Assembly (NCBI GenBank): GCA_009698815.1
Contig: WLPJ01000003.1
Coordinates: forward strand, 1-64,000
Source of the DNA: Actinomycetota bacterium
Lineage (GTDB): Bacteria > Actinomycetota > Actinomycetes > Nanopelagicales > Nanopelagicaceae
Length of the DNA: 64,000 nucleotides
Reading direction: 5' to 3'
Below are positions 1-64,000 of this stretch, piece after piece (the stretch's first letter is position 1; each line of letters starts with the position of its first letter). The notes below the pieces were generated by a model, which was not told where the DNA came from, did not search any database, and saw only the letters and a list, made by a program, of their open reading frames with translations. The position numbers and the translations under genes are program-made.

Positions 1-34
1 AGCCGCTTGCTCTACCAAGCTGAGCTACCCCGCC
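1..34 (-). tRNA. partial tRNA, probably tRNA-Met
   Basis: The reverse complement reads as a tRNA 5' half: a 7-base acceptor strand (GGCGGGG), TA, a D arm with GCTC/GAGC stem and a loop holding GG, then an anticodon 5' stem AGCGG and CT. The window ends just before the anticodon, so identity is not visible. Elongator tRNA-Met(CAT) is my guess, because a tRNA-Thr/tRNA-Met pair in this order is common in actinobacteria and the stem fits; this is inference. It lies downstream of the tRNA-Thr and is probably cotranscribed with it. Confidence 0.8.
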
Positions 35-52
35 AAGGGTTGTGCACTTTCG

Positions 53-125
53 AGCCCCCCACCGGAATCGAACCGGTGACCTTTTCCTTACCATGGAAAC
101 GCTCTACCGTCTGAGCTAGGGGGGC
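53..125 (-). tRNA. tRNA-Thr (anticodon GGT)
   Basis: A full cloverleaf can be folded on the minus strand: acceptor stem GCCCCCC pairing with GGGGGGC, D stem GCTC/GAGC, anticodon stem TTTCC/GGAAA around the loop ATGGTAA, and T arm ACCGG-TTCGATT-CCGGT. The anticodon GGT reads ACC/ACT threonine codons. The discriminator base is T, and CCA is not encoded, so the 3' end must be added after transcription. A second tRNA follows 18 bases downstream. Confidence 0.95.
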
Positions 126-172
126 AATAGGTAGAGGTGTGAGTGTACGTCAGTTGCGCCAAAATCTAAAAA

Positions 173-1123
173 TTAGCGACCGGGATCAAGCGTGACTTTG
201 CCCGTTGTTTGGCGGGCCAGCATCGCTTCATGGGCTTTTTGCGCCTCTGATAATCCATAAGTTGCACCGATAACGGGATGCAATTTCTTAGCAACTATCA
301 AAGCAAATAATTCGCTAAGAACATCACCCATCAGCTCTTTCTTTCCAAAGCAATGTGACAACCAGAAACCTGCAACCGTCTTGGTTCCACCCATTAACAA
401 TCCGGGATGAACGGCTGTCGGTGCCGTGCGCGATGCCATTCCGAATGTGACTAAGCGACCAAAGGGAGCAAGCACCGCAAGGCTGGCATCAAATGTTTTC
501 CCGCCAACCATTTCCAAGACAATATCTACTTTCTTTCCACCATTTGCAGCCATCATCGCACCTGCTAAATCATCTAATTTAGCGTCTACGGTTTCATCTG
601 CACCTAGTGACTTTGCAAGTGCGCTTTTTTCTGCAGATGAAGTCACCGCAATGACTTTAGCGCCCCACATCTTTGCTAATTGAATGGCAACTGTGCCAAC
701 GCCACCAGCTCCTGCTTGAATCACAACAGATTCACCTGGTTTAACGTGCGCCATTGTTTTCAAGATATGCCATGCGGTTGTGCCTTGCACCAACATCGCA
801 ACCGCTTGCTCATCACTTACTCCATCAGGAATATCAACGCACATCGCTTTATGTGCAATCACTTTCTGCGCATATCCCCCAGTCATGGCACTTGCCAAAA
901 CTCGGCGGCCGCTTTGAGTTGTGCCAACAACTTCTAAGCCAGGAATTAGCGGCAGCTCTTGCTTGGAAAGATAAGAGTTTTCGGTTTGGTGAGTATCTGC
1001 ATAGTTGATTCCAATACAAGTAACATCTATTAACTCTTCAGAGCCATTTGGTACTGGGTCTGCAAGATCGGCCATCTTTAAAACTTCTGGACCACCGAAT
1101 TGCTGAATCTGAATTGCTTTCAT
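173..1123 (-). CDS. NADPH:quinone oxidoreductase family protein (zinc-independent MDR)
   Basis: A 316-residue medium-chain dehydrogenase/reductase of the quinone oxidoreductase type. These enzymes use NADPH to reduce quinones or enones in the cytoplasm. The N-terminal GroES-like domain carries NYAD (about residues 40-43) and PGLEVVG (61-67). The Rossmann half carries AGAGGVGTVAIQLAK (137-151), the typical nucleotide-binding turn. No cluster of Cys ligands for a structural zinc is seen, as expected for this branch. The ATG overlaps the TGA of the 40-residue upstream ORF, so translation is probably coupled. The real substrate cannot be told from sequence. Confidence 0.85.
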   Translation of the reverse strand: MKAIQIQQFGGPEVLKMADLADPVPNGSEELIDVTCIGINYADTHQTENSYLSKQELPLIPGLEVVGTTQSGRRVLASAMTGGYAQKVIAHKAMCVDIPDGVSDEQAVAMLVQGTTAWHILKTMAHVKPGESVVIQAGAGGVGTVAIQLAKMWGAKVIAVTSSAEKSALAKSLGADETVDAKLDDLAGAMMAANGGKKVDIVLEMVGGKTFDASLAVLAPFGRLVTFGMASRTAPTAVHPGLLMGGTKTVAGFWLSHCFGKKELMGDVLSELFALIVAKKLHPVIGATYGLSEAQKAHEAMLARQTTGKVTLDPGR

Positions 1124-1242
1124 TGATTATCGCAAGTGCAGCGATCGGCTTCAGAGACTCCAAACAGCGCTTCTTCTACATGCTCACCACAACCTGACCA
1201 GGTAAATTTCTGGCAATTCTTACAAATAACACGTGAACACAT
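1120..1242 (-). CDS. small conserved Cys-rich protein, 40 aa
   Basis: A short ORF in the gap between the FUSC gene and the quinone oxidoreductase. It starts with ATG at 1242, preceded by AAGGAGC, and ends with TGA overlapping the ATG of the downstream gene. The product begins MCSRVICKNCQKFTWSGCG and ends in CTCDNQ, giving six cysteines in 40 residues, arranged as C-x5-C-x2-C and C-x15-or-more-CxC groups with a WSGCGEH core. I recall similar tiny actinobacterial hypothetical proteins with this Cys/Trp pattern. It could bind a metal, probably zinc, but no function is established. The good ribosome site, the overlap and the Cys pattern argue that it is real. Confidence 0.75.
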   Translation of the reverse strand: MCSRVICKNCQKFTWSGCGEHVEEALFGVSEADRCTCDNQ

Positions 1243-1277
1243 GAGAGCTCCTTATTTATCGTAAATTTATTCTAATA

Positions 1278-2459
1278 CTAGAAATACTTGCGGAAGATCT
1301 TCCTAAAGCGCTTAGTTATGCGCTTATTAAGCTTTAAGGTCTGATCAATTGGGGAAACCGCCATCAATTTAGTATGAGACGGTTCATCTGGAGTAATCAC
1401 ATCCTTAAGTGCGGGCGAGTTTTGATCAAGTGAATCTGCAATCCGATCAATGTTGGCAACCATGGAAAGCCCACGAACGATCTGCTCTTGATCAGCATCC
1501 TTAGCATCTTCGATTAGTGATTCCGCCAGTGCCGCACCGGCTTCGCGCGCATCATCTGTGGCTGTCGTCGTCGTTTCAAAATCTTCATCATCATCGAATT
1601 TTGAGGTAATTGCATAACTTGCAGCCGATAGCGCAACCGCGATCTGCTTCTTTGTTGAATCCGCGATGCCACCACTTACTGCAGAGTCAAAGAGCGTACG
1701 TGCAATTGTGCGCACCTGAACGAGCGTATGTTCAATAGCAATACCTTGAATATAAACTTCTTCTGCTTCATCTTTTTCTGCAGTCGGAAACCATCTGGCA
1801 TGGCCGCGGGCTTCAACGGATTGGGCACGGATTGAAGGAACTGATTCCATTAGCAACCGCGCCTTGGCTAGCCAATTACCCGCTTCTTTCTGGGTATATC
1901 CAGCAGCCACACCTTCAGACATCTTCGCTAATAATTCGGCTGCCTTAGCGCTGACATCAGTAATTTGATCAATCGCTCGGCCAACTGGAGTATTTGCATG
2001 TGAGAAATAGGAAAAGATAATTGCTATTGCGGCACCAATTAAAGTCGATCCCAAGCGGTGAGTAGCAGTTGTTCCACTAATTCCTGGGCCAATAACAATC
2101 AAAGCGGTGACCGGAACATTTACCGATGCGACTTCACCAAGATGAAGTGCTCGTGCCACAACAGCACAGAAAATAACGGTAAGGCCGACAGCGATAAATC
2201 CAAAATCAAAGATAGAAACATTTAACAGGGCGACAGATGCGCCGATTGCGGTTCCGACTATCTGACCAAAGCCCTCACGAACTGATTTATGCAAAGAGAT
2301 GCGGATAGATAAGGTACAAACGATTGCGGCGACGACGCCACCATCCTCAATAACTAGGTCGCCTACCTGCCAAGAAACAGCACCGGCTAAACCAGCCACC
2401 AAGATTTGGCGAACCCAAACGCGACGATCGGCAAATAACTTTTTTATTTTCTTCCACAT
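1278..2459 (-). CDS. FUSC / aromatic acid exporter family membrane protein
   Basis: A 393-residue protein with a hydrophobic N-terminal half (about residues 14-155, several membrane segments) and a soluble, acidic, helical C-terminal half. The segment VVAAIVCTLSIRISLHKSVREGFGQIVGTAIGA is split here only as a description: the short core SVREGFGQIVGTAIGA is typical of the FUSC/ArAE superfamily, whose members are thought to export aromatic acids or similar toxic metabolites. A basic C-terminal tail ends the protein. It begins 13 bases after the RuBisCO-like gene stops, so it may be the last gene of that operon and might remove a dead-end intermediate; that link is inference. Substrate unknown. 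Confidence 0.75.
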   Translation of the reverse strand: MWKKIKKLFADRRVWVRQILVAGLAGAVSWQVGDLVIEDGGVVAAIVCTLSIRISLHKSVREGFGQIVGTAIGASVALLNVSIFDFGFIAVGLTVIFCAVVARALHLGEVASVNVPVTALIVIGPGISGTTATHRLGSTLIGAAIAIIFSYFSHANTPVGRAIDQITDVSAKAAELLAKMSEGVAAGYTQKEAGNWLAKARLLMESVPSIRAQSVEARGHARWFPTAEKDEAEEVYIQGIAIEHTLVQVRTIARTLFDSAVSGGIADSTKKQIAVALSAASYAITSKFDDDEDFETTTTATDDAREAGAALAESLIEDAKDADQEQIVRGLSMVANIDRIADSLDQNSPALKDVITPDEPSHTKLMAVSPIDQTLKLNKRITKRFRKIFRKYF

Positions 2460-2472
2460 GGTGTGGTTAAGT

Positions 2473-3570
2473 TTAGTAGGTATGCACTATTTCGCTCATT
2501 CGAGCCGCGTTATCCGCAAGGTTTCCACGAGAAAGTGCTCCGCCGATTAAAAGGGCTGTGTCCTTTCCATACATTTCAATCAACTCGGGAATTCGCTCGA
2601 GCGTCATTCCGCCGGCAGGTGCAATCAGGATTGAATTAAGGTTTCCAAGTTTTTCGCGAGATTTATCGGCAATATCTAAACATTGCTCTTCGCTAAATGA
2701 GAACCGTCCACCAATATTCGGGAAAATCGAAATATCGGCTCCAGCTAAGCGCATCAAAGTTCCAAAAACTATGCCATGTGCAATTCCTTCATGCTTGGAT
2801 GTAACGAGTGAACCCAACATCGTGGGATGACCCAAGATAGGTAGCGATAGCGAATCATCCGCTGCGATTACTCGCATGGAATCAAATCCCGTAATACCTG
2901 GAAGAACAAGAAGCCCACTGGCTCCCAGTTCCTGAGCGGTATGGGCGCCATCGATCATCTGATCAAAAGGCATATTTAAGCTAGGTACATATGCAGCGTT
3001 TGCACCTGTAATTGAATTCGCTTCTGCAACGGCGCGCGAAATAAAAGTGACTCGCTCTTTCCATGTCGCCCATGGCTGGTTAGCCAGACTGTGATCGTCT
3101 TTTATTAAATCAAATCCTGCCAAGGCTAAAGTGCGGGCCATGTCAGCCAAAGTTTTTGCATCTGAGCCCATTGGTTTTAGTGCCGTTGCAATTAGCGGAC
3201 GTGACTGAGCGCTAAATATTTTTCGTAATCCGTTAATTCCAAAGCGGGGTCCTTTGAACTTTTCCAAAATTGTAGAAGGAAGTTTGAGATCAACTATTTT
3301 CACGCCAGGAAATAGCGAGACATTTCCCCACAACACATTTAACAATTGTGTTAACTCTGCTCCAGCAACATCAGGGTTGTAAGAAATAGTAATTAAGTGA
3401 GTGGTTTTATCGGTCGAAGATATCTCTTCGATTTTTCCAACGACTTCTTCTTGCATCCACTTTGGAGCCAATTCATAAGGAAATTCGATCGTCTGCTCCG
3501 CGCGAATAACGTCAGCGATGGATTTCGGATCCTCGCCAACGTAGGCATAAGTTATATATATTCGTTCCAT
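2473..3570 (-). CDS. RuBisCO-like protein (form IV), non-carboxylating
   Basis: A 365-residue member of the RuBisCO large-subunit superfamily, shorter than true large subunits (about 460). The barrel signature is clear: TALKPMG (129-135) matches the region of RuBisCO Lys175/Lys177, but the second Lys is Met134. IKDDH (156-160) matches the carbamylated-Lys motif KDDE, with Glu204 replaced by His160. ILGHPTML (245-252) supplies the His294 equivalent. LAGADISIFPNIGGRF (275-290) occupies the loop-6 region and lacks the Lys334 motif. It therefore should not fix CO2. Known RLPs act in methylthioribulose-phosphate metabolism or on 3-oxo-isoapionate 4-phosphate (OiaX/OiaT, Carter et al. 2018); I recall the KDDH and SIFPN signatures as closer to the latter group. 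It follows the aldolase/SDR gene by 5 bases in an mtnA operon. Confidence 0.85.
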   Translation of the reverse strand: MERIYITYAYVGEDPKSIADVIRAEQTIEFPYELAPKWMQEEVVGKIEEISSTDKTTHLITISYNPDVAGAELTQLLNVLWGNVSLFPGVKIVDLKLPSTILEKFKGPRFGINGLRKIFSAQSRPLIATALKPMGSDAKTLADMARTLALAGFDLIKDDHSLANQPWATWKERVTFISRAVAEANSITGANAAYVPSLNMPFDQMIDGAHTAQELGASGLLVLPGITGFDSMRVIAADDSLSLPILGHPTMLGSLVTSKHEGIAHGIVFGTLMRLAGADISIFPNIGGRFSFSEEQCLDIADKSREKLGNLNSILIAPAGGMTLERIPELIEMYGKDTALLIGGALSRGNLADNAARMSEIVHTY

Positions 3571-3575
3571 AATCT

Positions 3576-5546
3576 CTACCTTGGAAAAGCTGCCGCTACG
3601 CCGCCATCTACGGCGATAACGCTTCCAGTTGTTCGTGAAGATTCATCACTTAAGAGAAATGCTGCGGCTCGCGCCACATCCAGGCTTCGAACGCGGGCAT
3701 TTAGCAGATTACGTGACGCGTAAAAATCTTCAAGTTCTTCTGGCTTAACTCCATGAGCAGCTGCACGTTGTTCGCGAATACCGCCTTCCCAAAGCTTGCT
3801 GTTATCGAAGACTGCATCAGGATTAATTCCATTGCAGCGAATTCCAGCGTTTCCACCTTCAAGGGCTGCAATACGCATTAACTGCAACATTCCCGCCTTG
3901 CTGACTGAATATCCACCAAAGCCTGCGCCAGGTGCGAAGGCGTTTTTGCTCGCGATATAAACGATCGATCCACCCATTTTCTGCTTACGCATCACCTTCA
4001 TTGATTCTTTAGTCAGCATAAAGGCGCTAGATAGATTTATATCGAGGCCACGTCGCCATTTTTCGATATCTAAATCTTCAAGTTTGTCGCTAATTCCAAT
4101 TCCAGCGTTAATTACAACGCCATCAAGGCCGCCAAAGTGTTTGATTGTTTTTGTGACAGTAGCCTGAACATCAGATTCCTTTGATTGATCGCCCAAAACA
4201 AGTAGCGGTGGATTGCATTTGTTTTCTGCAAATTCTTTTTCAACTTCAATTAACCCGGCTTCTTCAATATCTGCTAGCACCAAATGAGCACCACGCTTGG
4301 CAAGTTCAAGTGCCACGCCTCTGCCGATTCCACTTCCTGCTCCTGTAACGATAATGATGTGACCATCTAGTTGTGCTGGGGCAGGTTTATTCTTTAATTT
4401 AAATAACTCCATCGGCCAATAATCAAAGCCAAATATTTCGGCATCAGAAATAGTGTCGCCATCACCGAATGCATCAACAACTCGAGCTGCAACCGCGTGG
4501 GTATGTGATGCGATGTCGGCCAACATTGTGTTCTCTTTAATTGTGGTTGCAGCTGTTACCGCACCGACTCCAGGAACAATAATGACTCGAGGATCATTAC
4601 CGTGGCTCGTATAGCCTGCTGGAAGAAGTGATTTATTGGCCTCAAAATATGCACTGTAATTCTCGCGAAATTCTTCGATCCCGGTTTCAGTATCTTCCAA
4701 AGTAACGGTTGCTGACTTTGGACGGATACGCAACATGTGATCCGCACTTGATGCACCAAGAGCCAGAATCTTCTTAAGATCTGGGCGAGCTGCTATTTCT
4801 GCTAATCGAGTATCGGTTCGCAGTAATTGTTTCTTTCCGAGAGTTCCGCGCAATTTGAGTAGCAACTCCTTGAGTTCTTCATCAGGCAAATCCTGGTGCT
4901 GGAAATTAGCCTCAGGCCGCTTATTAAGTGAATCCAAATATTTATTGGCTAGCGCTACCGTGTCTAAAGTTTTTTGGTAACAGCGATCTGAATCTTCATC
5001 CCAAACAACCAATCCGTGATGTGCCAGAACTACTCCTGCATAATCGCCCAAGCCGCCAACAATCTTTGAGAGATTAAAACTGGGACGAATCCAATCGACG
5101 TAGGCAAATTCTTCACCCAGTGCTTCGCGAACCGCCTTTTCCCCCTGCGCATGATTGGTTAGTGCACAGATTGCATCCGCGTGCACGTGATCAATATGTT
5201 TTGCAGGCAAAAATCCATGTAAGAGCGTTTCAATTGATGGCCTACGTGAAGTTGGATCAACAAGTGCGCGGGTCACATAATCAACCATGGTGTCATCATC
5301 TAGCACATCTAAATCGCGCAGCGCTAACAACTCATCGAGATACAAAGCCGGGTAATCACGATCTATTGCGTACTGCATATCCGCACCAGAACCTTTAACC
5401 CACAAGACTTTCTTAAGTCGGCCTAAGTGATCCTTGATTTCACCTTTACTTGAAGTGTTACCTCCACCGTAAACAACCATAGATTGATCGGCGCCTATCT
5501 TCTGGGAACGTGCGACGAGATCATGTAACGGCTTGAATTCACTCAT
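3576..5546 (-). CDS. bifunctional class II aldolase / short-chain dehydrogenase fusion
   Basis: A 656-residue fusion. Residues 1 to about 385 form a class II (zinc) aldolase: HVHAD around 120-124 and AHHGL at 175-179 give the three metal histidines. Residues about 393-656 form an SDR dehydrogenase with TGAGSGIG (401-408), NAG (480-482) and YSVSK (546-550). The layout and C-terminal VDGGVAAAFPR resemble the RhaEW/YuxG type, in which L-rhamnulose 1-phosphate is cleaved to DHAP plus L-lactaldehyde and the aldehyde is oxidised by the attached domain. Next to mtnA it more likely cleaves a 5-deoxy- or 5-methylthio-ribulose 1-phosphate, with the SDR domain treating the released aldehyde; this substrate is inferred. 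The ATG overlaps the mtnA stop as ATGA. Confidence 0.88.
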   Translation of the reverse strand: MSEFKPLHDLVARSQKIGADQSMVVYGGGNTSSKGEIKDHLGRLKKVLWVKGSGADMQYAIDRDYPALYLDELLALRDLDVLDDDTMVDYVTRALVDPTSRRPSIETLLHGFLPAKHIDHVHADAICALTNHAQGEKAVREALGEEFAYVDWIRPSFNLSKIVGGLGDYAGVVLAHHGLVVWDEDSDRCYQKTLDTVALANKYLDSLNKRPEANFQHQDLPDEELKELLLKLRGTLGKKQLLRTDTRLAEIAARPDLKKILALGASSADHMLRIRPKSATVTLEDTETGIEEFRENYSAYFEANKSLLPAGYTSHGNDPRVIIVPGVGAVTAATTIKENTMLADIASHTHAVAARVVDAFGDGDTISDAEIFGFDYWPMELFKLKNKPAPAQLDGHIIIVTGAGSGIGRGVALELAKRGAHLVLADIEEAGLIEVEKEFAENKCNPPLLVLGDQSKESDVQATVTKTIKHFGGLDGVVINAGIGISDKLEDLDIEKWRRGLDINLSSAFMLTKESMKVMRKQKMGGSIVYIASKNAFAPGAGFGGYSVSKAGMLQLMRIAALEGGNAGIRCNGINPDAVFDNSKLWEGGIREQRAAAHGVKPEELEDFYASRNLLNARVRSLDVARAAAFLLSDESSRTTGSVIAVDGGVAAAFPR

Positions 5547-6556
5547 AATGTTTGACCCTCTGCTATTTCGTAGGATTGATTCTCGGTGATTACAGCACTT
5601 ATATATTTAGCTGGGGTAACATCAAATGCCGGATTGAAAGTTTTAGCGCCAAGCGGTGCTACCTGAATACCCTTGAAATAAGTTAGCTCTTCATCCGCTC
5701 TTATTTCGATATGAATATCAGATCCACTCGAAATTGTGCGATCAACCGTTGATTCTGGAGCCACCACCAAGAAGGGAATTCCAGCTTCGTGACAAGCCAG
5801 TGCAACACTTAGCGATCCGATTTTGTTGGCAGAATCACCGTTTTTTGCAATGCGGTCGGCCCCAATAAGGGCTGCATCAATGCGTCCACTCAATATCGCC
5901 ATCGCAGCAGCGCCATCAGGTTCAATGCGATAAGGAATTTCAGATTTCATTAACTCCCACGCAGTCAACCGAGAACCTTGGAGCAACGGGCGTGTTTCAT
6001 CTGCATAAACTTCTTTAACGTATCCACGCTTGTGCAATTCTTTTATAACGCCAAGAGCAGTGCCTGTTCCAGTTGTTGCAAGTGAACCAGTATTGCAATG
6101 TGTTAATAAAGTTAATGAATTATTGCCAAGTTTTTTAATCAACCAATCAGCACCAATATTTCCCATGCTGATGCTTGATTCTTTATCTTCACGTGCTAAT
6201 TGATGCGCTGCGGCAAGTACAGCATCCCTGCCAGCCGGTAAGTGTTTGCGAATTTTTTCAACAGCCCATGCCAAATTAACCGCAGTAGGTCTGGCATCAC
6301 GCAGCAAATCAATATTGAGTTCTAGCTCTTGAGCGCTTAAACCTTTGCGCTTAGCTTCATCTATTGCCAGGACCACGCCGTAAGCACCAGCAACACCTAA
6401 CGCCGGGGCTCCCCGAACGACTAGTTGTTGAATAGCAAGAACAAGAGGAGATATCTCATCATAGGAAATGTAGTTTTCGGAGATAGGAATTTGAGTCTGA
6501 TCTAGTAAAACGATCTTCTCGTTCTGCCAAGTAATAGCCTCAATGGCGCTGGACAT
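5543..6556 (-). CDS. mtnA: S-methyl-5-thioribose-1-phosphate isomerase (MtnA family)
   Basis: A 337-residue MtnA, normal length for the family. It turns an aldose 1-phosphate (methylthioribose 1-phosphate, or 5-deoxyribose 1-phosphate in the related DHAP shunt) into the ketose 1-phosphate. Visible signatures are RGAPALG (48-54), THCNTG with catalytic Cys154, DETRPLLQGSRLTAWEL near 186-202, GADR with catalytic Asp234, and FDVTPAKYI near 311-319. AAGGAGA lies just upstream of the ATG. It heads the mtnA-aldolase/SDR-RLP unit, 52 bases after the ABC transporter. No methylthioribose kinase or MTA phosphorylase is in the window, so the source of its substrate is not shown. Confidence 0.9.
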   Translation of the reverse strand: MSSAIEAITWQNEKIVLLDQTQIPISENYISYDEISPLVLAIQQLVVRGAPALGVAGAYGVVLAIDEAKRKGLSAQELELNIDLLRDARPTAVNLAWAVEKIRKHLPAGRDAVLAAAHQLAREDKESSISMGNIGADWLIKKLGNNSLTLLTHCNTGSLATTGTGTALGVIKELHKRGYVKEVYADETRPLLQGSRLTAWELMKSEIPYRIEPDGAAAMAILSGRIDAALIGADRIAKNGDSANKIGSLSVALACHEAGIPFLVVAPESTVDRTISSGSDIHIEIRADEELTYFKGIQVAPLGAKTFNPAFDVTPAKYISAVITENQSYEIAEGQTL

Positions 6557-6608
6557 TTAGCTGATCTCCTTATGTAATTCCTTTAACTTAGCACTTTAGT
6601 TCTGCTAT

Positions 6609-7355
6609 TTACAGCCGTCCTGCCTGATGCACTCGCTTGAGAAACTCTTGGGTTTTTAGATTAGTTGGATTTTTCAGTACCTGCTCTGCGCTTCCGCGTT
6701 CGAGAATATTTCCTGATTCTAGGAAACAGACTTCATCGGCTACTTGAGTTGCAAATCCCATCTCGTGAGTCGCAAGCACCATGGTCATACCATCTTGTTT
6801 CAAATCACGAACGATGCTGAGAACTTCATTTACTAGTACCGGATCAAGAGCAGAGGTAATCTCATCTAAAAGAAGCAGACGTGGGTTTATGGCAAGTGAG
6901 CGAATTATTGCAACTCTCTGTTGTTGACCACCGCTTAGTCGATCTGGATATTGATCTGATTTATCTGCCAAATCAAAACGTGACAAAAGTTTTGTGGCTA
7001 TTTCACGCGCCTCATCCGCACTCTTATTCTGAACTTTTATTGGTGCAAGGGTGATGTTCTCTAAAACTGTCTTATGTGGAAAGAGATTAAATGATTGAAA
7101 GACCATTCCTAATTTACGTCGTACATCATCTACCTGTATTGATGGATCAGTTATCTCTTGTCCATCCAATAAAATTTGTCCGTCATCAATCGTCTCTAAT
7201 AAGTTGATGCAACGCAGCAGCGTTGATTTTCCAGATCCTGAAGCGCCAATTAATACTGTGGCAGTGTGCTCAGGAACTTGTAAGGAGAGATTATTTAAGA
7301 CAACTTCCGTGCCAAAAGCTTTGCGAACGCTCTGTAACTCCAGGACGTTTGCCAT
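6609..7355 (-). CDS. polar amino acid ABC transporter ATP-binding protein
   Basis: A 248-residue ABC ATPase of the GlnQ/HisP type. Walker A GASGSGKST (37-45), the Q loop MVFQSFNLFPH (84-94), signature LSGGQQQR (140-147) and Walker B LLLLDE (160-165) are intact. It powers import by the membrane protein encoded just upstream; the permease stop and this ATG overlap by one base. Family knowledge suggests an amino acid or opine substrate. Because the gene sits between apiose-like oxidation genes and mtnA, a sugar-derived or sulfur-containing ligand is possible, but nothing in the ATPase itself indicates that. Confidence 0.93.
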   Translation of the reverse strand: MANVLELQSVRKAFGTEVVLNNLSLQVPEHTATVLIGASGSGKSTLLRCINLLETIDDGQILLDGQEITDPSIQVDDVRRKLGMVFQSFNLFPHKTVLENITLAPIKVQNKSADEAREIATKLLSRFDLADKSDQYPDRLSGGQQQRVAIIRSLAINPRLLLLDEITSALDPVLVNEVLSIVRDLKQDGMTMVLATHEMGFATQVADEVCFLESGNILERGSAEQVLKNPTNLKTQEFLKRVHQAGRL

Positions 7356-8221
7356 TAAATCGCCCCTTCCGAGTTCTGCGCTTGAGTACGCTGTCTAATT
7401 GCGCGATCGGTGTAACGAGTCATAGGAATTGTTATAAGCAAAAATAGAATTGCGGCTACAACATATGGTGTGTAATTAAAGGTACGGCTGGCATTTATTT
7501 GTGCCGCACGAACTGCATCGGTCACACCCAGAATTGAAACCAAACCGGTATCTTTCAAAAGAGATACAAAGTCATTTAAAAGTGGTGGGACAACACGGCG
7601 GAGCGCCTGTGGCAGAACCACGAATCGCATTGTCTGGCCGGAAGTTAACCCGAGAGATCTAGCGGCAGCTCTTTGGCTGGGATGTATTGAGAGAATTCCT
7701 GAACGAATAACTTCGGCGACATATGCTGAATAAGTAAGCACAACCGCAATTGTGCCAAGCACAATTACATTGCTGGAAATACCTTGAAGTCGCAGGGCTG
7801 GAACACCAAAGCCAACTAACAAGATAATCAGGATTAGCGGAGCGCCACGGAAGATATCTACGTATGCAGTTGCTAAAAATCTAAATGGCGTAAGAGCTGG
7901 AGATTTGGTCGTTCGCAGCAGCGCCAGACCCATTGCGATAATACCGATTGCGATGCCACCAAAAAATGTTAACTGCAGGTTTATCCAAAGACCTTTTACA
8001 ACTGTTGGAAATACTTCTTTTCCGTATTCAATATCAAAGAAAGTTGCTTTTACGACTTCCCAACCTGGGGAGGTAATCAAAACAACAGCAAGTGAGCCCA
8101 GAACAAATACTGATGAGACTGCGGCAATGATCGCTTGCTTACGGCTTAACTTACGGCGAAGTGCGCGACGTTCTAATTCGCGTGAGCTTGGCGACCAAGC
8201 AGAGTTATTTCTCTCTGACAT
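7355..8221 (-). CDS. polar amino acid ABC transporter permease
   Basis: An inner-membrane permease of the HisM/GlnP type, about 288 residues. A basic cytoplasmic N terminus is followed by a hydrophobic anchor, then a periplasmic stretch and the five-helix core. The ATPase-contact (EAA) loop is visible as RAAARSLGLTSGQTMRF. Two starts are possible: TTG at 8230 or ATG at 8221. I chose the ATG, which loses only three residues. Only one permease gene is present, so it probably works as a homodimer. It lies between the binding-protein gene (44 bases upstream) and the ATPase gene. Confidence 0.9.
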   Translation of the reverse strand: MSERNNSAWSPSSRELERRALRRKLSRKQAIIAAVSSVFVLGSLAVVLITSPGWEVVKATFFDIEYGKEVFPTVVKGLWINLQLTFFGGIAIGIIAMGLALLRTTKSPALTPFRFLATAYVDIFRGAPLILIILLVGFGVPALRLQGISSNVIVLGTIAVVLTYSAYVAEVIRSGILSIHPSQRAAARSLGLTSGQTMRFVVLPQALRRVVPPLLNDFVSLLKDTGLVSILGVTDAVRAAQINASRTFNYTPYVVAAILFLLITIPMTRYTDRAIRQRTQAQNSEGAI

Positions 8222-8265
8222 GGCCGCCAAACTACCGCGTTTATCTACTATTTTTCTTAATTTAC

Positions 8266-9111
8266 TTATGGCTTCAATACTGGAGCGCCTGCATCAGTGG
8301 CGAGCCACTTATCAGTAATCGCAGCCAATGTGCCATCTGAAGTTATTGCATCAACAGCGCCAGAAACACATGTTGTGATCTTGCTGCCCTTTGAAAGCAA
8401 GAGACCAAATTGATCGCCTGCACCAGTTGATGGAAGCTGACCAACAATTAAGCCATCTGTTACTTCGACTCCTGAAAGATAGAAGGCAGTAGGTAGGTCA
8501 ACAACTAGACCATCAATCTGACCATTCTTTAGTGCAGTGACAGCAGCAGCGTTGTCATTAAATACCTGTGGCTTTATGCCAATTTGGTTTTCAATTGCAT
8601 CAAGTGATGTTGTGCCAACTGCCGCACCGAGCTTTGCGTTCTTAAGGTCTGCGATAGATGTCTTTCCGGCGATCTTGCTGCCTTTGTAAGAAACGATCGC
8701 TTGTGGAGCTGTGTAATAAGGTGATGAGAAATCAACTGCAGTCTTTCTCTCATCTGTGATTGAAAATTGTTGCAAGTTGAAGTCGAAGTTCTTTTCTCCA
8801 GGTGTTACAGCGCCATCAAATGTCGTACGAACCCAGACAACCTCATCGTTTGAGAATCCAAGTTGCTTAGCAACTGCATAAGCAACTGCTCCTTCAAAGC
8901 CTTCACCTGATTCTGGTTTGTCATCAATAATCCATGGATAGTACGCAGGCTCGCCAGTTGCGATTGTTAGCTTGCCATCTGTAACTGTTGCAAGATCAGC
9001 CTTCTCGCATGAGGCAGATGCAACTTCAGTTGAATCTGATTTTGAACATGCAGTTAATCCAAATGCCAGAGCAAGTGATACTGCGAATATAAGTGACTTC
9101 TTTTTCTGCAC
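8266..9111 (-). CDS. ABC transporter substrate-binding lipoprotein (SBP family 3)
   Basis: A secreted binding protein that delivers ligand to the adjacent permease. I place the start at GTG 9111, not the longer TTG at 9138: GTG is preceded by AAGGGAG at good distance and gives a proper lipoprotein signal peptide, KKK followed by a hydrophobic stretch and the lipobox LTAC. The mature part has the family 3 pattern (LTIATGEPAYYPW, FDFNLQQFSITDERK, VDFSSPYY, GAAVGTT), as in binding proteins for polar amino acids. The conserved Arg of DERK normally binds the ligand carboxylate, so an acidic sugar derivative is conceivable. The ligand is unknown. Confidence 0.9.
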   Translation of the reverse strand: MQKKKSLIFAVSLALAFGLTACSKSDSTEVASASCEKADLATVTDGKLTIATGEPAYYPWIIDDKPESGEGFEGAVAYAVAKQLGFSNDEVVWVRTTFDGAVTPGEKNFDFNLQQFSITDERKTAVDFSSPYYTAPQAIVSYKGSKIAGKTSIADLKNAKLGAAVGTTSLDAIENQIGIKPQVFNDNAAAVTALKNGQIDGLVVDLPTAFYLSGVEVTDGLIVGQLPSTGAGDQFGLLLSKGSKITTCVSGAVDAITSDGTLAAITDKWLATDAGAPVLKP

Positions 9112-9194
9112 GTTGTCTCCCTTTCGTGGAGTTAGCAATACTCGTAAAGGCTAATAAAGGCAGACCCTGGTGTCTACTTGCGAAGGTTTTGCGT

Positions 9195-9980
9195 TTAAGC
9201 GTAAGAGTCCCAGTCTCCGCCGCTCAAAATGCCGCCGTCTATCACAATGGACTGCCCGGTGATGTAAGAAGAGGCATCGGTTGCCAAGAAAATAACTGAA
9301 CCAATTATTTCATCAGGATTTGAGAGGCGACCAATTGGAGTGGTCTCATCAAACCATTTTGAGCGATGTGGCTCGCCCCAAAGCGATTTGGTGAAATCTG
9401 TCTTAATTACTGAGGGCTCGATGCAATTCACTCGAATCTTATCCTTCGCCCATTCACGAGCAGTACTGCGAGTTATCGAAGATACCGCCGCCTTAGTGGC
9501 TGCATATACAGAGATGGTGTTAAAGCTATAACGGGCGCTGAGTGAACTCATATTTACGATTGCTCCGCCACCGGCAGCTTTCATAATTGGGTGTGCTGCT
9601 TGGGAAATAAAATATATTGCTTTCATGTTTACGGAGACAATTGCATCAAAGTCATCTTCAGTAACTTCAGAAATAGGTTTGCGACGATTAATCCCAGCGG
9701 TGTTAATTACTATGTCGAGGCCGCCCATAAGTTGATTAGCCTCTGAAACTACTCTGGCACATTCAGCCGGGTCAGATAAATCTGCCGCTATTGAAAAAGC
9801 TTTACCTGATTGAGTTGTGATCGCCTTTCGCACTTCATCAAGTCGTTCCTGATTAAGATCTTGAATTGTTACATCTGCTCCTCGTTCGGCGAAAGCTTTC
9901 GAAATCAGCGTTCCGAGTGATCCAGCACCACCAGTGATAAGAGTGCGTTTGCCCTGCAAAGAAAATAACGGATCAAACAT
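9195..9980 (-). CDS. SDR family oxidoreductase (gluconate 5-dehydrogenase-like)
   Basis: A 261-residue classical short-chain dehydrogenase. The cofactor motif is TGGAGSLG (16-23), NTAG lies near 91-94, and the catalytic Ser and YAATK follow in the middle of the protein; the C terminus has GQSIVIDGG. Such enzymes oxidise or reduce a sugar acid or polyol hydroxyl with NAD(P). The start is ATG 9980 with AAGGAG nearby, 10 bases after the putative lactonase gene. In context it would act next on the acid made by the lactonase, perhaps D-apionate or a similar aldonate; that is inference. The known D-apionate oxidoisomerase (ApnO) is from a different family and is absent here. Confidence 0.85.
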   Translation of the reverse strand: MFDPLFSLQGKRTLITGGAGSLGTLISKAFAERGADVTIQDLNQERLDEVRKAITTQSGKAFSIAADLSDPAECARVVSEANQLMGGLDIVINTAGINRRKPISEVTEDDFDAIVSVNMKAIYFISQAAHPIMKAAGGGAIVNMSSLSARYSFNTISVYAATKAAVSSITRSTAREWAKDKIRVNCIEPSVIKTDFTKSLWGEPHRSKWFDETTPIGRLSNPDEIIGSVIFLATDASSYITGQSIVIDGGILSGGDWDSYA

Positions 9981-9990
9981 TTACGACTCC

Positions 9991-11730
9991 TTATATATCC
10001 AAATAAGTGGTACTCGTGGGTGGAAGTACTACTGGAGTTAATCCTATTCCTTCAAAATAAACCTGCTGTGTTTCGCTACTAAAATTGGCCAAAATTAACC
10101 GAGTTGTTTCAGAATTCCTGAGAATCAACGAATCAACTACTTCTGGAGCACTAGAAGAAGATTTCCTGCAGATTGAAAAACCTTTGAGCGCTGCAAATAA
10201 ATTCCATACGGGGAATGCTTCGCCAGATTCGCTTGGGAAATTTACCGAATCCTTACTTCCTGATTTACTTTCTCTTATCCCCCGCCAGCCAACACTCTCA
10301 AAGTAAGTCGCCGAATTGATGGAGTTGGATTGCGCTAAATACTTAATTGAGATTGCAGTCCAAGCTTCGTTAAACCAAGTTCTCTGGCGGCTATCTACCG
10401 AAGCTGGCAGCGCAGTGTTGCTGACATCCTTATCGGGCTGCGTTGCATTTGGGTTGAATCTGGGACGGAGTGTGATTGGTCCAACGCTAACTCCCTTTGA
10501 ACCTGCAATTCGTGCAGCATTTAGAGCGATTACTTCTTGCGTTGCCAAATTCTGAATTAACGTTCGATCATCAAAGGAATGGACCTGGGGATTTAGTGAA
10601 AAGTTAATCTGATCAATGCCTGGTACAACTGCTGAACCTCTATTTATCTCAGTGAAATACAGATCAGTTCCAGCAGAAATTATCTGCTGTGGACCTAACA
10701 ACTCACGAGCCGCGGCAACAAATTCGGCGGGTGTTACCTTATGAGTCTTTGAAAATATCAACAAATTTCTGACTAGCGCTGTTAACTCTTCATGGCTGTG
10801 AAGAAACTCTGTAATTTGATTTACTGACGTTGCTTTTAGAGCTAGATCAAGTTTTAGCCCTAATTTTTTAGATAATTTCACCGCGCCAGTAAAATTTGCT
10901 TTTGATGCTTCATCTAGATCTAAATTAAGCCTCAGGTGACCAATTCCAATTTCGTTAAACTCATCATGATCACTCTCAGAGTATTCTTCAGCAATATTTA
11001 GCCCAATGTCGGGCAGGCTAGCTTCTGAGTCAGAAACACTTATGGTGACTTTGCTCTGCGTCAGTTTTTGCACCTTGGATGCCTGGCCGCTTAAAGAGAT
11101 AGTGAACTCTTGCTCTATCTGATCGCCTTTAGAGACTTTAACCGGAAATGGGAGTTCAATCGGGGTGCAGTAGGTTTTGTAGGAAGCATCACTCCAGTTA
11201 CGGTGATCTTCCGTTTCGAAAACCTCTCCTTTGAATTTAACTTCAAGAGTTTGTCCATTATTTAAAGTGTGCGATATCCCCGAGAGATTCTTAAATGGTT
11301 GGCTAGGAGAGATATCATTTGGAAACTCTGAAATTATTTTTGTTCCACCAGAAAGTATTAATTTACAAGATTTTCCAGCCAAGTTTGCAATTGGATGCAG
11401 CAGACAAAGGCCAAGTCGGTTTCGCATAAAATCAGCGGTAGACGAGCCACTGAACCCATACTTTATCTCTCCTGCCGAACTGCCGACTATTTGTAATTTT
11501 GCGTGAAAGTTTTCAGCATCGTTGCTCCCACGAAGTTCAAGATCAGCAGAGAAGTGATCATCTGCAACATTCCATTTTTCTTCCAAGATTTCAAATGGTC
11601 GAGAGGTCCAATTGATATCTTGAAAGACCAGATAGATCCTACGTATTGCTTCTTCTTCACCCAACCGAATATTCCACAAACTTCCATCTGAATATTCCAG
11701 AGTTAATGGACCAGCGATTAGTTTCTTCAT
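9991..11730 (-). CDS. apnL: probable D-apionate lactonase-like protein
   Basis: A 579-residue protein with no signal peptide. I recognise the N-terminal pattern (AGPLTLEY about 6-13, RIYLVFQDINW about 31-41, NRLGLCLLHP 104-113, HRNWSDASYKTYCTP 176-190) as that of the large family that includes D-apionate lactonase, which opens D-apionolactone to D-apionate. This is from memory, not a search. An older annotation would call it hypothetical or glycosidase-like; the later part resembles a barrel. Support comes from the next gene upstream, 5 bases away, which looks like D-apiose dehydrogenase, the enzyme that makes the lactone. AT-rich codon use is slightly stronger than in neighbours. Confidence 0.62.
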   Translation of the reverse strand: MKKLIAGPLTLEYSDGSLWNIRLGEEEAIRRIYLVFQDINWTSRPFEILEEKWNVADDHFSADLELRGSNDAENFHAKLQIVGSSAGEIKYGFSGSSTADFMRNRLGLCLLHPIANLAGKSCKLILSGGTKIISEFPNDISPSQPFKNLSGISHTLNNGQTLEVKFKGEVFETEDHRNWSDASYKTYCTPIELPFPVKVSKGDQIEQEFTISLSGQASKVQKLTQSKVTISVSDSEASLPDIGLNIAEEYSESDHDEFNEIGIGHLRLNLDLDEASKANFTGAVKLSKKLGLKLDLALKATSVNQITEFLHSHEELTALVRNLLIFSKTHKVTPAEFVAAARELLGPQQIISAGTDLYFTEINRGSAVVPGIDQINFSLNPQVHSFDDRTLIQNLATQEVIALNAARIAGSKGVSVGPITLRPRFNPNATQPDKDVSNTALPASVDSRQRTWFNEAWTAISIKYLAQSNSINSATYFESVGWRGIRESKSGSKDSVNFPSESGEAFPVWNLFAALKGFSICRKSSSSAPEVVDSLILRNSETTRLILANFSSETQQVYFEGIGLTPVVLPPTSTTYLDI

Positions 11731-11735
11731 AACTT

Positions 11736-12770
11736 CTATTTAAGTAGAGAGCCGACAATGAATACTTGGCCACTTTTAATTGATTCGTATGCACCTAAAG
11801 TTATATCTAGTAATTTGAGAGTATCTTCACCACTTGTTTCAGGCGTCTTGGCATTTCTTATACAATCAACCCAATGTTTATTTACGTTAACGACGCTGTC
11901 CTGTATTCCATTCCAAGGTTCTGATGTCCAGCCATGATCTGGAATCTCAATAACTTCATTGGTAACTGAAGTGCCAGAAACGACTTGCAAGTGGTAATCG
12001 GCAGAGAGTGTGATTGCACCTTTTGTACCTTCAATAATCACAAAGGTTTGTGGGTATGTGCTGTGATCAGACCTTGTTTCATAACTCGCATCAACGATGC
12101 ATGTGGCATCTTCCATATGCATAAGAATTGTCGCTGAGTCTTCGCCCTTAATAATTGGATTTACTCGATGAGCAGAAGTAAAAATTGTGTTTGGTTCGCC
12201 AATAAAATATCTTGCTAAATCAAATAGATGAACTGCCACATCTACGATAATCATTCGCTCGCTCTCGACCAGCCAAGACTGAGCTGAATAAACATCATGT
12301 GCGGTGCGAAAGCAGATCCGTCCAAAGAATGGTCGGCCAATTGCACCGCTATCGATAATCTCTTTTATCTTGCGCATGGGAGTTTGAAAACGAAAGTTCT
12401 CGTGCACCATGAAGGGCAAGTTCTTATCTGACATAGCCTTAACCATTGCTTTGGCATCTGCCATTTCCCACGCCAGTGGCTTCTGACAGATTGCTGCGAC
12501 GCCATTCTTTGCCGCAAGTTCAACCATCATCTTGTGAGTTGGCGGCGTTGTAGCGATATCTACAAAGTCTAATTTTTCATTTGCAAATAACTCTTCAGCG
12601 CTGGAATAAGCCGTACCGCCAAAAGTGGCAGCTGCTGCTTTAGCCTTTTCAAAATCAACATCGCAAGTTGCAACTAGTTCAACATCCGGGTTTTGACTCC
12701 ATGCATGCAAATGGTTTTGAGCAAAGAAGCCACAACCGATTAGCGCATATCTAAATTTTTGCTGAGTCAC
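11736..12770 (-). CDS. apsD: Gfo/Idh/MocA oxidoreductase, probable D-apiose dehydrogenase
   Basis: A 344-residue NAD(P)-dependent sugar dehydrogenase. The Rossmann turn is GCGFFA (12-17), the substrate Lys lies in QKP (96-98, normally EKP), and the C-terminal domain carries D177-x3-H181-x2-D184. The stretch VHENFRFQTPMR (122-133) and the ending with ETSGED match my memory of D-apiose dehydrogenase, which oxidises the branched pentose D-apiose to D-apionolactone. Other sugars, such as inositols or hexoses, are possible for the superfamily. It overlaps the sulfurtransferase stop codon by ATGA and is followed 5 bases later by the lactonase-like gene, a natural dehydrogenase-lactonase pair. Confidence 0.7.
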   Translation of the reverse strand: MTQQKFRYALIGCGFFAQNHLHAWSQNPDVELVATCDVDFEKAKAAAATFGGTAYSSAEELFANEKLDFVDIATTPPTHKMMVELAAKNGVAAICQKPLAWEMADAKAMVKAMSDKNLPFMVHENFRFQTPMRKIKEIIDSGAIGRPFFGRICFRTAHDVYSAQSWLVESERMIIVDVAVHLFDLARYFIGEPNTIFTSAHRVNPIIKGEDSATILMHMEDATCIVDASYETRSDHSTYPQTFVIIEGTKGAITLSADYHLQVVSGTSVTNEVIEIPDHGWTSEPWNGIQDSVVNVNKHWVDCIRNAKTPETSGEDTLKLLDITLGAYESIKSGQVFIVGSLLK

Positions 12771-13615
12771 AGCGCTATCTCCCGTTTAGGATCTGTAATC
12801 CACTCACTCCAAGAGCCTATATACATCTTGCAATCGTCAAAGCCGGCATGCTTCATAGCCAGAACATTCTGAGCCGCCGTAATTCCAGAACCACAATAGA
12901 AAATCGTCTTAGATGGGGCAACGCTGCCAATTAGATTTGCATAATGTTCTTTAAGTTCAACAGTGGAACGGAAGTGACCTTCCTTCGTTAAAGTCTGGGC
13001 GCGATCTGCCAATCCCGCACCTGCGATGTGGCCACGAACTGGGTCGTAATACTTTCCTCCACCGTGATAGCCCTCTGCCCCGCGCGAATCAAATACGCAG
13101 TGGTCCGGATCGTTACGAACGGCATCGACTTCATCAACTGAGGCAAATAGCTCTTCGCGAATATTTGGAACAAAATCAGATGGAGCTATCTTGCGTACAT
13201 CCTGATTTACTTCACGGCCTTCACCTTGCCAGCTCTTAATTCCACCATCTAATACTGCTACTTGATCATGTCCCATCCAGCGAAACATTAGCCAAAGACG
13301 TGATGCTGCCATAAGGCCAGATTCTGCGTCATAACAAATGACTTGAGTTTGATTCGTGACTCCCCAATTTGAAAGTATCTTTACAAAATCTTCTGATTTA
13401 GGAAATGGTCGTCGTCCAGTTTTTCCTAGAATAATTTCGCCTGATAAGTGCTTGGAAACATCGGCATGGATAGCGCCAGGGATATGTGAGTCTTGATAAA
13501 CCTTTTCTCCCCAGGATTCATCATCTAAAGAAAAGCGCACATCGATAATTAAAAAATCGAGGTTATCTAAATTTCGCGCAAGATCCTCTGTTGAAATAAG
13601 TGTTGTATAAGTCAT
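12767..13615 (-). CDS. sseA: sulfurtransferase, 3-mercaptopyruvate type (two rhodanese domains)
   Basis: A 282-residue protein with an inactive N-terminal rhodanese domain and an active C-terminal one. The active-site loop is CGSGITA with Cys241, the pattern of 3-mercaptopyruvate sulfurtransferases rather than the CRKG loop of thiosulfate sulfurtransferases. DSRGAEGYHG (176-185) and GHIAGA (195-200) are the usual flanking rhodanese motifs. It is the first gene of the minus-strand catabolic block, divergent from ilvD, and its stop overlaps the apsD-like start, so the two are cotranslated. Whether it belongs to the pathway, for example in methylthio-sulfur handling, or is a hitchhiking housekeeping gene is unclear. 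Confidence 0.88.
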   Translation of the reverse strand: MTYTTLISTEDLARNLDNLDFLIIDVRFSLDDESWGEKVYQDSHIPGAIHADVSKHLSGEIILGKTGRRPFPKSEDFVKILSNWGVTNQTQVICYDAESGLMAASRLWLMFRWMGHDQVAVLDGGIKSWQGEGREVNQDVRKIAPSDFVPNIREELFASVDEVDAVRNDPDHCVFDSRGAEGYHGGGKYYDPVRGHIAGAGLADRAQTLTKEGHFRSTVELKEHYANLIGSVAPSKTIFYCGSGITAAQNVLAMKHAGFDDCKMYIGSWSEWITDPKREIAL

Positions 13616-13627
13616 TACATCTCACTC

Positions 13628-13656
13628 TTCACAAGGCTTTGGGGTGTCGTTAGAGT
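13628..13656 (+). promoter_or_regulatory. promoter for a leaderless ilvD transcript
   Basis: A -35-like TTCACA (13628-13633) and a -10-like TAGAGT (13651-13656) are separated by exactly 17 bases. Counting six bases from the -10 puts the transcription start on the G of the ilvD GTG at 13663. No Shine-Dalgarno sequence precedes that codon, so the message would be leaderless. Confidence 0.6.
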
Positions 13657-13662
13657 ACTACA

Positions 13663-15348
13663 GTGAATATGACGCCGCGAAGTTCTTTGGTAACCCAGGG
13701 ACGCGACCGAAGTCCCAACCGCGCAATGTTGCGAGCACTCGGTATGCAAGGTGATGATTTCACCAAACCACAGATTGGTATTGCCTCTTCTTACAACACA
13801 ATTACCCCTTGCAATATGTCACTACGCACTGTTGCCGAAAATGTTGCATCTGGCGTTAGAGCCAATGGTGGTTTCCCGATGGAATTTGGAACTATCACCG
13901 TTTCTGATGTCATTTCCATGGGTCATGAAGGTATGCATTTTTCACTAGTTAGTCGCGAAGTTATTGCAGATTCAGTTGAAACTGTTATGCAAGCCGAACG
14001 CTTAGATGCAATGGTTACTCTCGCAGGTTGTGACAAGAGTATTCCGGCGATGTTAATGGCGGCGGCACGAATTGATGTCCCCAGCATTCTTATGTATGCG
14101 GGCTCACTACTTCCTGGCAAAACCAAGCTGGAAGATGGAACTGAGATAAAAGTAAACATCGTGACATCTTTCGAAGCAGTCGGTGCTAACGCTCGCGGAC
14201 TCATGTCAGATGAAGATTTAGATCGAATTGAGAAGGCTGCATGCCCAAGTGCTGGAACTTGTGGCGGTATGTACACCGCAAACACTATGGCTAGTGCATC
14301 CGAAGCAATGGGAATGTCACTTCCTGGATCATCGTCTCCTTCTGCGGTAGACAACCGACGTGCACCCCTGGCCCAATTAGCGGGCGAGGCAGTTATTAAC
14401 ATGCTGAAACAAGGAATTACAACAAGTGACATCATCACCAAAAAATCTTTAGAAAATGCCATCACTGTGGTCATGGCCCTTGGTGGTTCGACAAACGCAG
14501 TCCTGCACTTGCCTGCGATCGCTCACGAACTCGGAATTGATTTGAATCTATCGGATTTCAAACGTATAGCAGCGCGCGTTCCACTGCTTGCTGACTTAAA
14601 ACCATTCGGTGAATACGTAATGTTTGATATGGATAAAGTTGGTGGAGTTCCAGTAGTAATGAAGATTTTGCTCGATGAAGGTCTGCTCCACGGAGATTGC
14701 ATGACTGTCACCGGCAAGACGGTTGCAGAGAATTTGAAAGATATTGCGCCACCAGCTGCAGATGGAAAAGTTATTTATCCCGCTAATAAACCATTTGGTA
14801 AAAATGGCGGAATCACAATCCTTGAAGGCTCACTAGCACCAGAGGGTGCAGTAGTAAAAAACGCTGGTGTTGAAGTTGAAATTTTTCAGGGTGCTGCCCG
14901 GGTATTTAATCGAGAAGAATCTGCGATGGAAGCACTTTCTGATGGAACGATTCAGAAAGGTGATGTAGTTGTTATCGCCTACGAAGGTCCGAAAGGCGGA
15001 CCAGGAATGCGCGAGATGCTGATGATTACTAGCGCGATAAAGGGCGCAGGGTTAGGTAAAGATGTTTTGTTGATTACCGATGGCAGATTCTCCGGTGGCA
15101 CAACTGGACTATGTGTTGGACATGTTTGTCCAGAAGCTACTGACGGCGGACCTATCGGATTGATCAAAGATGGTGATCAAATTCGAATAGATATTCCGGC
15201 AGGAAAATTGGAGCTATTGGTTTCTGATTCTGAACTGGCAAAACGTAAAAAGGAGTTTGTGAGCCTTCCGCCGCGTTATACCAAAGGCGTGCTGGCTAAA
15301 TACGCGAAATTGGTTGGTTCTGCGACTCATGGGGCTGTTTGCTCTTAA
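13663..15348 (+). CDS. ilvD: dihydroxy-acid dehydratase
   Basis: A 561-residue IlvD, which dehydrates 2,3-dihydroxyisovalerate and its homologue in valine/isoleucine synthesis. Cluster cysteines are Cys50 (ITPCN), Cys123 (AGCDKS) and Cys194 or Cys200 ([16 protein letters not shown]). The N-terminal block with [11 protein letters not shown] and [22 protein letters not shown] is standard IlvD. GTG at 13663 or ATG at 13669 may start it; the promoter position favours the GTG. Some IlvD/Edd relatives dehydrate sugar acids, and this gene lies beside a sugar-acid cluster, but its sequence looks like ordinary IlvD and it is on the opposite strand. Confidence 0.95.
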
Positions 15349-15407
15349 ATATTGCGGGAAATTAATCCCCCACTTACCCTTCGGCATTACTCAAAAGGGT
15401 GGTCGAA

Positions 15408-15893
15408 ATGAAGTACAAGTCAGTAAAAGGTTTACTCACGAAAGATGAGTCACTCATCCCTGTAACTTTCATCGATAAGTTAGAGGATATTTTGCATGGC
15501 TTCCTCGGAATAGTTTTGTTTGTGATTTCCGTCTTGGCCGCTGGTTACAGTCTGCAGCGCCTGATCGAAACTCGACCATTTTTCCCAATCGGAATGATCC
15601 AAGCAATTAACGACATTCTCTTTGTTGTAATCATCCTAGAGATTATGCGCACCGTAATCGTGCGCTTTACTGATGGTATTTTCCAACTGGATAACTTCTT
15701 AATCATCGGAGTTATCGCAGCAGTACGTCACATTCTTACTGTTGGTGCGTCTCTTACGATGGAAAAAGAAAAGACAACTGAGTATTTCAATCGTGCGCTC
15801 ACTGAAATGGGCGTAAATACCGGAATCGTTTTGGCTCTTGTATTCGCTTTGTTCTTATCCCGTGCTGCGCGCAAACCAGGGGCAAACAAGTAA
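15408..15893 (+). CDS. PsiE-family membrane protein
   Basis: A protein of about 161 residues with four predicted membrane segments and a charged N terminus, matching the PsiE (phosphate-starvation-inducible) family. Typical features are a conserved RLIE after the first helix, an ILEIMRTVIVRF stretch, and FLIIGVIAAVRHIL. Function is not known for the family. I prefer ATG 15408, which has AGGGTGG at suitable distance, over GTG 15399, which would overlap that site. It stands alone between ilvD and tRNA-Tyr. I see no Pho box upstream. Confidence 0.85.
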   Translation: MKYKSVKGLLTKDESLIPVTFIDKLEDILHGFLGIVLFVISVLAAGYSLQRLIETRPFFPIGMIQAINDILFVVIILEIMRTVIVRFTDGIFQLDNFLIIGVIAAVRHILTVGASLTMEKEKTTEYFNRALTEMGVNTGIVLALVFALFLSRAARKPGANK

Positions 15894-15919
15894 TTAGAGG
15901 ATTTTAATTTAAGTCTTAC

Positions 15920-16004
15920 TGGTGGCGGGTGAAGGATTTGAACCTTCGAAGGCAGAGCCGGGGGATTTACAGTCCCCTCCCATTGGCCGCTCGGGCAACC
16001 CGCC
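15920..16004 (-). tRNA. tRNA-Tyr (anticodon GTA)
   Basis: A class II tRNA on the minus strand: acceptor GGCGGGT/ACCCGCC, anticodon stem GGGGA with loop CTGTAAA and partner TCCCC, a long variable arm, and T arm GAAGG-TTCAAAT-CCTTC. The anticodon GTA reads tyrosine. The 3' CCA is encoded (15920-15922), unlike in the tRNA-Thr of this window. Confidence 0.97.
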
Positions 16005-16070
16005 AGGGTCATTCTTTTACGGCGGGCGCTAGATTACCTTAATTTATTTGCCATAGGTAATCGGCTATTT

Positions 16071-16586
16071 TCACTGCCTTTTCCAGATAAAAAAGAGCAA
16101 TAAACCTCCGCCAACAACCAGTGTCGCGCTAATAATTAAGTAAATAGATAATTTATTTTCAGAGCCAGTTAATGAAGAATATTCTTCTGAAGGATTAACA
16201 TCCTCAGCAGCCACTGCTTTAGATGAAACCGTAAATTCGTAATTACCGGTAATTACATGTCCATCGGCGGCAACGGCGCGATAACTAACTTTAAACAGGC
16301 CTATCTCTACTTTTGGCGATAGCTCTGATGTTAATACTGAACCTGAAACTAGAGGTTTTGTAAGGGCCAATTCTGACCCAGCTTGATCTACTACTGAGAT
16401 TGAATTTGAATCACCGATGTCGATTAGTTCTTCCGCAAAAGTGATGGAAATTACCGAAGGTAGCACTTCTAATATCGCATTTTCTTCAGGGTTCGCACTA
16501 ACAATGACGGTATGCGCAGAGGCTGATGAGTAAATTTGAGGTATTGCTAACAGCGACGCGATCAGCAGTAATTTAGGCGCCCTCAT
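16071..16586 (-). CDS. CopC-domain protein, membrane anchored
   Basis: A 171-residue exported protein. A signal peptide covers residues 1-24, with cleavage after SASA, leaving His25 at the mature N terminus, the usual first copper ligand in CopC. The domain contains SANPEENAILEVLP and VVAADGHVITGNYEF-like CopC motifs (the real string is YRAVAADGHVITGNYEF). A C-terminal membrane helix follows (about 147-168) with a short basic tail. CopC carries copper in the periplasm, often with CopD; no CopD domain or neighbour is seen here. It is monocistronic, 66 bases from the tRNA-Tyr 5' end. Confidence 0.85.
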   Translation of the reverse strand: MRAPKLLLIASLLAIPQIYSSASAHTVIVSANPEENAILEVLPSVISITFAEELIDIGDSNSISVVDQAGSELALTKPLVSGSVLTSELSPKVEIGLFKVSYRAVAADGHVITGNYEFTVSSKAVAAEDVNPSEEYSSLTGSENKLSIYLIISATLVVGGGLLLFFIWKRQ

Positions 16587-16688
16587 GATTGAAGTGTATC
16601 CGCGCTTAACTTCATTAATTACACGAGGCGCGATAACCTTGTCTCATACAGGGTTATTTCATACCCGTTTGTTTAAGGAGGGCCAACC

Positions 16689-17177
16689 GTGGCTGATAGC
16701 AGTTTTGATGTAGTTTCCAAGATTGATCGCATGGAACTCGATAACGCAATTAACCAAGCGATCCGTGAAATTGATACACGATTCGATTTTAAGAACACCG
16801 GCGCCAAGATAGAAATGGCTGGCGAGAAAATCAGTATCGAAGCTGATACTGAAGAACGTGCTAAAGCAACTTTAGATGTTGTAAAAGATAAGATGATCAA
16901 GCGCGGAGTTTCGCTAAAACACATCGATCCAGCTGAGCCACAACTATCAGGAAAGATCTACAAGATCTCTTGTCCGCTTAAAGAAGGTATCTCAACTGAG
17001 AATGCAAAGAAGATTGCAAAATTCCTGCGCGATGAAGGCCCTAAATCCGTAAAGTCTCAGATTCAAGGCGATGAACTTCGTGTCACCAGCAAGAGCCGCG
17101 ATGATCTGCAAGCCACGATGGCAATGATCAAAGAAGGCAAGTGGGAATTTGCAGTTCAATTTGTGAACTTTCGATAA
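16689..17177 (+). CDS. YajQ family nucleotide-binding protein
   Basis: A 162-residue protein of the YajQ/DUF520 family, normal full length (about 160-165). It begins SSFDVVSKIDRMELDNAINQ and includes RFDFKNT and the ending WEFAVQFVNFR, all hallmark segments. Some homologues bind cyclic di-GMP and affect transcription; the role in actinobacteria is not settled. The start is GTG 16689, with AAGGAGG close upstream. The TAA stop is directly followed by the TTG start of rarD, so the two are one transcription unit. Confidence 0.92.
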   Translation: MADSSFDVVSKIDRMELDNAINQAIREIDTRFDFKNTGAKIEMAGEKISIEADTEERAKATLDVVKDKMIKRGVSLKHIDPAEPQLSGKIYKISCPLKEGISTENAKKIAKFLRDEGPKSVKSQIQGDELRVTSKSRDDLQATMAMIKEGKWEFAVQFVNFR

Positions 17178-18068
17178 TTGAAAAAACAAAAGCTTGGCCT
17201 CATTTATGGGGTTAGCGCATATGTTCTTTGGGGGCTCTTCCCGCTTTATTGGCCTTTGCTTAAACCGGCAACTTCGCTAGAGATCGTTTCGCACCGCGCA
17301 GTTTGGACCTTGGTATTTTGCATCATTGTTCTGGCCATAACTCATGCGCTGAAGTCAGCGCTGGCTACTTTTAAGCAACCCAAGGTTGCAATAAAACTCT
17401 TTCTGGCATCGATTCTGGTTTCAATTAACTGGTTGATCTATATCTGGGCCACAAATAACGGACACGTGGTTGAAGCATCACTTGGTTACTACATCAACCC
17501 TTTAATAATTATCGGTTTCGGTGTTTTTTTGCTAAAAGAGAAGATGCGTCAATTGCAATGGATGGCAGTTTCCATCGCCACGATTGGCGTGCTTATTCTG
17601 ACAATTGATTACGGTCGCCTGCCGTGGGTCGCACTTGGACTGGCGCTTTCGTGGGGATCATATGGTTTAGTGAAGAAACATCTTGGGCTCGGTGCACTTG
17701 AAGGACTTGCGATCGAAACCATGATTGCTTTCATTCCATACTGCGGTTATTTGTTGTTCATAGGAAGCAAAGATCAAGGACAATTTGGCCATGGATTCGG
17801 TTTAACTGCCTTACTGATTAGTGCTGGTGCCGTCACTGCGATACCGCTACTGCTCTTCAATGGTGCCACCACCCGTCTTCCATATTCAACTATTGGACTC
17901 TTGCAATATATAACTCCAACTCTGACATTTATTATTGGCGTGTGGGTTAATCACGAAGTCATGCCAACGGCGCGCTGGATAGGTTTCCTAACAATTTGGG
18001 TAGCTCTTATTACTCTTGCGATTGATTTAGTTCGCTCAAGCAGAGCGGTCGATAACAGCGTCGCATAA
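17178..18068 (+). CDS. rarD: RarD-type EamA transporter
   Basis: A 296-residue membrane protein with about ten hydrophobic helices and two EamA repeats. GLIYGVSAYVLWGLFPLYWPLL near the N terminus (GVSAYVLWGLFPLYW is the core) and the helix pattern LSWGSYGLVKK identify the RarD group. E. coli RarD is named for a chloramphenicol-sensitivity phenotype; the true substrate is unknown. The start is TTG, immediately after the yajQ stop. Its last 33 bases overlap the end of the convergent polyprenyl synthase gene, so no terminator fits between them. Confidence 0.88.
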   Translation: MKKQKLGLIYGVSAYVLWGLFPLYWPLLKPATSLEIVSHRAVWTLVFCIIVLAITHALKSALATFKQPKVAIKLFLASILVSINWLIYIWATNNGHVVEASLGYYINPLIIIGFGVFLLKEKMRQLQWMAVSIATIGVLILTIDYGRLPWVALGLALSWGSYGLVKKHLGLGALEGLAIETMIAFIPYCGYLLFIGSKDQGQFGHGFGLTALLISAGAVTAIPLLLFNGATTRLPYSTIGLLQYITPTLTFIIGVWVNHEVMPTARWIGFLTIWVALITLAIDLVRSSRAVDNSVA

Positions 18069-19025
18069 AGAAAAGAGTGCACCTGTTGCTGGACCAACGG
18101 GAAGTGGCCCCAAAGCGGTACGTGCATCTTTAGCGATTTGTCCAAGCTGTTGGCGTGCCAGATGAAGAGCGTCATGTGATCGCAGTGCGCGCAAAACTTC
18201 TTGAACTTCGCTCTCGTCGTGAATTGGTCCGCTGAGTAAGCGTTGTAGTTCGGCATCTTCTGATCTGTCTGAGGCCATCACATTGATAGTTACTAAGGTC
18301 GGCACACCTTCACGCAAATCAGTACCTGGAGTCTTGCCAGATTGGTTTAAATCACTTGCAATATCAATAATGTCATCTGCTAATTGGAATGCGATTCCAA
18401 TTTGTTCGCCAAACTTCGTAAGCGTTTCAGTGATCTCTCGCGGCGCACCAGATAACAAGGCGCCGAATCGTGCACTGGTTGCAATTAGTGAACCGGTCTT
18501 ATCCCCCACAACACGTAAGTAATGCGCCAGCGGATCTTCACCATTTTGCGGTCCTTGTGTTTCCATAATCTGACCAATAACTAAACGCTCAAAGGTGCGC
18601 GCTTGTAGGCGAACCGCTTCGGGCCCAAGGTCTGCCAATAAATCTGATGCTTTAGAGAAAAGATAATCTCCAGTCAAGATGGCGATGGTATTTCCCCAGT
18701 GATTATTGGCACTTTCAACCCCGCGACGCATCGGCGCTTCATCCATAACATCATCGTGATACAGCGTTGCCAGGTGAGTTAATTCGCAAACAACTGCTGC
18801 CGGAATAACTTCTTTACGAGTGCTATCGCCATAGTGCGATGAAATTAGTGTGAGCAAAGGACGTAAGCGCTTTCCACCTGCTGCAACCAAGTGGCGTGAG
18901 GTCTCTTCAACAAGTGGGTAATCACCTTTTATATGTTCGCGCAGAAGCTCTTCAACGCCTTGCATACCAATTGCTAAATCTGCCTCTAGTGAGGGATCCA
19001 GGTCAGGAATGCCGAAGGATGCCAT
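18036..19025 (-). CDS. polyprenyl diphosphate synthase (menaquinone side chain)
   Basis: A 329-residue all-trans prenyl diphosphate synthase. The first Asp-rich motif is DDVMD (91-95), preceded by GGKRLRP (50-56); the second is DDIID (217-221). These bind the Mg-diphosphate of the allylic and growing chain. Ala/Thr residues just before the first motif (THLATLYH) suggest a long product, such as hepta- to nonaprenyl diphosphate. It is the last gene after nuoN, joined by a one-base stop/start overlap, so it is cotranscribed with complex I. Together with menA downstream, it likely makes the menaquinone tail. Chain length cannot be read with certainty. Confidence 0.9.
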   Translation of the reverse strand: MASFGIPDLDPSLEADLAIGMQGVEELLREHIKGDYPLVEETSRHLVAAGGKRLRPLLTLISSHYGDSTRKEVIPAAVVCELTHLATLYHDDVMDEAPMRRGVESANNHWGNTIAILTGDYLFSKASDLLADLGPEAVRLQARTFERLVIGQIMETQGPQNGEDPLAHYLRVVGDKTGSLIATSARFGALLSGAPREITETLTKFGEQIGIAFQLADDIIDIASDLNQSGKTPGTDLREGVPTLVTINVMASDRSEDAELQRLLSGPIHDESEVQEVLRALRSHDALHLARQQLGQIAKDARTALGPLPVGPATGALFSLCDAVIDRSA

Positions 19026-20545
19026 TAGCGAAGGAACTGTGCAGTGCTTTGAATAAAGTTAATCAAAGGAGTTGGATAAATTCCAAGTGCAAAAGTCACA
19101 ACTGCAGAAATCGCAATCGTGATCTGCGTGTAAACAGATGGGATTACAACTGATGTTCCGTCCTCGACAGGATCTTTAAAGAACATCAAGACGATGACGC
19201 GGATATAGAAGAAGGCAGCAATTGCTGATGAAAGTACGCCGGTAATCAAGATCGCAGTTGAACCACTTTCATACGCTGCAGAGAAGATAGAAAACTTTCC
19301 GATAAATCCACTTGTAAGAGGGATACCAGCAAATGCTAATAAGAATCCAGCAAAGGCTGTTGCCACCCAAGGTGAGCGCTTTCCTAAACCACTCCAGCGA
19401 TTGAGGTCGGTGACTTCTCCGGCTGAATCGCGAACTAAGGTCACAATTGCGAATGCGCCAACTGTTGCAACGCCGTAAGCAAAGAGATAGAAAATTGATG
19501 CATCAAGGCCAGATTTATTAAGTGCAATAACACCTGAAAGCAAGAATCCGGCGTGGGCAATTGATGAGTAAGCCAGCATGCGCTTCACATCGCGTTGTGC
19601 GATTGCAACGAGTGAACCAAAGACCATTGTTATTAAGGCAATTACGATCAGCGCTGGACGCCATTGCCAATATGCCTCGGCAAATGAAAGGTAGAAAATA
19701 CGCAACATCGCACCGAAGGCTGCAACTTTCGTTGCCGCCGCCATAAACGCTGTTACAGCAGTTGGGGCGCCTTGATAAACATCTGGTGACCAAGCGTGGA
19801 AAGGTACTGCGCCAACCTTAAATAACAGACCAACAGAGAGAAATGCGATACCAAGTAATAGATAAATATCATTGCCGGTACCACCGATTACTGCTGCATG
19901 TATTCCTGAGAATGAAACTGCTGCTGAGTACCCATAGAGATATGCAATACCCATAAGGAAGAAGGCAGATGAAAACGCTCCTAACAAGAAGTACTTAAGA
20001 GCAGATTCTTGCGACATCAAGCGACGGCGGCGTGATAAGCCAGCAAGAAGATAAAGAGGAAGTGAAAGCATCTCAAGTGCGACAAAGAGTGTGACCAAAT
20101 CTGTGGCAACCGGGAATAACAGCATTCCGGCGACCGCAAAGAGTGTCAGCGGATAAACCTCAGTAACTTTTAGATCTTGCTGCAATGAAGTTCGTTCTTC
20201 ATCAGAACCCGGAAGAGCGGCAGCGAGTGCTGTGAAATTATCTAGGTCGGCGAGTAAGAAGACCGAAATAATTGCGATGAGCAAAATTGATCCTTGCAAC
20301 AATACGCCTGCGCCGTCAAAGGTTACCGATTCCATTGCCGCAGTTGTCGATGCGCCGCTGCGAACTCTAACAAGTGAAGCTAAAGAAAGCGCCAACGTTG
20401 CCAAAGTAATAAAGAGTTGTGAGCTAGCACGTGCGCTGCGTGGAGCGAATGCTTCGATAAGCACACCGATTAGTGCACCACCAAGCACAATAAGAATTGG
20501 TGCAAGAAGTGCGTAATCAAGAGTTGGCGATACAAAGGTAATCAT
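19025..20545 (-). CDS. nuoN: NADH-quinone oxidoreductase subunit N
   Basis: A 506-residue antiporter-like membrane subunit of complex I, with about fourteen hydrophobic helices. Landmark segments are KVGAVPFHAWSPDVYQGAPTAVTAFMA-like sequence (core FHAWSPDVYQGAPT) and AIAQRDVKRMLAYSSIAHAGF (core RDVKRMLAYSS). The conserved helix Lys and Glu residues of the proton path are present. It follows nuoM with a four-base overlap and ends at the prenyl synthase start. Confidence 0.96.
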   Translation of the reverse strand: MITFVSPTLDYALLAPILIVLGGALIGVLIEAFAPRSARASSQLFITLATLALSLASLVRVRSGASTTAAMESVTFDGAGVLLQGSILLIAIISVFLLADLDNFTALAAALPGSDEERTSLQQDLKVTEVYPLTLFAVAGMLLFPVATDLVTLFVALEMLSLPLYLLAGLSRRRRLMSQESALKYFLLGAFSSAFFLMGIAYLYGYSAAVSFSGIHAAVIGGTGNDIYLLLGIAFLSVGLLFKVGAVPFHAWSPDVYQGAPTAVTAFMAAATKVAAFGAMLRIFYLSFAEAYWQWRPALIVIALITMVFGSLVAIAQRDVKRMLAYSSIAHAGFLLSGVIALNKSGLDASIFYLFAYGVATVGAFAIVTLVRDSAGEVTDLNRWSGLGKRSPWVATAFAGFLLAFAGIPLTSGFIGKFSIFSAAYESGSTAILITGVLSSAIAAFFYIRVIVLMFFKDPVEDGTSVVIPSVYTQITIAISAVVTFALGIYPTPLINFIQSTAQFLR

Positions 20546-22077
20546 TTCTTGCCCTCACTCATGGTTGGTGCCGGATCGCTAAATCCTTGCTGGGAAACTA
20601 CGGTTGCAGCCGCTGGATTTATGATCTTTAGCAGCGGTGATGGATAGAAACCAAGAATTACGATTAAGGCAATTACTGGTCCGATTGCAATCTTCTCGCG
20701 CAGAGTTAGATCAGTTAGGTTTTCATTGCCCGGTGTCGTTGGACCATGAAGCGCGCGTTGCACTGGAATCAAAATATATAGTGCAGCTAAAACAATTCCG
20801 AAGGTGGCGATAACTGCGGCAACTGGATAACGAGTAAAGGTTCCAACCAGAACTAAGAATTCACTAACAAAACTTGATAGTCCAGGAAGTGCCAAGCTCG
20901 ACATTCCTGCAATAAAGAAAGACCACGCCATGATTGGCGTAATGCGCTGTAGGCCACCAAAGTCAGAGATCGTTGATGACTTGCGGCGCGAAATCATGAA
21001 GCCAGCAACTAAGAACAGGGCTGCCGTAGAGAAACCGTGATTGAACATATACAGCGTCGCACCAGACATACCTTGTGATGTCATGGCAAAGATTCCCATG
21101 GTGATGAAACCAAAGTGTGAAATCGATGTATAGGCAATCAAACGCTTAATGTCTTTGGCACCGATCGCCAAGAAGGCACCGTAAAGAATTGAGATAACGG
21201 CCAAGGTAATAATCATCGGTGTAAATGTCTTGCTGGCATTTGGGAACAAGGTTAAGCAATACCGAATCATTCCGAAGGTGCCGACCTTATCCAGAACACC
21301 AAGTAACAGAACTGAAGTTCCTGGTGTTGCTGACTTGGCAGCATCTGGCAACCAAGTGTGCAATGGCCAAAGTGGAGCCTTAATGGCAAAGGCAATGAAG
21401 AAGCCAAGGAATAAGACGTTCTCCATCATCGGCGTTAACACAGTGTGCAGCTGAGATAGCGTCGTGATATCGAATGTACGATTTCCGTAGCGAGTTGCCA
21501 TAACAAAGATGCCAACTATTGATGCCAGCATCAAAAGGCCACCAAAGAGGCTATATAACAAGAACTTAACGGCAGCGGCTGCGCGATCGCCCGAACCAAA
21601 TCCACCAATAAGGAAGTAAACCGGGACCAACATCGCTTCAAAGAATACGTAGAACAAGAAGACGTCAGTGGATGCAAAGACACCAATCATCATTGTTTCT
21701 AGAACCAGCAGAAGTGAGTAGAAAACCTTAGGACTCCAACGTCCACCCTCTGATTCATTCCAGCCAGCGATGACCACAATTGGCGTAAGCAGGACTGACA
21801 TTAAAATTAGAACGAGTGCGATTCCATCAACACCTAGCGCGTACTTGATACCAAAAGCCGGAATCCATTCGCGTGACTCAACAAATTGAAAACCAGTTGC
21901 GCCGAAATCAAAGGAAATTGTCATCGCAATTCCAACGACTGCAACGAGCGCCGTGGTTGCCAACGCGATCTGCTTTGTTAGAAGTAAATTGGTCTTTGGA
22001 ACAAAGGCCAATGCGACAGTTCCGAGCAACGGCAGCAACATGGAAAGAGTTAGTAAGTTCATATTATTTAGATTCAT
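20542..22077 (-). CDS. nuoM: NADH-quinone oxidoreductase subunit M
   Basis: An antiporter-like proton-pumping subunit of about 511 residues. [22 protein letters not shown] (core FHTW-type LHTWLPDA) and [21 protein letters not shown] (core [11 protein letters not shown]) are diagnostic. I set the start at ATG 22077, which overlaps the nuoL TGA as ATGA, instead of a longer TTG at 22092 lying inside nuoL; the operon uses such overlaps throughout. Confidence 0.96.
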
Positions 22078-23969
22078 GTTGTTACCACCCAAATTGCTGC
22101 GATCAGCGCGACAGCGCCAATCAAAATGAGAGCTGCATAGCTGCGGACAAAGCCAGTTTGGGATTTGCGCAGAAACGAACCAGAACCAAGTGCCATCTTG
22201 CCGATTCCATGAACTGCGCCATCGATAACGCTCTGATCAATTTTCACCAGTGCAGATGTGATCGCTTGCCCAGGACGCATAAAGAGCGTTTCGTTTATCT
22301 CATCTTGCAACAAGTCACGACGTGCAACGCGCGTAAATTCAGTAACGTTTTCCGGCGCAACTGCGTCAACTTCTGAAAGCTGATACTTAACGACTGCCAA
22401 AGCAACGCCCATTGCAACCATCAAGAGGGCAAGTCCAGAGACCACGATTGGAGGCAATAGCTCTATATGTTCGCCATGCTCTTCAAAGAGCGGTTCCAGC
22501 CAATGCTTTAGCGTCGCTCCGCGAGAGAGCAAGAAACCTGATGTAACAGAACCGATTGCGAGAATCGCCATTGGAAGCCACATTAAAATTGGTGACTCGT
22601 GCGGATGCTGGTTATCGTCCCAGCGCTTTGGACTTGTAAAGGTCAAGATCATTACGCGCGTCATATAGAAAGCGGTAATTGCGGCACCAAGCAGCGCGGT
22701 TGAGCCGAGCAAAATTCCTTTTACCCCCCCAGCATTTAGCGCAGTTTCAATGATCATATCTTTTGAGTAGAAACCAGCAAATGGTGGAACACCAATTATT
22801 GCCAGATAACCAAACCCGAAAGTAATAAATGTTATTGGCATAAATTTACGGAGCGCACCGTAACGACGCATATTTACTTCGTCATTCATGCCGTGCATGA
22901 CTGAACCAGCACCAAGGAACATTCCGGCTTTGAAGAAACCGTGTGTAAGTAAATGCATGATCGCAAATGCATAACCAGCAGGTCCGAGGCCAGATGCCAA
23001 AATCATGTAACCGATCTGCGACATCGTGGATGCAGCAAGTGCTTTCTTGATGTCATCTTTTGCAGTACCGACGAGTGCACCGAACATCAGCGTGATCGCA
23101 CCGACGATTACAACTAGAAGTTGCGCAGTTGGCGCGGCATCGAATACAAAGTTAGAGCGAACGATTAAGTAAACACCTGCAGTAACCATGGTCGCTGCGT
23201 GGATCAAGGCAGAAACCGGAGTTGGGCCAGCCATCGCATCACCGAGCCATGCCTGCAATGGGAATTGCGCTGATTTACCAACAGCTGCAACCAATAACAT
23301 TATTCCAATCGCAGTCATCGTTGCCTCTGATGCTTGATGTGCTTGCTCTTTGACGCCGCTAAATGAGACTGTGCCAAGGGATGCGAAGGCGATCATGATT
23401 GCAAGCGAGAGTCCCATATCGCCGATGCGGTTCATGATAAATGCCTTCTTAGAAGCAGTTGCATACGCTGGTTTTTGATTCCAGAAACCGATCAATAGGT
23501 ATGAGGCAAGTCCAACGCCTTCCCAACCCACGTAAAGATTTAAGTATGAATCTCCGAGAACCAGCAAGAGCATCGCAGCAATAAAGAGGTTTAAGAAAGC
23601 AAAGAAACGGCGGCGATCAGGATCGTGTGACATATAAGAAATTGAATAGACATGAATCAAGGTTCCGACGCCGGTAATTAAGAGAACAAAACAGATGGAG
23701 AGTTGATCAAGCAGCAAGGATGCATCGACATTAAATGAACCAACGCTTATCCAAGTAAAAATTTTCTGGGTTACTGGGCGTGATTCAGCCTCGCGTCCCA
23801 ACATCTCGGAAAGTTGGAAGAGGCCAACGGCAAATGATCCGGCAGATAGGCCGGTGGCAAGTAAATGTCCCCACTTATCTGCGCGCCGGCCCAACAGCAA
23901 AAGTGAAAGTGCGCCAAAAAGTGGCAGAGCGATTAAGTAAACGAGGCCGTTATTGGTAAGCATGGTCAT
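22074..23969 (-). CDS. nuoL: NADH-quinone oxidoreductase subunit L
   Basis: A 631-residue proton-pumping subunit, the distal member of the membrane arm. It has [16 protein letters not shown] (about 149-164), [12 protein letters not shown]-type sequence (here [25 protein letters not shown], core [10 protein letters not shown]) and the long C-terminal extension expected of the lateral helix. It overlaps nuoK upstream and nuoM downstream by four bases each. Confidence 0.97.
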
Positions 23970-24265
23970 CGCTTCAACAAACTAGCGTCATCTATAGATG
24001 CTGATCGGCGCGAGCGATAAATCGTCACGATAATCGCTAGACCTACAACAACTTCGCAGGCAGCAACGACCATTGTAAAGAAGGCAATTACTTGGCCATC
24101 GAGTGTGCCGTTGATTCGCGAGAAAGTAACTAACGTTAAATTTGCCGCATTAAGCATTAATTCAACGCACATAAAGACAACGATCGCATTACGGCGAACT
24201 ACAACGCCGACTGCGCCGATCGTAAATAAAATCGCGGATAAGTAGAGGTAATTGTCGAGGCTCAT
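23966..24265 (-). CDS. nuoK: NADH-quinone oxidoreductase subunit K
   Basis: A 99-residue, three-helix membrane subunit. [17 protein letters not shown] holds the conserved membrane Glu (ELMLN motif), and [11 protein letters not shown] carries the second. The start forms TAATG with the nuoJ stop. The tail [15 protein letters not shown] is typical of the family ending in LL. Confidence 0.96.
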
Positions 24266-25044
24266 TACTTCTCCTCCACAACAGTTGTATCAACGTTATC
24301 GAGTTGGAATTGGCTGGAATCGATTACATCACCGCGTGCTTTAAGCGTTGCAGAAATTGAAGATGGCGCCGGAGTTCCATCAGGTAATAACGCTGGAACA
24401 TCTACTGCGTTATGTCGCGCAAAAACACCTGGGCCAGGAAGGCCGGCTGCGCCAGCAAGTGAGCCACTGCGGAAGCGACTAATTGCTTGTTCGCGCTGAG
24501 TTGGACGAGGGTTTGTCCGCTGATGATGAGCCAGAACCATCGCACCAAGTGCTGCAGTAATCAGTAGCGCTGAAACAACTTCAAAGGGCCAGACATACTT
24601 TGAAAATAGCAGTGCGGCTAGACCTTCTACATTGCCTGAAGAATTTGCAATCTCCAAACCAATTGGTTCCCGCCCTAAAGTGGCACGACCGAGAAGTGAA
24701 ACTAACAATCCACCTAGACCAACCGCTGCGGTAATCGCGATTGGGCGAAGGCCAGTAATTGTTTCGGTAAGTGAATCAGATGAATCAACACCTACCAACA
24801 TAAGAATAAAGAGGAAGAGCATCATCACGGCGCCGGTATAGACAATTACTTGTACTACGCCAAGAAATGCCGCATCTTGTGCGATGTAGAAAATTGCAAG
24901 TGTGATCATTACCCAAGCAAGTAATAGCGCCGAATGCACGGCCTTCTTAACGAGCAGCATTCCAAGTGCCGCAGCAACTGAAAGCGGGGCTAAAATCCAA
25001 AAAAGCGCGGCTTCAGGACCTTGAATAGTTAGTAAAGGTTGCAC
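24265..25044 (-). CDS. nuoJ: NADH-quinone oxidoreductase subunit J
   Basis: A 259-residue membrane subunit with five helices in the first 170 residues, including [24 protein letters not shown] (core [14 protein letters not shown] type). The hydrophilic C-terminal tail of about 85 residues is longer than in E. coli but usual in actinobacteria. The start is GTG, overlapping the nuoI stop as TAGTG, with AGGAG upstream. Confidence 0.95.
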
Positions 25045-25670
25045 TATTTCTGCTCCTGTGAAGGATGTGCTTCCGTAACATCGCCATTGTAATAATTGGT
25101 ATCTGTAGATCCTGGATACATTGGATGCGGTGGTGGCAACATTCCAGCACGAAGTGGACCTAGCAAATCATCTTTTTCAAAAATTAACTTACCGCGAGTT
25201 GAATCAGCTAGTTCATATTCATTTGTCATTGTCAGCGCGCGGGTTGGACATGCTTCGATGCAAAGTCCACAGAAAACACAACGCAGGTAATTAATTTGAT
25301 AAACCTTGCCGTAACGCTCACCCGGTGACATTTGGTTATCAGGGGTGTTATCGGCGCCTTCAACATAAATCGCGTCCGCCGGGCACGCCCAAGCACAGAG
25401 TTCGCAACCGATACATTTTTCGAGTCCATCTGGGTGGCGATTTAACTGATGGCGACCGTGGAAACGTTCGGCGGTTGGCTCTTTAACTTCTGGGTACTGA
25501 ACGGTGTTGACCTTCTTAAACATGGTGGCAAAGGTGAGCCAAAAGCCCTGCAATTGCACAAAGAAGCTCTTCGGTCCAGGTTGATCTACTTTTTCATATT
25601 CGACAGATGTGATGTCGACTTCATTTGAACCTTGTGGTTGCAATGAATTGGATTCGTTCTGATCAGCCAC
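25044..25670 (-). CDS. nuoI: NADH-quinone oxidoreductase subunit I
   Basis: A 208-residue ferredoxin-like subunit that relays electrons through two [4Fe-4S] clusters. The ligands are Cys86, 89, 92 and 96 ([12 protein letters not shown]) and Cys131, 134, 137 and 141 ([12 protein letters not shown]). The start is GTG 25670, with AAGGAGG inside the end of nuoH, which it overlaps by eight bases. The acidic N- and C-terminal extensions are lineage-specific. Confidence 0.97.
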
Positions 25671-26907
25671 GATCGCCTCCTTGTTGAGAAACGTTGATGG
25701 TTGTTATTTGAGATGGAAGGGATGGAACAGCAAAATCCGGTGCCGCTGGTTCTGGGTGAACCACTGAAGTGCGCTTATTCTGAGAATTTTCAAAGGCTGT
25801 TGAAATTCCTAGAACAATTAAAACTACTACGCCGGCAAAACCAAAAGTTACAACGCGAGATTGGCTAGTTGTCGAGATAACGCGCAAAGTTGCGACTACC
25901 AAGATCCAGAGCAATGAGACTGGAATCAAAACTTTCCAGCCAAATTGCATGAACTGGTCATAGCGCAGACGCGGAAGCGTGCCGCGCAACCAAACAAAGA
26001 TAAAGAAGAAGAATAAGACTTTAATGAAGAACCAGATAAGTGTGAACCAACCACCCAGCCATTGCTCGGTAAAGCCAAGACCCGGAATTGCATGGTAGCC
26101 ACCGAGGAACAAGGTTGTTGCAAGTGCAGAGACTGCAATGATATTTACATATTCAGCCAAGAAGAAGAGTGCGAATTTAAGTGATGAGTACTCAGTATGG
26201 AATCCACCAACGAGTTCGCCTTCGGCTTCTGCTAAGTCAAATGGTGCGCGGTTGGTTTCGCCAACCATAGAAATTGCATAGATAACAAAAGATGGGAATA
26301 GAACAAGTCCATACCACCAGGTCTCTTGCTGGGCCTGCACGATCGCCGATGTAGACATCGATCCTGAATAAATAAAGACTGCAACGAGTGAAAGTCCCAT
26401 CGCGATTTCATAGGAAATAACTTGTGCACTCGAGCGAAGTCCGCCAAGTAATGGATAAGTTGAACCAGATGACCAGCCGGCAAGAACAATTCCGTAAACT
26501 CCAACTGATGCGATTGCCAGAACGTAGAGAACTCCAACTGGCAGATCAGTCAACTGCATAACTGTTTCTTCACCGAAGAAATTAACTGGACCAGTAAGTG
26601 GCATCACTGCAAAGGCCATAAATGCAGCTGTTGCGCTGATAATTGGCGCGATTATGAATACGACTTTATCTGCAGCGGCTGGAATTAAATCTTCCTTCAG
26701 CGCCAACTTAACGCCATCGGCCAACGCTTGGATAAGTCCAAACTTTCCAACGCGGTTTGGTCCAACGCGCATCTGCATGCGAGCCACAATGCGGCGTTCT
26801 CCCCAAACAGACATGATCGTTAAAACGACACAGACTACGAAAACAATTAGCGCCTTGAGAGTAATAATCCAACCTGGATCATCTAATAACAGCGATGCGT
26901 TCTTCAT
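25663..26907 (-). CDS. nuoH: NADH-quinone oxidoreductase subunit H
   Basis: A 414-residue membrane subunit next to the quinone site. [22 protein letters not shown] (core [12 protein letters not shown]) and [25 protein letters not shown] (core [11 protein letters not shown]) form the conserved quinone-chamber loops. About eight helices are seen, with a polar C-terminal tail of roughly 50 residues. It overlaps nuoG by four bases. Confidence 0.97.
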
Positions 26908-29273
26908 GCCTTCACCACCGATACGACTTCGCCGTGCACGGCGTTGAGTGAAATAAGGGCTTGCGTGCCAAATGAATTACGCGGCACCCAAACCGCGTCA
27001 TCATGAATATCTTCAACGAGCGCCGGCAATGAGATAGAGCCGTGTGAATTAGATACGCGCAAAATGTCGCCATCTTTAACGCCAAGTGATTGCGCACGCT
27101 TTGGAGAAATTACTGCAACAGATTTACGTGCCGTACCGGCCAGATTCGCTTCACCCTTTTGCAGAGTACCCAGATCTAACAAGCGGCGCCATGATGTAAG
27201 TAGCGCCTCGTTATTAGAAACGCTCTTTGCGCCAGTTGCTGCAACGCTTGAAAGTTGTACGCGAGCACCATCCCATTTACCAAGAGATGCAATCTCACGC
27301 GCTGCTTGCGTAACAGTGCCGAGCATGATGGATTCGCCCATCACATCAGCAAGTGCGGACAAGATACGAAGGTCTGAACGATTTAGCGAATCAGAGACTG
27401 CAGCATCAAAGGCACGTGGGCGACCTTCCCAGTTAAGGAATGATCCTGACTTTTCTGTAATTGCCGCAACCGGCAGAACTACATCAGCGACATCAGTAAC
27501 TGCAGATGCTGCGATTTCAAGTGATACAACGAAAGATTTCTTAAGTGCTGCAAGTGCGGTTGCACTATTTGGCATATCAAGTGGATCTACTCCACCGATT
27601 ACGACTGCATCTAGTTCGCCAGAATTTAGTGCGTTGATAATTTCAGAAGTTGATCGGCCTGGATTTGCAGGAAGTGTTGGCACGCCCCAAACGGCTGCAA
27701 TATCTACGCGGGCTGCGGCATCAGATACTGGTCGACCACCTGGCAGAAGTGCGCCAATCGCTCCAGATTCAAGTGCGCCTCGTTCTCCGGCACGGCGAGG
27801 AATCCAGGCAATCTTTGCGCCAGTTTTTTCGGCAACGCTGGCAACAGTTGAAAGCAAGCCAGCAGTTTCGGACGCACGTTCTCCGATAAGAATTACTGAT
27901 TTACCAGTTAATTCAAGTGAAGTAACTGCTGCACTTTCAGCTCCTGGTGCAACTTTAATGAAGTTCGCTTTTAACTTCTCGACACCGATAGAAAGCTTGG
28001 TAGCAACTGCGCTTACCTTTAGCGCACGTTTGCGAACCTGCTTGTTGATGCGCAAGAAAACTATTGGGGATTCTTCTTCAGGTTCGAATCCAATTAATAC
28101 AACATGATCTGCAACATCGATATCGCGATAAGTGGTGGTAGATCCGACAATCTTGGCTGCAAGGAAATCGCGTTCTTCATCCGATGTAACGCGGGTGCGG
28201 AAATCAATATCGTTTGTACCAAGTGCGATACGGGCAAACTTGCTGTATCCGTATGCATCCTCTGTTGTTGCACGGCCACCAACTAATACCGCCGTGCGCT
28301 TACCTTTTATTCCGGCTGCAGCTGCAGCAAGTGCCTCTGGCCAAGATGCTGGTGCAAGTACGCCATCGGCGCCACGAACAAGTGGGGTAGTCAGGCGATC
28401 AACAGCGGTTACATATTTAAAAGCCCAGCGACCCTTATCGCAGTTCCATTCTTCGTTAACTGAAGCATCATCACCGGCCAAACGACGTAAAGTCTTTCCG
28501 CGACGAACATCGGTGCGCATATCGCAACCTGATGCGCAGTGTTCGCAAGCAGATGGCGTTGAAACTAAATCAAATGGGCGTGCGCGGAAACGATAAGTCG
28601 CACCAGTTAGCGCACCGACTGGACAAATTTGAACTGTATTGCCTGAGAAGTAAGACTCGAATGGTTGGTTCTCGTAGATACCAACTTGTTGCAGAGCGCC
28701 ACGTTCGTTAAGAGTAATAAATGGATCGTTAGCAATTTGTTCTGAAAAGCGGGTACAACGTGCGCAAAGTACGCAACGTTCGCGATCGAGCAACACCTGT
28801 GAAGAAATCGCAACTGGCTTTTCAAATACGCGCTTTACGCCGGTAAAACGAGTTTCTGCGTTGCCGGTGCTCATCGCTTGGTTCTGCAGCGGGCATTCGC
28901 CACCCTTGTCACAGACTGGGCAATCAAGTGGATGGTTAACCAGCAAAAGCTCCATAACACCGCGTTGTGCTTTTTCAGCAACCGGTGAAGTTAATTGTGT
29001 TTTAACAATCATGTTTGGTTCTACTGGAATTGTGCAAGAAGCCTGTGGCTTGGGAAATGCACGTCCATTAATTTCAATATCAACCAAACATTGGCGACAT
29101 GCACCAACTGGATCAAGCAATGGGTGATCGCAGAAACGTGGGATTTGGATACCAAGTTTTTCAGCGGCGCGAATAACTAGAGTGCCCTTAGGAACGCTAA
29201 CTTCAAAACCATCAATGACAACGGTAATGAGTTCTACTGCTTGGGCAGTTGGGTTCTCTTGAGTTGTTGTCAT
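26904..29273 (-). CDS. nuoG: NADH-quinone oxidoreductase subunit G
   Basis: A 789-residue iron-sulfur subunit of the peripheral arm. The N-terminal [2Fe-2S] cluster uses Cys48, 59, 62 and 80. The [4Fe-4S] N5-type site follows with His114, Cys118, Cys121 and Cys127. Another ferredoxin-like pair (CVLCARC then CPVGAL) comes next, and then a molybdopterin-oxidoreductase-like domain that has lost its cofactor in complex I, opening with [11 protein letters not shown]. The final portion is a MoCo C-terminal-like domain. It is joined to nuoF by a TAATG overlap. Confidence 0.96.
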
Positions 29274-30553
29274 TATGCGTTTGCTCCAGAGAAGAGAGTT
29301 GATTTAACAGGATCGAATGGGCATCCACCGTTTGTTAGATGTGCCAGGTATTCGCCACGGAAATATTGAATTGAAGATGTGATTGGGCTAGTTGCGCCGT
29401 CACCAAGTGCGCAAAATGATCGGCCCATGATGTTGTCGCAGAGATCAAGCAACTTGGCTAGATCAGCTTCGGTGCCAACGCCGTTTTCTAAATCGCGCAG
29501 AATTTGTACTAGCCACCAAGTGCCTTCGCGACATGGTGTGCACTTGCCACAAGATTCGTGCTTATAAAATTCGGTCCAACGCAATACCGCGCGGACTACG
29601 CATGTTGTTTCATCAAATATTTGTAGCGCTTTTGTTCCGAGCATTGAACCGGCAGCAGAAACACCTTCGTAATCAAGTGGCACATCTAGATGTTCATCTG
29701 TAAATAGCGGCGTTGATGAGCCACCTGGTGTCCAGAATTTAAGTTTGTGGCCAGTACGAACACCGCCGGCAAGATCTAAGATTTCACGGAGAGTGATTCC
29801 GAGTGGTGCTTCAAATTGGCCGGGATTGTTAACGTGGCCAGATAGTGAATAAAGCGTTGTTCCCTTTGATTTTTCAGTACCCATCCCTTGGTACCACTCG
29901 GCACCGTTAGCAACGATTGCCGGAACAGATGCAATTGATTCAACGTTATTTACAACAGTTGGTCGCGCATACAAACCTGCGATTGCAGGAAATGGTGGAC
30001 GCAGACGTGGTTGACCGCGGAAACCTTCGAGTGAATCAAGTAACGCAGTTTCTTCACCGCAGATATACGCACCCGCTCCAACGTGCAGAACAATATCAAT
30101 ACCTTTACCAAGGTGGCCTGCTTTATATGCATCTTCAATCGCTTGGTTAACGCGGCGAACAACGTGGGTTACTTCTCCGCGAATATAAATAAATGCCTGC
30201 TTTGCGCGAATTGCGTGACAAGCGATGATGCAACCTTCGATAAGAACATGTGGATTAGCCATTAGCAGCGGCGTATCTTTGCAAGTTCCGGGCTCTGATT
30301 CGTCAGCATTTACAACTAGGTAATGATCTTTCTCATCACCTTGTGGAATAAATCCCCACTTCATTCCGGTTGGAAAGCCTGCGCCACCGCGACCGCGAAG
30401 TCCAGAATCTTTAACAAGTTGAATTACTGCATCCGGATCCATCGCAAGTGCTTTTGCAGATGCCTTATATCCACTATGGCGTGTGTAAGCCTCGATGGTG
30501 AATGAATCTTTCTCATCCCAATGCGCTGAAAGTACGGGAGCCAGTTTTGTCAT
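29273..30553 (-). CDS. nuoF: NADH-quinone oxidoreductase subunit F
   Basis: A 426-residue NADH-oxidising subunit. The FMN/NADH glycine-rich loop is GRGGAGFPTGMKWGF (54-68). A second conserved stretch has GAGAYICGEETAL. The N3 [4Fe-4S] cluster is bound by ESCGKCTPCREGT in the last quarter. It accepts hydride from NADH onto FMN and passes electrons to NuoE/NuoG clusters. Start and stop overlap neighbours by single bases. Confidence 0.97.
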   Translation of the reverse strand: MTKLAPVLSAHWDEKDSFTIEAYTRHSGYKASAKALAMDPDAVIQLVKDSGLRGRGGAGFPTGMKWGFIPQGDEKDHYLVVNADESEPGTCKDTPLLMANPHVLIEGCIIACHAIRAKQAFIYIRGEVTHVVRRVNQAIEDAYKAGHLGKGIDIVLHVGAGAYICGEETALLDSLEGFRGQPRLRPPFPAIAGLYARPTVVNNVESIASVPAIVANGAEWYQGMGTEKSKGTTLYSLSGHVNNPGQFEAPLGITLREILDLAGGVRTGHKLKFWTPGGSSTPLFTDEHLDVPLDYEGVSAAGSMLGTKALQIFDETTCVVRAVLRWTEFYKHESCGKCTPCREGTWWLVQILRDLENGVGTEADLAKLLDLCDNIMGRSFCALGDGATSPITSSIQYFRGEYLAHLTNGGCPFDPVKSTLFSGANA

Positions 30554-31179
30554 TACTTGCCTTCTTTCGAAAGATTTAAACCAAGTAGAGATGGTGCACC
30601 AGCTTGCAGGCCTTCACCAGCTTTTCCATCATTTATCCCGGCGAGAACTGCGGATGCTTCTTTCCAAGTCACAAGTGAATTCGGTCCACGAGTTGGAGGC
30701 TTGGGTGTTCCTTTACGCATTGAATCAACTAACTCTTTGGCAGATGAAACATCCTGGTTGTCATAGAACTCCCAGTTAGCCATAACAACGGGCGCGTAAT
30801 CGCAAGCGGCGTTACATTCGATATGTTCGAGTGAAACTTTGCCATCTGCTGTGACGCCATCATTTTCAACACCCAGGTGATCCTTTAGCGCTGCAAATAT
30901 TGCATCTCCGCCCATAACCGCACACAAAGTGTTGGTGCAAACACCTACGTGATATTCACCAACTGGCTTGCGCTTATATTGCGTGTAAAAAGTAGCAACT
31001 GCATTTACTTCAGCAGTTTCAAGGGTTAGAAGTTTGGCAATTAATTCGATGCCTTCATTTGTTACATAACCAGCGATTGATTGCACATAATGCAAAAGTG
31101 GCATGATCGCAGAGCGGCTACGTGGATAGCGCTTAATCATGGAATCCATAACTTGCAGTTGATCAGGTGTGTAAGACAT
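30553..31179 (-). CDS. nuoE: NADH-quinone oxidoreductase subunit E
   Basis: A 208-residue thioredoxin-fold subunit with one [2Fe-2S] cluster (N1a). The ligands are Cys81, Cys86, Cys122 and Cys126 in VCTNTLC and ECNAACDYAP. The C-terminal 60 residues are a Pro/Gly/Ala-rich extension typical of actinobacterial NuoE. It lies between nuoD and nuoF with TAATG-type overlaps. Confidence 0.96.
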   Translation of the reverse strand: MSYTPDQLQVMDSMIKRYPRSRSAIMPLLHYVQSIAGYVTNEGIELIAKLLTLETAEVNAVATFYTQYKRKPVGEYHVGVCTNTLCAVMGGDAIFAALKDHLGVENDGVTADGKVSLEHIECNAACDYAPVVMANWEFYDNQDVSSAKELVDSMRKGTPKPPTRGPNSLVTWKEASAVLAGINDGKAGEGLQAGAPSLLGLNLSKEGK

Positions 31180-32519
31180 TAGCGGTCAACACCTCCCATC
31201 ACAGGATCAATCGATGCAACTGCGCCAATAATGTCGGCAACCATTGAGCCTTCACACATTGCAGAAGTTGCTTGCAAATTATTGAAAGATGGTTCGCGGA
31301 AATGCACGCGATATGGACGAGTGCCGCCGTCAGAGACAACGTGTGCACCAAGTTCGCCTCGTGGTGATTCGATGGCTGAATAAACTTGACCGGCAGGAAC
31401 GCGGAAGCCTTCAGTAACTAACTTAAAGTGGTGGATCAAAGATTCCATTGAGGTGCCCATAATTTCGCGGATGTGATTAAGCGAGTTACCCATTCCATCG
31501 GCGCCGATTGAAAGTTGGGCTGGCCAAGCAATTTTCTTATCGGCAACCATTACTGGCGCACCTTCAAGTGATTTCAATTTTTCGGCGCATTGTTCGATGA
31601 TGCGAAGTGATTGTTCAAGTTCGTTGATGCGAATCAAGAAGCGGCCGTAAACATCGCAGGTGTCTGCTGTTACAACATCGAATTTATAATTTTCATAACC
31701 GGAATACGGTTGGATCTTGCGAAGATCAAGTGGCAGGCCAGTTGCGCGAATTACGGGACCTGTAACGCCAAGAGTTGTTGCGCCAGCTAAGTCCAAATAA
31801 CCAATACCTTCGGTGCGTTTCATCCAAATGCTGTTACCGACCAGCAACTTCTCGTTATCTTTAAAGCTGTGGCGCAAGTCTTTAACTGTTGCCAAAACCT
31901 TATCGACAGTGCCGGCAGGTAAATCTTGAGCAACTCCGCCGGGGCGGATGTAGGCCATGTTCATGCGCAGACCTGAGATAAATTCAAAAATATCCAAGAC
32001 TTTTTCACGTTCGCGGAAGCAGAAGATCATTGGTGAAAGTGCGCCAAGTTCGAGGGCGCCGGTACCGAGTGCGACCATGTGTGAAGAAATACGGTTGAAC
32101 TCCATCATCATTACGCGAATAACATTAGCTTTTTCTGGAACATCGTTTGTGATTCCAAGCAGCTTCTCAACACCAAGGCAATAGGCCGCTTCGTTAAAGA
32201 GCGGAGCCAAGTAATCCATACGAGTTACAAAAGTGGTGGCCTGAGTCCAGTTGCGGAATTCGATATTTTTTTCAATACCTGTGTGCAGATAACCAATACC
32301 GCAGCGAACTTCGGTGACAGTTTCACCTTCAAGTTCTAGAACCAAGCGAAGCACGCCGTGAGTCGATGGGTGCTGTGGCCCCATATTTACAACAACGCGT
32401 TCTTCTTTAGCTTGCCCAATTTCAGTTACGAGTGAATCCCAATCGCCACCGGTTACTGAAAAGACAGTACCTTCGGTGGTTTCACGCGATGATGCATATG
32501 GATCTGCGTAAGTACTCAC
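31179..32519 (-). CDS. nuoD: NADH-quinone oxidoreductase subunit D
   Basis: A 446-residue, 49-kDa-type subunit that lines the quinone pocket with Nuo[15 protein letters not shown] near 46-59 contains the conserved His for quinone binding, and [13 protein letters not shown] and the end PVMGGVDR are family signatures. The relation to NiFe-hydrogenase large subunits is clear from the fold, but the NiFe cysteines are absent, as expected. Confidence 0.97.
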
Positions 32520-33151
32520 TTGTATGTCCTCCGATCTGATGGAGGTGGAATAACGGCGCCTTTATATTCCACATCGATTCCGCCAAGTGCGTAATCCTTA
32601 CGTTGTGGATGTCCTTGCCAATCATCTGGCATCAAGATGCGAGTAAGTCCTGGGTGGCCATCAAAGATGATTCCGAACATATCGAAAGTTTCACGTTCGT
32701 TCCAGTTTGATCCTGCCCAAACTTCAACCAGTGAAGGAATGTGTGGATCGATATCAGCAACAGATACTTCTAAACGAATACGCTGATTGTTGGTAATCGA
32801 TAGCAAGTGATAAACCGCATGTAGTTCGCGATTTGTATCTTCAGGATAATGAACACCAGAAACGCCCATATTCATTTCAAATTTAAGTTTGTCGCGCAAG
32901 ATAAGTGATACTTCAACTAAACGCTCGCGCTTGATATGCAAAGTAAGTTCGCCGCGATCAACAACCACGCGTTCAATGGCATCAGCGAAATCTGGATATG
33001 CCCGCTCTAGATCATCGGTTACTTGATCAAAATAGCCACCGTACGGACGCTCAGTTGAGCCCGTACTTGCGGCGCTAAGAACTAAGCCGCCATAGCCTGA
33101 GGTATCCCCAGTTCCGGCAGCGCCAAACATTCCCTGCTTATCTTCAGACAT
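32516..33151 (-). CDS. nuoC: NADH-quinone oxidoreductase subunit C
   Basis: A 211-residue, 30-kDa-type subunit. [30 protein letters not shown] (core [10 protein letters not shown]) is the family motif, and [11 protein letters not shown] follows. The ATG sits directly after the nuoB TAA. The Gly/Ser-rich N-terminal 40 residues are lineage-specific. Confidence 0.96.
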
Positions 33152-33706
33152 TTAAGCGAGCAACCCCTTTAACTGATGAGTTGGCACCGCGTTCATTGCA
33201 GCAAGTTCTACTTCTTTAATAACCTTTTCGCGATTTGGTCCAAGTTTTTCATCGTAAATTTGATCATGTAATTTAAGAATTGCATCCATCAACATTTCTG
33301 GACGCGGTGGACAGCCAGGCAGATAAATATCTACTGGAACAACGTGATCAACGCCTTGCACGATGGCGTAATTGTTAAACATTCCACCGGATGAAGCACA
33401 AGCACCCATCGCAATAACCCACTTTGGCGCTGCCATTTGATCATAAATTTGGCGAAGAACGGGGGCCATTTTATTTGATACGCGACCGGCAACAATCATT
33501 AAATCTGCTTGACGTGGGGATGCGCGGAAAACTTCCATACCAAAACGCGCTAAGTCATAACGGCCAGCACCGGCTGCCATCATCTCGATCGCACAACATG
33601 CCAAACCAAAAGTTGCTGGCCAAAGTGAGTTCTTACGCATGTAACCTGCAAGTTTCTCAACAGATGTGAGAACGATTCCGCTAGGTAATTTTTCTTCTAA
33701 TCCCAT
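33152..33706 (-). CDS. nuoB: NADH-quinone oxidoreductase subunit B
   Basis: A 184-residue subunit that holds the terminal N2 [4Fe-4S] cluster. Its ligands are the tandem Cys37-Cys38, Cys103 and Cys132 ([27 protein letters not shown]). A longer reading frame opens 37 codons earlier, but I start at ATG 33706: it gives [10 protein letters not shown], the usual NuoB N terminus, and the extra residues would be inside nuoA. The overlap with nuoA is ten bases. Confidence 0.96.
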
Positions 33707-34062
33707 TCCAGACCTCCACGGCGCCACACATATGCATAAGCGACAAATACTGTTGCGATGAAGATTGCCATTTCCACCAACCCGAAGAGTCCAAGTTGAT
33801 CGAAAGTAACAGCCCATGGATAAAGGAAAACAATTTCAATATCAAAAATAATAAATAACATTGCAGTCAAGAAATACTTAACAGGAAAGCGTCCGCCTTG
33901 CGCAGCTTGCGGTGATGGTTCGATTCCGCATTCATAAGCTTCTAACTTGGCGCGGTTGTATCGGGCTGGGCCTGTAACAGCTGCGGCGACGATAGAAATA
34001 AGTGCAAAGCCAAAGCCAATTGCGGCTATTGCCAGAATCGGAACATATGGATTTGCGCTCAC
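33697..34062 (-). CDS. nuoA: NADH-quinone oxidoreductase subunit A
   Basis: A 121-residue, three-helix membrane subunit. YECGIEPS in the loop and [23 protein letters not shown] (core [11 protein letters not shown]) are diagnostic. I start at GTG 34062, which gives [10 protein letters not shown], has AGGA eight bases upstream, and matches the family length; the longer frame reaching 34140 would extend into menG. It is the first nuo gene, 40 bases after menG. Confidence 0.94.
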
Positions 34063-34102
34063 AAGCGAAATCCTAAGGTGGGCACGGGGGTAGTCATGAC
34101 CG

Positions 34103-34795
34103 TTAGTCCTTGATGCCTCTGTGAACTGCAACAACCCCAAATGTCAGATTGGTCCAGCCGACTTGGCTCCACCCGGTGGCCTCGATCTTGGCGGCGAGCG
34201 CTTTTTGATTTGGCCAGGTGCGGATGGATTCGGCTAAATAAATATAGGCATCTGGGTTCGATGAAGTCTTCTTGGCGATCGCGGGCAGGGCGCGCATTAG
34301 GTAATTGGTGTAGATCTTGCGAAACGGTGCCCAGGTTGGGCTGGAAAACTCGGCTATGACTAACCGGCCGCCCTTTTTCGTCACGCGTAGGGCTTCCCTG
34401 AGAGCTTTATCGGTATCTGAGGTGTTTCGTAGGCCAAAAGATATGGTCACCACGTCGAATTCCCCGTCAGCAAAGGGGAGATTTAGGGCATCGGCGAAGG
34501 TGAAAGGTAGGTGAGGGCGGGCCTTGCGGCCAGCGGCAAGCATGCCTTCTGAGAAATCAGCTGGAATCACATCGGCTCCCGCGGCAGCCAGGGGTTCCGA
34601 GCTAGAGCCCGTACCAGCGGCTAAATCCAGAATCTTCATCCCAGGTGTCGGGGCAATAATCGCAGTCGTTGCCCGGCGCCAAGCCTTGGTCTGACCCAGG
34701 CTCAACAAATCGTTGACGAGGTCATAGCGTTTTGCCACGCCATCGAACATTGCGGCGACTTCATCAGGGTTTTTATCCATATTTGCGCGCGACAT
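34103..34795 (-). CDS. menG: demethylmenaquinone methyltransferase
   Basis: A 230-residue UbiE/MenG methyltransferase that makes menaquinone from demethylmenaquinone with S-adenosylmethionine. The SAM site is LDLAAGTG (56-63), with AADFSEGML-type second motif (here PADFSEGML) and [19 protein letters not shown] (core FGLRNT) following. ATG 34795 gives [18 protein letters not shown], the usual actinobacterial N terminus; a frame open to 34912 would run into the bioY side and is rejected. It leads the nuo operon, so the last step of quinone synthesis is probably cotranscribed with complex I. Confidence 0.93.
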
Positions 34796-34857
34796 AGGGC
34801 AAGTCTCTCGCAAGAGTAGGCTCACCCACAACTCAAAGGCCATAAAAGGGGTATCAG

Positions 34858-35457
34858 ATGTCGATTGCCACAGGATCACTTCGCGCAACCGTCTTTCCGC
34901 GAAGCACAGCACTTACCCAAGCTAGCTTTATCGTCGGCGGCACTCTCTTTATCGCGGCAATGGCGCAGATCGCCATCCCTGTACCGGGATCTCCTGTTCC
35001 AGTGACCGGACAAACGCTGGCAGTTTATTTAATCGGAACGACATACGGTGCACGTTTTGGTTTTGCAACTTTTGCTACATATTTATTAGCTGGCATTGCA
35101 GGTGCACCAGTTTTTGCAGCATCAACTGGAGCAACTAGCCACGGTTTAGCGCGTTTAACTGGTGCAACCGGTGGATATCTAATTGGAATGTTGGTCGCAA
35201 CCTTTGTATTGGGAGCGCTCGCCGATCGCAAAGCAGACCAGAAATTTAAAACTTCATTCCCAGCGTTGATTCTGGGCAGCGCAATAGTTTTCGCTTTTGG
35301 TTTAACTTGGCTGCACGCATCTCTTGATCTAACTTGGACGCAAACAATTAGCGCAGGTTTAACTCCATTTATTTTTGGTGAGGTAATTAAAATTGCAATC
35401 ACGGCAACTTCACTGCCACTTATTTGGCGTAAAATTTCGCAGAAACTTGCTCGCTAA
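34858..35457 (+). CDS. bioY: biotin transporter, S component
   Basis: A 199-residue membrane protein of the BioY family, the substrate-capture subunit of energy-coupling-factor biotin uptake. [21 protein letters not shown] (core [11 protein letters not shown]) and [11 protein letters not shown] are the typical motifs; about six helices are present. AAAAGGGG lies just before ATG 34858. No EcfA/EcfT (BioM/BioN) genes are nearby, so it uses a shared module or works alone. It is divergent from menG with a 62-base gap. This suggests biotin is scavenged. Confidence 0.93.
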
Positions 35458-35460
35458 AGT
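35455..35460 (+). promoter_or_regulatory. possible -10 element for menF
   Basis: TAAAGT overlaps the bioY stop codon. It would start transcription about two bases before the menF ATG at 35469, giving a nearly leaderless message. No clear -35 box is seen, so this is only a candidate. Confidence 0.3.
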
Positions 35461-35468
35461 AACTAGCT

Positions 35469-36689
35469 ATGCCTTCCCTCATTCCAGTTACTTCTGCGCG
35501 CCTTGGCGAACATCTACCGCTACTTGATTTACTTCCCGAAGATGCGCCTCTTTCTTGGGTGCGCGGCGGGGATGGTTTAGTTGGTTGGGGAAGCTACGCA
35601 ACAACCGTTGTCAAAGGTGCAAACCGCTTTGCAGATGCGCGCAAATGGTGGCATCAACAGCTGGAAAAATTTGCGATCGCAGATTCAGTTCACCTAAGCG
35701 GTACTGGACCAGTTCTCTTCGCCTCATTTTCCTTTGATCCAGATGAAGAATCTGTGCTGGTTATTCCAAAAATCGTGGTCGGAATGCGAAATGGCAGCTC
35801 TTGGATAACTTGGATTGGTGATCAGCCTCAGCCTGCGCTGCAAGAAGAGAAGCAAGTACTTGCAGATGCCGAATTCAACTGGGGTGATGGATCCTTAAGC
35901 CCGGCAGAATGGCAACTCCGTGTTGCAAAAGCGATTGATGAGATAGAAAAATCGGAGCTTGAAAAAGTTGTTCTTGCGCGCGATCTAATCGTTAATTCTC
36001 ATCGCCCAATTGATGCACGCAAAATTTTACGAAACCTAAGCGCTGAATATCCATCAACTTGGGTCTTTGCCGTAGACGGACTTGTTGGTGCAACTCCAGA
36101 GTTATTGCTACGCCTCTCACGCGGCATGGTTACATCACGAGTTTTGGCGGGCACTATCAGCAAGACCGGCAATGATGAAAAAGATTTAGCACTTGCGGCA
36201 TCCCTTGCACGTTCATCTAAAGATCTGGAAGAACATGAATATGCAGTTCGTTCAGTTGCAGATGCACTTGATCCATTCTGTACTTCCACCAACGTTCCTG
36301 AATCACCATTCGTTCTTCACTTGGCAAATGTGATGCACTTGGCAACCGATGTGACGGGGGCGCTAATTGAAAGCATGAAAAATGTGGATGCTTTTACAAT
36401 TTTAGAAAAACTCCATCCATCTGCAGCCGTCTGTGGAACTCCAACTAATATTGCATCTAAATTGATCAAACGTATCGAAGGCATGTCACGTGGCCGTTAT
36501 GCCGGCCCAGTTGGTTGGCTAGATGCACGCGGAGACGGCGAACTTGGAATTGCACTGCGTTGTGGTCAAATAAAAGATAATGAGATTCAAATTTATGCTG
36601 GATGTGGAATTGTTGCTGGTTCTAACCCTGAAAAGGAGTTAACCGAGAGCAATGCCAAATTTGCTCCGATGCGCAGTGCGCTAAATTAA
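35469..36689 (+). CDS. menF: isochorismate synthase
   Basis: A 406-residue chorismate-binding enzyme that converts chorismate to isochorismate, the entry step of menaquinone synthesis. The C-terminal catalytic half shows EKVVLARDL, ATPELLLRLSRG, LAGTISKTG, EEHEYAVRSV (SKDLEEHEY), HPSAAVCGTP and GRYAGPVGW, all standard for the MenF/EntC group. Siderophore-type isochorismate synthase is a formal alternative, but the menD-menC-menB genes converge on it directly: its stop overlaps the menD stop region by four bases. Confidence 0.93.
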   Translation: MPSLIPVTSARLGEHLPLLDLLPEDAPLSWVRGGDGLVGWGSYATTVVKGANRFADARKWWHQQLEKFAIADSVHLSGTGPVLFASFSFDPDEESVLVIPKIVVGMRNGSSWITWIGDQPQPALQEEKQVLADAEFNWGDGSLSPAEWQLRVAKAIDEIEKSELEKVVLARDLIVNSHRPIDARKILRNLSAEYPSTWVFAVDGLVGATPELLLRLSRGMVTSRVLAGTISKTGNDEKDLALAASLARSSKDLEEHEYAVRSVADALDPFCTSTNVPESPFVLHLANVMHLATDVTGALIESMKNVDAFTILEKLHPSAAVCGTPTNIASKLIKRIEGMSRGRYAGPVGWLDARGDGELGIALRCGQIKDNEIQIYAGCGIVAGSNPEKELTESNAKFAPMRSALN

Positions 36690-38260
36690 AGCGAAGCCAT
36701 TTTTTCGTATAGGTTCTTAATTAAATCTGCATTCACCTCACGGTCGGGCACCTTGCAAACAACAACGCTAATTCCTGCAACTGGCTTGGCTAATTCTTGG
36801 CGTAGTTGATCAACGCTGGAAATTGTCTTGGCATCAACTCCCATGGCGGTAGCAATTGCCGCTGGATCTAACCCGTGTGGGGTGCCAAATACTTGTTCGA
36901 AGCCAGCAACTCCGCGCTGTGGCAAGGTTGAGAAAATTCCGCCGCCGTCGTTATTTATTACAAAGATTCGTAAATTGATATCTTCGCGGTGAATTAGCCC
37001 GGTTAGGTCGTGCAAGAACGCCAAATCACCCAATAAAGCAAAGGTTGATTTATGAGCAGTGGCAATACCTAACGCTGTTGAAATATTTCCGTCAATGCCC
37101 GCAAGACCACGATTGGCAAAAGTTTTGATTCCACTTCTTGGTGCGCCAAATGCTTCGATATCGCGAATGGGGCGAGATGAGGCGATAAATAGAGTGCTCT
37201 GATCTGGCAAGTGTTGTGAAATCTCACGTGCAATAAGTGGCTCAGACCAAGTTGATATTTCATTTACAACTTTTGCAGTGCGCTTGGAATACTTTGCCCA
37301 CTTAGCTAACCATTCTGGATCTGCGGGTGCGGTGTAAAGCTCTGGCAGCTCGGTGAATTTCTTTTCCGCTAAGCGATCGGTATCCACGGTTGCAATACGC
37401 GGATCAATCACAAATGTGGCACGTGCAGAGTTTACTAACCCATTTACTGAACGAGAAAGGGTGGTTCTGCCAAATACTATCACCGTATCTGGTGCCAGAT
37501 CTTTAGCGATAACAGTTGAAGTTAAGAAGAGACTGGCATGCGCGCTTGCGTTAGGGAACGTTAGCGGGTCTTCACTTAAAATTGGCCATCCCAATTGATC
37601 TGCAAATTTCTTGACATCTTCGGCTGCGATTCCACCGCGATCGTGGCCAATTACCAAGAGACCGCGCGTTGATTTGCTAGCAAGTGTTCCGGATTTCTTA
37701 CGATCGAATATTCGTGGTGGGCTAACTGTTAAGCCATCTAGCCAAGTGCTGTCGCTATCTGCCAATAGCGGTTCTTCAAATTGCACGTTTAGATGAACTG
37801 GACCAGTTTGAAGTGAGTTAAGCGGAAGTTCCAGCGGATAAGCAGCGCCAGATACATCAGCAAAATAACGCACCGCTTTACCAAAGATGCGCGCCTGCTC
37901 GGTTGTTTGATTTGCACCTGTGCGACGCAATGCAGCAGGGCGATCAGCAGTTATGACAAAGAGCGGAATATTTGAGTGCGATGCCTCTAAAACTGCAGGG
38001 TGATAATTAGCAACCGCAGTTCCGCTGGTACAAATCACTGGCACTGGACGGTTGGTAGCTTTTGCCAAACCAAGTGCGTAAAAGGCAGCAGTTCTTTCAT
38101 CGATACGAATGTGTAATTTAATTAATTTGCGTTCTTGCGCTGCAATAAGAGCAAGAGATAAAGGTGCATTGCGAGATCCAGGTGAAATAACCGCATCCGT
38201 TATGCCGGCTTCAATTATTTGGCGCACGATAACGCGAGCCAGCTGAGTTGATTGGCTCAT
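36686..38260 (-). CDS. menD: SEPHCHC synthase (2-succinyl-5-enolpyruvyl-6-hydroxy-3-cyclohexene-1-carboxylate synthase)
   Basis: A thiamine-diphosphate enzyme of 524 residues that joins 2-oxoglutarate to isochorismate. SPGSRNAPLS (26-35) is the family N-terminal motif, followed by DERTAAFYALGLAKAT and a C-terminal ThDP site in LLGDLAFLHDLTGL and INNDGGGIFSTLPQ. I start at ATG 38260, which overlaps the menC TGA as ATGA; the frame open to 38302 lies within menC. It is third in the menB-menC-menD operon. Confidence 0.95.
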   Translation of the reverse strand: MSQSTQLARVIVRQIIEAGITDAVISPGSRNAPLSLALIAAQERKLIKLHIRIDERTAAFYALGLAKATNRPVPVICTSGTAVANYHPAVLEASHSNIPLFVITADRPAALRRTGANQTTEQARIFGKAVRYFADVSGAAYPLELPLNSLQTGPVHLNVQFEEPLLADSDSTWLDGLTVSPPRIFDRKKSGTLASKSTRGLLVIGHDRGGIAAEDVKKFADQLGWPILSEDPLTFPNASAHASLFLTSTVIAKDLAPDTVIVFGRTTLSRSVNGLVNSARATFVIDPRIATVDTDRLAEKKFTELPELYTAPADPEWLAKWAKYSKRTAKVVNEISTWSEPLIAREISQHLPDQSTLFIASSRPIRDIEAFGAPRSGIKTFANRGLAGIDGNISTALGIATAHKSTFALLGDLAFLHDLTGLIHREDINLRIFVINNDGGGIFSTLPQRGVAGFEQVFGTPHGLDPAAIATAMGVDAKTISSVDQLRQELAKPVAGISVVVCKVPDREVNADLIKNLYEKMASL

Positions 38261-39204
38261 GAGATCTGCTCCCAAGTTTTCATTACCCGATCTTGCCACC
38301 ATTTATATCTTTCTGGCGAAACTTCTAAACTATCAAAGTTTGGCTCAATCCGTTTTACTTCAATTTCACCGTTAACGATGGGGAGATCGCCAACATTTGC
38401 TGAAAGTAGTGAGCCTGTTGCGAGTCCGCAATCGAAGTTGATTTCTTCAAAAGATGCTGCGAGTGCCAGGCCGTGAGAAATTCCTACTGCGCTTTCTAGC
38501 GCGCTGGAAACGACGATCGGTAAATTGTGGTGCTGCGCTAATTTATGAGCACGTGCAATTCCACCCAGTGGTTGTACTTTCAGAGCCAAGATATCGACGG
38601 CGCCGGTTAGATCTACTTTAAATGGATCTGCAGCTTTGCGTAAAACTTCATCACCAGCGATCGGAATATCTAACTTTAGCTTTTCTTTTAACTCTCTTAA
38701 TTCTGCGATTGTTGCGCAGGGTTGCTCGACATATTCAAGTGGGCCAATATTTTCGAATATTGCGCGCAGATTTGTTATGGCAGTTGCAACGTTCCAGTTT
38801 CCGTTTACATCGATGCGTAATTTGGCCTTTGGTGCAAGGGCGCGAACCTTTGCAAGTCGTACAATATCTTCAGGCAGGTTATCGCCAACTTTTACTTTAA
38901 AGGTTTCTACTCCTGGAAATGAATTAACAATTCTTTCTAGTTCTGATGCTTCGTTTAGAGCCGGAATTGTGCCGTTTACCTTTACTGAAGTGCGGTAAAG
39001 CTTTGGAAGGGGTTTTGTTGCCGCTTCAACTGCGCACTGCAACCATGGAGCAGATTCTTCATATCCGTATTCGAGAAATGGCGAAAATTCTCCCCATCCG
39101 TATTCACCTTTAAATAGAGCAACTTCGCGCACGTTGATTCCACGAAAATTTGTTTTGGTTGGAAGCGCAACAACGCGCATTGTGGAGAAGAGTTCTAGCG
39201 ACAT
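38257..39204 (-). CDS. menC: o-succinylbenzoate synthase
   Basis: A 315-residue enolase-superfamily enzyme that dehydrates SHCHC to o-succinylbenzoate. The barrel has FKVKVGD with the catalytic Lys pair, LRIDVNGNW with the first metal Asp, YVEQPC with the second metal ligand, AGDEVLR with the third, and LALKVQPLGG with the second catalytic Lys. It sits 3 bases after menB and overlaps menD. Confidence 0.93.
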   Translation of the reverse strand: MSLELFSTMRVVALPTKTNFRGINVREVALFKGEYGWGEFSPFLEYGYEESAPWLQCAVEAATKPLPKLYRTSVKVNGTIPALNEASELERIVNSFPGVETFKVKVGDNLPEDIVRLAKVRALAPKAKLRIDVNGNWNVATAITNLRAIFENIGPLEYVEQPCATIAELRELKEKLKLDIPIAGDEVLRKAADPFKVDLTGAVDILALKVQPLGGIARAHKLAQHHNLPIVVSSALESAVGISHGLALAASFEEINFDCGLATGSLLSANVGDLPIVNGEIEVKRIEPNFDSLEVSPERYKWWQDRVMKTWEQIS

Positions 39205-39207
39205 TTA

Positions 39208-40086
39208 TTACGGACGCTTTGGGAATTTACCGAAATCTGGGGCGCGCTTTTCCTTGTAAGCATCGCGACCTTCTTGCCCTTCCTCACTCAAATAAAATAG
39301 CAGCGTGGCATCTCCGGCTAGCTGTTGAATTCCAGCCAAGCCATCATCGGCGGCGTTCATTGAAGATTTAATTAAGCGCAAGGCAAGTGGTGAATTGAGC
39401 AGCATCTCGCGACACCAGGAAACGGTTTCAGCTTCTAAATCCTTTAGCGGGACAACAGTATTTACAAGTCCCATAGCGAGCGCTTCTTGGGCATCATATT
39501 GACGAGTCATAAACCAAATCTCGCGCGCTTTCTTCTGACCAACACTTGCGGCAAGTAAACCGGAACCGTATCCCCCATCGAATGAGCCAACCTGTGGTCC
39601 GGTCTGTCCAAACTTGGCGTTGTCGGCAGCAATTGTTAAATCGCATACAACGTGCAAAACATGTCCGCCACCGATAGCCCAACCAGCGACCATGGCAACA
39701 ACTGGTTTAGGTGTGCGACGAATTTGAATCTGCAGATCTAAAACATTTAAACGGCCGATTCCTTTTTGCGCCAGTGTGTCATCGCCCAGATATCCATCAT
39801 CACCACGAACGTTGATGTCACCGCCAGAACAGAAAGCTTCATCTCCTGTACCGGTAAAAATAATTACGCCGACATCAGAGTTATCGCGCGCGAGTGAAAA
39901 TGCTTCTTGTAATTCAATAATTGTTTGAGGTCGGAATGCGTTACGAACTTCTGGACGATTAATTGCAATCTTGGCCATACCCTCTGCAACTTGATAAGTG
40001 ATGTCTACGAATTTGTCTCCGCCCGCGCCAACTGCCCACGCAGGGATGTCACGGTTACCAAATTCACGCTTGATCGGCTTGCTCAC
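39208..40086 (-). CDS. menB: 1,4-dihydroxy-2-naphthoyl-CoA synthase
   Basis: A 292-residue crotonase-fold enzyme that closes the naphthoquinone ring from o-succinylbenzoyl-CoA. [28 protein letters not shown] (core [10 protein letters not shown]) and [14 protein letters not shown] are MenB signatures. The start is GTG 40086, preceded by GGAGGAA. It heads the menB-C-D operon, divergent from menE-menA with a 42-base gap. Confidence 0.96.
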
Positions 40087-40128
40087 GATTCCTCCATCTT
40101 CGACTTCGAGCGATAGCCTACGCGTGCA

Positions 40129-41223
40129 ATGGAGAAGACGTCACAACGAGATATTCGTGCGATCGATCCCACGTGGACCCTCGCCGAGATAATCACGCGC
40201 CTTGCCAAAGCGCTGGCCGGCGATGGCCCAGCCATAGCCCTTTCCTCAATTTCATCTAACCGCGTTTCATCAGAAATCGCTTTGGTCGTTTCAACCAGTG
40301 GCTCAACTTCAATTGCTAAGGAAGTTGGACTCTCACCCGATGCGATTCTGGCAAGTGCCAAAGCAACAAATAAATACTTAGGTGCAGTGCCAGGACAAAT
40401 CTGGTCACTCTTGCTTCCGCTAACTCATATCGCAGGTATAAATGTTTTGGTGCGCAGCCTTGAACTCGGGACAACTCCCCTGGACTTGCGCCAACATAAA
40501 GGTATATATCCCTACGCTGATTTTACGGCCGTAGTTCCTACTCAATTATTTCGCGCCTTAAATGGTGATAACGAATTGCTAGAACATCTCAGATCTGCAA
40601 AATCAGTTTTAGTTGGCGGGGCAGCACTTGATCCACAACTGCGCGAAGAAGCAAGTGCCGCAGGTATTAAAGTGATTGAAAGTTATGGCATGACCGAAAC
40701 TTGTGGTGGATGTGTCTACGACGGCCTTGCCTTAGGCGATACTATTTTTAAAATAAATGAAGACGGTCTAATTAAGATCTCTACCAGTTCGCTGGCTACA
40801 ACCTATTTAAATGATCCATTGGGTTGGGACTCCAAAGTCACAGATGGTTACTTTCTAACATCTGATCTCGGTGAAATTCACGAGGGTAAGTTAATCGTTT
40901 CCGGTCGCACTGATGATGTCATCGTTACAGGCGGTGAAAATATCTCGTTAGCGCAAGTTGAAAAAATTCTTCACCAAAAGTTTCCGGGAATCCAATGCGC
41001 TGGCTTTGCTGTGACCGATTCGCAGTGGGGACAATCACTTCATTTAGCTATTGCTGGTTCAATCCAACCTGATAAATTAGAAATTAACGAAGTCCTTTCT
41101 TTACAGATTAGTGTTGCAGCTAAGATAAAAGGGTTCTTATTTATTGATAAGTTACCTCTCACTGCTCTGGATAAAATTGATCGTCAGAGACTTATCGAAT
41201 TAGCGCTCGGAGACACCAAATGA
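40129..41223 (+). CDS. menE: o-succinylbenzoate-CoA ligase
   Basis: A 364-residue acyl-adenylating enzyme that activates o-succinylbenzoate with CoA. It is short for the family because the N-terminal part is reduced, as is usual in actinobacteria. The phosphate loop is STSGSTS (55-61), the adenine motif YGMTETCGG (186-194), and the C-terminal hinge and catalytic Lys lie in [15 protein letters not shown] and KIDRQRL. A TAGCCT sequence nine bases before the ATG could be a -10 giving a very short leader. It overlaps menA by four bases. Confidence 0.92.
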
Positions 41224-42074
41224 CTTCTGTAAGTAAATGGGTGGCCGGTGCGCGCCCGCGCACTTTGGCCGCCGCAATTGCGCCAGTAATGGTTGCAACT
41301 GCATTTGCTGGAAGTCAGTGGAGCCCATGGCGCGCACTGCTGGCGTTAATCGTAAGTTTGGCCTTACAAATCGGAGTTAATTATGCAAATGATTATTCTG
41401 ATGGAATTCGTGGCACGGATGATTCTCGAATTGGTCCAATGAGATTAACTGCCAGCGGCCTTGCTAAACCTGGCGCTGTGAAAGCTGCTGCTGCGCTCTC
41501 ATTCCTCATTGCTGCTTGCGCAGGGTTAGCACTTGCCAGCTTAACGACTTGGTGGCTAATTCTCATCGGAGCCCTGGCCATTAACGCAGCTTGGGGCTAC
41601 ACCGGTGGAAATAGCCCTTATGGTTATAAAGGTTTAGGCGAAGTTGCTGTATTTTTATTTTTTGGAGTCGTTGCAACTGTTGGAAGTTATTTTGCGCAGA
41701 CCGAAAAAATAAATTTGCAGATTTTCATTATTTCGATTCCGATGGGTGCGCTAGCGTGTGCCATCTTGGCTATAAATAATCTGCGCGATCGCGCGCAAGA
41801 TGAGATTGTCGGTAAGAAAACCTTGGCAGTGCGCTTAGGTGATAAAGGTGCGCGTCGCCTTTACATCGCGCTACTTCTTTCAGCGCATCTCTTTGCGCTC
41901 TTTACTTTTGAACCTGGTGCTCTGCTAACTCTTCTAGCTGCTCCCCTAACCTGGAACTTGGCTCGTGGCGTAAAAGACGGGGTGCAAGGTGCGGACTTAA
42001 TCCCGTATCTGGCCAAAACTGGTAAGTTGCAACTAGCCTTTGCTCTCCTTTTTGCACTCGGCTTAGTTATCTAA
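41220..42074 (+). CDS. menA: 1,4-dihydroxy-2-naphthoate polyprenyltransferase
   Basis: A 284-residue UbiA-superfamily membrane enzyme that attaches the polyprenyl tail to dihydroxynaphthoate. The first Asp-rich motif is NYANDYSDGIRGTDD (starting near residue 53), the second NNLRDRAQDEIVGKKTLAVRLG (core NNLRDRAQDE). About eight helices are seen. It should use the product of the polyprenyl synthase near 18-19 kb. Cotranslated with menE through an ATGA overlap. Confidence 0.95.
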   Translation: MTSVSKWVAGARPRTLAAAIAPVMVATAFAGSQWSPWRALLALIVSLALQIGVNYANDYSDGIRGTDDSRIGPMRLTASGLAKPGAVKAAAALSFLIAACAGLALASLTTWWLILIGALAINAAWGYTGGNSPYGYKGLGEVAVFLFFGVVATVGSYFAQTEKINLQIFIISIPMGALACAILAINNLRDRAQDEIVGKKTLAVRLGDKGARRLYIALLLSAHLFALFTFEPGALLTLLAAPLTWNLARGVKDGVQGADLIPYLAKTGKLQLAFALLFALGLVI

Positions 42075-42093
42075 CTTTGGCTAGAATAGGAGC

Positions 42094-42354
42094 ATGATTA
42101 AGTTGCTAGGCATAATCTCAATTACCTCACTAGTTTTGACTTTGTACGCGTTCATTGATTGTGCGCGACGCGATGATTCGCTGATAAATAAATTGCCTAA
42201 GTGGGGTTGGTTACTGCTAATACTTCTTCTTGCACCATTTGGAGCTATTGCTTACGTAGCCATTGGTCGCGAACGCGGTGAAAGAGGTCCGCGCCCACCG
42301 AAGCGTCGTATCTTGCCGCCAGATGATGACCCAGATTTTCTGCGCAAGCTTTAA
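42094..42354 (+). CDS. small membrane protein with PLDc_N (PLDc N-terminal) domain
   Basis: An 86-residue protein with two hydrophobic segments (about 4-20 and 36-56) separated by a charged DCARRDDSL stretch, and a proline-rich basic then acidic tail. This two-helix hairpin is the PLDc_N unit found before cardiolipin synthases but also as free-standing small proteins in actinobacteria, where its role is unknown. AGGAGC precedes the ATG. It follows menA by 19 bases on the same strand and converges with ccsB. Confidence 0.8.
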   Translation: MIKLLGIISITSLVLTLYAFIDCARRDDSLINKLPKWGWLLLILLLAPFGAIAYVAIGRERGERGPRPPKRRILPPDDDPDFLRKL

Positions 42355-42366
42355 TTTATTTAAAGG

Positions 42367-43281
42367 CTAAAGGCCGCTGTAAGTGTGCTTTCCAGTTCCC
42401 CAGACATTTACATAAACATAGTTAAACAAGAATGTTGAGCCAGCAAATAAGCAGAGCCAGGCAGCACGCTTGCCACGCCATCCGATAGTTACCCGAGCAT
42501 GTAAGTAAGCGGCATATGCCACCCAAGTAATAAATGCCCAAGTCTCTTTTGGATCCCATCCCCAATATCTACCCCACGCACTTTCAGCCCAAATTGCGCC
42601 AGCGATTACTGCAAATGTCCAAAGTGGAAATACAAATGCAACTAGGCGGTATGAAAGTTGATCTAGCGTTTCCAAATCTGGCAAACGCTTTGCCCATGCT
42701 TTTCGCTCACCGCGTGATTCCATAGAATCCAGATATAGGTAAGCGCCGGCAATAACATTTGAAAGTAAGAAAACTCCACCCGAAATAATTGCGGCAATCA
42801 CATGAATTACTAGCCAGGTTGATTTCAAAGCAGGTACCAAAGGAGCGCTATCACGATAGAGAAGTGTTATGGCGGTACCAAGAGTAAGAAGAACCGAAAT
42901 CGAGATAAAGAGTCCGAGCCAACGTAGATCGTATTTACGAAGTGCGGCTAAATATGCGCCGGTGAAAGCAAGTGCGCCAGTTAATGAGAATTCATACATA
43001 TTCCCCCAAGGAACATGCTTGGCAGAAATTCCACGCGCAATAACTCCGCCTAATAACAGGAGAAATCCTAAAACCATTAGCGCAGTTGCAATTCGTGCAG
43101 CGCGCTCAGTGCGTGTGTAATCCAAAGTCTTGGTTTTTAGAGAGCCTTCTGTGCCTTCGCTCTGATCTGGAGTTCTAACTGCCCATGCGGTTTCAAAGGC
43201 GTGTGCAAAAAAGGAAAGTGCGAATACACCCATCGCCGCATAGATCAAGTTATTTGATAGGTAGGCCCAAGTGGTTTGCAT
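42367..43281 (-). CDS. ccsB: cytochrome c biogenesis protein CcsB (heme handling)
   Basis: A 304-residue membrane protein of cytochrome c maturation system II. The heme-handling loop WGRYWGWDPKETWAFITW (core WGWDPKETWA) and conserved membrane His residues are visible in the C-terminal half. With ResB it exports heme and ligates it to apocytochrome c outside the membrane. It is the last gene of a five-gene operon and abuts resB with no gap. Some databases call this protein CcsA/ResC. Confidence 0.93.
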   Translation of the reverse strand: MQTTWAYLSNNLIYAAMGVFALSFFAHAFETAWAVRTPDQSEGTEGSLKTKTLDYTRTERAARIATALMVLGFLLLLGGVIARGISAKHVPWGNMYEFSLTGALAFTGAYLAALRKYDLRWLGLFISISVLLTLGTAITLLYRDSAPLVPALKSTWLVIHVIAAIISGGVFLLSNVIAGAYLYLDSMESRGERKAWAKRLPDLETLDQLSYRLVAFVFPLWTFAVIAGAIWAESAWGRYWGWDPKETWAFITWVAYAAYLHARVTIGWRGKRAAWLCLFAGSTFLFNYVYVNVWGTGKHTYSGL

Positions 43282-44757
43282 CTATATCTCTCTCCTTAAA
43301 TGGGCGACAAATTTTTCTATTTCGGCTGGTAGGCCAGGTGCACCATTCTTAGCCAGGCCAGCAACTTCTACAACTCCAGTTGTTGTGATGCGTATCCAAA
43401 TTCGACGACGGCGACCAAATAGTGATGCAAGCAGCCCCAGGATTGCCGCAATTGCTCCATAGAGCGCATAGGACTTTCCAGGATCATCAACAATCTGCAG
43501 GTTTATCCAGGGAGTGAAGGCTTCAAAGGTGATTGAACCTTCTGGATATGAAAATGTTTCACCAGGTTTGAGCGAATCAAGTGCTATCCGCTCCATCTTG
43601 GAAGTATCCATGCGATAAACAGATTGTGGTTTTCCAGAATCTAAACCTAGATCACCTTTCCAAATCGAGAAGAGCAACTTTGGATCAAGGGCTTCTGGAA
43701 AAACAGAGATGCCGCCGTTTGCTCCATCTCGCGCGTAAGTCGGCAAGAAGCTTGCTACAAATCCAACTTGAGGATCCGCATCGGGAACTTTAATGGCGCC
43801 GATTGAACGCAAATTTCCATCCTGTGGCAAAAATGGAACCGGCCCTTGCAATGCAACCGCGCCTGTGGAATCACGAACTGTAACGATTGGTGAGTATCCA
43901 TTGGCTTGCAAATAAACCCGAGTATTCCCAAATGTCAGAGGGCTATTTACTTTTAGTGTTTTGATTGTCGAAGTTTTTTCCCCGGCGCTTGTTACTCGAA
44001 CTGTTGCTGTGTAATCCTGCGGAGCGTTGGTAAGGAGATCATATTTAGCAACAAAGTCGATAACTTCAATAATAAATGGCTGCAAAGATTCTTCATTCGC
44101 GAGCTTTCCAAAAGAGAGAGTGTCATAAGAGGTTGGAACGCTAATAAATCGCTCACCTTTATTGATGATCGCTTCACCGCGCATACCAAATAGTGATCCG
44201 ATACTTACACCGAGCAGGATAAGAATTAGTGAAAGATGAAAGAGTAGATTGCCGGTTTCGCGCAAGTAACCTTTTTCAGCAGAAACGCTCTGACCTTCGG
44301 CGCGGACTCTAAAACGATTTTTCTTAAACCATTCCTTGGCAATTTCGAGTTCTGAGCCCTGCCCCGAAAATTCCTGGAAGGATTCCATTCGGGATAAGTT
44401 GCGCGGAGTTGCTGGCGGTTGTGCACGCATCGATTTAAAATGTTCAAAAGTGCGCGGCAAGACGCAGCCGATTAGCGAAATAAATAGCAAGATATAAATA
44501 GCGCTAAACCAAGGTGATGAATAAACCGTAAATCCTGAAAGCCTTTCTATCCAGCGCGCTAACTCGGGGCTATCTAAATAGTATTGCCGCACTGCCATAG
44601 GGTTTTGAGAGCGCTGTGGGATTAAAGAACCTGGGATGGCTGCAAGGCCCAGCAACATCAGAAGAATTAGCGCGGTGCGCATACTGGTTAGTTGGCGCCA
44701 GGCGAAGCGCAATAAACCAGCAGTACCTAATTCGGGAATCTCTACTTCTTGACTCAT
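43282..44757 (-). CDS. resB: cytochrome c biogenesis protein ResB
   Basis: A 491-residue system II partner of CcsB. Three N-terminal helices, a large extracytoplasmic domain and a final helix near residue 440 fit the family; LRFAWRQLTSMRTALILLMLL and GSLIPQRSQNP near the N terminus are characteristic. I use ATG 44757, which overlaps the ccdA TGA; the frame also allows a TTG one codon earlier. Confidence 0.93.
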   Translation of the reverse strand: MSQEVEIPELGTAGLLRFAWRQLTSMRTALILLMLLGLAAIPGSLIPQRSQNPMAVRQYYLDSPELARWIERLSGFTVYSSPWFSAIYILLFISLIGCVLPRTFEHFKSMRAQPPATPRNLSRMESFQEFSGQGSELEIAKEWFKKNRFRVRAEGQSVSAEKGYLRETGNLLFHLSLILILLGVSIGSLFGMRGEAIINKGERFISVPTSYDTLSFGKLANEESLQPFIIEVIDFVAKYDLLTNAPQDYTATVRVTSAGEKTSTIKTLKVNSPLTFGNTRVYLQANGYSPIVTVRDSTGAVALQGPVPFLPQDGNLRSIGAIKVPDADPQVGFVASFLPTYARDGANGGISVFPEALDPKLLFSIWKGDLGLDSGKPQSVYRMDTSKMERIALDSLKPGETFSYPEGSITFEAFTPWINLQIVDDPGKSYALYGAIAAILGLLASLFGRRRRIWIRITTTGVVEVAGLAKNGAPGLPAEIEKFVAHLRREI

Positions 44758-45482
44758 CAAATCACCGGCGTAAATTCTGTAATCATCGAGCGAAGTGAAA
44801 TCATTAAATCAGTCCAAAAACCAAGTAGCTGCGCAATACCAATCAGGATTAATAGCGCTCCGCCGATTTTGGAAATTAAATCTCCGCGCTTAGTTAAGAA
44901 TCCTCGTAGTCGTGCCGATTTATCTAAGTAAAGTCCCGATGCGATAAATGGTGCGCCAAGTCCGATGCAATATCCAAAGGAGAGAATGGCACCACGCGCG
45001 GCACTTGATTCTTGAAATGCCAAAGTCTGCACAGTTGCAAGTGCGGGTCCGATACAAGGTGTCCAACCAATACCGAAAAGAAAGCCCAACAAAGGTGCAC
45101 CGATTAGTCCACCGTTAGTAGAGATCTTTGGTGAAAACGTTTTCATCATGGGAAAGCGCCCCATAAAAATCAGTCCAAGCAGAATTGTTATTACACCCAG
45201 AACGCGTGTGATGGCCTCATCGTTAGTTGCGATGCGAGATCCGATACCGCCAAATAGTGCGCCGTAGGAGATGAATAGAACGCTGAAACCAAGTACAAAG
45301 AGTATCGAGCCAAGAAAAACCCGACCTTTAGATTTGGAATATCCAGCGGCAAAAGAAAGGTAGCCAGGTACTAAAGGAAGTACACAAGGTGATATGAATG
45401 AGATCAGACCGGCAAGTATCGCAATTGGAAAAGCAACGAGTAAGAATCCACCGAGTAACTGCTCTACAAAGAAGTCAATCAT
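44757..45482 (-). CDS. ccdA: cytochrome c biogenesis protein CcdA
   Basis: A 241-residue, six-helix thiol-disulfide carrier of the DsbD/CcdA family. It brings reducing power across the membrane through two Cys: one in FISPCVLPLVPGYLSF and one in GWTPCIGPAL, both present. It would keep the neighbouring TlpA/ResA-like protein reduced so apocytochrome c thiols are ready for heme attachment. Start and stop overlap its neighbours. Confidence 0.94.
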   Translation of the reverse strand: MIDFFVEQLLGGFLLVAFPIAILAGLISFISPCVLPLVPGYLSFAAGYSKSKGRVFLGSILFVLGFSVLFISYGALFGGIGSRIATNDEAITRVLGVITILLGLIFMGRFPMMKTFSPKISTNGGLIGAPLLGFLFGIGWTPCIGPALATVQTLAFQESSAARGAILSFGYCIGLGAPFIASGLYLDKSARLRGFLTKRGDLISKIGGALLILIGIAQLLGFWTDLMISLRSMITEFTPVI

Positions 45483-46024
45483 TCTGCTTCAAGCTTTCTA
45501 ATCAGCTTACTTAAAGATGTCAGAGTCACTTCACCTGAAATACGAGCAGCAACATTTCCATCTTTATCTAACAACACTGTCGAAGGAATGGCATTTGCCG
45601 GAAGGGTTCCCTTAAAGCCAATCAATAGCGAATCATCAATAAAGGTTGGGTATGGCATAGCAAATCGACGCGCAAATGCTTCGGCGGTTGCGGGATTGTC
45701 TCTAGTTAAAATCCCCATGAATTGAACGTCAGGATATTGCTTAGCGAGTTCAATCAGCGTTGGTATCTCGGCGCGACAAGGTGAGCACCAGGAAGCCCAA
45801 ACATTTACGACGGCAATTTGCCCAGGATTAAATACAAATTGCTTACCGCTTAGCGTCATTCCGGATAGTTCAGGGGCTGCACTGCGATTCGAGCCTTCGA
45901 TAAAAGTTACTGCGCCGCTGCCTTCGATAAAACTCTCTTCGGCTGTTGAACTACCACCACCACATGCGCTTAATAAGGATGCAGAAAATAGCGCAAGCAC
46001 AGCTAGTTTCAGTTGCTTGCGCAT
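45479..46024 (-). CDS. TlpA/ResA-like thiol-disulfide lipoprotein
   Basis: A 181-residue exported thioredoxin-fold protein. The lipoprotein signal ends at LLSAC with Cys21 as the lipidated residue. The active site is WASWCSPC with Cys80 and Cys83. It likely reduces apocytochrome c disulfides with electrons from CcdA. It lies 7 bases after the histidine phosphatase gene and overlaps ccdA by four bases, in a standard system II order. Confidence 0.93.
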   Translation of the reverse strand: MRKQLKLAVLALFSASLLSACGGGSSTAEESFIEGSGAVTFIEGSNRSAAPELSGMTLSGKQFVFNPGQIAVVNVWASWCSPCRAEIPTLIELAKQYPDVQFMGILTRDNPATAEAFARRFAMPYPTFIDDSLLIGFKGTLPANAIPSTVLLDKDGNVAARISGEVTLTSLSKLIRKLEAE

Positions 46025-46031
46025 ATATCTA

Positions 46032-46655
46032 TTACTTCTTTGGGGGTAGTAAATGTGCAGCAGGTTCTGAATAAGAAAGTCCAGAAATTACACCTTCGCC
46101 ATCAAAATGAATGCTGGTGACGGAGGCTAATGTGCATTCGCGTTTGCGGGGATCGTGCAACATGGAACGACCTTCGATTGCACTGCGGGTAATCCAGATT
46201 GGAAGTTGGTGTGAAACAACGATGGCATCTTTACCATTTGCTGCTTTATGTGCGGCAAAGATCGCCGCAAACATACGATTTATTTGTTCATCATAAGGTT
46301 CGCCCCATGATGGTTTCCAAGGATTGTATAAATGGCGCCATGCGGTGGGATGTTTCAGGATTCCACTGCCTGGTTCAAAACTCTTGCCTTCGAAAATATT
46401 TCCAGCTTCAATTAAGCGTTCATCAGTTGTTATTTCAATTCCGTGTGCTCTTGCAATTGGCGCCGCAGTTTCTTGCGCACGTTGCAAAGGCGAAACATGG
46501 AGCGCACCTAAATCAATGCTCTTCGACCACTCGCCCAATACTTCAGCCATTTGTTGGCCGCGCGTTGATAAACGCCAGCCAGGTTGGCGGCCATAGAGAA
46601 TTTTCTGCGGATTTTCTACTTCACCGTGACGAGCGACGTGGACTGTTGAACTCAT
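46032..46655 (-). CDS. histidine phosphatase family protein
   Basis: A phosphoglycerate-mutase-like phosphatase of about 207 residues. The catalytic RHGE lies near the N terminus, with SPLQRAQETA and the second His in VVSHQLP. Actinobacterial homologues next to the ResA-CcdA-ResB-CcsB genes are common, but their substrate is not known. I prefer ATG 46655: a TATGCT -10-like element seven bases before it would give a nearly leaderless message. ATG 46667 adds four residues. Confidence 0.85.
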   Translation of the reverse strand: MSSTVHVARHGEVENPQKILYGRQPGWRLSTRGQQMAEVLGEWSKSIDLGALHVSPLQRAQETAAPIARAHGIEITTDERLIEAGNIFEGKSFEPGSGILKHPTAWRHLYNPWKPSWGEPYDEQINRMFAAIFAAHKAANGKDAIVVSHQLPIWITRSAIEGRSMLHDPRKRECTLASVTSIHFDGEGVISGLSYSEPAAHLLPPKK

Positions 46656-46718
46656 GGCGCTAAGCATAAAGCGTCCGCTGGCCGAGCAATATCTGAGTTA
46701 ATCGCTAAGGTTGTGCCC

Positions 46719-47486
46719 ATGTCACTCACGCAGCAACGTGCGGCTTTTTTCGACGTTGATAACACTCTGGTGCGTGGCTCGACCATCTATTTTCTGGGGC
46801 GCGGCATGTACCAGCGTGGATTTTTCACAAAAGCTGACATTTCCAGATTTGTACTGGCCAATCTAAGATTTCGCTTAACCGGGACTGAAAAGCAAGATGA
46901 GATCAATCGCTTTCAAAAATCAGCCCAAGAATTTATTGGTGGACACAATGTCACCGAAATTAACGCCGTTGCCCAAGAAATTTATGATGAGTACGTATCC
47001 CCTGCGCTCTGGGAAGGCACAATTGAAATTGCACAACGTCACTTAAATGATGGCGTTGAAGTTTGGCTGGTAACTGCCGCACCTGAAGATATGGCGACGC
47101 TAATCGCCGAACGCTTGGGATTTACTGGAGCACTCGGTAGTAAGGCTGCAATCAAAGATGGTTTTTATACCGGTGAAATGAATGGGCCTTTACTACACGG
47201 GCGCGAGAAGGCAACAGCAATTAAAGAGTTAGCGCGCGAACGTGGTTTCGATCTGGAACACTGCTTTGGATATTCAGATAGCCATAATGATTTGCCACTT
47301 CTACTAACTGTTGGAAATCCATCAGCGATTAATCCTGATGCCATCTTGCGCATTCGCGCACTCAAGGAAAAATGGCCGATCAATGATTTCCGCAGAATGC
47401 GCTTTATAAATCGTTTACTCGGTCCAATGGTCTCGCGTGCCGCATGGCTGGGCACACGGCTTACACCGCGCCGTAAATCTCGCTAA
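46719..47486 (+). CDS. HAD-IB family phosphatase (SerB-like)
   Basis: A HAD-superfamily hydrolase of about 255 residues. The catalytic motif is FFDVDNTLV near the N terminus (two Asp), motif II lies in WLVTAAP, and motif III/IV is GYSDSHNDLPLL. Subfamily IB members include phosphoserine phosphatase and lipid phosphatases; the long C-terminal basic tail suggests membrane or nucleic-acid contact, but the substrate is unknown. ATG 46719 is preferred over GTG 46713, as a TAAGGT element places transcription about one base before the ATG. Confidence 0.85.
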   Translation: MSLTQQRAAFFDVDNTLVRGSTIYFLGRGMYQRGFFTKADISRFVLANLRFRLTGTEKQDEINRFQKSAQEFIGGHNVTEINAVAQEIYDEYVSPALWEGTIEIAQRHLNDGVEVWLVTAAPEDMATLIAERLGFTGALGSKAAIKDGFYTGEMNGPLLHGREKATAIKELARERGFDLEHCFGYSDSHNDLPLLLTVGNPSAINPDAILRIRALKEKWPINDFRRMRFINRLLGPMVSRAAWLGTRLTPRRKSR

Positions 47487-47538
47487 CTTCGCATTCAATT
47501 AGCGCAGCGACCTCACTTGCCAGTAATGTAGGCAAGTT

Positions 47539-49740
47539 ATGGAAACGCGCTCCTTTGCAGATTACTTACGTACTTTGGATGACGCTGCCCTAATTTCGCT
47601 ATTTACCCATCGCCCTGATCTAGTGACTCCGGTTCCACCGGATATTGCATCACTTGCAGTGCGCGCAACGTCTGCACCAAGTTTGGCCCGGGCAATCGAT
47701 TCGCTAAACGCTTGGCAATACCAAGTTCTCGAAGCGTGCGCTGTTTCCGCCGAACCATTTAACGAAAAGCAGATTGCAGCGCTAACCGATAAGGCGGCGC
47801 TATTTGTACTTCCTGGGCTCATTGAACGTGGCTTGGTTTATTCAGGAAGAGATGGCTTCTATATCCCAACCACGTTGCGCGAAGTTCTAGGTAATGAAAT
47901 TGCGGGCCTCGGTCCACAATCAATGGCAAAACTTTCACTTAAAAAATTAGATGAAGCTCCGGCGCAAGCCAAGAAAGCTTTGGATGCGATGGTTTGGGGT
48001 CCGCCTCGCGGAACTGTGGCAGATATTAAGAAACCTGGTGCAGGTGTTGCTTGGTTGCTTGAAAATGATTTTGTGGTTGTTGCTAATTCTCACACCGTTC
48101 TGATGCCGCGTGAGGTCGCCATTTATTTGCGCGGCGGAAAAGTGCATAAAGAGTTGGCGATACAAGCGCCCAAGATTTCAGGTGACAAGCGCGATGTAAA
48201 GAGTATTCAATTAGCGGCTATTGCAAACGTTTCAACTTATCTGCGCTGGACTGAAGAAATCCTAAATTTCTGGGCGCAAGAGCCAGCAGATGCGCTGCGC
48301 TCTGGTGGTCTTGGAGTGCGCGACCTAAAAAACATTTCTACCCATCTAGGTGTTGACGCAAATTGTGCGGCATTTATCGCTGAGTTAGCTTATTTAGCAG
48401 GTCTCTTATCAATTGATGCCGATGATCGAATTCTTCCATCAAGCCAGTTTGATATTTGGCTCACCCAACAACCGTCAGTTCGTTGGGAATCTCTTGTCTC
48501 GCAATGGTTAATTACTTCACGAGTAAGTGGTTTGGTTGGCAAGGAAGAATCAAAAAATGTGGCACCGCTTGGCCCCGAACTCGATCGCGTCGCCGCATCT
48601 TCCATTAGAAAATTAACGCTACGTTTATTGCAAGAAAGCCCCGAGATTGCTCCAGACTTTCAGCCGCTTTCTGCCTTGGCAAATTGGTATATGCCCGCAA
48701 AGCGCAGTGGCGGAATCCAAACTGATTACGTGCAATGGACTTTGCGAGAAGCAGAATGGCTGGGTATTACTGGGCAAGGTGCGATCTCTAAATATGGAGT
48801 TGCTTTGTTGCAGGGCGCGCAATTAGATGCGATAAATGAAGATCTTCCAAAGCCAGTTGATCACATACTTATTCAGAGCGATCACACTGCAATTGCGCCT
48901 GGTCCGCTAGAACATGAAGTTGCCCAAGAGTTAGCAATCTTGGCTGATATTGAAAGCCGCGGAGGCGCAACTGTTTATCGTTTCAGCGAAGCCACAATTC
49001 GCCGTGGATTAGATCATGGTCGTACCGGTGATGAAATAAAAGCGTTCCTAAAGAAAACTTCGAAGACACCGATGCCACAACCGCTCGAGTATTTAATTGC
49101 AGATGTTGCAAAGAAACATGGAAAGCTACGAGTCGGCAACACTTCATCGTTTATTCGTTGTGAAGATTCCGCGCTTATTGCGCAAATCATTAGTGATAAA
49201 CGTTTAGATATTTTGCAGTTGCGCCAGATCGCACCCGAGGTTCTAATTTGCCAACATGATGCCGCCGATGCCATGAATATTCTGCGCAGCTTTGGTTACT
49301 TGCCGGCCGGTGAAGATTCGCAAGGATCCTTACTTAGCGGCCCACGCATTCAGCGTGCAAAATCTAAAGCGCGCCCGCCTCGCATTATCGGAGAATTTGA
49401 TCGCCCTGATGAGTTACAACTTGCGGCAGCACTGCGCGCGCTACGCACCGGAGAAAAATCAAGCCATCGCCAAAGTACTTTACGTAATATTGCCGCCAGC
49501 GCCCTCGGTTCACTTCCGCGCACAACTGCAAATGAAACGCTAGATATTTTGGCGGACTATCTGCAAAACCAACCAGCAACATCTCTTTCTATTGGATATG
49601 CCGATAACAATGGCCTGGTTTCACATCGCATCATTGATCCTTTAAAACTCTCAGCTGGTTCGCTCATCGCCCGAGACCACGCAACTGGTGAGGTGCAGAC
49701 CTTTAGAATTGCGCGAATTACGGGGGTGGCAGCAATATGA
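47539..49740 (+). CDS. helicase-associated protein (XPB/Ssl2 N-terminal-like)
   Basis: A 733-residue actinobacterial protein that usually lies beside the XPB helicase gene. The N-terminal third has winged-helix-like repeats (for example SFADYLRTLDDAALISLF and LNAWQYQVLEACAV), and the region near 520-610 (residues EYLIADVAKKHGKLRVG and LLRPRI-type sequence) matches the helicase-associated C-terminal domain. No Walker motifs are present, so it is not itself a motor. It probably helps XPB in DNA repair; the direct evidence is only proximity. It overlaps the M20 gene by four bases. Confidence 0.85.
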   Translation: METRSFADYLRTLDDAALISLFTHRPDLVTPVPPDIASLAVRATSAPSLARAIDSLNAWQYQVLEACAVSAEPFNEKQIAALTDKAALFVLPGLIERGLVYSGRDGFYIPTTLREVLGNEIAGLGPQSMAKLSLKKLDEAPAQAKKALDAMVWGPPRGTVADIKKPGAGVAWLLENDFVVVANSHTVLMPREVAIYLRGGKVHKELAIQAPKISGDKRDVKSIQLAAIANVSTYLRWTEEILNFWAQEPADALRSGGLGVRDLKNISTHLGVDANCAAFIAELAYLAGLLSIDADDRILPSSQFDIWLTQQPSVRWESLVSQWLITSRVSGLVGKEESKNVAPLGPELDRVAASSIRKLTLRLLQESPEIAPDFQPLSALANWYMPAKRSGGIQTDYVQWTLREAEWLGITGQGAISKYGVALLQGAQLDAINEDLPKPVDHILIQSDHTAIAPGPLEHEVAQELAILADIESRGGATVYRFSEATIRRGLDHGRTGDEIKAFLKKTSKTPMPQPLEYLIADVAKKHGKLRVGNTSSFIRCEDSALIAQIISDKRLDILQLRQIAPEVLICQHDAADAMNILRSFGYLPAGEDSQGSLLSGPRIQRAKSKARPPRIIGEFDRPDELQLAAALRALRTGEKSSHRQSTLRNIAASALGSLPRTTANETLDILADYLQNQPATSLSIGYADNNGLVSHRIIDPLKLSAGSLIARDHATGEVQTFRIARITGVAAI

Positions 49741-50846
49741 CGAGCACGAATGAGGCGAAATACGGCAGACTTGACTCCATGTTGGCTGCGATTGAAGCGT
49801 TAGTTAGATGTGAATCACCTAGCGAAGATTTAACTGCCTGCCAGAACGTGGTGCGACTAGCAAGTGATATCGCAACTCGCGTACTTGGAACTCCAGCCCA
49901 AATAAAAGAAGTTGAAGGCCGTCCGGTTTTTTGGTGGGGCGCAAACGCACCTGAAATTTTATTGTTGGCTCATCTCGACACCGTTTGGCCACTTGGTTCT
50001 TATTCTCCACTTTGGGAAGTCAACGGCGATGTAGTCCGTGGCCCGGGTGTCTTTGATATGAAAGCTGGCTTCGTGCAGGCTCTCTTTGCACTTAAAGATA
50101 TTTCTGGCGCCGCAGATCGCGTGGCGCTGATTGCAACAACAGATGAAGAAATTGGTTCATTCGCATCACGTAAATTAATTATGGATCTCTCGGCCAAAGC
50201 CAAAGCAGTCTTAGTGCTTGAAGCTTCCCTTGGCGGCAAAGTTAAGACTGGGCGCAAAGGCACGGCGATGTACAAAATTAACGTGCACGGTTTAGCTGCT
50301 CATGCTGGGCTCGAACCCGAAAAAGGCGTAAATGCGACCGTTGAAATTGCTCACATTATTTTGCAACTTTCGGCGCTAGAAAATACACAACACGGAACAA
50401 CCGTTGTTCCAACTTTATTAAAATCAGGGAATAGCGCCAATACCGTTCCTGATTTGGCAGTACTAGAAATTGATGCGCGATCATTTGCGCAATCTGAACT
50501 CGAAAGAATTGATTCGGAGATTAAATTAATTAAGCCAACTATTTCTGGTGCGCGCTTGGAAGTTACTGGAGGTCTTAATCGACCACCGCTTCAGCCATCA
50601 TCGACTAAAGAATTGTATGAACGCATTGAACGAGTTGCTAAAGAAATCGGCATGCCGCCGCTGGGCTGTGCTGAAGTAGGCGGTGCCAGCGATGGAAACT
50701 TTGCAGCTGCTGCGGGTGCTCAAGTTTTGGATGGTTTAGGTGCAATTGGTGGCGGGGCACATGCACCGAGTGAATGGTTAAGTCTGAAATCTGTTGAAGA
50801 ACGAAGTGCACTTCTGCACGCCTTTATAAAGGATCTACTTAAATGA
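49737..50846 (+). CDS. M20 family metallopeptidase (glutamate carboxypeptidase-like)
   Basis: A 369-residue cytoplasmic zinc peptidase. The two-metal site is visible: His79 and Asp81 in LLAHLDTVWPLG, Asp107 in GPGVFDMKAG, and the catalytic Glu pair at 137-138 in TTDEEIGS. A dimerisation domain follows. The motif set is closest to carboxypeptidase G2 and related enzymes that cut C-terminal glutamate or similar residues. It sits between the helicase-associated protein and XPB with four-base overlaps on both sides, an unexpected partner for a DNA-repair operon. Confidence 0.9.
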   Translation: MTSTNEAKYGRLDSMLAAIEALVRCESPSEDLTACQNVVRLASDIATRVLGTPAQIKEVEGRPVFWWGANAPEILLLAHLDTVWPLGSYSPLWEVNGDVVRGPGVFDMKAGFVQALFALKDISGAADRVALIATTDEEIGSFASRKLIMDLSAKAKAVLVLEASLGGKVKTGRKGTAMYKINVHGLAAHAGLEPEKGVNATVEIAHIILQLSALENTQHGTTVVPTLLKSGNSANTVPDLAVLEIDARSFAQSELERIDSEIKLIKPTISGARLEVTGGLNRPPLQPSSTKELYERIERVAKEIGMPPLGCAEVGGASDGNFAAAAGAQVLDGLGAIGGGAHAPSEWLSLKSVEERSALLHAFIKDLLK

Positions 50847-52492
50847 GCGAAGGTCCACTAATCGTCCAGAGTGATAAAACGTTATTACTAGATATTGATC
50901 ATCCGCTTTCCACCGAATGTCGCCGCGCCATTGCACCATTTGCTGAACTAGAACGATCACCTGAACACATTCACACTTATCGCCTTACAAATTTGGGGCT
51001 TTGGAACGCCCGTGCCGCCGGCCACGACGCCGAGTTAGTCATCGATACTCTTATTAAATATTCACGTTATGCGGTTCCACATTCATTATTACTCGATGTT
51101 GCAGAAACTATGTCGCGTTATGGGCGTTTGCGTTTAGAGGCAGATCCCATCCATGGACTTATTTTGGTTACGACAGATGTTGGTGTTCTAGAAGAGGTTA
51201 TTCGCGCTAAGAAAATTGCTCCCCTGCTTGGTGTTCGAATCGATCCTGAAACTATTGCTGTTCATCCCAGCCAACGTGGTGCGATAAAACAATCACTCTT
51301 GCGCCTTGGTTGGCCGGCCGAAGATTTCGCAGGTTATGTTGATGGCCAAGCACATGATATTTCGTTAAAACAAAACGATTGGAAAATTCGCCCGTATCAA
51401 GAGTTGGCAGCCGAAGGCTTCTGGCACGGTGGTTCTGGTGTGGTGGTTCTTCCTTGCGGTGCTGGAAAAACAATTGTTGGTGCGGCTGCAATGGCACATG
51501 CCAAAGCTACAACTCTAATTTTAGTTACCAACACAATCGCTGCGCGTCAGTGGAGAGAAGAGTTATTGCATCGCACAACTTTAAACGAAGATGAAATTGG
51601 CGAATATTCAGGTGCGAAGAAAGAGATTCGCCCCGTGACAATTGCCACCTACCAAGTTATGACTAAGAAAAAGAATGGTGTTTATTCGCACCTTGATCTT
51701 TTCGACACCCATGACTGGGGGCTAATAATTTACGACGAAGTGCACTTGCTTCCTGCACCAATTTTCCGCTTCACTGCAGATATCCAATCGCGCCGCCGCT
51801 TAGGCCTTACTGCGACATTGGTTCGTGAAGATGGCATGGAAGGCGAAGTTTTCTCACTAATCGGACCAAAACGTTTTGATGTTCCCTGGAAGGAAATTGA
51901 AGCTCAGGGATATATCGCACCCGCTGAATGTATTGAAGTAAGAGTTAATTTAACGCAAGCCGAACGTCTGGAATATGCAACTGCTGAACCAGAAGAGCGT
52001 TACCGCAAATGTGCAACCACCCGCACCAAGCGTGATGTAGTCGAAGAGTTAGTTGGATTGCATGCTGGTGAGCAAATTTTGGTGATCGGCCAATACATTG
52101 ATCAGTTAGATGATCTATCTGAAACCCTAGGTGTGCCTGTAATCAAAGGTGAAACGCCTATAAAAGAGCGCGAAAGATTATTTGCAGCTTTCCGTACCGG
52201 TGAAATTACCTGCCTAGTTGTTTCAAAAGTGGCTAACTTCTCAATTGATTTACCAGAAGCCACAATTGCAATTCAGGTATCGGGAGCATTTGGTTCGCGC
52301 CAAGAAGAAGCGCAAAGACTTGGCCGAATTGTGCGCCCTAAGGTTGATGGACGCGGTGCAAAGTTTTATTCAGTTGTATCCCGCGACACTATTGACCAAG
52401 ATTTTGCACAAAACCGCCAACGCTTCCTGGCAGAACAAGGTTATTCATATCGAATTATTGATGCTGACGATGTTTTTCAAGGCAAGATCTAA
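50843..52492 (+). CDS. DNA repair helicase XPB
   Basis: A 549-residue superfamily 2 helicase of the bacterial XPB type. An N-terminal damage-recognition-like domain is followed by the motor: Walker A LPCGAGKT (203-210), DEVH box (298-301), motif III GLTATLVRED (321-330) and C-terminal RLGRIVRPK. The RED-like motif is present in LVRED. It unwinds DNA 3' to 5' and probably takes part in repair. Its last 38 bases overlap the end of the convergent glutaredoxin gene. Confidence 0.95.
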   Translation: MSEGPLIVQSDKTLLLDIDHPLSTECRRAIAPFAELERSPEHIHTYRLTNLGLWNARAAGHDAELVIDTLIKYSRYAVPHSLLLDVAETMSRYGRLRLEADPIHGLILVTTDVGVLEEVIRAKKIAPLLGVRIDPETIAVHPSQRGAIKQSLLRLGWPAEDFAGYVDGQAHDISLKQNDWKIRPYQELAAEGFWHGGSGVVVLPCGAGKTIVGAAAMAHAKATTLILVTNTIAARQWREELLHRTTLNEDEIGEYSGAKKEIRPVTIATYQVMTKKKNGVYSHLDLFDTHDWGLIIYDEVHLLPAPIFRFTADIQSRRRLGLTATLVREDGMEGEVFSLIGPKRFDVPWKEIEAQGYIAPAECIEVRVNLTQAERLEYATAEPEERYRKCATTRTKRDVVEELVGLHAGEQILVIGQYIDQLDDLSETLGVPVIKGETPIKERERLFAAFRTGEITCLVVSKVANFSIDLPEATIAIQVSGAFGSRQEEAQRLGRIVRPKVDGRGAKFYSVVSRDTIDQDFAQNRQRFLAEQGYSYRIIDADDVFQGKI

Positions 52493-52709
52493 ATCTTTCC
52501 GGATCCACTTTATAGAAATCGTGATGTTCTCCATCTATATGGATGACCGGTACTTCGTGTCCATAAAGTTTCTCTAATGCGGCATCGTTGTCGATAAATT
52601 TAATCTCTAAGTTAAAATCTAATTCGACTTTCATGGTCTCAAGAGTTGCTTCTGCAACTTCGCAGAGATGACATCCGTGGCGTGAATAAACCGTAATTAA
52701 GGTTTTCAC
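52455..52709 (-). CDS. glutaredoxin-family (DUF836) protein
   Basis: An 84-residue thioredoxin-fold protein with the redox motif CHLC (Cys13 and Cys16) near the N terminus and the cis-proline in EVPVIHIDGE. It could reduce small disulfides or glutathione/mycothiol mixed disulfides in the cytoplasm. Its start overlaps the stop of the 114-residue hypothetical gene by four bases, so the two form an operon. A formal alternative is a thiol-binding adaptor rather than an enzyme. Confidence 0.88.
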   Translation of the reverse strand: MKTLITVYSRHGCHLCEVAEATLETMKVELDFNLEIKFIDNDAALEKLYGHEVPVIHIDGEHHDFYKVDPERFRSCLEKHRQHQ

Positions 52710-53050
52710 TTTTTCTTTGGGCTCTTAGCCATCTTTGATGTAAATGCTCGGTCTACTAATTCTTGAATTACTAAGGTGGCATCACCTTTGGCACGATATA
52801 AATTTTCTTCAGCGTTCTTTAATAATGTTTCCGCAGTTGTTTTTGAAACAGTACCGACTAGAGGACCATACTTCTTTGAGAAAATCATGTGAACAATCTG
52901 TCCGATTGAGTCTGCAAGTTCAGTTCTGGCTTCATCAAGGGATGGTTCAGGTCGAGCGCTAATTGATGAGAAATTAAGAACAATTGGACGCTCTGACTTC
53001 ATGCGCGCAATTGCACCTGCTATCCCTGGATCTGCAGTATTCGGTGACAT
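52706..53050 (-). CDS. hypothetical protein, 114 aa
   Basis: I do not recognise the family with certainty. The product is hydrophilic and soluble, with a possible helical central part (residues about 35-100) and a basic end, AKSPKKK. ERPIVLNFSS near 20-29 and a KYGPLVGTVSKTTAETLL segment are the only striking parts. It overlaps the glutaredoxin-like gene and is divergent from the secreted metallopeptidase gene (35-base gap), so expression with a redox protein is likely. The translational coupling is the main evidence that it is real. Confidence 0.65.
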   Translation of the reverse strand: MSPNTADPGIAGAIARMKSERPIVLNFSSISARPEPSLDEARTELADSIGQIVHMIFSKKYGPLVGTVSKTTAETLLKNAEENLYRAKGDATLVIQELVDRAFTSKMAKSPKKK

Positions 53051-53085
53051 GGATACATTCTCGCACCCTGATAGCGTTAGGCGCT

Positions 53086-55467
53086 ATGGCAAGGAAAAAT
53101 CCTAGATATCTCGCGCGAAACTTCGCGGTATCCACACTTTTTGCCAGTTTACTTCTTGGTTTTCTAACTCCAATTTCTGCAGATGCCTTAGTTCTGGTTC
53201 GCCCAGCAACACAATGGGGAAACGTTTACGCAGGGCCAGCATCCACTGCAAACCAGACTGCAAAACCTAAAGCTGCATATCTCGAAAAGAAGTCAAATAT
53301 TGTAGTCAAGTACAACAACTTTCCAGAGTGGACCAAAGTTCAAGTGCAAGCAGCGGTAGATGTTTGGGCTGCAAATTTCGAATCTAAAGTCCCAATCTAT
53401 ATTGATGCCACATGGGGACGTTCTTCATCATTTAGTGTTTTAGGTAGTGCGCGTCCGGGCAGTTATTTTGCAAATTTTCCCGGTGCTCCTGATTCCAGTC
53501 TCTGGTATCCATCTGCGCTAGCAAATGCACTAGCTGGAAAAGATTTAGATGGCAATAACCCAGAAATGATAATTACTGTTAATTCATTGGCCAATTGGTA
53601 TCGCGGCACCGGTGTTGGGCCAAGTAAATCTGAATACGATCTGCAATCAGTTATCTTGCATGAAATGGCACATGGCATGGGTTTTCTATCTACTGATAGT
53701 TACGATGATTTCTTTGGTTATGGATCGATTGATCAACCAACTCCATACGATGCCTACGTTCAGACCGGTGATGGGCGACGTTTATCTGATCTGCCTTCAC
53801 CATCACTAGAATTAGGTGAAGCGTTAACTTCAAAGTTAGTTTGGTCGGGACAGCAGGGAATCACCGCTAATGGTGGTGTAAAACCACTTCTTTACACTCC
53901 GAAGAAATACGAAGATGGATCTTCGGTAAGCCATTTAGATGAAGCAACTTATTCCAGCGCCGGCCCTGATGCGGTGATGTCACCAAATCTGGATGCGGGA
54001 GAAATTTTTCACGAGCCTGGTGCGCTTTTACTAGCAATGATGCAAGATCTGCGTGCAAAGCCTCCAGTCGGAATAGCAGTTGGTATTCCACAAACAGTGC
54101 GAAATGCCCAAGCGCTGGTATCTGATTCAGGGGCAATAATTAAATTTGATCCGCCAGCAAATGCGCGCGCTGCTCAGATAACAAGTTACACAGTCAGAAA
54201 TGATAAGACTGGCGCCGAAAAAAGCTTTATTTCTAGTCCTGCAGCTTTAACTGGCTTGAAGAATGGCACTAGTTATACCTTCTCAATTACTGCATCAAAT
54301 TCTTTGGGTTCTTCCGACCCAGTTACAACTAATTCCATAACCCCGCAAGCGGCATGGAAGAAAACTGTTATTGATCCGATTGCCGATGCTCGCAACCTAA
54401 CTACGGTTACCTTCAACACCAATCCTGCAATCATTTATCAGGATGCAAATAATGGCGCCTTAAAAGTTGCGCTTTGGAACGGCAAAATTTGGAACAAGTT
54501 AACTGTCGATGGAAGAGGTGGTTCTGCTGGGCGCACTCGCAATGCGATTGCCGGCGAAGTCTCTGGTTGCATTAGTGGCTTTGGTAAAGCGCAGACTTTA
54601 CATATTTTCTATGCCGATTCTGTAGATAAAGATCTGAGATATGCCACTTATGACGGCAAGGATTTCAAATATGAAATTGTCGATGGCAATGGAACTGCAG
54701 TTAATGGCTATGAAGACCCAATCCGTGTGCGCACCGCCAGTGATGTCAGCGTTTCAAATGCTTGCTCAGTAAGTTCAGCAGGGGTGCAAGTATTTTATCG
54801 CGATGAATCTCAAGGAATTCTGCTGGGCGCAGTTCGCACGAAGGGCGCTCCTGATTGGAGATATGAGCTAGTCGATGGCGATCGCAAGACGGATGATCGA
54901 ACAATTGGCGATGTTGCCTTCCACTTAGATGCTCTCTTTGATGGCAAAGATACGATTTTGCTTTACGACTCGGTATTAACAATTAATCAACGAAAAGAAG
55001 CAACCTCTGGCGCCATTCGCGTTGCCCAACGCAATGGGTTAAGCACTACTGCTTGGAGATATCAGACCCTTGATACATCTGGCGGGCCAATTACCGTGGT
55101 GGGCTATGACGTTGCTCTGCAAAAAGGTGCACGCGGCGTACTTGCAACTTGGCTTACCTCATCAACTCTTAGCCTGCCCAACGCAGATCAAATTCGCTGG
55201 ACTTATCTAGCTACTCCAACAAATTTCAAAACTTTGACTACAACTGGTTTCGGCACACCAAGTAAGTTCTTGAGTAGCGATGGTGCTACCAGCGTCTTTA
55301 ACTGCCAAAACCGTCTCTGTGCAGTCGATCTATCAAAGGAAACGATCTCTTTGGTTGCTAAAGAACAGAACGTTGATGGGTTTGATTCTGCCTGGATAGT
55401 TCTTAATAAGGTGCGATATTTAATATCTGGGGTTAAGAATCAATTGGTTTCACTACGACTGCTTTAA
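53086..55467 (+). CDS. secreted zinc metallopeptidase with fibronectin III domain (predicted)
   Basis: A 793-residue exported protein. A signal peptide spans about 1-33 (ending SADA). The N-terminal domain carries LHEMAHGMGF with zinc ligands His192 and His196 and catalytic Glu193, then SHLDEATY (His283, a possible third ligand) and VMSPN (298-302), which looks like a Met-turn. A fibronectin type III-like domain follows (about 335-420) and then a repetitive, beta-rich C-terminal region. I start at ATG 53086; a longer frame from 52984 would run through the divergent gene. A TAGCGT element may give a two-base leader. Substrate unknown. Confidence 0.75.
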   Translation: MARKNPRYLARNFAVSTLFASLLLGFLTPISADALVLVRPATQWGNVYAGPASTANQTAKPKAAYLEKKSNIVVKYNNFPEWTKVQVQAAVDVWAANFESKVPIYIDATWGRSSSFSVLGSARPGSYFANFPGAPDSSLWYPSALANALAGKDLDGNNPEMIITVNSLANWYRGTGVGPSKSEYDLQSVILHEMAHGMGFLSTDSYDDFFGYGSIDQPTPYDAYVQTGDGRRLSDLPSPSLELGEALTSKLVWSGQQGITANGGVKPLLYTPKKYEDGSSVSHLDEATYSSAGPDAVMSPNLDAGEIFHEPGALLLAMMQDLRAKPPVGIAVGIPQTVRNAQALVSDSGAIIKFDPPANARAAQITSYTVRNDKTGAEKSFISSPAALTGLKNGTSYTFSITASNSLGSSDPVTTNSITPQAAWKKTVIDPIADARNLTTVTFNTNPAIIYQDANNGALKVALWNGKIWNKLTVDGRGGSAGRTRNAIAGEVSGCISGFGKAQTLHIFYADSVDKDLRYATYDGKDFKYEIVDGNGTAVNGYEDPIRVRTASDVSVSNACSVSSAGVQVFYRDESQGILLGAVRTKGAPDWRYELVDGDRKTDDRTIGDVAFHLDALFDGKDTILLYDSVLTINQRKEATSGAIRVAQRNGLSTTAWRYQTLDTSGGPITVVGYDVALQKGARGVLATWLTSSTLSLPNADQIRWTYLATPTNFKTLTTTGFGTPSKFLSSDGATSVFNCQNRLCAVDLSKETISLVAKEQNVDGFDSAWIVLNKVRYLISGVKNQLVSLRLL

Positions 55468-55468
55468 T

Positions 55469-56665
55469 TTAATTATTTGATACTTGCCAGATCTTTCCAT
55501 CGACAGTTAGCAAAAATAACCCAGCCGTATTTGAATACGTGGATGCAATAGCTGAAGTTAGTTCTGCTGAAGTAAAGGCAGAGATTAATAAGCCTTTACT
55601 ATCAAATTGCAATACAGCTAATTGTCCTTTGACTGCTTTGAACCCAGTTACACCTTTGATTGCAGAAGTTGGTTCGAGAATTGCATAGAACGAACCGTTC
55701 GCACCGCTAGATGCCAAAGTTCTTCCGGTTGAAGAAATTCGGGTTGTCCATGAAGGGACGAATGAAGAGTTAAATTTAGTTATCGCGCTCTCAACAGTGG
55801 TTCCACTCTTTACTGAGCCAGTTGCGAAGAGTGAACTTGTAGTGCTCTGCCAATCACGTATCGCTTTGGGTGCGCTACTGCGAACAACGCTGGTGATGGA
55901 CCCAGTCTTAGCAGCCTTGATCAAGATTCCATCTACTCTGCCAACCAACTTCTTGCCACCGAGGGTTTCACTGCTAGATCCAAATATATAAGTTGTTCCA
56001 TCACTGCTGCGCGTTATGGCACTTAGCTTTGTCTTGGCGGTACCAAGCTTTAGCTCTTTCGAGAATTTGCCTTGTGAAAACGTTATTAAGAAAGGCTCGT
56101 TCTCGCGAGAGGCAAGGATGGAAAGCCCGGATGAACTGACCGAAATAGCATCTATTAAAGCCACCGTTGCAATTGAACTCTGGCCAATAACTTCACCGGT
56201 GGCGTTGATCTGCCAGACTGAAATGTTTTTCATATCAGCACGCAACGATTGAATATTTTCAACTTCAATTCCATCGGGATTGAGTGCCTCTGTTGCAGCA
56301 GTTGCTGACTCGGGTTGCGGAGCAATGGCTATATTTCCAACCAACCAAAGTGTTCCCTGTGAATCGATGGTCATTGCGGTTGCGAGCTCATCTAAGCCAG
56401 AATCAACTGTTTTCGACCAGATTTCAGTGCCAGCGAAATCAAATGCGCGAACCTTAATATCAGCGCTTAGCCCCATAATATTTTCGTAAGTAAATATCGC
56501 CTTACTGTTTGCGACAATGGCTTCGGCGCTAGAACTTTGGCTAAATACTTTAAGCGGTTTCACAGAGACTGTTTTTGGGGCGCCTTGGGCAACGTTTGTC
56601 ATCGCTATCGAAGTGATGACTACAGATATTAGATATTTTTTAAGCAAGTTCTTGCGAGCGATCAC
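55469..56665 (-). CDS. secreted beta-rich protein of unknown function
   Basis: A 398-residue exported protein: signal peptide to about residue 29 (VAQGA), then Ser/Thr/Ala-rich sequence with repeated short beta strands such as GTLWLVGNIA, GTTYIFGSSS and ANGSFYAILE at intervals of roughly 50 to 60 residues. This looks like a propeller-type or SBBP/PQQ-like repeat protein. No catalytic motif is visible. The first 26 bases lie inside the end of proC, so translation may be coupled to it. The neighbouring convergent gene also encodes a secreted beta-rich protein. Confidence 0.7.
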   Translation of the reverse strand: MIARKNLLKKYLISVVITSIAMTNVAQGAPKTVSVKPLKVFSQSSSAEAIVANSKAIFTYENIMGLSADIKVRAFDFAGTEIWSKTVDSGLDELATAMTIDSQGTLWLVGNIAIAPQPESATAATEALNPDGIEVENIQSLRADMKNISVWQINATGEVIGQSSIATVALIDAISVSSSGLSILASRENEPFLITFSQGKFSKELKLGTAKTKLSAITRSSDGTTYIFGSSSETLGGKKLVGRVDGILIKAAKTGSITSVVRSSAPKAIRDWQSTTSSLFATGSVKSGTTVESAITKFNSSFVPSWTTRISSTGRTLASSGANGSFYAILEPTSAIKGVTGFKAVKGQLAVLQFDSKGLLISAFTSAELTSAIASTYSNTAGLFLLTVDGKIWQVSNN

Positions 56666-57449
56666 GAGCGGCCTTCATCGCTTTTGCAACAACACCCGAA
56701 ATATCGGATTCATTAAATGAATTAAGCGCTGCAAATGTTGTTCCGTTAGGGCTAGTTACCTTCTCACGCAGCGTTGTTGGGGTGTCGCCCGATTGATCAA
56801 GGAGTTTGGCCGCCCCAACAATAGTTTGAATTGTTAGCGTAGTTGCATCGGCGTGAGATAGCCCAAGTGCAACTGCGCCATCGACCATCGCTTCCACAAA
56901 TCTAAAGAAATAGGCTGGCCCTGATCCACTGGTGGCGGTAACTGCATCTTGCAAATCTTCAGCTACTTCAATGACTTTACCGACCGCTCCAAGAAATCCA
57001 ACTGTAAATTCGCGTTGCTCTGGGGTGACTAGCCGGCAGCAAGAGATCGCAGACATTCCCGCTCCGACCAGCGCTGGAGTATTTGGCATAACCCGAATAA
57101 CTGGGTTAGCACTAGTTCCAATTTGATCGGCAATATCCCTGATCTGCTTACCTGCAACAAATGAGATAACCAAGGCACCCTTGCGAATTACAGTTTTAAT
57201 TTCGGCTAAAACCGTAGCCATATCTTGAGGCTTAACAACCAAGAGAATGAGATCACTCTTCGCCACGTTTTCCTTTAAATCAGCGTTAGAAACTTTATAT
57301 CGTGCAGTTAATTCTGCAGCTCGTTCGTCACGCTTTTCAGAGATGGTGATTGCAGATGGGGAAATCCCATAAGTTATTAGGGCAGAGATTAGGGCTTCGC
57401 CCATGACACCTGCACCAATGACTGCGACCTGATTTTCTGAATTAGCCAT
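56640..57449 (-). CDS. proC: pyrroline-5-carboxylate reductase
   Basis: A 269-residue enzyme that makes proline from pyrroline-5-carboxylate with NAD(P)H. The cofactor turn is VIGAGVMGEAL (9-19). The C-terminal dimer domain shows VIRVMPNTPALVGAGM (core RVMPNTPALVG), TATSGSGPAYFF and SPNGTTFAAL. The start codon at 57449 has no Shine-Dalgarno site but has a TACTCT element six bases before it, consistent with a leaderless transcript. It is divergent from the Cys-rich gene at 57480. Confidence 0.95.
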   Translation of the reverse strand: MANSENQVAVIGAGVMGEALISALITYGISPSAITISEKRDERAAELTARYKVSNADLKENVAKSDLILLVVKPQDMATVLAEIKTVIRKGALVISFVAGKQIRDIADQIGTSANPVIRVMPNTPALVGAGMSAISCCRLVTPEQREFTVGFLGAVGKVIEVAEDLQDAVTATSGSGPAYFFRFVEAMVDGAVALGLSHADATTLTIQTIVGAAKLLDQSGDTPTTLREKVTSPNGTTFAALNSFNESDISGVVAKAMKAARDRSQELA

Positions 57450-57455
57450 AGCGAA

Positions 57456-57461
57456 AGAGTA
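57456..57461 (-). promoter_or_regulatory. -10 element for leaderless proC transcript
   Basis: On the minus strand TACTCT lies exactly six bases before the proC ATG, placing transcription initiation on the A of the start codon. No good -35 is seen. A separate TAGGCT on the plus strand (57466-57471) may serve the divergent gene, with a two-base leader. Confidence 0.45.
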
Positions 57462-57479
57462 CGCGTAGGCTCTGCGACT

Positions 57480-58289
57480 ATGTCCGAAGTTAAGCCAGGT
57501 TTTGCACGCGATTGGGTGGAATTTACCGACCCTAACGATCCTGAAGAAATCTTCAAATGTGACCTAACTTGGCTCACCTCTTATTGGACTTGTATTTATG
57601 GCGATGGTTGCCAAGGTGTATTTAAGGATCGCCCTAACGCCGGATGTTGTACCGAAGGTGCGATGTATTCCGATGAAGATGATGAAGAACGCGTACGTAA
57701 AGCAGCCGCGGATTTAACTCCCGAAATGTGGCAGTTCTTCGAACAGGCGCGGCCAAAGAAGCAAAATGGTCAACTTCGAATTTCAGATCTTGATGAAGAT
57801 AAAGAACGAAAGACACGCACAATCGATGATGGTTGTATCTTCTTAAACCGTAAAGGTTATGAAGCGCCAGGATTTACTGGATCATTTGGTTGCGTGCTTC
57901 ACCACTTGGCACAGAAAGAGAATCGCCACTTTGTAGATACAAAACCAGATGTATGTTGGCAACTTCCACTTCGTCGCAGTTTTGAAACTCGCGAAATCGG
58001 CGAGCGCGAATATTCAATTACCGTAATCGGCGAATACGAACGCCTAGCATGGGGCGATGGTGGAGATGATTTCGATTGGTACTGCACTAGCAACACTGAT
58101 GCACATGTCGGAAGCGAACCTGTTTACATTTCTAACCGCACTGAACTTCAAGCGTTGATGGGTCAGGCTGCCTATGCAGTTCTTGCCGAGCACTGCGATA
58201 TCCGCGTTAAGGGAATCAACGATGCTAAGGCGCGCTCACTGCCGTTATTCGTTATCCAACACCCAGCAACGATCGCCGCTGGGAAGTAG
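57480..58289 (+). CDS. conserved Cys-rich protein (DUF3109/YkgJ-like), metal-binding candidate
   Basis: A 269-residue cytoplasmic protein with many cysteines in the first half: CDLTWLTSYWTCIYGDGCQG, AGCCTEGAMY, DDGCIFLNRKG, FGCVLHHLA and VCWQLP, then WYCTSNTDAH later. The spacing is like that of the DUF3109/YkgJ group thought to bind zinc or an Fe-S cluster, and I recall it as a conserved actinobacterial hypothetical. Acidic stretches (YSDEDDEERVRK, LDEDKERKTR) lie between. The biochemical role is unknown. It sits between proC and radA, possibly transcribed alone. Confidence 0.7.
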   Translation: MSEVKPGFARDWVEFTDPNDPEEIFKCDLTWLTSYWTCIYGDGCQGVFKDRPNAGCCTEGAMYSDEDDEERVRKAAADLTPEMWQFFEQARPKKQNGQLRISDLDEDKERKTRTIDDGCIFLNRKGYEAPGFTGSFGCVLHHLAQKENRHFVDTKPDVCWQLPLRRSFETREIGEREYSITVIGEYERLAWGDGGDDFDWYCTSNTDAHVGSEPVYISNRTELQALMGQAAYAVLAEHCDIRVKGINDAKARSLPLFVIQHPATIAAGK

Positions 58290-58303
58290 TCACTCCTACG
58301 CTC

Positions 58304-58309
58304 TAGAGT
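58304..58309 (+). promoter_or_regulatory. -10 element for leaderless radA transcript
   Basis: TAGAGT, the same hexamer found before ilvD, lies six bases before the radA ATG at 58316, so the transcript should begin at the start codon. No convincing -35 box and no Shine-Dalgarno site are present. Confidence 0.45.
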
Positions 58310-58315
58310 TGGCCC

Positions 58316-59689
58316 ATGGCTAAAGTCGAGAAGGATCCATTTCGCTGCGCCGAATGTGGATGGACATCCCAAAAATGGGTGGGCCGTTGTGGTGAATGCC
58401 AGGCTTGGGGAAGCGTTGAAGAAATCGCCGCACCTAAGAAACTTTCTTTAGTTCCCGGAAAAGTTACACACGCAGCTATTCCTATTGGCGATGTAGATCT
58501 TTCATCCGCGCGCGCTCGTGCAACAGGAGTCTCTGAACTCGATCGCGTACTTGGTGGCGGCCTTGTTCCGGGCGCTGCAATTTTGCTCGCCGGCGAACCA
58601 GGTGTTGGAAAATCAACTCTACTTCTCTCTGTTGCAGCACAAACCGCGGCCAAGGGTCTTCCTGCTTTATATATCAGTGGCGAAGAATCAGCTTCACAAA
58701 TTCGTCTGCGCGCTGAAAGAATTAACGCAGTTGATCCAAAATTATTCCTAGCATCAGAGACAGACCTGGGCGCAGTCATTGCACATATTGATTCAGTTAA
58801 GCCTGAACTATTGATCATCGATAGCGTTCAAACAATTGGTTCAGCTGCCGCTGATGGTTCACCTGGGGGCGTTACACAGGTGCGCGAAGTTGCCGGTGCA
58901 CTTATCCGAATCTGTAAAGATCGCGATATCACTTTGTTGTTGGTCGGGCACGTAACCAAAGATGGATCTATCGCAGGCCCACGTTTGCTTGAACATATTG
59001 TCGATGTCGTTCTGCAATTTGAGGGCGAGCGCCATTCCAGGTTGCGTTTAATCCGCGCAATTAAAAATCGTTTCGGGGCATCCGATGAAGTTGGTTGTTT
59101 TGATTTAAGTGATACCGGAATTGAGAGCGTTCTTGATCCGACTGGACTATTTACTTCCCGTCATGCCGAGCCAGTTCCGGGAACTTGTGTGACCGTTACT
59201 TTGGAAGGTCGACGTCCACTGCTTGCTGAAATCCAAGCACTTGTCAGTCAAGGGCGCGAAAATGATTTTGGAAATGCGCGTCGCGTTACAAGTGGTCTCG
59301 ATTCTGCCCGCACATCAATGACTCTGGCAGTTCTTGAACTACGTGCCAATATTCGAGTTGGTGGCCGCGATGTTTATGCCGCAACTGTTGGTGGAATGAA
59401 GATGTCTGAACCTGCTGCTGATCTGGCACTTGCTCTGGCGGTGGCATCGGCTGCAAAAGCTTTGGCACTACCTGCAGATTTAGTTGCAATCGGTGAAGTT
59501 GGATTAGCAGGTGAAATTCGTAAAGTAAGCGGAGTATCTCGTCGCTTAGCCGAGGCTTATCGTTTAGGTTTTAAACGCGCCCTTGTTCCATCCGGCAGTG
59601 ATGTCAAGATTGATGGCATGGAGATTTTCGAAGTATCGCGCCTTGATCAAGCTCTGCAACGCGTGAAAATTACCGGAGCGGACTCATGA
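58316..59689 (+). CDS. radA: DNA repair protein RadA
   Basis: A 457-residue RecA-like branch-migration helicase. The N-terminal zinc finger has Cys11, Cys14, Cys25 and Cys28. Walker A is GEPGVGKST (93-101), Walker B LLIIDS (165-170), and the RadA signature KNRFG is at 250-254. The C-terminal Lon-protease-like domain (GGRDVYAATVGGMKMSEPAADLA, core VGGMKMSEPAADL) is present. It processes recombination intermediates. It overlaps the FAD-binding oxidoreductase gene by four bases. Confidence 0.97.
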   Translation: MAKVEKDPFRCAECGWTSQKWVGRCGECQAWGSVEEIAAPKKLSLVPGKVTHAAIPIGDVDLSSARARATGVSELDRVLGGGLVPGAAILLAGEPGVGKSTLLLSVAAQTAAKGLPALYISGEESASQIRLRAERINAVDPKLFLASETDLGAVIAHIDSVKPELLIIDSVQTIGSAAADGSPGGVTQVREVAGALIRICKDRDITLLLVGHVTKDGSIAGPRLLEHIVDVVLQFEGERHSRLRLIRAIKNRFGASDEVGCFDLSDTGIESVLDPTGLFTSRHAEPVPGTCVTVTLEGRRPLLAEIQALVSQGRENDFGNARRVTSGLDSARTSMTLAVLELRANIRVGGRDVYAATVGGMKMSEPAADLALALAVASAAKALALPADLVAIGEVGLAGEIRKVSGVSRRLAEAYRLGFKRALVPSGSDVKIDGMEIFEVSRLDQALQRVKITGADS

Positions 59690-61038
59690 GCCATTTGGCC
59701 GCCCTTTCCAAACTGCTGGGATCAGATACATCGCTAATCTCTGATCCTGATATCACCGCTTCATATTCACGCGATCAAGCACCGTTTGCTTCCGCTGCCG
59801 CACCTTTCGCCGTTTTGCTAGCACGTAGCGCTTCTGAAATTTCGATCGCGTTGAAATATGCAAATGAAAATTCGATTCCGGTTGTGACTCGTGGCGCCGG
59901 CAGCGGACTTTCAGGCGGGGCAAATTCCACTGCAGATTCGCTAGTCATCTCACTTGAAAAAATGAACCAAATTATTGAAATAGATACCGCTAACCAAATA
60001 GCGCGCGTACAAGCAGGTGTAATCAATCTTGATTTAGATACTGCAGCAAAAGAATTTGGTCTGGCTTACCTGCCTGATCCCGCAAGTCGTGACTGGTCTT
60101 CACTCGGTGGCAATGCAGCGACAAATGCTGGTGGAATGTGCTGCGTTAAATACGGTGTGACTGGGGCGCATGTGCGCGCCATGCAAGTAGTTTTAGCCAG
60201 CGGTGAGATTATCGAATTAGGCAAAGCCACCAAAAAATCAGTGACTACCTATGACTTACTGCATCTATTTATTGGTTCTGAAGGAACTCTCGGCATTATT
60301 ACCGAACTAACCCTTAACTTAGAAATTCGCCCAGCTGCCCCTTCAACACTTATTGCAACTTTCCCAAGTGTTACTAAAGCAGCCGCTGCCGCTGCGGCGC
60401 TATTGCAATATCGCCCGGCTATGTTAGAAATTGTTGACCAGACAACGCTAAAAGCAGTGGAAGCCTGGCATCCACTTGGTTTTGAAGTCGCAGGTTCAGT
60501 TCTAATCATGCAGTTAGATGAGAACCATTCACTATGTGAAGCAGCGCTTGAAACTTGCAAGCAATTTGATTTAATCGACGGTGTCTACTCTGATGATCCA
60601 GCCGATGCCGCCGATTTAATCCGGGTGCGCAAACTTGCTTATCCAGCGCTAGAACGCATGGGGGCAACGCTGCTTGACGATGTGGCCTTGCCAATTACTA
60701 AAATTGCCGAGTTTGTAGAACGGGTTGAGAAATTAAGTAAGGAAGTAAATCTAACAATCGGGATTTTTGGACATGCTGGTGATGGAAACATGCACCCAAC
60801 AATTGTTCATGACCATGGTGATCTTGCAGCAGCCGAAAGGGCGCAGCAGGCATTTGGCAAGATTGTCGAAATTGCGCAATCACTTGGTGGCACCGCAAGT
60901 GGTGAACACGGAATCGGCTCGATTAAGCCAGGCTTTGTAACCAAGGAGATTTCAAAGACGGTAATCGATTTACAGCGCGCAGTTAAAAAGGTGTTTGACC
61001 CAAATTCAATTCTGAACCCAGGAAAGAAAATTCCTTAA
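59686..61038 (+). CDS. FAD-linked oxidase, glycolate/D-lactate dehydrogenase type (GlcD-like)
   Basis: A 450-residue flavoprotein of the PCMH/FAD_binding_4 family with the FAD loop [14 protein letters not shown] (residues 64-77) and a C-terminal FAD-oxidase domain ([13 protein letters not shown] and [11 protein letters not shown]). GlcD and D-lactate or 2-hydroxyglutarate dehydrogenases share this layout, so the exact acid is uncertain. No GlcE or GlcF gene lies beside it. Its start overlaps the radA stop, and its last four bases overlap the clpC stop on the other strand. Glycolate is a plausible product of the apiose route in this window, but the genes are 46 kb apart. Confidence 0.88.
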
Positions 61039-63533
61039 TTAGCTGCTTCGGCTAGATCTTCTGGTGAGTCAGGCATGGTTGCCTTTGCGGCTCCTGCAAA
61101 TGTGAACTTCGCTTCCGCAGCTTCGCCTTCAACATCAACAACGATGATTTCGCCAGCCTTTAACTCACCGAAGAGAATTCGCTCTGAGAGTGAATCTTCA
61201 ATCTCACGTTGAATTACGCGACGAAGTGGGCGCGCACCAAGAAGTGGATCGTAACCGCGCGCAGCCAGGAGATCCTTCGCTGCTTGAGTTAGTTCGATAC
61301 CCATATCTTTGGCCTTCAAGCGATCATCAAGGTTTGCGATCATTAGATCAACGATCTGAATAATCTGATCCCTAGTCAACTGGTGGAAGACGATGACGTC
61401 ATCGATACGGTTGAGAAATTCTGGGCGGAAGTGGTTCTTAAGTTCATCTTGAACCTTGCCCTTCATACGATCGTAATTAGTTAGATCATCATCAATATTG
61501 GCAAAACCAAGTCCTAGGCTCTTTGAGATATCGCGTGTGCCGAGGTTGGTCGTCATGATGATTACAGTGTTCTTAAAGTCAACGGTGCGCCCTTGTGCAT
61601 CTGTCAGGCGGCCATCTTCTAGAACTTGTAGAAGTGAGTTAAAGATATCTGGGTGCGCTTTTTCGATCTCATCAAAGAGAACAACTGAGAATGGGCGGCG
61701 GCGAACCTTTTCAGTTAACTGTCCGCCTTCGTCATAACCAACGTAGCCTGGAGGTGCCCCGAATAAACGTGAGGCGGTGTGACGCTCTGAATATTCAGAC
61801 ATATCCAATTGAATTAACGCGGTCTCGTCACCAAATAAGAATGCAGCAAGGGTGCGTGAAAGTTCAGTCTTACCAACACCGGATGGGCCGGCGAAGATAA
61901 ATGAACCGCCAGGACGCTTTGGATCTTTAAGGCCAGCACGTGTGCGACGAATTGCTTGGGAAAGTGCCTTGATAGCTTGATCTTGACCAATAACACGGCG
62001 ATGAAGTTCATCTTCCATGCGAAGCAAACGTGCAGTTTCTTCTTCGGTTAACTTAAAGACTGGAATACCAGTTGATGCAGAAAGCACCTGTGCAATAAGT
62101 TCTTCGTCAACTTCTGTGACCTTATCTAGGTCAGTGGCTTTCCAATGCTTTTCAGCCTCTACCTTTTCAGCGATTAAAGTTTTTTCTTTATCGCGAAGTG
62201 ATGCGGCGCCTTCAAAATCTTGGCCATCAATTGCTGACTCTTTCGCCTTACGAGCTTCGGCAATCTTGTCATCGAATTCACGAAGTTCGGCAGGTGCGGT
62301 CATGCGCTTAATGCGCAGACGTGAACCAGCCTCATCGATTAGGTCGATAGCTTTATCTGGCAAGAAACGATCTGAAATATAGCGATCTGCCATATTTGCA
62401 GCCGCTGCTAGTGCGCCATCTGTAATCGATACGCGGTGATGCGTTTCGTAGCGATCACGTAGACCTTTAAGAATTTCAATTGTGTGCGCAACAGAAGGCT
62501 CTTTAACCTGAATGGGTTGGAAGCGACGTTCAAGTGCGGCATCTTTTTCAACATGCTTGCGATATTCATCAAGTGTTGTGGCACCGATTGTCTGTAATTC
62601 GCCACGAGCCAACATTGGCTTAAGAATGCTTGCCGCATCAATTGCACCTTCGGCAGCGCCTGCGCCAACAAGTGTGTGGATTTCATCGATAAACAAAATA
62701 ATATCGCCGCGAGTTTTGATCTCTTTCAAAACCTTCTTTAGGCGCTCTTCGAAATCTCCACGGTAGCGACTACCGGCCACAAGTGCACCGAGATCGAGTG
62801 AGTAAACCTGCTTATCTTTTAGAGTTTCAGGGACGTCATTCTTGTAAATTGCTTGTGCTAAACCTTCTACAACTGCAGTCTTTCCTACACCTGGTTCGCC
62901 AATTAGAACTGGGTTATTTTTTGTACGACGTGAAAGAACTTGCATGACACGTTCAATTTCAGTTTCGCGTCCGATTACTGGATCAAGTTTTCCTTCGCGT
63001 GCAGCCTGGGTCAGGTTACGACCAAATTGATCAAGTACTAATGAAGTAGATGGAGTGCCCTCAGCTGGGCCACTATTTGTTGCTGCTTCTTTTCCTTGGT
63101 AACCAGAGAGAAGTTGAATAACTTGTTGGCGTACACGATTTAAATCTGCGCCAAGTTTTACAAGTACCTGTGCAGCAACGCCTTCGCCTTCGCGGATAAG
63201 TCCGAGCAAAATATGTTCTGTGCCAATGTAGTTGTGGCCAAGTTGCAACGCTTCGCGAAGTGAAAGTTCTAGGACTTTCTTTGCGCGTGGAGTAAATGGA
63301 ATATGGCCGCTAGGAGCTTGTTGTCCTTGGCCAATAATTTCTTCAACTTGAGCGCGAACGCCTTCTAGTGAGATTCCGAGCGCTTCCAAGCCTTTGGCAG
63401 CGACGCCTTCACCTTCGTGGATTAGTCCAAGCAGAATGTGTTCAGTGCCGATGTAATTGTGATTGAGCATGCGTGCTTCTTCTTGAGCCAAGACAACTAC
63501 TCGTCGGGCTCGATCGGTAAAGCGCTCAAACAT
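61035..63533 (-). CDS. clpC: ATP-dependent Clp protease ATP-binding subunit ClpC
   Basis: An 832-residue Hsp100 unfoldase that feeds substrates to ClpP. Two N-terminal Clp_N repeats (each with [12 protein letters not shown] at 26-37 and 101-112), AAA+ domain 1 with GEPGVGKT (212-219), a UVR-type middle helix (near [17 protein letters not shown]), and AAA+ domain 2 with [12 protein letters not shown] and the C-terminal domain. AGGAG (63541-63545) lies seven bases before ATG 63533. No ClpP gene is in the window. I see no clear ClgR box upstream. Confidence 0.97.
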
Positions 63534-63634
63534 CGGCTATCTCCTCTTAATTTCATCTCTTGCTGGGTTACTTGAGATAAGCCTATAACCGAAGGCCTAG
63601 GAGGCGCGAGGTAATTGGCTAATGGTCAGTAGAA

Positions 63635-63649
63635 CCCCAGATTTAGGGG
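63635..63649 (-). terminator. possible weak hairpin between argA-type gene and clpC
   Basis: A CCCC/GGGG inverted repeat with a seven-base loop lies 33 bases past the acetyltransferase stop; only TTCT, not a real T-run, follows it on the minus strand. The stem is too short to be a good terminator. The remaining sequence between 63534 and 63681 shows only the clpC ribosome site. Confidence 0.2.
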
Positions 63650-63681
63650 CGATATTCCCGAAAAAATCTAGCGGTGGGGCC

Positions 63682-64000
63682 TTAAAGGGTAAGAAGCATC
63701 CGCGTGTTGCCAAGGGTATTGGGTTTGGCCGCTTCTAGATCCAAGAATTCGGCGACACCGGCATCGTATGAACGCAATAGTTGTTGGTAAACATCAGGTG
63801 CGACAGGAGTGCCTTCGATTTCGACAAAACCATGGCTTCCAAAAAAATCTGTTCGAAATGTTAAACAAAAAATTCGTTCTACACCAACTTCGCGGGCGCG
63901 CTCGATAATTCTTTCAAGGATTAAGTGTCCGATGCCTTTATTGTGCAAATTTTTTTCAACTGCAACTGTACGAACTTCTGCCAGGTCATCCCAAAGAACG
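63682..64000 (-). CDS. amino-acid N-acetyltransferase (N-acetylglutamate synthase), partial
   Basis: The 3' part of a GNAT enzyme; the 5' end is beyond the window. The first full codons read VLWDDLAEVRTVAVEKN, and then LHNKGIGHLILERII contains the acetyl-CoA loop (NKGIGH type R/QxxGxG/A). The end PNTLGNTRMLLTL and the segment CLTFRTDFFGSHGFV match the single-domain actinobacterial N-acetylglutamate synthase, which starts arginine synthesis. The frame runs straight through a TTG that could be mistaken for a start. It is directly upstream of clpC on the same strand. Confidence 0.88.
   Translation of the reverse strand, partial: VLWDDLAEVRTVAVEKNLHNKGIGHLILERIIERAREVGVERIFCLTFRTDFFGSHGFVEIEGTPVAPDVYQQLLRSYDAGVAEFLDLEAAKPNTLGNTRMLLTL

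Follow-up and report, generated by a model that had tools for sequence, protein, structure and literature searches.

The window analysed here, a stretch of 64,000 nucleotides from a member of the Nanopelagicaceae (Actinomycetota), encodes a RuBisCO-like protein (RLP) of 365 amino acids, whose open reading frame starts with ATG and spans exactly positions 2473-3570 of the minus strand. Its match to Pfam RuBisCO_large (77.4 bits versus a cut-off of 30.1) places the protein in the RuBisCO large-chain superfamily and bears out the superfamily fold assigned in the preliminary description of this DNA. The RLP gene lies third in a compact series with the order mtnA, aldolase/dehydrogenase, RLP and FUSC-type protein:

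1278..2459, minus strand: membrane protein similar to FUSC/aromatic-acid exporters; follows the RLP gene and has a putative role in the pathway
2473..3570, minus strand: RLP, predicted 5-methylthioribulose-1-phosphate 1,3-isomerase of the DeepYkr type, assigned by fold, clade, the motifs KDDH and PNxGGRF and the best PDB match (3qfw)
3576..5546, minus strand: bifunctional class II aldolase/short-chain dehydrogenase (Pfam Aldolase_II and SDR)
5543..6556, minus strand: mtnA, methylthioribose-1-phosphate isomerase (TIGR00512, 387.8 bits versus a cut-off of 279)

mtnA and the aldolase/dehydrogenase gene overlap by 4 bases, 5 bases separate the latter from the RLP, and the FUSC-type gene, which is conserved beside the RLP in L001-L010 and immediately after it in Planktophila relatives, follows after a further 13 bases. 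The aldolase/dehydrogenase fusion, which is kept beside mtnA in relatives, scores below cut-off against the RhaD-like and PRK08324 models and is predicted to function as a methylthioribulose-1-P (or 5-deoxyribulose-1-P) aldolase plus aldehyde oxidoreductase in a dihydroxyacetone phosphate (DHAP) shunt branch. A polar amino-acid type ABC transporter (6609-9138) is located immediately upstream of mtnA, as in L002, L004, L005 and L007. In addition, an apionate-like block of short-chain dehydrogenase, ApnL-like (below cut-off) and Gfo/Idh genes (9195-12770) was identified, which precedes mtnA in identical order in L007 and L008. The RLP is present as a single copy in the genome. Compared with its orthologues it has a dN/dS of approximately 0.03-0.09 (with saturated dS) and is therefore neither a chance open reading frame nor a dead gene.

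Active site and phylogenetic placement of the RLP

The active site was compared in an alignment of 45 RLPs, with invariance counted over the 30 members of the clade to which the RLP of the window belongs. The preliminary description had correctly placed Lys132, Met134, Lys157, Asp159, His160, His248 and the loop SIFPNIGGRF. It had also equated Met134 with Lys177 of RuBisCO; the position of Met134 holds, but the equivalence is better replaced by a one-residue deletion next to it, as the Lys177 region (KP-MG) is one residue shorter than the KPNVG/KPSVG of OiaX-type proteins. This shortening is common to the whole clade (KP-MG, KP-QG in 3qfw, KP-VG). The reported lack of a loop-6 lysine was confirmed, with Arg289 (GGRF) occupying the column of the OiaX lysine (NKF); like Lys132, Lys157, Asp159 and His248, this arginine is invariant in all 30 clade members. 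The carbamylation motif of the clade is KDDH, replaced by KEDH or KEDD in two distant rows, and its loop-6 sequence is PNxGGRF apart from a few variants, whereas in the same alignment OiaX-type proteins (L027, L028, 3nwr, L054) retain KDDE together with the loop-6 lysine, and MtnW and Photo RLPs also carry KDDE. KDDH and PNxGGRF are clade-wide marks and no peculiarity of this RLP. A true RuBisCO was rejected on account of His160 in place of Glu204, the deletion at Lys177 and Arg289 at the loop-6 column.

The closest PDB entry by profile (E 2e-112) carries the title 'Rubisco-like protein from Rhodopseudomonas palustris' (3qfw). The predicted structure of the RLP (mean pLDDT 92, pTM 0.91, from a 24-row alignment) also has 3qfw as its first PDB match (TM 0.87-0.93, 36% identity). 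As R. palustris has two RLPs, of which 2qyg is RLP2, 3qfw should by elimination be RLP1. In a tree of the 45 RLPs, of the kind proposed in the preliminary description, a single clade (support 99/97) unites the RLP of the window with 3qfw, with L026, a cupin-linked RLP from Terrarubrum, and with RLPs of Actinobacteria, Firmicutes, Rhizobiaceae and Vibrio. MtnW (100/100), OiaX-type proteins (100/99) and the Photo RLP lie outside this clade. The isomerase anchors of this clade are 3qfw and L026, with the R. rubrum RLP sequence not among the rows; the branching order within the clade is not firm and some terminal branches are long.

R. palustris RLP1 (RPA2169) and the RLP of Rhodospirillum rubrum (Rru_A1998) convert 5-methylthioribulose-1-phosphate (MTRu-1P) to 1-methylthio-xylulose-5-P and 1-methylthio-ribulose-5-P, with kcat values of 1.3 and 1.2 per s, respectively (PMC5893883). 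The RLP of the window resembles both in clade, KDDH, KP-xG, PNxGGRF and fold, and appears to be an ordinary member of this characterised but uncommon DeepYkr type. Since His160 at the place of Glu204 and the lost lysines are borne by a characterised isomerase clade, they require no new chemistry per se. The preliminary description had read KDDH as pointing to apionate-type RLPs and had seen a conflict with the neighbouring mtnA. The motif instead points to R. rubrum/R. palustris-type isomerases, and the conflict therefore disappears. The methylthioribulose-phosphate chemistry suggested by mtnA finds support in the clade, the operon and the remaining pathway genes; a clade of known activity matching the adjacent genes, which that description had named as a refuting outcome, was largely found as far as mtnA is concerned.

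Two other members of the superfamily were considered. MtnW, the DK-MTP-1P enolase of the YkrW clade, is the next-best PDB match and the best NCBIfam match of the RLP, but was rejected as its identity, given a TIGR03332 score of 153.9 bits versus a cut-off of 513.6, the separate clade of MtnW, the lack of KDDE and the lack of MtnD in the genome. The RLP could also act in apionate breakdown as a decarboxylase or transcarboxylase similar to OiaX (3-oxo-isoapionate-4-phosphate decarboxylase) or OiaT, tied to the ApnL-like protein (NF049900, E 1e-72) and the Gfo/Idh oxidoreductase encoded several genes (5-9 kb) upstream. We reject this reading, the least probable of all and with only a slight chance of being correct: in addition to its separate clade, its KDDH motif and the missing loop-6 lysine, the RLP scores only 75.8 bits against the OiaX model NF042437 (cut-off 700), the DUF1537 four-carbon acid sugar kinase (PF07005), which is present beside OiaX-type L027 and L028, is absent from the genome of the window, and the apionate-like genes are absent beside the RLP in L002, L003, L004 and L005.

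Genomic context of a proposed methylthioadenosine-isoprenoid shunt

The genome of the window (1.35 Mb, 22 contigs, 92% complete) encodes further putative components of the pathway. In R. rubrum, the RLP is followed by the cupin Rru_A2000, an MTXu-5P sulfurylase, and O-acetylhomoserine sulfhydrylase takes up the methanethiol released (PMC4958253). A cupin with Rru_A2000 (3jzv) as its best PDB match (E 2e-41) is encoded outside the RLP operon on a separate contig (L089:10013-10474, corresponding to C11:10013-10474), divergent from an O-acetylhomoserine sulfhydrylase scoring above the TIGR01326 cut-off. This divergent pair is also present in the three relatives examined (L090, L091, L092), and close orthologues of this sulfhydrylase (at least 78% identity) were found only in cupin-bearing genomes. 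Furthermore, a methylthioinosine phosphorylase (above the NF006599 cut-off) on contig C19 adjoins a deaminase-like amidohydrolase, which also matches a 5'-deoxyadenosine deaminase model, and an ABC transporter of the sugar/nucleoside type. Classical methionine salvage looks incomplete because MtnD (PF03079) was not found in this 92% complete genome.

We therefore propose, with a probability of about 0.8, that the RLP is a DeepYkr-type MTRu-1P 1,3-isomerase in the methylthioadenosine (MTA)-isoprenoid shunt of this freshwater actinobacterium, which resembles Candidatus Planktophila. Clade, operon and the presence of partner genes are observed, and the catalytic steps are modelled on characterised homologues. 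MTA would be deaminated and phosphorolysed by the products of the C19 genes to methylthioribose-1-P, which MtnA would isomerise to MTRu-1P. The RLP would then shift the carbonyl along the chain and yield 1-methylthio-xylulose-5-P; protons would be transferred by way of enediolates bound at the metal site with Lys157/Asp159. From 1-methylthio-xylulose-5-P the cupin would release methanethiol and 1-deoxyxylulose-5-phosphate (DXP). Methanethiol could subsequently be converted to methionine by the divergent O-acetylhomoserine sulfhydrylase, so that each step from MTA to methionine has a candidate gene in the genome. The aldolase/dehydrogenase would draw on the same MTRu-1P for the formation of DHAP.

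R. palustris operates the MTA-isoprenoid and DHAP branches simultaneously (PMC5893883). It has both at separate loci, whereas the operon of the window would carry both exits. Like the R. rubrum/R. palustris shunt, the genome of the window contains mtnA, a cupin and O-acetylhomoserine sulfhydrylase; it differs in the low identity of its RLP (36%), the methylthioinosine type of its phosphorylase, the unlinked cupin and the aldolase-dehydrogenase fusion as operon partner of the RLP. Its host belongs to the Actinobacteria, a group missing from those listed in PMC5893883. As in the DHAP shunt (MtnP or MtnN/MtnK, MtnA and Ald2), a class II aldolase gene comes after mtnA; in contrast to that shunt, the aldolase forms a fusion with a short-chain dehydrogenase and shares its operon with the RLP.

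Co-occurrence within the family and split transketolases of relatives

Among 151 genomes of the family, 24 encode the RLP and 127 do not. The cupin was identified in 13 of the RLP-positive genomes and in none of the RLP-negative ones (Fisher 1e-12, uncorrected for relatedness). An RLP-type split transketolase (at least 75% identity) was likewise confined to RLP-positive genomes (15/24 versus 0/127; Fisher 7e-15, again uncorrected for relatedness); three additional matches with 41-42% identity represent another transketolase and were not counted. All 24 RLP-positive genomes carry one or both of these genes (nine the cupin only, four both and eleven the transketolase only), and the aldolase-dehydrogenase is present in 21 of them compared with 6 of the 127 others. 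The genome of the window is one of the nine with the cupin only, as is the fragmented G130, the near-twin of which (G142) carries the transketolase. On the RLP tree, the alternation of cupin and transketolase amounts to 2-3 independent contrasts, too few switches for statistical power. A divergent RLP sublineage (L051-L053 from G046, G035 and G023) encodes the RLP divergent from the cupin, in an order unlike that of the window.

Within the genus of the window, all five RLP-positive genomes encode the cupin and none of the RLP-negative genomes does. Together with the low dN/dS and the retention of all clade-invariant residues, this makes it very improbable that the RLP is a relic of a pathway lost with the neighbouring transketolase and kinase, leaving only the MtnA-aldolase DHAP shunt in use, even though Planktophila relatives without the transketolase show lower conservation of the RLP (77-83%) than of its neighbours, the aldolase-dehydrogenase (95-96%) and MtnA (87-88%).

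The substrate of the RLP could, additionally or instead, be 5-deoxyribulose-1-phosphate. This compound derives from 5'-deoxyadenosine, a by-product of radical-SAM enzymes, and its 1,3-isomerisation would chemically yield DXP directly, without the need for a cupin. MtnA, MtnK and Ald2 accept methylthio and deoxy substrates alike (PMC10986504), and the match of the C19 amidohydrolase to a 5'-deoxyadenosine deaminase model is consistent with such a route. We nevertheless regard the deoxy sugar as unlikely to be the main substrate: the cupin, which is required only for the methylthio product, occurs in 13 RLP-positive genomes, that of the window among them, and in no RLP-negative genome, and the activity of characterised clade members was determined with MTRu-1P. 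A shortage of DXP was rejected as the reason for the RLP, as dxs is present and there is no evident DXP need.

The closest relatives of the RLP within the family seem to use a transketolase in place of the usual next enzyme. Clusters with a split transketolase beside the RLP (L003, L006, L011-L015, L021-L025, L055) occur in several phyla, with the transketolase directly upstream of clade RLPs in L003:8068-10001, L022:6062-8001 from Pararhizobium, L012-L015, L025 and L055. Rhizobiaceae plasmids encode a sugar ABC transporter, mtnK, mtnA, the N and C parts of the transketolase and the RLP, and Clostridium oryzae and Lachnospiraceae share this gene order. The Ponticoccus alexandrii plasmid (L055, 611-9134) contains genes for nucleoside phosphorylase, amidohydrolase, mtnA, molybdopterin oxidoreductase, the transketolase pair and the RLP, while that of Vibrio nigripulchritudo (L025, 6010-10629) combines the transketolase pair with an RLP carrying KEDD and an FGGY kinase, lacks mtnA and mtnK and probably acts on another sugar substrate. 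The N part of the transketolase retains the thiamine-diphosphate motif (SDGE for GDGE) and has a tyrosine (GGYLSQ) where the ordinary transketolase and DXS of the genome have histidine (GHxG). These clusters share the RLP clade with the window and often contain mtnK-mtnA, but the genome of the window lacks an RLP-type split transketolase; its best match (34%; L020, C22:22040-23787) was rejected as a generic split transketolase.

As cupin and transketolase, two unrelated enzymes, are each confined to RLP-positive genomes and apparently interchangeable, both may act on one RLP product, which suggests a transketolase branch of the pathway in relatives that has so far not been described; no transketolase tied to this RLP type was found in our literature search, which left most subscription papers out of reach. 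Tentatively, and at slightly less than even odds, we propose that the split transketolase replaces the cupin as a second exit from 1-methylthio-xylulose-5-P or DXP and that the lineage of the window switched to the cupin. Standing in for the cupin in Actinobacteria, Rhizobiaceae, Firmicutes and other relatives, this thiamine diphosphate enzyme would cleave the C2-C3 bond to yield glyceraldehyde-3-P and a two-carbon unit, and its thiamine adduct may eliminate methanethiol, akin to phosphoketolase-type chemistry. As a counterpoint to the isomerase reading, the RLP shares only 36% identity with its nearest solved member, and its lineage may have been tied to a different downstream step, because its nearest relatives are linked to the split transketolase and not to the cupin.

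Implications for freshwater Actinobacteria

The MTRu-1P 1,3-isomerase itself is already known from Rhodospirillum and Rhodopseudomonas; its RLP type is, as far as the literature searched shows, new for freshwater Actinobacteria, and the search retrieved no biochemistry on actinobacterial members of the clade. The apparent puzzle of the active site is dissolved by the clade-wide marks, and the comparison brings to light a transketolase that accompanies this RLP instead of the cupin, which gives a specific starting point in the search for a new salvage step. Carbon fixation by the RLP is unlikely; most likely, the sulfur of methylthioadenosine is recycled instead. If the proposed function is correct, an oxygen-independent salvage of sulfur and carbon known from purple bacteria and a few others would also operate in acI Actinobacteria, which are among the most abundant freshwater bacteria and have streamlined genomes, a trait that lends relevance to such recycling.
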